A stretch of 21,643 nucleotides of DNA from a virus, in IMG/VR virus record IMGVR_UViG_3300023175_000232, positions 1-21,643 of that record, one strand, 5' to 3'. Below the pieces are notes generated by a model that saw nothing but the letters and a program-made list of their open reading frames with translations, was not told where the DNA came from and ran no database searches. Both the position numbers and the translations under genes were made by a program. How positions within the stretch are numbered: the stretch's first letter is position 1; every line of letters begins with the position of its first letter. Shown here piece after piece: positions 1-21,643 of the stretch.

Positions 1-505
1 CAGCATTGTTGAGTTTGTATGCTTCTACAAAGTCCTTGTAGTTAGTTACCTGTGCGCCATTGATAATATACTCAATGTTATCATCTACACCCATAGCAAA
101 CTTATTAAGATTCTCTCGTATGTTTACAACTTTGGGTTTGTCTTCCTTATCTGCTACATAGGAAGCTGCTTGTGATAGCCAAACATCTTTCTGTTTGTCA
201 ATGAAAGCTGCTGTTGATTCTGTCAACCAACCCAACTTACTCCAACAGTAAAAATATTTAGCAACTGAATAAAAAGTAGAGTCAGGCAACTTGAGGATAG
301 AGGACACTGTGTCCTTGTCCCAGTTTGCTTTTGCCCACTTTTTAAATTGTGTGACACCTACCTTATCCTGTATCTCATAATGCACGAAATACAGACAACC
401 GCGTAAAGCTATGTCTCGTTCTGTATCATCGGTGAGCAGTTTAAACTCTGCCCACTTAGGTTCCGGCAACACATAGGTGCTGCGTGCTCGTTTAGTTTTT
501 GCCAT
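1..505 (-). CDS. Hypothetical protein, C-terminus beyond window
   Basis: Open from the ATG at 503-505 to the window edge (168 codons seen), so the C-terminus is missing. The start has a strong ribosome site (AAGGAG at 511-517, six bases before the ATG). The protein begins MAKTKRARSTYVLPEPKW and is a soluble, mixed-charge polypeptide rich in Trp and Tyr, with no membrane segment or metal motif. I do not recognise the family. It has its own near-perfect sigma-70 promoter just upstream, which is unusual here because most genes are translationally coupled to the gene before. That suggests it opens a new early transcription unit running out of the window. Real gene: confident. Function: unknown. 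Confidence 0.8.
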   Translation of the reverse strand, partial: MAKTKRARSTYVLPEPKWAEFKLLTDDTERDIALRGCLYFVHYEIQDKVGVTQFKKWAKANWDKDTVSSILKLPDSTFYSVAKYFYCWSKLGWLTESTAAFIDKQKDVWLSQAASYVADKEDKPKVVNIRENLNKFAMGVDDNIEYIINGAQVTNYKDFVEAYKLNNA

Positions 506-532
506 GATGGACTCCTTCTATTCATACTACTA

Positions 533-562
533 ATTATAACAGAAAGAATCCTTAAATGTCAA
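533..562 (-). promoter_or_regulatory. Sigma-70 promoter, consensus -35 and -10
   Basis: On the minus strand TTGACA lies at 557-562 and TATAAT at 533-538, separated by 18 bases. Both hexamers match the bacterial sigma-70 consensus exactly. The predicted start near 526 leaves a leader of about 20 bases containing the ribosome site of the gene starting at 505. The -35 box overlaps the last codons of the gene ending at 552. Confidence 0.8.
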
Positions 563-1070
563 GCTCTTTTATGTAATCTTCCACAGATATTGAGGGGACA
601 TCGGGGATAGGTGTAGATTCTTGGCTAATAATTCTACGGATACCTTTGTGCTGTATGGACTTGAATATAAGATACTTTGCCCATAAATCAAATTGAGCAT
701 CCTTCATATAACTCAATCTCAACAAACGGCCAGGGCCACAATCAAATCCTAATAAGTCTATTTCTGTGGCCCCTAAGTGTATTGCTAGTTCTAGTCCAGC
801 ATTTCCGCTGTTGTTATACTGTAGAAAGTCAGGGGAGTGCCAGTTATGTTTCGGAGTATCAACATCTCCTCGCAGTGCTTTGTGTCTGTAGTAGACTGGG
901 TTATTGTAATCACTTTCATATAATGACTTCATCACCCGTTGATCCACTACACAGATATAGTCAGGAGTAAACTCCTCAAAGATTTCATTGCACCCTATTG
1001 TAGTGCCTGAAATCTTATCTAAAGGAATTGGCCTCCGAGAGAGGCCGTTTCCTATAACAGTTACCTTCAT
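552..1070 (-). CDS. DUF115/MptE-like Rossmann-fold protein
   Basis: 172 aa. It opens with a beta-strand and glycine turn (MKVTVIGNGLSRR), followed by a GCNEIF segment, a PDYICVVDQ strand, then NSGNAGLELAIHLGA and IDLLGFDCGPG. This order (GNG-S, cN, pDy-D, NSG-A, LLGfDc) is that of DUF115/6-hydroxymethylpterin-diphosphokinase-MptE-like proteins, which in phages are often uncharacterised and in bacteria sit near surface-sugar genes. The ligand is not known here. The start ATG overlaps the stop of the preceding gene as ATGA. A perfect GC hairpin sits just after the start. The alternative is a GT42-like glycosyltransferase fold; I favour only the general Rossmann assignment. Confidence 0.65.
   Translation of the reverse strand: MKVTVIGNGLSRRPIPLDKISGTTIGCNEIFEEFTPDYICVVDQRVMKSLYESDYNNPVYYRHKALRGDVDTPKHNWHSPDFLQYNNSGNAGLELAIHLGATEIDLLGFDCGPGRLLRLSYMKDAQFDLWAKYLIFKSIQHKGIRRIISQESTPIPDVPSISVEDYIKELDI
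1030..1046 (-). other. Perfect GC-rich hairpin after a start codon
   Basis: Inverted repeat with a 6 bp stem (1030-1035 GGCCTC, 1041-1046 GAGGCC) and 5-base loop, 25 to 41 bases after the A of the start at 1070. It is coding, covering residues 9 to 14. The stem uses the CGG and AGG arginine codons. It could slow initiation or elongation. A chance repeat is possible. Confidence 0.4.
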
Positions 1071-1291
1071 GTAAAGGACTTGATGTTCTTAATAATAACA
1101 GAACGCCAGCCGTTGTTTTCAGTATCAAAAACAACTAGATTAGTTTCAGGAGCTGTTCTGGTTCCTTTTGTTGCAGGCACTACACTTTCCTGTAGTGTGG
1201 CCTTCATCACACGTTCTGTGCCGTCTTTCTTTGTGAAAGTAATTGTACGCACACCTGTCTGTAGTGCGCTAACGTAATCTTCTCTGCTCAT
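1067..1291 (-). CDS. WYL_2-like SH3 beta-barrel phage protein
   Basis: 74 aa from the preferred ATG at 1291, which has GGAG six bases upstream. An in-frame ATG at 1303 overlaps the previous stop as TAATG but lacks its own ribosome site. The pattern is that of the small phage Sm-like/SH3 fold family (WYL_2, DUF2693): FTKKDGTERVMKATL near residue 20 and VVFDTENNGWRSVIIKNIKSF at the C-terminus. Family members are common in T4-like phages; their role is not established, and nucleic-acid binding is a guess from the fold. The stop overlaps the next start (ATGA). Confidence 0.7.
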   Translation of the reverse strand: MSREDYVSALQTGVRTITFTKKDGTERVMKATLQESVVPATKGTRTAPETNLVVFDTENNGWRSVIIKNIKSFT

Positions 1292-1302
1292 TTCATTCTC
1301 CA

Positions 1303-1578
1303 TTATATTACAATACCGGAAGTAAACTCTCGCCAGGCTTTCTCAACGGCAGGATTTATTTCCATCACAGTTACAATCTGTCCTGCTCCAAATGTCACTT
1401 GTTTAGGATCTTCAATCCCTGCCATACTGACACCTTTAGCAAAACCCATACCTTGCTGGCTATGAACAATCATACGTGGGTCATCAATAGTTACACCCTC
1501 TGGACTGTCACTTACAAACTTACCAACAAATTCACCTACAGAGGTAACAACCGTCACCACATCATTCTTTTTCATCAT
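1303..1578 (-). CDS. Small Sm-like beta-rich phage protein
   Basis: 91 aa from the ATG at 1578 (or the next codon, 1575), chosen because AAAGGA lies a few bases upstream; an ATG at 1596 lacks a ribosome site and would lie deep inside the preceding gene. The sequence alternates short beta-strand stretches (NDVVTVVTSVGEFVGKFVSD, GVTIDDPRMIV, IVTVMEI), consistent with a small Sm/LSm-type barrel as found in T4-like marine phages. It has no catalytic motif. It is directly followed by the SH3-fold gene, so the two small barrels form a pair. RNA binding is possible but not shown. Confidence 0.5.
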   Translation of the reverse strand: MMKKNDVVTVVTSVGEFVGKFVSDSPEGVTIDDPRMIVHSQQGMGFAKGVSMAGIEDPKQVTFGAGQIVTVMEINPAVEKAWREFTSGIVI

Positions 1579-2485
1579 CTTTCCTTTTTCTATCAATCAG
1601 CCAACTTAACTTACTTCTTACTGACCTGTCCAATCTATTAAACTGTTCTATTTCTGTTTCTGTCAAATCAGGAGCCTCAGGTTCGATACCAAAGTCCTCG
1701 ACAGGTTCTTCTATTGTCACAAAGGATATTTTCTCACCTCTGCGCTGTAGTAATGACTGGTTGGCCGCTATCACAAGTAATATAGCCAACGGGTCAAATA
1801 CTAATACTATTAATATTACTACAAGTCGCACCGTGTTGTCAAGCATTTCTTCAGGGTTTTCATATATAAGTGCCGCTATATACTTAACCGGGCCAACTTC
1901 TGCCTCTTGCTGTAATGCTGTTTGCCGTAGTGGCCGTAAATCATCCTCAAGTGATTCAATATTCTGCAATGCCTGCTCAATGGTAGCATTGAGTCCTTGT
2001 CTTTCTTCTGCCTGTGACTGTCTTACCGCTAATGCCCCATCAGGTCCTCGTATTCTGTCATACTCTTGGAGTATTTGGACAGAGGCATCGAGACTTTCAA
2101 TGACGTTTTCCGCATCAGTAATGACACGCCTCTCGTTGGTGATTCGCCTTTCAATGCTCTCTATCTGTAGAGCATTGTTGCCTCCCATTGTAATAGTTTG
2201 TTCAATGTGTGCTTTGGATAGGAACCCATAGATTCCCATACTTGTAATAAATGATAAAATAACTACAGAGGTAGTCAAATAAACTTTGTGTAGTAGTGCT
2301 GCCGTGTCCCAATTACGATATATCCAAGAGGCGGTGACCAGTTTTGCTACTTCAAGCACTATTCCCATTGTTAAGATAGGTATAGGCACTCCTGGAAAGA
2401 TAGCCATCAGTCCTACTATTGAGAACCAACCTGCTACTGCTGATACTGCTAATGCCGAACATAACAAAAGTGCTATGAAAAACAT
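1562..2485 (-). CDS. Membrane protein with central coiled coil
   Basis: 307 aa. Residues 1-30 and about 35-60 are hydrophobic, a third segment lies near 68-92 (VYLTTSVVILSFITSMGIYG), and a fourth near 219-245 (LVVILIVLVFDPLAILLVIA). Between them, residues about 100-205 are rich in Glu, Arg, Gln and Leu with heptad spacing, a likely extracytoplasmic or cytoplasmic coiled coil. The tail is acidic. This TM-coil-TM layout resembles DUF4407-like proteins and the 'coil containing protein' annotated in T4-like marine phages. The role is unknown; membrane remodelling or exclusion are guesses. The start has GAGGA upstream and overlaps the end of the sulfotransferase-like gene. Confidence 0.6.
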   Translation of the reverse strand: MFFIALLLCSALAVSAVAGWFSIVGLMAIFPGVPIPILTMGIVLEVAKLVTASWIYRNWDTAALLHKVYLTTSVVILSFITSMGIYGFLSKAHIEQTITMGGNNALQIESIERRITNERRVITDAENVIESLDASVQILQEYDRIRGPDGALAVRQSQAEERQGLNATIEQALQNIESLEDDLRPLRQTALQQEAEVGPVKYIAALIYENPEEMLDNTVRLVVILIVLVFDPLAILLVIAANQSLLQRRGEKISFVTIEEPVEDFGIEPEAPDLTETEIEQFNRLDRSVRSKLSWLIDRKRKDDEKE

Positions 2486-3000
2486 CTGTTAAATTCCTCT
2501 ACTGTAATGCGCTCGTTTTCGTTTAATAATTTAAAATACAAACCCATTTCAGTGTCCCAATCATATGTGTTTTGAACCCATGCCCTTTTTTCTAGTTTAG
2601 GGTCTTTACGTATGTCTGGCACATAATTATTTAATTCGTTAAACAATAATATTTTGAAATTTATATCTAAGTCCAGTCTGTGTAGGAAAGGTGCTCCGTG
2701 GTACAACATGAACCTTTCGTAGTCATCATACTGTGGATGGTCTATATGATTTTGCTCAAGCCATAACTGATGCCCACTTTCAAATCTTTCTTTAGGGTCT
2801 CGCAACACAAGTATCTGTGTCTTGTCAGCCTGCTGTATCCTTTCCGGCACAATAAAAAACTTGAACCTTTCTTCTAGTGGCTGATTAGTGTCACCATATA
2901 TGTCACTGTAGGAATAACCTAGTATGTGGTGAGTCATTGACTTTGTACCACACCTACCCATTGAATACAGTATTGCTTTATCGTTTTCAACTTTTAACAT
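2473..3000 (-). CDS. Sulfotransferase-like P-loop protein
   Basis: 175 aa. Residues 11-21 (LYSMGRCGTKS) fit the 5'-phosphosulfate-binding loop of PAPS-dependent sulfotransferases, and residues 64-75 (LVLRDPKERFES) fit the 3'-phosphate-binding motif with its conserved Arg and Ser. The spacing of about 50 residues is usual for the family. If active, it would transfer sulfate from PAPS to a sugar, lipid or protein hydroxyl. At 175 aa it is short compared with typical 250-300 aa enzymes, so the acceptor-side helices are reduced. A nucleotide kinase-like P-loop is less likely because no GKT/S motif is present. Its neighbours give no substrate. Confidence 0.6.
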   Translation of the reverse strand: MLKVENDKAILYSMGRCGTKSMTHHILGYSYSDIYGDTNQPLEERFKFFIVPERIQQADKTQILVLRDPKERFESGHQLWLEQNHIDHPQYDDYERFMLYHGAPFLHRLDLDINFKILLFNELNNYVPDIRKDPKLEKRAWVQNTYDWDTEMGLYFKLLNENERITVEEFNRCFS

Positions 3001-3334
3001 TGGGTAACCACTCTATAGGAACAAAGTCAGCTAATGGCTCTTTGTTCAGTCTTATATTTAACATGGAGTTTAGACATTGAGGATCGTGGCGTTGCTGCCA
3101 CTGTAATAGAAACTCCTGCATCTTAGCATGAGACTTCTTCTCAAACTCGGCAATAGTTTCTTTTGCAAGTTCACCTTCATACTCCTTAACGTACTTGGAG
3201 CTACCATAATATTTTTCATAGAGCCTTTGAGGCTTGCCTGAGTATCCTATATAATAATCACCATTAGGAAAATATGTGCAATAAACTCTATGTATCTGTT
3301 TCTCTTTCGGTTTCCGTGTTTTCTTCTTCGCCAT
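2987..3334 (-). CDS. GIY-YIG-like small protein
   Basis: 115 aa from the ATG at 3334, which has GAGG nine bases upstream; an ORF start at 3349 is less well placed. After a basic N-terminus (AKKKTRKPKEKQ) comes VYCTYFPNGDYYIGYSGKP, which matches the two-strand GIY-YIG core (degenerate GIY, intact YIG), then an Arg and KYYGSSKYV as in Seg-type endonucleases, and a later helix with Glu. It could be a free-standing homing nuclease or a repurposed domain; it lacks a clear DNA-binding C-terminal module. It starts just after an exact late-type promoter motif. Confidence 0.5.
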   Translation of the reverse strand: MAKKKTRKPKEKQIHRVYCTYFPNGDYYIGYSGKPQRLYEKYYGSSKYVKEYEGELAKETIAEFEKKSHAKMQEFLLQWQQRHDPQCLNSMLNIRLNKEPLADFVPIEWLPNVKS

Positions 3335-3470
3335 CAAGTACATCCTCATTATCAGATGTACTATTTATATTGTCTTTCTTACCGAAGATACGGTCCCAAT
3401 TTTCGTTGTAAGCCTGTTGATCTATTTTGCGATACCTGGAGCCCTTACCGCCGTGCCATTTGTCTGTCAT
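3288..3470 (-). CDS. Small conserved phage protein (GGKGSRYR)
   Basis: 60 aa. The N-terminal half (WHGGKGSRYRKIDQQAYNEN, then WDRIFGKK) follows a pattern I recognise from small hypothetical proteins of many tailed phages. The C-terminal half is a disordered acidic and Thr-rich tail. The role is unknown. The start ATG overlaps the stop of the zinc-ribbon gene (ATGA), and AGGTGAAG lies upstream. It overlaps the GIY-YIG-like gene by about 47 bases. Confidence 0.6.
   Translation of the reverse strand: MTDKWHGGKGSRYRKIDQQAYNENWDRIFGKKDNINSTSDNEDVLDGEEENTETERETDT
3362..3369 (-). promoter_or_regulatory. Late promoter motif TATAAATA
   Basis: An exact TATAAATA, the T4 late promoter -10 element (NATAAATA in T4-like cyanophages), lies 28 bases before the ATG at 3334. 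The predicted start near 3356 leaves a leader of about 22 bases carrying the GAGG ribosome site. It overlaps coding sequence of the 60 aa gene but is not in a Tyr-Lys-Tyr codon context, unlike other copies in the window. Confidence 0.55.
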
Positions 3471-3625
3471 TGTGCATCTTCACCTAAGTCTAGTCCATTA
3501 TCAATACCTGTTGCACAATATGGGCAAAAGATAGGATCATCAGGCGTGTTATCCTCGTCCCATGTCACCATGTATTCGACACCACAATGCTCGCAATAAT
3601 GTTCTACTGTTGTTTTATTTGACAT
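3467..3625 (-). CDS. Small zinc-ribbon protein
   Basis: 52 aa. Start ATG at 3623-3625 with AGGA eight bases upstream; the stop TGA overlaps the next ATG. Two CxxC knuckles (CEHC near residues 12-15, CPYC near 34-37) separated by about 18 residues form a rubredoxin-like or zinc-ribbon site. The rest is acidic. It overlaps the end of the dCMP deaminase gene by 22 bases, so it is part of the same message. Such tiny zinc ribbons are common in phages; some bind the host transcription machinery, but nothing here shows a partner. Confidence 0.7.
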   Translation of the reverse strand: MSNKTTVEHYCEHCGVEYMVTWDEDNTPDDPIFCPYCATGIDNGLDLGEDAQ

Positions 3626-4044
3626 ACTTCTATTCCTGCTTCTCGTAAAAAGTTATCTCCGCTCCCTTTAGTAGCGTTGTATTCGTTTATGTAATATGCC
3701 TGTGAGATGCCTGCCTGATATATCAGTTTAGCACACTCAATACAAGGAAAGTGCGTGACAAACAATGTAGCACCTTCACTTGAATCTGTTGACTTACACA
3801 ACTTCATTAGCGCATTTGCTTCTGCGTGTAAGACTTCTGGTTTACTTGTGTAGTATATATTAGTTCCTGTATCTACTACATCTTCACACTCGTTAGTCCA
3901 GCCTGAGGGCATACCATTGTAACCTATAGACAGTATCCTGTTATCTTTTACAATGACACACCCTACTTGTAGTTTCTTTGCTGTTGATAGCTTTGCTGTT
4001 TCTTCTGCTATCTTAGCGTAATACTGTAACCATTTTAGGCCCAT
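3604..4044 (-). CDS. dCMP/cytidine deaminase
   Basis: 146 aa. It deaminates dCMP to dUMP, the substrate for ThyX, in the cytoplasm. The zinc-dependent deaminase core is complete: H73-A-E75 supplies the zinc ligand and the catalytic Glu, and P100-C101-I-E-C104 the two cysteine ligands. GYNGMPSG at 41-48 is typical of dCMP deaminases. It is shorter than the T4 enzyme (about 190 aa), so the allosteric region is reduced. It overlaps the nrdB stop by ten bases and sits in the same unit as ribonucleotide reductase and, further upstream, thyX, which supports a role in dTTP supply. Confidence 0.9.
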   Translation of the reverse strand: MGLKWLQYYAKIAEETAKLSTAKKLQVGCVIVKDNRILSIGYNGMPSGWTNECEDVVDTGTNIYYTSKPEVLHAEANALMKLCKSTDSSEGATLFVTHFPCIECAKLIYQAGISQAYYINEYNATKGSGDNFLREAGIEVCQIKQQ

Positions 4045-5015
4045 ACTTCGTCCCAGGTACCTGTTGTCGCACCACGTGCATAGTCTGTTGCTCTGTTCTC
4101 AAAGAAGTTTGTGTGAGTAGGAGCATTTATCATTTCCTCAACCCACAACAAAGGATTCTTCTTAACTTTGAAAATACCTTTGAGGCCCAAAGTAATGAGA
4201 CGCCTATCACAAATATATCTTATATATGTCTTTACATCTTCTGGTGTCAGGCCTTCCATTGGGCCCATAGCAAATGCCAAGTCAATAAACTTGTCCTCAA
4301 GTTCTACCATCTTCTCAGCAATAGTGTATATAGAGGACTTCAGTTTGTCATTCCAAATATCAATGTTCTCCTCTACGTACTCACGGAACAACTTAATCAT
4401 AGACTCAGCGTGCTGTGTCTCGTCAACAATAGACCATGTAACAATCTGTCCCATGCCCTTCATCTTACCATGGCGTGGAAAGTTCAGCAACATAATGAAC
4501 GAGCTGAACAACTGCATACCTTCTGTAAACGCTGAGAAGGCGGCAATGTTTGTTGCTACTGATTCTACAGTGCCATTCTTGTTTGACATATCCATGAAGT
4601 ATTCGTGCTTGTCTTTCATAGCGTCATACTCAAGGAACTCGTTGTACGTAGACTCAGGCATACCTAGTGTCTCAATTAGATGTGAGTATGCTGCTACGTG
4701 CAATGCCTCTCGTGCTGCGAATCCTGCTAACATCATACGGACTTCAGGTTGCTTGAAGTATGGGAGATAGTTATTGACATAGCCACCTGCTACGTCAATG
4801 TCACCCTGTGTGAAAAAACGAAAGATGTTTGTAAGAAATGCTTTCTCTTCCTTTGTAAGTTTGTCCTTCCAGTCTTTTACATCCTCTGCCATCGGAACTT
4901 CCGTGTGTAACCAATGTGACTGTTCGTGCTTCAACCAAGCCTCGTATGCCCAAGCATAGTTAAAAGGTTTAAAGTATGAGCGTTCTTCCGTTAATCGTTT
5001 GTTATTCGGTGACAT
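4035..5015 (-). CDS. nrdB: Ribonucleotide reductase class Ia, beta subunit
   Basis: 326 aa, ferritin-like radical subunit that generates the tyrosyl radical passed to NrdA for reduction of ribonucleoside diphosphates. Metal ligands align with E. coli R2 by spacing: D72, E103, H106, E165, E199 and H202. The radical tyrosine is Y110, at the E-x2-H-x3-Y spacing of Y122. The C-terminus (WDEVWA) is the flexible peptide expected to dock on NrdA. Start ATG has GGAG eight bases upstream and overlaps the gene before. The gene is separated from nrdA by a desaturase and a GNAT-like gene, an uncommon arrangement. Confidence 0.95.
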   Translation of the reverse strand: MSPNNKRLTEERSYFKPFNYAWAYEAWLKHEQSHWLHTEVPMAEDVKDWKDKLTKEEKAFLTNIFRFFTQGDIDVAGGYVNNYLPYFKQPEVRMMLAGFAAREALHVAAYSHLIETLGMPESTYNEFLEYDAMKDKHEYFMDMSNKNGTVESVATNIAAFSAFTEGMQLFSSFIMLLNFPRHGKMKGMGQIVTWSIVDETQHAESMIKLFREYVEENIDIWNDKLKSSIYTIAEKMVELEDKFIDLAFAMGPMEGLTPEDVKTYIRYICDRRLITLGLKGIFKVKKNPLLWVEEMINAPTHTNFFENRATDYARGATTGTWDEVWA

Positions 5016-5656
5016 TCAAGGTTCTCCAAAAATTGTTTTTCGTATGTCCAGTCGAAAAGATAGTAGTATACAAATTGTTCTGCGTTTCTTATTAAGTAAG
5101 TACCCTCACACATTTTTGATTGTCTCATTCTAACGCCAGGTTTTCTATATTGTTTTACAATTAAATTACCTTTACGTTCTTCAGAGTATTCAGGATACCT
5201 ACTAGGGTCATTTAATTTTACCCCTTTGTGTAGGAATGATTCATTATAATGTTCCAAAGTCACTGTGCCGCCCAAGTACCCCTGCTGAATAGCACAATCT
5301 TCTAATACGAAAAAAAGTTCACTTGTGATAGCAGAGGCGGTTAATCCTAATCCTTTACTTCTTAAATAACCAGGCACTTGATATGCTCTAGACTGTACAT
5401 ATATATTAGAATCCCAATCGCTAGGATACCAACCGTGTCCAGTAACAATTCTCCCGCCTTCAGTTTTTATTGCATATCCTGCTCTAGGGCCATCGAATCT
5501 TTTTTCTTTATATAAAAGATATAATAATGTATGTGGTTTATTTTCCCAATCTATCGGGTCCATATTTACAGCATTAGGCCTATCATCCCCTATCGCATTG
5601 CTACAAAACTCTAACATATGTAACAATGGAAAGGAGCTATTCACTATTTGAATCAT
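4991..5656 (-). CDS. Putative GNAT-like protein
   Basis: 221 aa, family not certain. Residues about 85-150 show a pattern like a GNAT acyl-CoA binding core: a strand, then YLRSKGLGLTASAI (resembling the R/Q-x2-G-x-G/A loop), a helix, and later TLEHYNESFLHKGVKL, similar to the Asn-containing helix before the last strand. The C-terminal 70 residues are aromatic-rich (VYYYLFDW). No signal peptide or membrane segment is seen. The start overlaps the desaturase stop (ATGA) and its end overlaps nrdB by 25 bases, so it is co-translated with both. The link to desaturase could mean an acyl-modifying role, but this is inference. Confidence 0.45.
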   Translation of the reverse strand: MIQIVNSSFPLLHMLEFCSNAIGDDRPNAVNMDPIDWENKPHTLLYLLYKEKRFDGPRAGYAIKTEGGRIVTGHGWYPSDWDSNIYVQSRAYQVPGYLRSKGLGLTASAITSELFFVLEDCAIQQGYLGGTVTLEHYNESFLHKGVKLNDPSRYPEYSEERKGNLIVKQYRKPGVRMRQSKMCEGTYLIRNAEQFVYYYLFDWTYEKQFLENLECHRITND

Positions 5657-6348
5657 GTAGTTTTTACCTTATTAATTACCCACCACCCTATGTCTTTTGT
5701 AGGATGGAACATAGGACTGCTCATTTTTTGATGGTGGTTGTCGTGCCAACCTTCACCAAAAGTTATCCAACCAACCCATTCATCATTATGAGGATATGCT
5801 TCTCTATGCGAGTAGGAAAGAATTAATCCTATTATGCCTCTGGACAACCCTGCAGGCAACATCCAAAGATAAATTATAGCAAAAGGTTCAATCAATATAC
5901 CTATAAGTGCAATCCACAAAAACATAAATTTTAAATAGTGTTTATGTTGAATGACTAGCATATTATCTTTAGCTAAGTCTTTCACATAACTCAAATCTAC
6001 ATTCTCAGGATAACCAAAGTGTGCTTTAAAAAAGCCCATCAAGGTTGGAGAGTGTGGATCCTTTTCAGTCTCAATGAATCGGTGATGTTGTCTATGTACC
6101 GAAGCCCATTGTAAAGCAGAACCCTGTAAGCTGATATGTGCAAAGAAAAGACATACTAACTGAAACCATTTATTACACTTAAAAGAATGGTGTGATAGGT
6201 ATCTGTGATAATACACTGTGGTACCCAAACAAGTTATGCCAAAGTACATGAAAGCCGTTAATGCCCACTGCCACCAAGTACCATATAAAATCATAGGTAT
6301 CAGTGACAGATACATAGGAATAGTAATGTATCCAATATTAAATTTCAC
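5653..6348 (-). CDS. Membrane fatty-acid desaturase, three histidine boxes
   Basis: 231 aa. It would insert a double bond in a fatty acyl chain, probably delta-9, using a di-iron centre at the membrane. All three histidine boxes are present: H48-RYLS-H53-H54, H85-RQ-H88-H89, and H202-DN-H205-H206 preceded by GEGW, the typical acyl-CoA/acyl-lipid desaturase order. Hydrophobic segments near 8-45, 62-82 and 140-178 give the usual four-helix layout. It is compact (family usually 250-320 aa). Start is GTG, overlapping the nrdA stop as TAGTG, with GAGG just upstream. It is AT-rich compared with nrdA. The substrate (host acyl lipid) is inferred. Confidence 0.88.
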   Translation of the reverse strand: MKFNIGYITIPMYLSLIPMILYGTWWQWALTAFMYFGITCLGTTVYYHRYLSHHSFKCNKWFQLVCLFFAHISLQGSALQWASVHRQHHRFIETEKDPHSPTLMGFFKAHFGYPENVDLSYVKDLAKDNMLVIQHKHYLKFMFLWIALIGILIEPFAIIYLWMLPAGLSRGIIGLILSYSHREAYPHNDEWVGWITFGEGWHDNHHQKMSSPMFHPTKDIGWWVINKVKTT

Positions 6349-8150
6349 TATCCCTCACACGCTAAGCATTCACTGCTCTCAACAAGTGCTGTCATATCAG
6401 CTTCTTTGATAATCTCACGTTCAATCCTACGTGATACTTTATCCGCCTTACCTACTTTTTCTGAGCGACAGTAGTACAGTGTCTTGAGTCCTGACTTCCA
6501 TGCCAAGAAGTGTACAAGGTGTAGATACTTTTTGTTTACGTCTGGGCGGAAGAATAGATTGAGTGACTGTGCCTGGTCGATAAACTCCTGACGCTTTGAG
6601 GCGTGGTCGATAATCCAACGCTGATCTATCTCCATAGCAGTTTTAAAAACATTCTTTTCTTCTTCTGACAGGAATCTGAGTTGCTGTACGGATCCGTCAT
6701 TTGAGATTATTGAAGACCAGATTTCGTCTTCTGTCTGTTTTGTTTCCCCAGCTTCAATCTTACTTTGAATAAGTCCCACCAGATGCTTATTTTTATTGAG
6801 ATAAGCTCCGGAGAGAGTGTCTTGCCTATATGCGTTTGCCCTATACGGTTCAATACTAGGCGAAGTGTTACCCATAATGATAGAAGAAGAAGCGTTGGGA
6901 GCGATAGCCATAACATGACTAAACCTTCTTCCTGTGCCAACTGCATCAGGTGCCTCTCCTCGTTCTGTACCCAACTCCATATTTGCTTCATCAAGTTTGC
7001 CTCTAATATGTCTAAACATTCTCATGTTAGCGCTAGTAGCCTGCCAACTTTCCCATTCTATCATATTTTTCTGTAGATAGGCATGGAAGCCTAGTGCGCC
7101 AATACCAATACTCCGTTCACGCATTGCTGAAAACTTAGCGCGTGATACTGCATCAGGAGCTTTATCAATAAAAAACTGTAATACGTTGTCGAGCATTTCT
7201 GCCATGTCACGGAGGAACATTGTGTTCTTACTCCATGAGTCATAGTATTCTAAGTTCACTGAGGACAAACAACAAACTGCTGTCCTGTCCTTGTCTGTAG
7301 GCAAAATGATTTCACTGCAAAGGTTGGACTGGTGTATTTTTAGGCCCAAGTCTTTCTGCCATTGTGGAAGATGATTGTTGCTTGTATCAATAAAGTGTAT
7401 GTAAGGTTCACCTGTCTCCATACGTAGTTCAAGTATCTTCTGCCACAGATACTTAGCTGAGATAGTGTCACGTATCTCACCTGTGTGTGGATCAGTGAGG
7501 TTCCAACCATCATCAGCATCAGGGTCTGCCATGCAGCGCTCAACAAGTTCCATAAACCTATCGTTAATATTGATACCGTGATGTAAGTTCAGGCAACGGA
7601 CATTCTGGTCGCCTGTAGGTTTTCTCATTTCTAAAAACTGAACAACATCTGGATGGCTAATGTCAAGGTAAGTAGCATAAGACCCACGTCTAGTACGACC
7701 CTGGCGATAAGCGAGGCAACTGGAATCATAAGTCTTAAGATGAGGCATGACACCAGTAGACTTATCATCGGATGCCCTGATTCCGAACCCAATACCAACA
7801 CCACCGCCAAGCATAGATAACCAATTAGTTTCACTGAGATTCTCCACCAGCCCTTCGGCTGTATCATTAATATAGTTTAAGAAACAAGAAATGGGCATAC
7901 CCTTCTTGGAACGACCATAAGACAAAATAGGAGTAGAGTATGACAACCAATGCCTGCTTGCATAGTCATACAATCTCTGTGCGTGTTCAAGGTTACTTGC
8001 AAACTGTAAGCTAACAAAAGCAAAACGCTCTTGAGGAGATTCTTCCTCCTCTCTCATGTAGCTTTCTTTCAGTCTTTGAATACCTAACTTGTCAAATAGT
8101 TCGTCCCGGGACAGGTCAATTTGAATACCCAAATAATCTCTCTTAGCCAT
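6348..8150 (-). CDS. nrdA: Ribonucleotide reductase class Ia, alpha subunit
   Basis: 600 aa catalytic subunit. Active-site residues align with E. coli NrdA: C89 and C293 (redox pair 225/462), N276-L-C278-S-E280 (N437, thiyl C439, E441), and Y559-Y560 (Y730/Y731) for radical transfer. The C-terminal C595-x2-C598 pair re-reduces the active site. It lacks the roughly 90-residue N-terminal ATP-cone, so it probably is not shut off by dATP through that domain, which suits a phage that needs a large dNTP pool. The ribosome site is weak (GGAG eleven bases upstream). The stop TAG overlaps the desaturase GTG start. Confidence 0.95.
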   Translation of the reverse strand: MAKRDYLGIQIDLSRDELFDKLGIQRLKESYMREEEESPQERFAFVSLQFASNLEHAQRLYDYASRHWLSYSTPILSYGRSKKGMPISCFLNYINDTAEGLVENLSETNWLSMLGGGVGIGFGIRASDDKSTGVMPHLKTYDSSCLAYRQGRTRRGSYATYLDISHPDVVQFLEMRKPTGDQNVRCLNLHHGININDRFMELVERCMADPDADDGWNLTDPHTGEIRDTISAKYLWQKILELRMETGEPYIHFIDTSNNHLPQWQKDLGLKIHQSNLCSEIILPTDKDRTAVCCLSSVNLEYYDSWSKNTMFLRDMAEMLDNVLQFFIDKAPDAVSRAKFSAMRERSIGIGALGFHAYLQKNMIEWESWQATSANMRMFRHIRGKLDEANMELGTERGEAPDAVGTGRRFSHVMAIAPNASSSIIMGNTSPSIEPYRANAYRQDTLSGAYLNKNKHLVGLIQSKIEAGETKQTEDEIWSSIISNDGSVQQLRFLSEEEKNVFKTAMEIDQRWIIDHASKRQEFIDQAQSLNLFFRPDVNKKYLHLVHFLAWKSGLKTLYYCRSEKVGKADKVSRRIEREIIKEADMTALVESSECLACEG

Positions 8151-8154
8151 CTAC

Positions 8155-9126
8155 TTATTTACTCCCACAGAAAAAATCGCAGGCTTTTATTCTGTCTTGT
8201 TTATTGTTCCATTTATTGCTGAAATCGTTAAACCATTCTATACATTCAGATAAAGTATGCTCGAGTGCATTATACTTATACATCATGTTACTTAGCTGCT
8301 CGTTCACAGCGTTCAACCCATTGTTGTATGATCTAAAAGTTTTAGGATAAAATCCTGTCCAACAACAAGGACTCACATCACCATTAGCTGCTACGTATAT
8401 ACTTTTAGCTAGAACAGAGTAACAAGCAATCTTTGTCATATCTGTTGTGTCATACTCATAATTTTTTTGTAGTTCATTTAAAGAAGTAGGGCCACTGTAA
8501 TCACCTATTATTCTAACTAGATCGCCTTTATTATCAAACACAGGACCATTATCCCTACCTTCTTCTACTATAGAAAACATAAAAAAATTCATGTCCTTGC
8601 TTATCTTTTTAGCATTTTCTATCTGATGTTCATTGTGTTTAAACTTTATCATTTTCCACATGGCTATACCACCAGCATCAATAAAAGTTTTAGCATTTTT
8701 TAAAATAACATCATACCTAGTGTTTTGTCTATATATTGAATGGGTGTCTGACAAACCATCTATAGCAAAATTAATTTTTACTTTCAATTTAGCTAGTTCA
8801 GTCCACCAATCACTGTTTCTAGCAGAACCATTTGTATTCAATGTTATATTCAATTTTTCGTTTGAATTCCTGAAATATTCTACAATAGAAATTGTTTCAG
8901 GGTTCATAACGGCATCACCGTAGTTTCCGTTAATGTTGATAGTGTCTAACTGCTTCAAAAATTCTGTTGTAAAAATTTTCCTAGCTTGATCGAGTGTCAT
9001 ATTAGTTTCAGGATAACCGTTGTTTTCTGTATACCCATAACTATTTCTAGGACACAAAGGACACACCGCATTACAAAGTGTTGTTATCTCTAGGTGTACA
9101 TTTTTTATTTCATTATAAGGTGTCAC
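8155..9126 (-). CDS. Radical SAM enzyme with SPASM/Twitch-like C-terminus
   Basis: 323 aa. The CxxxCxxC motif at C18, C22, C25 binds the SAM-cleaving 4Fe-4S cluster; INGNYGDAVMNP and TLNTNGS are the GGE-like and beta-strand motifs of the barrel. The C-terminus holds extra cysteines (CYSVLA near 237, SPCCW near 253, SECIEW near 293, ACDFFCGSK at the end), as in SPASM or Twitch domains with auxiliary clusters. Such enzymes often modify peptides; the substrate is not visible and no small precursor peptide lies adjacent. Start is GTG, inside the end of thyX. The gene is very AT-rich, unlike thyX and nrdA on both sides. Confidence 0.88.
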   Translation of the reverse strand: MTPYNEIKNVHLEITTLCNAVCPLCPRNSYGYTENNGYPETNMTLDQARKIFTTEFLKQLDTININGNYGDAVMNPETISIVEYFRNSNEKLNITLNTNGSARNSDWWTELAKLKVKINFAIDGLSDTHSIYRQNTRYDVILKNAKTFIDAGGIAMWKMIKFKHNEHQIENAKKISKDMNFFMFSIVEEGRDNGPVFDNKGDLVRIIGDYSGPTSLNELQKNYEYDTTDMTKIACYSVLAKSIYVAANGDVSPCCWTGFYPKTFRSYNNGLNAVNEQLSNMMYKYNALEHTLSECIEWFNDFSNKWNNKQDRIKACDFFCGSK

Positions 9127-9766
9127 AGGCTTCTGCTACATCTGGAAAATGGTGTGAAATAACTTCCCAACATTCTCTAGCAATGTCCATATGTTCTTTT
9201 TGTGTACCGTTTGCCATTCTCAACTGACAATAGTGTACCCAACTTCTTAGAGTGCCTGACATATATAGTGTTGTTTCAGTATTACCCTCAGGCAAAACAG
9301 CTCGTGCTTGCTCTTTAGCAATACCTTTTTCTAAGGCCCATTGATATACTTCCCTGGCCTTGTTCACAACCTCATGTTGCTTCATGTTCCAATCTTCTTG
9401 TAGATACTTATCATCAGTCTCTACAGAGTTCTGCCTATTTTTAGGGTCTTGTAAACGTGCCTCTCTGTCTACATAGTTCTCTGATACAGCGTATCGCTGA
9501 CTAAACTCCTGAAAACTAAAGCTACGGTGCCTTATAATCTGTCTACTAATGTCACGGGTAGTCTTTATCTCCATTGTTACAGAAACCATTTCAAATGGGC
9601 TCCAATGGGCATTTTTTATTAGATATTTTAGCAGTTTAGGTGCTGTATCAGCATTATTTTGATTCCCTGGGTTACTTACACGAGCGGCATAAGCAATAAG
9701 TTCGTTAGCGCTATGACAGCCTGTTACTGCTGAGGGCTGAGTCATTCCTACGAGCGATACATTCAT
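9113..9766 (-). CDS. thyX: FAD-dependent thymidylate synthase ThyX
   Basis: 217 aa from the ATG at 9766. It methylates dUMP to dTMP with methylenetetrahydrofolate, NADPH and FAD. The signature RHRSFSFQEFSQR is intact at residues 79-91, and the C-terminal part carries RAVLPEG and LRSWVHYCQLR, as in the family. I prefer this start because GGAG lies nine bases upstream and the ATG overlaps the primase stop as TAATG; an ATG five codons earlier (9781) has no ribosome site. It has its own consensus sigma-70 promoter inside the primase gene, so it can be made early and independently. The product of dCMP deaminase feeds it. Confidence 0.95.
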   Translation of the reverse strand: MNVSLVGMTQPSAVTGCHSANELIAYAARVSNPGNQNNADTAPKLLKYLIKNAHWSPFEMVSVTMEIKTTRDISRQIIRHRSFSFQEFSQRYAVSENYVDREARLQDPKNRQNSVETDDKYLQEDWNMKQHEVVNKAREVYQWALEKGIAKEQARAVLPEGNTETTLYMSGTLRSWVHYCQLRMANGTQKEHMDIARECWEVISHHFPDVAEACDTL

Positions 9767-10791
9767 TAACACTTTCTCCATTTTGTAAATTCGAGTCTTG
9801 CTTCAAGGCCTTGATAGGTATTACTACTTATAATATAATGTATTTTATCCCTTGTCAAGCCTGTCATTATCATTTCGTTCACATCTTTTTCGTACACATA
9901 CTCAGGCCATATAACTACCCTTTCACCTGCATCTATTTGATTCTCAATCAGTTTACATACCTCATAGTTACGTGGCTGATTGTCAAATACCATTGTAAAG
10001 TGTGTCAGTTTTAGTTTGTCTACTTTACCGAATGCTGTGCCTACACAGGCAATAGCGTTGTCAATAAACAAACTGTCAATGGGTCCTTCTACTACATACA
10101 CTTCCTTGTCAGTGTCCACATTGTCAAGTCCAAACACCTGTAGATCATTCTCTTTTATCTTCAACTGAATGTATCTAAGTTTCTCACCCCTCATGCCCCT
10201 GAGTGTCAGGCCTGATAGCTGACCATCAGGTGTGATACAAGGCAATGCTAAGCGGGGTTGTTTTATATTTAGTGCCTGAGTGTATTTGGTATTCAACTGT
10301 GACAATGTGCGTATATCGTCAACATAATATAGCCTGTGATATTGATCCTCAGGTATCTTTCTGCTTTGACAATATCTTACTGCTTCATGGTCAGAAGGCA
10401 GTGTGTCAAGCCTGTCCATGAGGCTGTCAATCAAGCGTGAGGGTTTGTCAAAGTCAGGCGTGAAGTCAAAGGCATACTCAGGGTTAGGTTCCTTCTTAGG
10501 TTCAGGCTTTTCATCTTTTTTGACAAACTTTTCTAACACATATTCCTTGTATAGTAAGTGGTCAACCTGTTCTAAGAAGTTAGCAATGGTTGTGCCATAC
10601 TGACAGTTATGACAGCGATAAAACATATCGTTATCTTTACGGTAAAAGTAACCTCTGGCCTTATTTTTCTTGCGTTCGGAGTCACCACAGACAGGACATC
10701 TGCAATTAAAGAGGTAGTCGTCCTTCTTCTGGAACCTGTCCAGTTTGACGGAGACCATGTTGATAAATTTTAGATCAATAAAAAGTGACAT
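9766..10791 (-). CDS. DNA primase, T4 gp61-like
   Basis: 341 aa, the size of T4 gp61. It makes RNA primers for lagging-strand synthesis with the replicative helicase. The N-terminal zinc site is C32-P-V-C35 and C60-H-N-C63, in the RCPVCGDS and YRCHNC context known from T4-like primases. KNKARGYFYRK between them is also typical. The TOPRIM core shows VYVVEGPIDS (E235), then VFDNQ (D270) and a later D303. The ATG at 10791 fits the family's N-terminus (IDLKFIN). No ribosome site is seen, and the predicted transcript starts almost at the ATG. It opens the replication/nucleotide block. Confidence 0.92.
   Translation of the reverse strand: MSLFIDLKFINMVSVKLDRFQKKDDYLFNCRCPVCGDSERKKNKARGYFYRKDNDMFYRCHNCQYGTTIANFLEQVDHLLYKEYVLEKFVKKDEKPEPKKEPNPEYAFDFTPDFDKPSRLIDSLMDRLDTLPSDHEAVRYCQSRKIPEDQYHRLYYVDDIRTLSQLNTKYTQALNIKQPRLALPCITPDGQLSGLTLRGMRGEKLRYIQLKIKENDLQVFGLDNVDTDKEVYVVEGPIDSLFIDNAIACVGTAFGKVDKLKLTHFTMVFDNQPRNYEVCKLIENQIDAGERVVIWPEYVYEKDVNEMIMTGLTRDKIHYIISSNTYQGLEARLEFTKWRKC
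9830..9858 (-). promoter_or_regulatory. Sigma-70 promoter upstream of thyX
   Basis: TTGACA at 9853-9858, a 17-base spacer, then TATTAT at 9830-9835 (five of six to the -10 consensus) on the minus strand. It lies within the 3' end of the primase gene. Predicted start near 9823 leaves a leader of about 57 bases before the thyX ATG at 9766. Confidence 0.7.
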
Positions 10792-10798
10792 AATGTAT

Positions 10799-10827
10799 AT
10801 AGTACAACATTATGTCGCCTTTGTCAA
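10799..10827 (-). promoter_or_regulatory. Sigma-70 promoter upstream of primase
   Basis: TTGACA at 10822-10827, a 17-base spacer, then TACTAT at 10799-10804 (five of six) on the minus strand, in one of the few intergenic gaps. The predicted start is near 10792, essentially at the primase ATG at 10791, so the message would be leaderless or nearly so. Confidence 0.7.
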
Positions 10828-10833
10828 GTTATT

Positions 10834-11241
10834 TTATGATAATAGGAAGGATCTGATTTGATCTTGGTTGAGAAAGAAAGTTCCGGCCAAAAGTATGCCC
10901 ATAAGAATCCAACGCCATTTTTCTAACCGCTCGATTCTGTCCTCTAACTTGTCGTGCTTGGTGCCAATATGTATTTTTAAGTCCTTAATGGCCTCTAATA
11001 CTTTGTCTATATCTTTGGACATCTTTTCCTCTAATTCTGCCATGTCTTCTTGTATGGCGTTGAAGGTTCGTTCTCCCTCAGATAAACGCTGCTCATGGAC
11101 TGCGAGTATTTGAGTAGCATTATTACATACTGTGCCTAGTTTGTCAAGTGTTGCCTCAAGTTTAACAAATAGTTTGCCTATTTGATTAACGTCATGCTTG
11201 ACTACAGTAAGGTCTGCTTCTACCTGTTTAACGGTTGCCAT
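10834..11241 (-). CDS. Coiled-coil protein with C-terminal membrane anchor
   Basis: 135 aa. Residues 1-110 are a continuous charged helix with heptad character (VEADLTVVKHDVNQIGKLF, later HDKLEDRIERLEKWRW), and residues 111-126 (ILMGILLAGTFFL) form a single C-terminal membrane segment. This resembles XhlA/DUF7201-type phage proteins, which in some phages act with lysis proteins. Lysis is possible, but position next to virion genes and before the primase does not decide it. It could also tether a complex to the membrane. AGGAAG lies upstream of the start; it overlaps the preceding gene by 14 bases. Confidence 0.6.
   Translation of the reverse strand: MATVKQVEADLTVVKHDVNQIGKLFVKLEATLDKLGTVCNNATQILAVHEQRLSEGERTFNAIQEDMAELEEKMSKDIDKVLEAIKDLKIHIGTKHDKLEDRIERLEKWRWILMGILLAGTFFLNQDQIRSFLLS
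11119..11147 (-). promoter_or_regulatory. Possible internal sigma-70 promoter
   Basis: TTGACA at 11142-11147, a 17-base spacer, then AATAAT at 11119-11124 (five of six). It lies inside the coiled-coil gene, about 330 bases before the primase, and would give that gene a second promoter with a long leader. Entirely coding, so a chance match is possible. Confidence 0.35.
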
Positions 11242-11767
11242 TTTTCTTTTTCTTCCTGCGAATCATTGGCATCATCACAGGATCTCGTCCCGGTTCTGCT
11301 TGGTTTGCTTTAGTAGGGTGGTCAATGCCTATACCTGCTATTGCTCCTCCACCTACACCCATTTCTTCACGGAAAGTTCTAAATGACACAAGGTTATGTT
11401 CTAACAGTGTTGATTCTTCTATTACTTCACTGTCAACCTCATACATATCTAATAGTGATTCAATCTCATCTGAAGAATAAGAATCTATCTGTTCTTCACT
11501 GTGTTCCCTCAAGATTGCCATGGCTGCTGCTAATGAAAGTAACCTTCTAGCTCCTCTGTCAGGAGATTTCATTAGTGCATATTGTAATTTAAATATAAAA
11601 CGATTCAGTATAGTGTATGCTTCTCTTTCACTAGATGATTTAGGATTTTTTATCTTCTTACCATTTTTGTCGATAATACCATATTTGTAGGCGTCAGACT
11701 TTTCTATTGGAGTCGTAAGTAACTTCAATATTCGTAATACTACTACTGCGTCTGTTAAATTTGCCAC
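11228..11767 (-). CDS. Conserved T4-like marine phage protein
   Basis: 179 aa. The N-terminal half (ILKLLTTPIEKSDAYKYGII, then DKNGK and AYTILNRFIFKL) matches a pattern I know from T4-like marine phages, where it has no assigned role. The C-terminus is Gly-rich, then PGRDPVMM and a strongly basic RRKKKKN tail. There is no membrane segment. Start is GTG, with GAGGA seven bases upstream, and overlaps the previous stop as TAGTG, so it is tightly coupled to the 125 aa gene. A virion or assembly role is inferred only from neighbours. Confidence 0.65.
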   Translation of the reverse strand: MANLTDAVVVLRILKLLTTPIEKSDAYKYGIIDKNGKKIKNPKSSSEREAYTILNRFIFKLQYALMKSPDRGARRLLSLAAAMAILREHSEEQIDSYSSDEIESLLDMYEVDSEVIEESTLLEHNLVSFRTFREEMGVGGGAIAGIGIDHPTKANQAEPGRDPVMMPMIRRKKKKNGNR

Positions 11768-12144
11768 TACAATTTCCTCAACAATTCAACCAAATCTTGG
11801 TTTAAAGGTATTTCTGTTTCTTTTATTCCTTTACTCACAACTGTTTGTAAAGGCATTCTGTGAAGATATACTAGATAAGTTTTTAACTCAGGCCAATATT
11901 CTTCTTCTAACTTATAAAACAGCATATCTGTTGCCGCTTCATCAAAAACATTATACAATACTACAAGATGATTTAAAATAAGTCTCTCACTTGCCTCGCC
12001 TGATTTTTTGTATCTATTCAACAGACGTTTGATGTATTTAATTCTTTTTAAATCTTCTTCCAGGTCGCTCATACCCATGCTTCCCGGATTATAATAATGT
12101 TTTATTGCATAAACTAAAAAGTTATCTTCATTCAACTCAACCAT
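11767..12144 (-). CDS. Conserved T4-like phage protein (DUF7207-like)
   Basis: 125 aa, mostly helical. The pattern NEDNFLVYAIKHYYNP, EEDLKRIKYIKRLLNRYK, then ERLILNHLVVLYNVF and a Tyr-rich end is one I recognise from T4-like cyanophage and related genomes; the function is unknown. It has a good ribosome site (AAGGA six bases before the ATG) and is followed without a gap by the GTG-start gene. The two are probably made together and could form a complex. Confidence 0.65.
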   Translation of the reverse strand: MVELNEDNFLVYAIKHYYNPGSMGMSDLEEDLKRIKYIKRLLNRYKKSGEASERLILNHLVVLYNVFDEAATDMLFYKLEEEYWPELKTYLVYLHRMPLQTVVSKGIKETEIPLNQDLVELLRKL

Positions 12145-12153
12145 GTTTTATCC

Positions 12154-12594
12154 TTATGAAATAGTAGCAGTACCTCCTATCATGTACCACTTGCTATTAG
12201 TATATATCATGGTTGCTGTATCACCGGCAGCATCAAACTCTACATCACCTTCTACATTGGAACCTGTGAGAGTCTGAGTAGTTGCACCAGTATTTGATAC
12301 CATAATAATAATTTTTATTTGGCCATCACTCCCAGCAGCTAGAGTAAGATTACCGTTGCCTGAGGGATTTGAGACTAGTGTAATATTAGTAGTAACAGAA
12401 CAAGCTCCTGGTTCTGTTATTGTTTCACTGTCTTGGATTTGAATCTTGTCGCCAAATACTGCAGGGGTGTCTATATCTGCAAATAAATTAGCAACAGTGA
12501 TTTTTTTACTTGTGTTTGACTGCACAAGATACATTGAATCAGATGAGGCGGCCGAAGTGGCCGCCGTCAATTCTGAGAGTTTCGCATCTGCCAT
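12154..12594 (-). CDS. Beta-rich virion protein
   Basis: 146 aa. The N-terminus (KLSELTAATSAASSDSMYLV) follows the pattern of phage tail-fibre or decoration proteins in which a short LSELTAA segment leads into beta-structure. The remainder is Thr/Ser/Gly/Ala-rich beta repeats (SNPSGNGNLTLAAGSDGQIK, TGATTQTLTGSNVEGD) ending WYMIGG. It has one of the strongest ribosome sites in the window (AGGAG seven bases upstream) and a late-type promoter directly ahead, which fits an abundant late protein. A GC hairpin lies 29-47 bases into the gene. Exact place in the virion is not known. Confidence 0.65.
   Translation of the reverse strand: MADAKLSELTAATSAASSDSMYLVQSNTSKKITVANLFADIDTPAVFGDKIQIQDSETITEPGACSVTTNITLVSNPSGNGNLTLAAGSDGQIKIIIMVSNTGATTQTLTGSNVEGDVEFDAAGDTATMIYTNSKWYMIGGTATIS
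12547..12565 (-). other. Perfect GC hairpin in early coding sequence
   Basis: Seven-base all-GC stem (12547-12553 and 12559-12565) with a five-base loop, on the mRNA GGCGGCC-ACUUC-GGCCGCC. It encodes Ala and Thr codons near residues 10-16 and begins 29 bases after the start. The surrounding sequence is AT-richer. It could pause ribosomes or block an internal site; repeated Ala codons may also produce it by chance. Confidence 0.45.
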
Positions 12595-12617
12595 AAAAAT
12601 ACTCCTAAATTAAAAAG

Positions 12618-12625
12618 TATTTATT
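12618..12625 (-). promoter_or_regulatory. Late promoter motif AATAAATA
   Basis: AATAAATA fits the NATAAATA late promoter element of T4-like cyanophages. It lies in the short gap before the virion gene at 12594 and overlaps the stop codon of the Ig-like gene. The predicted start near 12612 leaves a short leader carrying AGGAG, so spacing is right for strong late expression. Confidence 0.55.
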
Positions 12626-13448
12626 AGGCTACTGTGAGAGCTACTGCGTCTGAAGTAACACTGTCTGCACCGGTTGCGCTAACAACACAACGGAATTCGT
12701 TAGCATCAACGTATTCTGCATCAGTAGAAATAACTGTCAATGTTGCGGCAGTGCCGTCTGCATCCGCTGTGCTTGCCCATGTAGAACCACTGTCTGTAGA
12801 TACCTGCCAATCGTAAGTGAGTGTTCCACCAGAACCAGTGATGGTTGCTGCTACTGTAAATTCAGCATCAGCAGGGCTTGTTACCGAAGCAGCTACAGGC
12901 TGAGTAGCAATAGCAATCAAGTAATCTTCAAATACTGTATCTTCTGCGTCAGAGGAAGAGAAAGCATTTTTAGACATTGCTACCAAAGTTTCAACAATCT
13001 TACGTGAACCACGTGTTGTTACCTTGTTCCAACCAGCGTGTGCTGCACCTTCCTGAGTCTTGTTAGCTGCCATTTCGTTGGTGTCTACACCGTAAAGGTC
13101 AGAAGCAAGAATCTGAATAGTGTCAGTATCAGTATCGCCAACAGCAGTGATGTTAATCTGTGTTCCTGCAGTTGCGTTTGAAGCTGAAGTAGCCAACTGA
13201 TAGTCATGTGCTGTATCAGCAGCTGAGTCGCCTGCGATAATGTAATAAGTAGTGCCACTTGTCAAGCCACCGATAGCTGTGCCTGCTGTAGTATAAACAA
13301 CAGCATCACCTGTTGAAAAACCATGCCTGATGTTAATAGTATCATCAGTGGTATTTACAACATCAGTGCTGGTGCTATCAATAGTGAAAGTAGTCGCCTC
13401 TGCTACAGGCTTGCTCGCCTGAGCGTCTGTATTTCCCCATGCGGACAT
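12624..13448 (-). CDS. Virion protein with Ig-like domain
   Basis: 274 aa. It begins MSAWGNTDAQ, a start seen in marine T4-like virion proteins. Residues about 25-110 form the repeated beta motif HGFSTGDAVVYTTAGTAIGG, then LTSGTTYYII. A middle part (YGVDTNEM, HAGWNKVTTRGSRKIVETL) is typical of these proteins. Residues about 185-274 form an Ig-like fold (LTYDWQVSTDSGSTW, then EFRCVVSATGA). Ig-like domains on capsid or tail proteins of other phages bind weakly to surfaces. The ribosome site is strong (AGGAG seven bases upstream). It is probably an abundant head or decoration protein; which one is not shown. Confidence 0.7.
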   Translation of the reverse strand: MSAWGNTDAQASKPVAEATTFTIDSTSTDVVNTTDDTINIRHGFSTGDAVVYTTAGTAIGGLTSGTTYYIIAGDSAADTAHDYQLATSASNATAGTQINITAVGDTDTDTIQILASDLYGVDTNEMAANKTQEGAAHAGWNKVTTRGSRKIVETLVAMSKNAFSSSDAEDTVFEDYLIAIATQPVAASVTSPADAEFTVAATITGSGGTLTYDWQVSTDSGSTWASTADADGTAATLTVISTDAEYVDANEFRCVVSATGADSVTSDAVALTVA

Positions 13449-13450
13449 TT

Positions 13451-14923
13451 TTATTCTCCTAAGTTTTCTGCGTTATTTAAAATCTTTGCCAGAAGTTTGT
13501 ATGCTTCTGCTTTGTTATTGTTTTCTTTAATCATTTTACGAAGCTCTTGTACCTGCTCTTCCACATCTTTCTTAGTAGGAGCCATGCCTTTCTGAGCACC
13601 TTTCTGCTTCATCGCTGACTTGGCTGCTGCCTTGGCAGCTGATGCGCCACGAGTTTTACCTGTCACAACACGGTCATGTGCCTGACGGATCATTTCAAGT
13701 CGCTTAGCCTTGAATTCAGGTGTCATTGCTTCACCAAGTTTAGCTTTGCTGTCCTGTGCTGGAGCGAGTTCACCAACTGCTGGCTTCTCTGAGCTACCTT
13801 GCTTAGGAGATTCTTTATCTCCTTCAATACCTTTGTTTGGCATATTTGCTTCTTCCTTAGCAAGCTTCTTAGCTGCTGTCTGAATGCCTTTGCTTCTCAT
13901 AAATGCTTTACGATCTTCTTTTTCGCCAGCACTGGAGCCCATATCTGGATCTTTTGCTAACTTGTAAGCTGCCTTAGAAGCAAGGTTTACGTTTGATTTT
14001 TTCTTTACAGGATCTGCTGCCTTCTGAATGTAAGAGGAAAGAGTAGACTTTTTCAGTTCATCAACCTGTTCTACATCTTCATTAGCCTGTTGTAAAGCCT
14101 TTTTCGCAGCTGGGTGATTAGAAAGACCTTTCTTAATTTTTTCCATCTTCTCAGCAGCGCCACTGTAGTCACCGCCTTTATGTCGCGGATCATTAGCAAT
14201 ACCCTTTGCCATCTTAACTTGCTTAGAAGTAATGTATTCGTTGACCTGTTCTACTTCTTCTTTCTTCATAGCCTTTTTGATAGCCTTGTCACGGGAACCC
14301 ATGTATTCAGCAGTGCTGGTTTCAATCTTACCATCACCGTCATGGTCCTTCTTAGCCATCTTAGCTTCTTCCAAAGCCTCGTCTACAGTAGCAAAGAATT
14401 CTTTTTTCTTTTCTTCAGGCAAGTCTCTGATATTAGATACTTCAAAGTATTCTAATGTTGCTTCAAACATTTCCTGATAGGTATTGTTGAGTTCTACAAC
14501 GGCCTCATCAAGGCCTGCTTTCTTTTTCTCTTTTTTAAGTTCAGGTGATAGAAGTCTATACTTGTCACGTTTACGAACAGAAAGACGTTTTGCTTTCTGT
14601 TCTTCTTTCTCTCTACCCCTCACTTCCATATCTTCCTCGCCGTCTACGACTCGGACATTCTCATCAATTTCCACGGTCGTCTCCTCCGTCTGATATTTCG
14701 TTCTTTGTGTATGTAATTTTGCACGATTAAAAACAGTGGTATCTTTCAACATAATATCTGTCATGTTGAACATATACTTGTCTAAAACTTTTCTTTCAGT
14801 AGGTGACAGTTGCTTACCCATATGCAGACTACTCATTGCCTGCATGAGCATAGGGAGTTTACCTGAAGGCACTATACCCTGTCTAACTAACTGTTCTAAT
14901 CGTTGTTTTGTTTTCTTTTCCAT
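13451..14923 (-). CDS. Large charged modular head-type protein
   Basis: 490 aa, highly charged, few aromatic residues. Residues 1-75 (MEKKTKQRLEQLVRQGIVPS, SPTERKVLDKY, TTVFNRAKLH) resemble the conserved N-terminal domain of marine T4-like structural proteins. D193-H-D-G-D-G-K-I-E201 fits an EF-hand-like calcium loop. Residues about 222-235 and 282-303 carry the repeat EEVEQVNE and EDVEQVDELKKSTLSSYIQK. The rest is Lys/Ala-rich, including MAKGIANDPRHKGGDYSGAA. Such proteins probably lie inside the head or form scaffold, but this is inferred from family behaviour. The start overlaps the oxygenase gene by 41 bases and has no strong ribosome site. Confidence 0.6.
   Translation of the reverse strand: MEKKTKQRLEQLVRQGIVPSGKLPMLMQAMSSLHMGKQLSPTERKVLDKYMFNMTDIMLKDTTVFNRAKLHTQRTKYQTEETTVEIDENVRVVDGEEDMEVRGREKEEQKAKRLSVRKRDKYRLLSPELKKEKKKAGLDEAVVELNNTYQEMFEATLEYFEVSNIRDLPEEKKKEFFATVDEALEEAKMAKKDHDGDGKIETSTAEYMGSRDKAIKKAMKKEEVEQVNEYITSKQVKMAKGIANDPRHKGGDYSGAAEKMEKIKKGLSNHPAAKKALQQANEDVEQVDELKKSTLSSYIQKAADPVKKKSNVNLASKAAYKLAKDPDMGSSAGEKEDRKAFMRSKGIQTAAKKLAKEEANMPNKGIEGDKESPKQGSSEKPAVGELAPAQDSKAKLGEAMTPEFKAKRLEMIRQAHDRVVTGKTRGASAAKAAAKSAMKQKGAQKGMAPTKKDVEEQVQELRKMIKENNNKAEAYKLLAKILNNAENLGE
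13474..13481 (-). promoter_or_regulatory. Weak late promoter-like motif TTTAAATA
   Basis: TTTAAATA, one mismatch to NATAAATA, 26 bases before the start of the Ig-like virion gene, with AGGAG after it. Spacing resembles the motif before the 12594 gene. It falls in coding sequence of the 490 aa protein, so chance is quite possible. Confidence 0.3.
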
Positions 14924-15374
14924 ACTTGTATTTATAACCTATTGCCTCTATAGGAGTATTAAATATGGAAAATTTTAACAACAATCTTGGTTTATCGCCT
15001 GTTTTGACTGAGTGCATGAGGGTTGTGTTAAGGAATGCTGCCTTGTAATAATAGTCTGTATCTTCTATCGTTACAGGTGCTGGGTCATCTGACAACACAA
15101 AGTTAAGAGAACATTGTGTTCCGTTGTCAGTGTGAGGTGGGAGGTATGAGTGAGGTTCTTGCCAATAGAATCTTGGATTGTATTCTATACCAAAATCGTC
15201 AGCTATTTTTCTGAGTGCGGGGTGGTCATATTTGCCTATTTTCCACCAACTAAAGTCAGCATCAGGGAATCTATCATCACTATAGAAAGTAGCTGTAGGG
15301 TATGCTTCTTCTGCTACTTTTAATAATGTCGGTATATCTAAATCATAATCAACAATAATCAAAGGTGTGGACAT
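14883..15374 (-). CDS. 2OG-Fe(II) oxygenase
   Basis: 163 aa. The iron triad and 2-oxoglutarate Arg are visible: H81-T-D83 in the PHTDNG segment, H121 in LMHSV, and R130 in KPRLLLKF, with the last pair in the H-x(8-9)-R spacing of the family. Beta-strands between (CSLNFVLS, VTIEDTDYYYK, AAFLN) fit the jelly-roll. There is no signal peptide. It would hydroxylate a protein, nucleic acid or small molecule; the target is not shown. It is coupled to the 646 aa head-type gene (TAATG) and overlaps the start of the 490 aa gene, so it could act on one of these. Confidence 0.8.
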   Translation of the reverse strand: MSTPLIIVDYDLDIPTLLKVAEEAYPTATFYSDDRFPDADFSWWKIGKYDHPALRKIADDFGIEYNPRFYWQEPHSYLPPHTDNGTQCSLNFVLSDDPAPVTIEDTDYYYKAAFLNTTLMHSVKTGDKPRLLLKFSIFNTPIEAIGYKYKYGKENKTTIRTVS

Positions 15375-17314
15375 TATCTTTTCTTTACTTTAAACTTCTT
15401 CGCCTTTTGTGAGCTTGCCACTGGTTTAGCTACTCTATATTTCTTTGACTTCTGCGGTTTCTTACCTGTTCTATTTTTCATACGTGAGATTTCCATCTTA
15501 CGCATTCTAGGCAACATACGTTGTGCAAACCTAGAAATCAAAGGTTGATACATACCTATCAATCTTTCAAAGCGTGCCTTCTCTGCTGGTGGCATAGTGG
15601 CTTTATTTCTGCCTTTTAGCAGTCTCTTGTATACCATAGCACGTGCGCCTCTTGTTGCACGTTTTTTCAAACGGTCAGGTGAAGAGCCTCTCCTAAGTGC
15701 AATATTACGTGCTACTTTAAGTTTCTGTCTGTTTTTACGTGCTGCGAATTTACGCTTCAATCTACCCTGGACTGACAAGACTTCAGTGATTTCCACATCA
15801 CCGGGACCGTCTTCCCACTCCACGTCAGACTCATAATCGTTACAATCGCAATCATCTTCACAGTCACAATCATCCCAGAAACCATACTCGTCCATCTGCT
15901 CATCTGTCATGTTATCTATTTCAGCATACAAATGTGCTATGTCATCTTTTGACAGAGGAACAATACCTGCCTCGGGGGCATTTATTTCATTGTCTGCTCT
16001 GTATTCTGCTTTAGTTTCGCCTGCTTCCGTTTCTTCATAAATTTTACCTTTGTGCTTATCCTTTCGACTGTAATCATTTTTACGGTCTCTGTGAGTAGCA
16101 GGCTTGTTAAATTTATTCAGATTCTTGGCAACAGGATTCTTTTTACTCATCTCCTTTGCCTCCACGTTTATTTTCCTATCGTGTGTTCCGCGATAGTTAC
16201 AATGAGAGCAACCAGCACCCTCACAACTGTGACAAGCTTCCTGACTTTCACCAGGAGTATTGTCTTTCATATATTGTGTGCCTTTAGGTGTACCCCAATC
16301 CATGACACCCATGGTAGAATCATACTGCATTGACTCTTCCATCTTCTTACGCTTGGCACCTAAGTAAGCAGCAACTGCCATCTTTCTACGCTTGGATGCT
16401 GATGCACCCTTAAACTGTGGGGCATCTGACTTTTTAAAGTCTTTTATGTAAGTGCCTATACCGTCAGAAGGTGACAGTTTTTCTAACAGAGGACAGCCTG
16501 TCATGTCTACACTTTCTTTTCTGTATTTACTTTTGTTTGCCCCAGAAGCAGCTGTGTCTGGACGAGACCCAGCTAGAGAAATATTACGACCACCCCCTAT
16601 TGCACCTTTTCGGGCAGTTCCTTTTCTATCAATTTCGGCTTGTGAACCAATGTGTTTAGAATCAAAACTATACCTTTTCCTGCGCTGAGATGCAACCTGT
16701 TGTATTTTTCCGTCTCTTTTCAAAAACTCAGCAGTATGTTTTTCTAAATCTTTTCTAATTTGTGCTTTATCATCTGCCTTTCTAACACCTTCAGCAGCAA
16801 GTTTACGTGCATCAACACCTTTTACGTATCTTGCTACGTCATGTGCGTGGGCACTCTTTGTCTTTGAAGGATCCTTCTTCATTTTCTTATCAAGTTCTTT
16901 AGCAGCTATTGCGTAATTCTTTTTATTCAGTGTCTTGGATTTCATTATGGTATTAACAATACCCTCGTCCATTTTCATTTTTTCTAAAACTTTTTTCTTC
17001 ACTTCAGGTGACAATTCTTTGAAGTGATACAGGTTCTGACTGTCAGCAGTGTGCTTCTCACCTGTCATTACCTGACCGTCATGTGCGTGCTGAGGACCTG
17101 ACCATTCTTTACCGTCTTTTGTATAGTGACCTTCAGACTTCCAAGAATGATTCTTGCCTTCTTCCATTCTTTTCTTTAATTCTTCTCTTTTCTTTTTCAG
17201 GTCAGCAACCTTTTCAGCCTGAGACTTTTTGTTCCAATCTCTAGCTGTTTGTTTCTGTTTCATCCGGGCAATCATTACGCCCAAAGATTCTGATTCGTTA
17301 GTTTGCTTCGTCAT
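15374..17314 (-). CDS. Large modular virion-associated protein
   Basis: 646 aa mosaic of short modules. Residues 1-60 are basic helix; 55-100 are His/Trp-rich (HSWKSEGHYTKDGKEWSG); 277-330 include SPSDGIGTYIKDFKKSDAPQ then FKG and AAYLGAKRKKMEE, a module I know from marine T4-like phage head proteins. C361-x2-C-x4-C-x2-C372 is a DnaJ-like zinc knuckle (CHSCEGAGCSHCNYRG). Residues 391-425 (KNPVAKNLNKFNKPATHRDR) are another shared phage module. Residues 481-505 are acidic and cysteine-rich (DDCDCEDDCDCND), and 515-646 are strongly basic. It is probably packaged in or around the head. Weak ribosome site; overlaps the o-spanin end by 17 bases. Confidence 0.6.
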   Translation of the reverse strand: MTKQTNESESLGVMIARMKQKQTARDWNKKSQAEKVADLKKKREELKKRMEEGKNHSWKSEGHYTKDGKEWSGPQHAHDGQVMTGEKHTADSQNLYHFKELSPEVKKKVLEKMKMDEGIVNTIMKSKTLNKKNYAIAAKELDKKMKKDPSKTKSAHAHDVARYVKGVDARKLAAEGVRKADDKAQIRKDLEKHTAEFLKRDGKIQQVASQRRKRYSFDSKHIGSQAEIDRKGTARKGAIGGGRNISLAGSRPDTAASGANKSKYRKESVDMTGCPLLEKLSPSDGIGTYIKDFKKSDAPQFKGASASKRRKMAVAAYLGAKRKKMEESMQYDSTMGVMDWGTPKGTQYMKDNTPGESQEACHSCEGAGCSHCNYRGTHDRKINVEAKEMSKKNPVAKNLNKFNKPATHRDRKNDYSRKDKHKGKIYEETEAGETKAEYRADNEINAPEAGIVPLSKDDIAHLYAEIDNMTDEQMDEYGFWDDCDCEDDCDCNDYESDVEWEDGPGDVEITEVLSVQGRLKRKFAARKNRQKLKVARNIALRRGSSPDRLKKRATRGARAMVYKRLLKGRNKATMPPAEKARFERLIGMYQPLISRFAQRMLPRMRKMEISRMKNRTGKKPQKSKKYRVAKPVASSQKAKKFKVKKR

Positions 17315-17705
17315 CTGTTTGCTCTGGCTGTTTATTTACATTTTCTTCATAATAAACAATAATAGCAGTCTGTGATTCAATGAAGCGTCTCAACTCACCC
17401 ATGTTGAGTGCTATGTTTTCATAGTCAGGAACACTAATGGCAAAGAAAACAACATCACCATTGTCCTTCTCAAACCTTTCTAAAAATTCTTCAATGTTCT
17501 CATTTGTAACAGCGTAAAACTCAATGTCATACAATGTGACAGGCTTTGGCCTTGACTGTAGAGGCACTTCCCTGTACAAGTATTCTGTCTGTGTTACAAC
17601 AATGGGTTCAGGAACAATAGGTTCCTTCTTCCCAAACAAGCTAAAACTCGTACAACTACTCAGCAGTGGTAGGAGCAGGCTTACCAGTAATAATTTCCAT
17701 TTCAT
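17298..17705 (-). CDS. Outer-membrane spanin lipoprotein (o-spanin)
   Basis: 135 aa from the ATG at 17705; a TTG one codon earlier is possible. It has a signal peptide (KWKLLLVSLLLPLLSSC) with lipobox LSSC, so the mature lipoprotein begins at Cys18 or so, and a Pro-rich stretch (PIVPEPIV, RPKPVTLY) before a mixed alpha/beta part ending LRRFIESQTAIIVYYEENV. This matches o-spanins of large phages, which bind the i-spanin and fuse or disrupt the outer membrane after peptidoglycan is cut. Its start lies inside the i-spanin gene (50-base overlap), a hallmark of such pairs. Confidence 0.8.
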   Translation of the reverse strand: MKWKLLLVSLLLPLLSSCTSFSLFGKKEPIVPEPIVVTQTEYLYREVPLQSRPKPVTLYDIEFYAVTNENIEEFLERFEKDNGDVVFFAISVPDYENIALNMGELRRFIESQTAIIVYYEENVNKQPEQTDDEAN

Positions 17706-18069
17706 CAAATAATCTCGCTGTAGCGTTATTTACCCTTGTTTCAATCAAACCCGGTCTCTGTGCTGTCAATACTGTCAGGTTGTGATTTCTTAATTTAGCT
17801 GCCAGGTCATCTGAATATGATTCTGCTGCCTGCAACTGTTCCCTGAGTGCGTTGTTTGCCTCTGCAAACTGCTCGGCATCTGCCTGTTGCCTTGCTATCG
17901 TTTCGTTACTTGTAGCAATGGCCTGTTCAAGCTGTGCCTGATTAGCTCTCAGTGTAGCAATGTTCTGATTCAACTGTGCTATAGTTTCTTGCGAGGAGTT
18001 ATAATACCAACGTCCTGCGAAACCACCGGCAACAATAATCAGTAAAAGAACAAATGCTATCTTTCCCAT
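17656..18069 (-). CDS. Inner-membrane spanin (i-spanin)
   Basis: 137 aa from the ATG at 18069, overlapping the previous stop as TGATG; GTG at 18081 is less likely. Residues 2-22 (GKIAFVLLLIIVAGGFAG) are a single N-terminal membrane anchor with short cytoplasmic end. Residues about 28-100 form a periplasmic coiled coil rich in Gln, Ala and Glu, followed by VNNATARLFDEME, a common i-spanin C-terminal pattern. It joins the o-spanin across the periplasm in the last step of lysis of Gram-negative cells. Lysozyme is about 2 kb upstream in the same direction. Confidence 0.8.
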   Translation of the reverse strand: MGKIAFVLLLIIVAGGFAGRWYYNSSQETIAQLNQNIATLRANQAQLEQAIATSNETIARQQADAEQFAEANNALREQLQAAESYSDDLAAKLRNHNLTVLTAQRPGLIETRVNNATARLFDEMEIITGKPAPTTAE

Positions 18070-18632
18070 CAGCAGTTCCACCTTCTACGTGCTGCTTTAC
18101 CACGCTCGCCTGTCCAACCACGTGACCTTGCACAGAATGATTTACGTCTTTTTGCTGCCTTGCTTCCAGGCTTTAACTTGCTGGGAGGTGTAGTGACAGC
18201 AGTTTGTAGTTTACTGCCAGGGTTTTGTCTGCGGTATTTCTCAACACCTTTCTGTGTAAGACCTGCACCCTTATCAGTAGGACGCTTGTGACCGCCTTTC
18301 TGGGTCATGCCTTCCATACCCTTGGCTTCTTTTAGCTTTTTGTCTGCCATGCCCACACCCTTTGTGCGCTTGGCTATAGTTTTATCGTCATTATAAGTGT
18401 GAAGATTGCCTTTTGAGTCTGCACGTTTCTGTGCTTTGACTGCTGAGTTTATAGCTTTAGCTCTATAGTTCTTCAGCGTTTGTTTGTTAAGCTCATCAAG
18501 TTCTTCTTCTTTGACACAGTTATTCACACGGGTATCACCTTTCATCTTGGTGCCCTTCTTCTTATAACCGTCCCAACATTTAGGATCGAGTCTTTGTTTT
18601 TCCTCGTCCAGCCACTCTTTGAAGTCTAACAT
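18069..18632 (-). CDS. Basic modular phage protein (187 aa)
   Basis: 187 aa, basic. Three phage modules are visible: MLDFKEWLDEE at the N-terminus; DPKCWDGYKKKGTKMKG then RVNNCV at 16-40; and LDELNKQTLKNYRAKAINSA at 45-64, related to VDELKKSTLSSYIQKAAD of the 490 aa protein. The C-terminus (RRKSFCARSRGW, then RRRWNC) matches the RKSFCAR-type end of many marine phage proteins. No membrane segment. The position between the putative holin and spanins suggests late expression, but the modules point to a head-associated DNA-binding role. GAGG six bases before the ATG. Confidence 0.6.
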   Translation of the reverse strand: MLDFKEWLDEEKQRLDPKCWDGYKKKGTKMKGDTRVNNCVKEEELDELNKQTLKNYRAKAINSAVKAQKRADSKGNLHTYNDDKTIAKRTKGVGMADKKLKEAKGMEGMTQKGGHKRPTDKGAGLTQKGVEKYRRQNPGSKLQTAVTTPPSKLKPGSKAAKRRKSFCARSRGWTGERGKAARRRWNC

Positions 18633-18885
18633 TTTCTGCCTCTAGTTCTATTATTCTATTTTCAATTTCTTGTATCTTAATAGCAAGTTTAGGATAATGT
18701 TTCACCCATTTTGCTTCTTTTTTTGCTATATCTATATCGTATTTATAAGAAAGATATTGCATAAAACCGTCTAATTTAGCCTGAAACCATATACCTGCCT
18801 TGGTTGTGCTAAACCATTTACCGAAACTAGAGCCTATGACACCGGTGACACAGGCCCTTAGTATAGGAACAATGAAGAACCACAC
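18580..18885 (-). CDS. Small membrane protein, possible holin
   Basis: 101 aa, GTG start directly after the DUF1353 stop. Residues 1-24 (WFFIVPILRACVTGVIGSSF) are hydrophobic, followed by amphipathic KWFSTTKAGIWFQAKLDGFM and a charged coiled-coil C-terminus. Similar small proteins occur in T4-like marine phages without assigned role. A location between lysozyme and the spanins makes a holin or pinholin role reasonable, but one clear membrane segment is few for most holins. I treat the lysis role as inference. Confidence 0.5.
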   Translation of the reverse strand: MWFFIVPILRACVTGVIGSSFGKWFSTTKAGIWFQAKLDGFMQYLSYKYDIDIAKKEAKWVKHYPKLAIKIQEIENRIIELEAENVRLQRVAGRGKTKTRS

Positions 18886-19353
18886 CTACAGTTCTTCCCT
18901 CGGTAGAATAGACCCTCCACCAAACACTACCACGGCCTTATGTGCTAACCACTGCTTCCATCCAGCTACGTGTTCTGAAAGTGTCATTGCTTCCTTGAAT
19001 ACTTTATCCGCTGCTGCCTTAGCGTCTGCTACTAAACAAGTATCCTGTTTGTCGCCTGTAGCTGCTCTGTACTGACGGATACAGTAGTACATATAATCAT
19101 GGACTACACCTGCGCGTGCTACGTCAAACGGTGCAATGAACCACCAACAAGCACGAGGCACAGATGCCAAGTCAGTTTTAAAACCTTTAGGCACAGTGAT
19201 TTTCATGTTCTTGTTGATTTTTACACCAACGAGTTTCAATGCTTTCGCTTCTTCCTCACTAAGAACATCAGAATCAAACGCCAACGATAGGTCCAATATC
19301 CAAGTTCTTGGTGGTTGAAAGTCGGCATCTAACAGTCTGTTAAATTTAGCCAT
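18886..19353 (-). CDS. DUF1353 family protein
   Basis: 155 aa from the ATG at 19353, where GGAG sits six bases upstream; the longer ORF would use TTG. The DUF1353 signature is clear: ITVPKGFKTDLASVPRACWW followed by FIAPFDVARAGVVHDYMYY with the conserved His-Asp, then a helical end with a buried DAKAAADKVFKEAM. DUF1353 proteins are common in tailed phages near lysis and tail genes, and their biochemical role is unknown. It overlaps the upstream small gene by eight bases. Confidence 0.85.
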   Translation of the reverse strand: MAKFNRLLDADFQPPRTWILDLSLAFDSDVLSEEEAKALKLVGVKINKNMKITVPKGFKTDLASVPRACWWFIAPFDVARAGVVHDYMYYCIRQYRAATGDKQDTCLVADAKAAADKVFKEAMTLSEHVAGWKQWLAHKAVVVFGGGSILPREEL

Positions 19354-19558
19354 CTTCTTCTCCAAAGTATTTTTCTAGCATTTCTAATTTATCTTCGTAC
19401 TCGGCCATGTGGGCCAATTCTGCTTCAATGCTTTCCATAATGTCAGGGTGTTCTGCTACGCCTACACCGTTACGGAGATAGTTCTCTACGTTAATACGGT
19501 GCTTCTCAATGTGCGACATAAAGTGTAAACGTGAGGCGTTTATAATATCTTCTCTCAT
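19346..19558 (-). CDS. Small conserved T4-like phage protein (70 aa)
   Basis: 70 aa, helical. The order MREDIINASRLHF, IEKHRINVENYLRNGVGVAE, HPDIMESIEAEL, YEDKLEMLEKYF is familiar from many T4-like marine phage genomes. It has no catalytic or membrane motif. Two helices with charged faces suggest a small dimer or adaptor. The stop overlaps the start of DUF1353. A TAGGAG sequence lies just upstream. Confidence 0.7.
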   Translation of the reverse strand: MREDIINASRLHFMSHIEKHRINVENYLRNGVGVAEHPDIMESIEAELAHMAEYEDKLEMLEKYFGEEDG

Positions 19559-19560
19559 AA

Positions 19561-20178
19561 TTAACTCCTAAAAATCCTATTAATATAACATCCGTCTCTT
19601 TTAACTTTTGAATAAGGATTATCCACTCTAATAAATCCCTTACTCTCTATAAAGTCCTGATACTTATCACTATTTTCTATAGTCATGGTAAGTATTTCAT
19701 ATTTGTCAAAGGGAAATACCTTTAAAACTTCGTATTCAGACCCTTCTATATCTAAACCTAAATAATCAATAACCTTAGGTGCGTTGTATTTGTCTAATAA
19801 TGTTTCTAATGTAATACTTTTTACTTTTTGTAGAGTTGCCACATCAGACAGATCAAAGTATTCTAAACCAGAAACTGCTGACATATAAGAAAGGTCAACA
19901 AGTCCATTTTCTGTATTTTTAAAAGTTCCCTGAGGGACACTTAAAAAGTCTACTTCGCCATCATGTGAAAACAATGCTGCATTTTCTACATTTTTTCTAT
20001 CTAGCATATCACACATATCTTTATTAGGTGATACACAAATACCATTCCAATCTAATTCTTTCTCAAGTTTTTTTGCTGAGCTATTAAATACAGTAGCGCC
20101 GCCTTCAACAAAATAACCGTTCTTTTTATAATTAAAAAATTCAGCAACCCATCTATCGTTGCCTTCAGACTGAATCAT
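19561..20178 (-). CDS. FkbM-like methyltransferase
   Basis: 205 aa. SAM-dependent FkbM-type O-methyltransferases act mainly on sugars. Seen here: GYFVEGGA at 21-28 (usual form DIGA), then KLEKELDWNGICVSPN at 37-52 (usual ...GICIEPN), NAAL at 66-69, and a central IDYLGLDIEGSEYEVLKVF. The order is right, but the acidic residue of the EPN motif is Ser, so SAM binding or activity may be altered. Start overlaps the lysozyme stop (ATGA). It is AT-rich, unlike its neighbours. Target not visible; host surface glycan or virion sugar are possibilities. Confidence 0.75.
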   Translation of the reverse strand: MIQSEGNDRWVAEFFNYKKNGYFVEGGATVFNSSAKKLEKELDWNGICVSPNKDMCDMLDRKNVENAALFSHDGEVDFLSVPQGTFKNTENGLVDLSYMSAVSGLEYFDLSDVATLQKVKSITLETLLDKYNAPKVIDYLGLDIEGSEYEVLKVFPFDKYEILTMTIENSDKYQDFIESKGFIRVDNPYSKVKRDGCYINRIFRS

Positions 20179-20636
20179 CTTTCTAAACTTGCTAAGTGCT
20201 CCAAGCGAACCATTAATCTTTCAGCTCTGTTGGTTACTTGTCTATACCAACGGCTGTCTCTTCCTTCTTTTGCTGCTTCTATCCAGTCGCGTGATTCAAT
20301 AGCAGCATTAAACTTTTTAAAACCAGAGAGGCGAGGGCGACCCATGTTAAACATCATATTAACAAGGACTTGCTGTACTTCATCGGGAAAGGCTCCAAAG
20401 TCCCCTTCTCCGTATAAATTGTGACACTCGCTGATTGCGGTGTCAAGGTCGTCCTCGAAACATTCACGGACTCTTTCTTCATTGACTGCTGTTCCAACTG
20501 GTTGTCCATGTTCGGGGTCACTTTCTTTGACAAGGTGACCGACTCCAAATGTTGGATAACCGAGGTGGTCATTATAGATTTCATACTCGACCCCTTCATC
20601 AATCTTTAATTGCTCGTATACTGCTTCTCTGTTCAT
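20175..20636 (-). CDS. T4-type lysozyme (endolysin)
   Basis: 153 aa, glycoside hydrolase family 24, cuts peptidoglycan between N-acetylmuramic acid and N-acetylglucosamine. The T4 lysozyme triad is intact: E14 in IDEG, D23 in IYNDHLGY and T29 in PTFGVGHL, spaced as T4 E11-D20-T26. Later LVNMMFNMGRPRLSGFKKF is typical. No signal peptide, so it needs a holin for release. Ribosome site AAGGG seven bases before ATG. Overlaps the nucleotidyltransferase gene by 38 bases. Confidence 0.92.
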   Translation of the reverse strand: MNREAVYEQLKIDEGVEYEIYNDHLGYPTFGVGHLVKESDPEHGQPVGTAVNEERVRECFEDDLDTAISECHNLYGEGDFGAFPDEVQQVLVNMMFNMGRPRLSGFKKFNAAIESRDWIEAAKEGRDSRWYRQVTNRAERLMVRLEHLASLER

Positions 20637-21267
20637 TTATAAACCCTTTTACTATACCTTCTGACAAAAACTTACTGAATGACATTCTCATGCTTGATTC
20701 TTTAAGGCCCATTCCATTTCTGGTGGCATTAAATAACTTCTTGGCGTGATGGTCAGAAGCAGATCCATGTAAACCTTCTCTAAATTTATCAAAGTCATTG
20801 TCTCCTGCGTGTCCTCTCATTTTAGTACCGCTCATGCCTGCAACACCTTCAGCATCAGGGTCTCTTTTACCTGCTGACTTGATATGTAAACTGTCAAAGT
20901 GATAGTCGCCATCAGGTCCGTTGTATTTATGTGCAAGTTCTTTCATTTCTTTTACACGATCGGAACCTACAAACATAGTAGCATGCTTGTATCCTTGCTG
21001 ATGAAACTTTTTCAACTGTGCGAGAAAGTGTGGGTGTTCTTTTGTAGAAGCCTCAAAGTGTGTGTTGGGGTGAATGTGATTCAAGTATTCTAGTTTATGG
21101 TCAGCGTGTATAGGATTCTTATGCTTGTCCTGTGAATGACTGACAATTATTTGATGGTCATGTCCATTCTCTTTGGCGTGGTTATGTACAGCGTCAATCA
21201 GTTTGCTGTGACCTGTAGTAGGAGGATTCATTCTCCCAAATGTAAATACTATGTGATCGCTAGCCAC
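20599..21267 (-). CDS. Cytidylyltransferase-like nucleotidyltransferase
   Basis: 222 aa. The HIGH-superfamily motif is GRMNPPTTGH at 11-20 (G-x-F/M-x-P-x-x-x-G-H) and the second motif is SGTKMR at 146-151 (IS-S/T-x-x-R), with GSDRV near 101-105. Such enzymes join a nucleotide to a phosphorylated substrate (NMN, phosphopantetheine, phosphocholine and others); the substrate is unknown. Many His residues lie in the middle. The C-terminal 40 residues include MSFSKFLSEG, a module seen at the start of marine phage virion proteins. GTG start with GAGG seven bases upstream, overlapping the preceding stop by eight bases. Confidence 0.8.
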   Translation of the reverse strand: MASDHIVFTFGRMNPPTTGHSKLIDAVHNHAKENGHDHQIIVSHSQDKHKNPIHADHKLEYLNHIHPNTHFEASTKEHPHFLAQLKKFHQQGYKHATMFVGSDRVKEMKELAHKYNGPDGDYHFDSLHIKSAGKRDPDAEGVAGMSGTKMRGHAGDNDFDKFREGLHGSASDHHAKKLFNATRNGMGLKESSMRMSFSKFLSEGIVKGFINEQRSSIRAIKD

Positions 21268-21643
21268 CTTTCTTCCTCATTTCGCTTGCTGCAAAGTTCA
21301 TTTTGCTAAACTCATGTCTTAACACAAACTTAGAAGGACGGCCATTGTGATGAACAACATAACCTTCAGGGTTTGTAGGCTCACCATCAAACTCATGTCC
21401 ATGTATGTGATGTGAGTTAAATGCGTCAGTCAATACGTTCTTTGCTTTTTGTAAATGTCCGTGTACACCTAAAACGTGTGTTAGATGTTCTTTATTAAGT
21501 CCAGCAACGTGTTTCTTGCCAGCGTCTATGTGTCTCTGTTGAGCAACTTCAGTTTTTACCCCTGCTGCTTTCTTGGCATAGTGTGCTGTCAAGTGGTCAA
21601 CCATACCTTCGTGTGAGGGTGTACTACCGTCTCTTACAGTTTT
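21260..21643 (-). CDS. C-terminal part of larger protein, DUF6267-like
   Basis: The frame stays open to the window edge, so the ATG at 21604 is probably internal. 127 codons are seen. The tail NPEGYVVHHNGRPSKFVLRH resembles the conserved end of DUF6267-like T4-like phage proteins and, weakly, the EG-V-K motif of nucleic-acid ligases. It is His-rich (HVLGVHGHLQK, HHIHGHEF). It overlaps the nucleotidyltransferase start; such genes are often neighbours. The role is unknown. Confidence 0.55.
   Translation of the reverse strand, partial: KTVRDGSTPSHEGMVDHLTAHYAKKAAGVKTEVAQQRHIDAGKKHVAGLNKEHLTHVLGVHGHLQKAKNVLTDAFNSHHIHGHEFDGEPTNPEGYVVHHNGRPSKFVLRHEFSKMNFAASEMRKKGG

Follow-up and report, generated by a model that had tools for sequence, protein, structure and literature searches.

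The nrdA–nrdB gap of a marine T4-like phage group is a swappable cargo slot that can hold a desaturase and a predicted GNAT-fold partner

RESULTS

A desaturase and X221 separate nrdA from nrdB

The window analyzed here is the whole of a 21,643-base IMG/VR virus record (IMGVR_UViG_3300023175_000232), part of the genome of a T4-like marine phage; nearly all genes of the window lie on the minus strand. Along that strand, a gp61-like primase is followed by thyX, a radical SAM gene, nrdA, a desaturase, a protein designated X221, nrdB, and a dCMP deaminase:

9766..10791, minus strand: gp61-like DNA primase (PHROG 47), a syntenic anchor common to cyanophages, Mosig, and Melnitz
9113..9781, minus strand: thyX, flavin-dependent thymidylate synthase (PF02511)
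8155..9126, minus strand: radical SAM/SPASM-like gene between thyX and nrdA (PF04055)
6348..8150, minus strand: nrdA, class I ribonucleotide reductase (RNR) large subunit, 600 aa, left border of the slot (NF006577, PF02867)
5653..6348, minus strand: membrane fatty-acid desaturase (FAD), stearoyl-CoA desaturase (SCD)-like, 231 aa, GTG start (PF00487, alignments, AlphaFold2)
4991..5656, minus strand: X221, predicted GNAT-fold protein, 221 aa, putative acyltransferase partner of the desaturase (AlphaFold2 model)
4035..5015, minus strand: nrdB, class I RNR small subunit, 326 aa, right border of the slot (NF007186)
3604..4044, minus strand: dCMP deaminase, the next gene in the same packed run (PF00383, PHROG 174)

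Both reductase subunits exceeded their NCBIfam equivalog cut-offs, NrdA with 747.8 bits against 620 (NF006577) and NrdB with 451.4 bits against 237 (NF007186); the C-terminus of NrdA reads CLACEG. The order nrdA–desaturase–221-aa protein–nrdB, as given by the first-pass annotation, is real: it follows from the minus-strand open reading frames and recurs in two more IMG/VR contigs, L001 (protein identity to the window of 99% for the desaturase and 100% for X221) and L002 (100%). Judged by the primase, the nearest annotated relatives are Kyanoviridae phages, among which S-SM1 and DSL-LC03 share the order primase–nrdA–nrdB. In Melnitz (L011), one short open reading frame lies between nrdA and nrdB. 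The radical SAM gene between thyX and nrdA is missing from L016–L018, which makes this a second variable position.

The overlaps of 1 to 25 bases described earlier were confirmed, measuring 1 base between nrdA and the desaturase, 4 between the desaturase and X221, and 25 between X221 and nrdB, with a further 10 between nrdB and the dCMP deaminase. Because overlapping or touching genes are found at most of the window's 31 junctions, such tight packing is nothing special for these four genes, and the overlaps were rejected as a sign of special coupling. No terminator-like sites were found on the minus strand inside the packed gene run. The desaturase is indeed AT-rich relative to nrdA and nrdB (36.2% GC versus 42–43%), as had been remarked, but it ranks only sixth lowest in GC among the 32 window genes, 0.9 SD below the window mean, and is therefore no composition outlier; as evidence of insertion, base composition is too weak.

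Predicted folds of the two cargo proteins

The desaturase matches PF00487 with 38.8 bits (cut-off 29.7), and its three histidine boxes (H48xxxxH53, H85xxHH89, and H202xxHH206) are invariant in 17 viral relatives, as are H99 and H181. Its AlphaFold2 model (pLDDT 93.3) superimposes on human SCD over 228 of 231 residues (Z 23.2, rmsd 2.6, 23% identity). The complete three-histidine-box desaturase of the first-pass annotation is thus upheld, and the model gives this membrane enzyme a stearoyl-CoA-desaturase fold. Within the phage collection, only three records matched the window desaturase.

X221 matched no family in Pfam (up to E 1), PHROG, or NCBIfam, GNAT families included, and sequence-profile comparison with the PDB returned nothing worth reporting. 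No match was found in the phage collection, nor in 84,980 prokaryote genomes by a pattern scan, which needs conserved short peptides and which distant relatives may escape. Its AlphaFold2 model (pLDDT 90.3, pTM 0.84), by contrast, aligned to ordinary GNAT structures with Z up to 12.0 over approximately 140 residues. The GNAT likeness suspected at first reading is thereby supported by structure prediction, and X221 is predicted to represent a previously unnamed GNAT-fold family. In a Foldseek search, the lowest E-values (~1e-7) belonged to the acyl-homoserine lactone synthase BjaI (5w8g), at a TM of only ~0.43, so the ranking is no strong sign of LuxI-like chemistry. The autoinducer synthase profile PF00765 (Autoind_synth) was not among the Pfam hits up to E 1; the likeness lies at fold level only. 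A pyrophosphate-loop motif, [QR]xxGx[GA], occurs in X221 of the window (RSKGLG, residue 99) and of L105 (QVKGLG) but is missing from X221 of L016, L017, L023, and L102, and hence is not conserved in the family. Residues that are conserved include W37, K40, H42, E51, K52, and R53. The GNAT fold alone leaves the acyl donor of X221 unspecified, and we treat its acyltransferase role and substrate as putative.

A promiscuous cargo slot between nrdA and nrdB

A NrdA search gave 80 related loci, and X221 searches added further ones. We compared 91 loci that had a placed NrdB and a NrdA of at least 60% identity: in 26 the nrdA–nrdB gap was empty, with no more than 100 bases, and in 65 it was filled; these loci were gathered by similarity rather than at random, and the frequencies are not population estimates. 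The cargo fell into 28 blastp clusters of open reading frames, some of them only ORF calls. Thioredoxin-family, 2OG-Fe(II)-oxygenase-like, QueC-like, nitroreductase-like, and radical SAM proteins were represented, along with a GlcNAc transferase, an epimerase, endonuclease V, desaturases, and X221. On a quick tree of NrdA plus NrdB (69 distinct rows), slot content changes at least 26 times; the state empty or filled changes at least 9 times, X221 at least 5 times, and the desaturase at least 4 times, all of these counts being minima without direction. Even relatives with approximately 95% identical NrdA carry a desaturase with X221, a different desaturase with X221, X221 alone, or a radical SAM gene with two QueC-like genes. 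The nrdA–nrdB gap in this marine T4-like phage group is a promiscuous, swappable cargo slot.

Near-identical loci capture the movement of the cassette. L022 and L023 share 98.3% DNA identity in nrdA, 98.4% in the left cargo gene, and 95.9% in nrdB, and they are separated by exactly the desaturase and X221, which are present in L023 and absent from L022; the two loci differ from the left gene's stop codon up to the start of nrdB. Insertion into an existing operon, previously argued from AT content, is much better evidenced by this comparison than by base composition. L110 has the same left border as L023, plus an additional epimerase. Between the window and L001, the desaturase (98.3% DNA identity) and X221 (98.9%) are more alike than nrdA (only 91.7%), which hints at separate recombination; these identities suggest that the desaturase–X221 cassette may have recombined independently of nrdA.

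X221 recurs beside different desaturases

A desaturase adjoins X221 in the nrd slot of the window, L001, and L002, of L016, and of L023 and L110. The pair also occurs outside the slot, between an AAA gene and the sliding clamp in L102 and L104, and in L125 in the order glycosyltransferase–Coq4-like–X221–desaturase–radical SAM. In five loci (L167, L169, L172, L176, and L178), a GT2-like domain is followed in the same protein by an X221 domain (HMM E 5e-21), and a desaturase comes next with a 4-base overlap. By eye, this GT2-like domain resembles the GT2 proteins of L003–L007; Pfam gave no hit. In L103, the neighbor of X221 is a ketoacyl synthase. As supporting context only, the putatively viral record L223, in which searches for gp23, tail sheath, and terminase (PF03237) as viral markers were negative, clusters an X221 member with four desaturases, a fatty-acid hydroxylase, a phosphopantetheine-binding carrier protein, radical SAM/B12 proteins, and a Rieske protein.

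A single clade of nrd-slot desaturases was rejected (AU p 3.5e-7), strongly so even though some rows of the desaturase tree are long-branched and their exact positions uncertain. The nrd-slot X221 proteins, in contrast, group together (93/96). X221 has thus acquired different desaturase partners on more than one occasion.

The two genes are also carried separately in many viral contigs: X221 lacks an adjoining desaturase in L003–L006, L017/L018/L095, L027/L031, and L111–L122, and 74 of 80 viral desaturase loci have no X221 in the flanks examined. Together with a slot that gathers many genes, this would fit two unrelated pieces of cargo that met by chance. We consider such a meeting unlikely, because the adjacency recurs with several desaturase lineages and in several genomic settings, L022 and L023 differ by both genes at once, and X221 lies directly downstream of the nrd-slot desaturase in 6 of 7 loci.

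X221 could also be a GNAT that modifies nucleotides or DNA, Mom-like in principle, with the desaturase incidental. Its setting among nucleotide-metabolism genes (thyX, nrdAB, and dCMP deaminase) is consistent with such a role, as are the QueC-like proteins that frequently adjoin it; given that these, radical SAM and Coq4-like proteins, and glycosyltransferases are all recurrent neighbors, a lipid role is not the sole reading. Nevertheless, QueC-like cargo also occupies the slot where X221 is absent. In addition, X221 recurs next to desaturases of separate lineages, stands beside a ketoacyl synthase and in a carrier-protein cluster, and is joined to a GT2-like domain in fusions that immediately precede a desaturase, which leaves this role similarly improbable.

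DISCUSSION

The first-pass annotation took nrdA and nrdB to be normally adjacent. This premise does not hold in the related phages, in which the gap is mostly filled, and their separation has already been published: phage nrdA and nrdB have been described as interspersed with genes of unknown function (PMC3653736), and the homing endonuclease gene mobE lies in the nrdA–nrdB gap of T4 and its relatives, where it is expressed from upstream promoters (PMC2988022). The present locus resembles the former in that other genes can part nrdA from nrdB, and differs in that here the cargo was identified, a tree gave counts of its turnover, and an empty/filled pair was demonstrated. With mobE it shares insertion into the nrdA–nrdB gap of a T4-like phage. 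Unlike mobE, the window cargo is metabolic and has no recognizable endonuclease, neither the desaturase nor X221 matching an HNH or GIY-YIG endonuclease in Pfam or PHROG, and the slot accepts many gene families. There is strong evidence that the cargo slot is genuine and that the desaturase and X221 form a recurrent cassette within it.

It had further been proposed that dNTP synthesis is coupled to lipid modification, the desaturase residing in the RNR operon to use a common electron donor or iron supply or to raise dNTP and membrane production jointly. The RNR genes and the desaturase do share a packed operon, and the slot of other loci frequently holds a thioredoxin-family gene, thioredoxins being a known class of RNR reductant. 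The slot contents are diverse, however, and often have nothing to do with iron or redox; desaturase–X221 pairs occur away from nrd genes (L102/L104, L125, and L169), and the close relatives L017, L018, and L022 manage without a desaturase. Functional coupling is accordingly very unlikely and not supported, and we saw no sign that dNTP synthesis is specially linked to lipids. An assembly artefact joining unrelated phage pieces, conceivable for a metagenomic contig of unusual gene order, is ruled out by the repetition of this order in the two further contigs that a search of related genomes recovered, with variant forms in still other loci.

On the likeliest account, the nrd operon has received a module of acyltransferase and desaturase. 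We regard it as probable that a swappable nrd slot here holds a two-gene desaturase–X221 cassette that serves lipid modification and is not coupled to RNR. Recombination between the conserved flanking genes would swap the contents of the slot, which in the window consist of an SCD-type membrane desaturase and the predicted GNAT-fold X221. The cassette is probably expressed by riding the nrd transcript, with no biochemical coupling to ribonucleotide reduction. The desaturase would most likely add a double bond to a host fatty-acyl chain, borne on CoA, ACP, or a lipid ester; X221 may pass this acyl group, or a related one, on to an acceptor amine or hydroxyl of a membrane lipid or glycolipid, with a possible effect on infection. 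More tentatively, X221 might be the founder of a phage-specific family of GNAT-fold acyltransferases within a mobile module for making lipids or acyl metabolites, which phages would introduce into infected cells and commonly house in the nrd slot; its other members would be exchangeable desaturases, joined in some cases by glycosyltransferases, ketoacyl synthases, or carrier proteins. We find this extension possible but less likely than the cassette reading itself.

Viral fatty-acid desaturases (vFADs) were reportedly described in cyanophages by Roitman et al. in 2018 (ISME J 12:343). PMC11480375 cites that work on viral desaturases, and PMC7300359 links vFADs of Arctic viruses to the SCD structure 4ZYO, which is also the best match of the window desaturase. 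Cyanophage and Arctic vFADs are, like the window protein, phage-borne membrane desaturases with histidine boxes; in contrast to the present case, the passages of PMC7300359 consulted describe no GNAT-fold partner or nrdA–nrdB placement. The Pelagibacter phage Mosig EXVC030M (Kyanoviridae; L010) encodes a desaturase 29% identical to that of the window, but in a separate gene cluster and with no X221 recognized; its NrdA is 25% identical. The nrdA–nrdB gap of Mosig contains two open reading frames of 214 and 51 aa. The former was rejected as a relative of X221; it clusters with a 210-aa cargo protein of L022 and L023 that matches PHROG 3704, labeled "ferredoxin". As for the GNAT superfamily, which includes LuxI-type synthases such as BjaI, the X221 model shares its fold, whereas X221 showed no sequence similarity to it in our searches and differs in the absence of a PF00765 match and of a family-wide pyrophosphate-loop motif.

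Genes between phage nrdA and nrdB in general, mobE at that site, and viral desaturases are therefore already published. Among the open-licence papers searched, we found none that describes X221 or its association with desaturases, none that treats the nrd gap as a counted cargo slot, and none on phage desaturases accompanied by acyltransferases or carrier proteins. Should our reading be correct, a core operon of these phages would also serve for the exchange of metabolic cargo, and this would help explain the trade in auxiliary genes among marine phages. X221 is the most interesting residue of this analysis: as a recurrent partner of desaturases, it may offer a concrete handle on phage effects on host lipids beyond simple desaturation.

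Gene content around nrdA and nrdB

The radical SAM gene lying between thyX and nrdA in the window (8155-9126, minus strand) is missing from the close relatives L016-L018 and is replaced or absent in other relatives. On gene order, this interval is a second variable position, adjoining the nrdA-nrdB slot. Within the slot itself, ORFs related to PHROG 3704 were found as cargo in Mosig (Pelagibacter phage EXVC030M, L010), the near-identical pair L022 and L023, and three further loci (L084, L087 and L110).

PHROG 3704-related ORFs
L022: 7812-8444
L023: 7812-8444
L010: 8210-8854

PHROG 3704 is labelled 'ferredoxin', yet no obvious iron-sulphur cysteine motif was seen in the L022 member on inspection by eye.

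Two very different NrdA lineages occupy one position behind the gp61-like primase (window 6348-10791 versus L010, L012 and L013), as if the ribonucleotide reductase had been displaced in place. NrdA is approximately 600 aa long in the window and its relatives and approximately 770 aa in Mosig and cyanophages, and the two types share only 24-25% identity.

Elsewhere in the window, a short protein weakly matching PHROG 314 (homing endonuclease; 2987-3349) is kept at 57-96% identity across many relatives, always downstream of the gene for dCMP deaminase. An FkbM-type methyltransferase gene (19561-20178), whose GC content of 31.2% is the second lowest in the window, adjoins a lysozyme gene.

Genomic contexts of X221

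The GNAT-fold family X221 also occurs in a conserved cluster with a GT2-like glycosyltransferase, a Coq4-like protein and a radical SAM protein (L003:6624-10791, L004, L006, L124 and L125), a putative biosynthetic set. Several of these clusters include a QueC-like protein, the L003 radical SAM protein has a B12-binding-like match, and a gp23 gene of the T4 type is present in the record for L004. In L223 (1104-16370), a putatively viral record from a viral collection, genes for five desaturases accompany those for a carrier protein and for ATP-grasp, Rieske and radical SAM/B12 proteins. Approximately 15 kb holds the majority of this gene set, which resembles a natural-product cluster.
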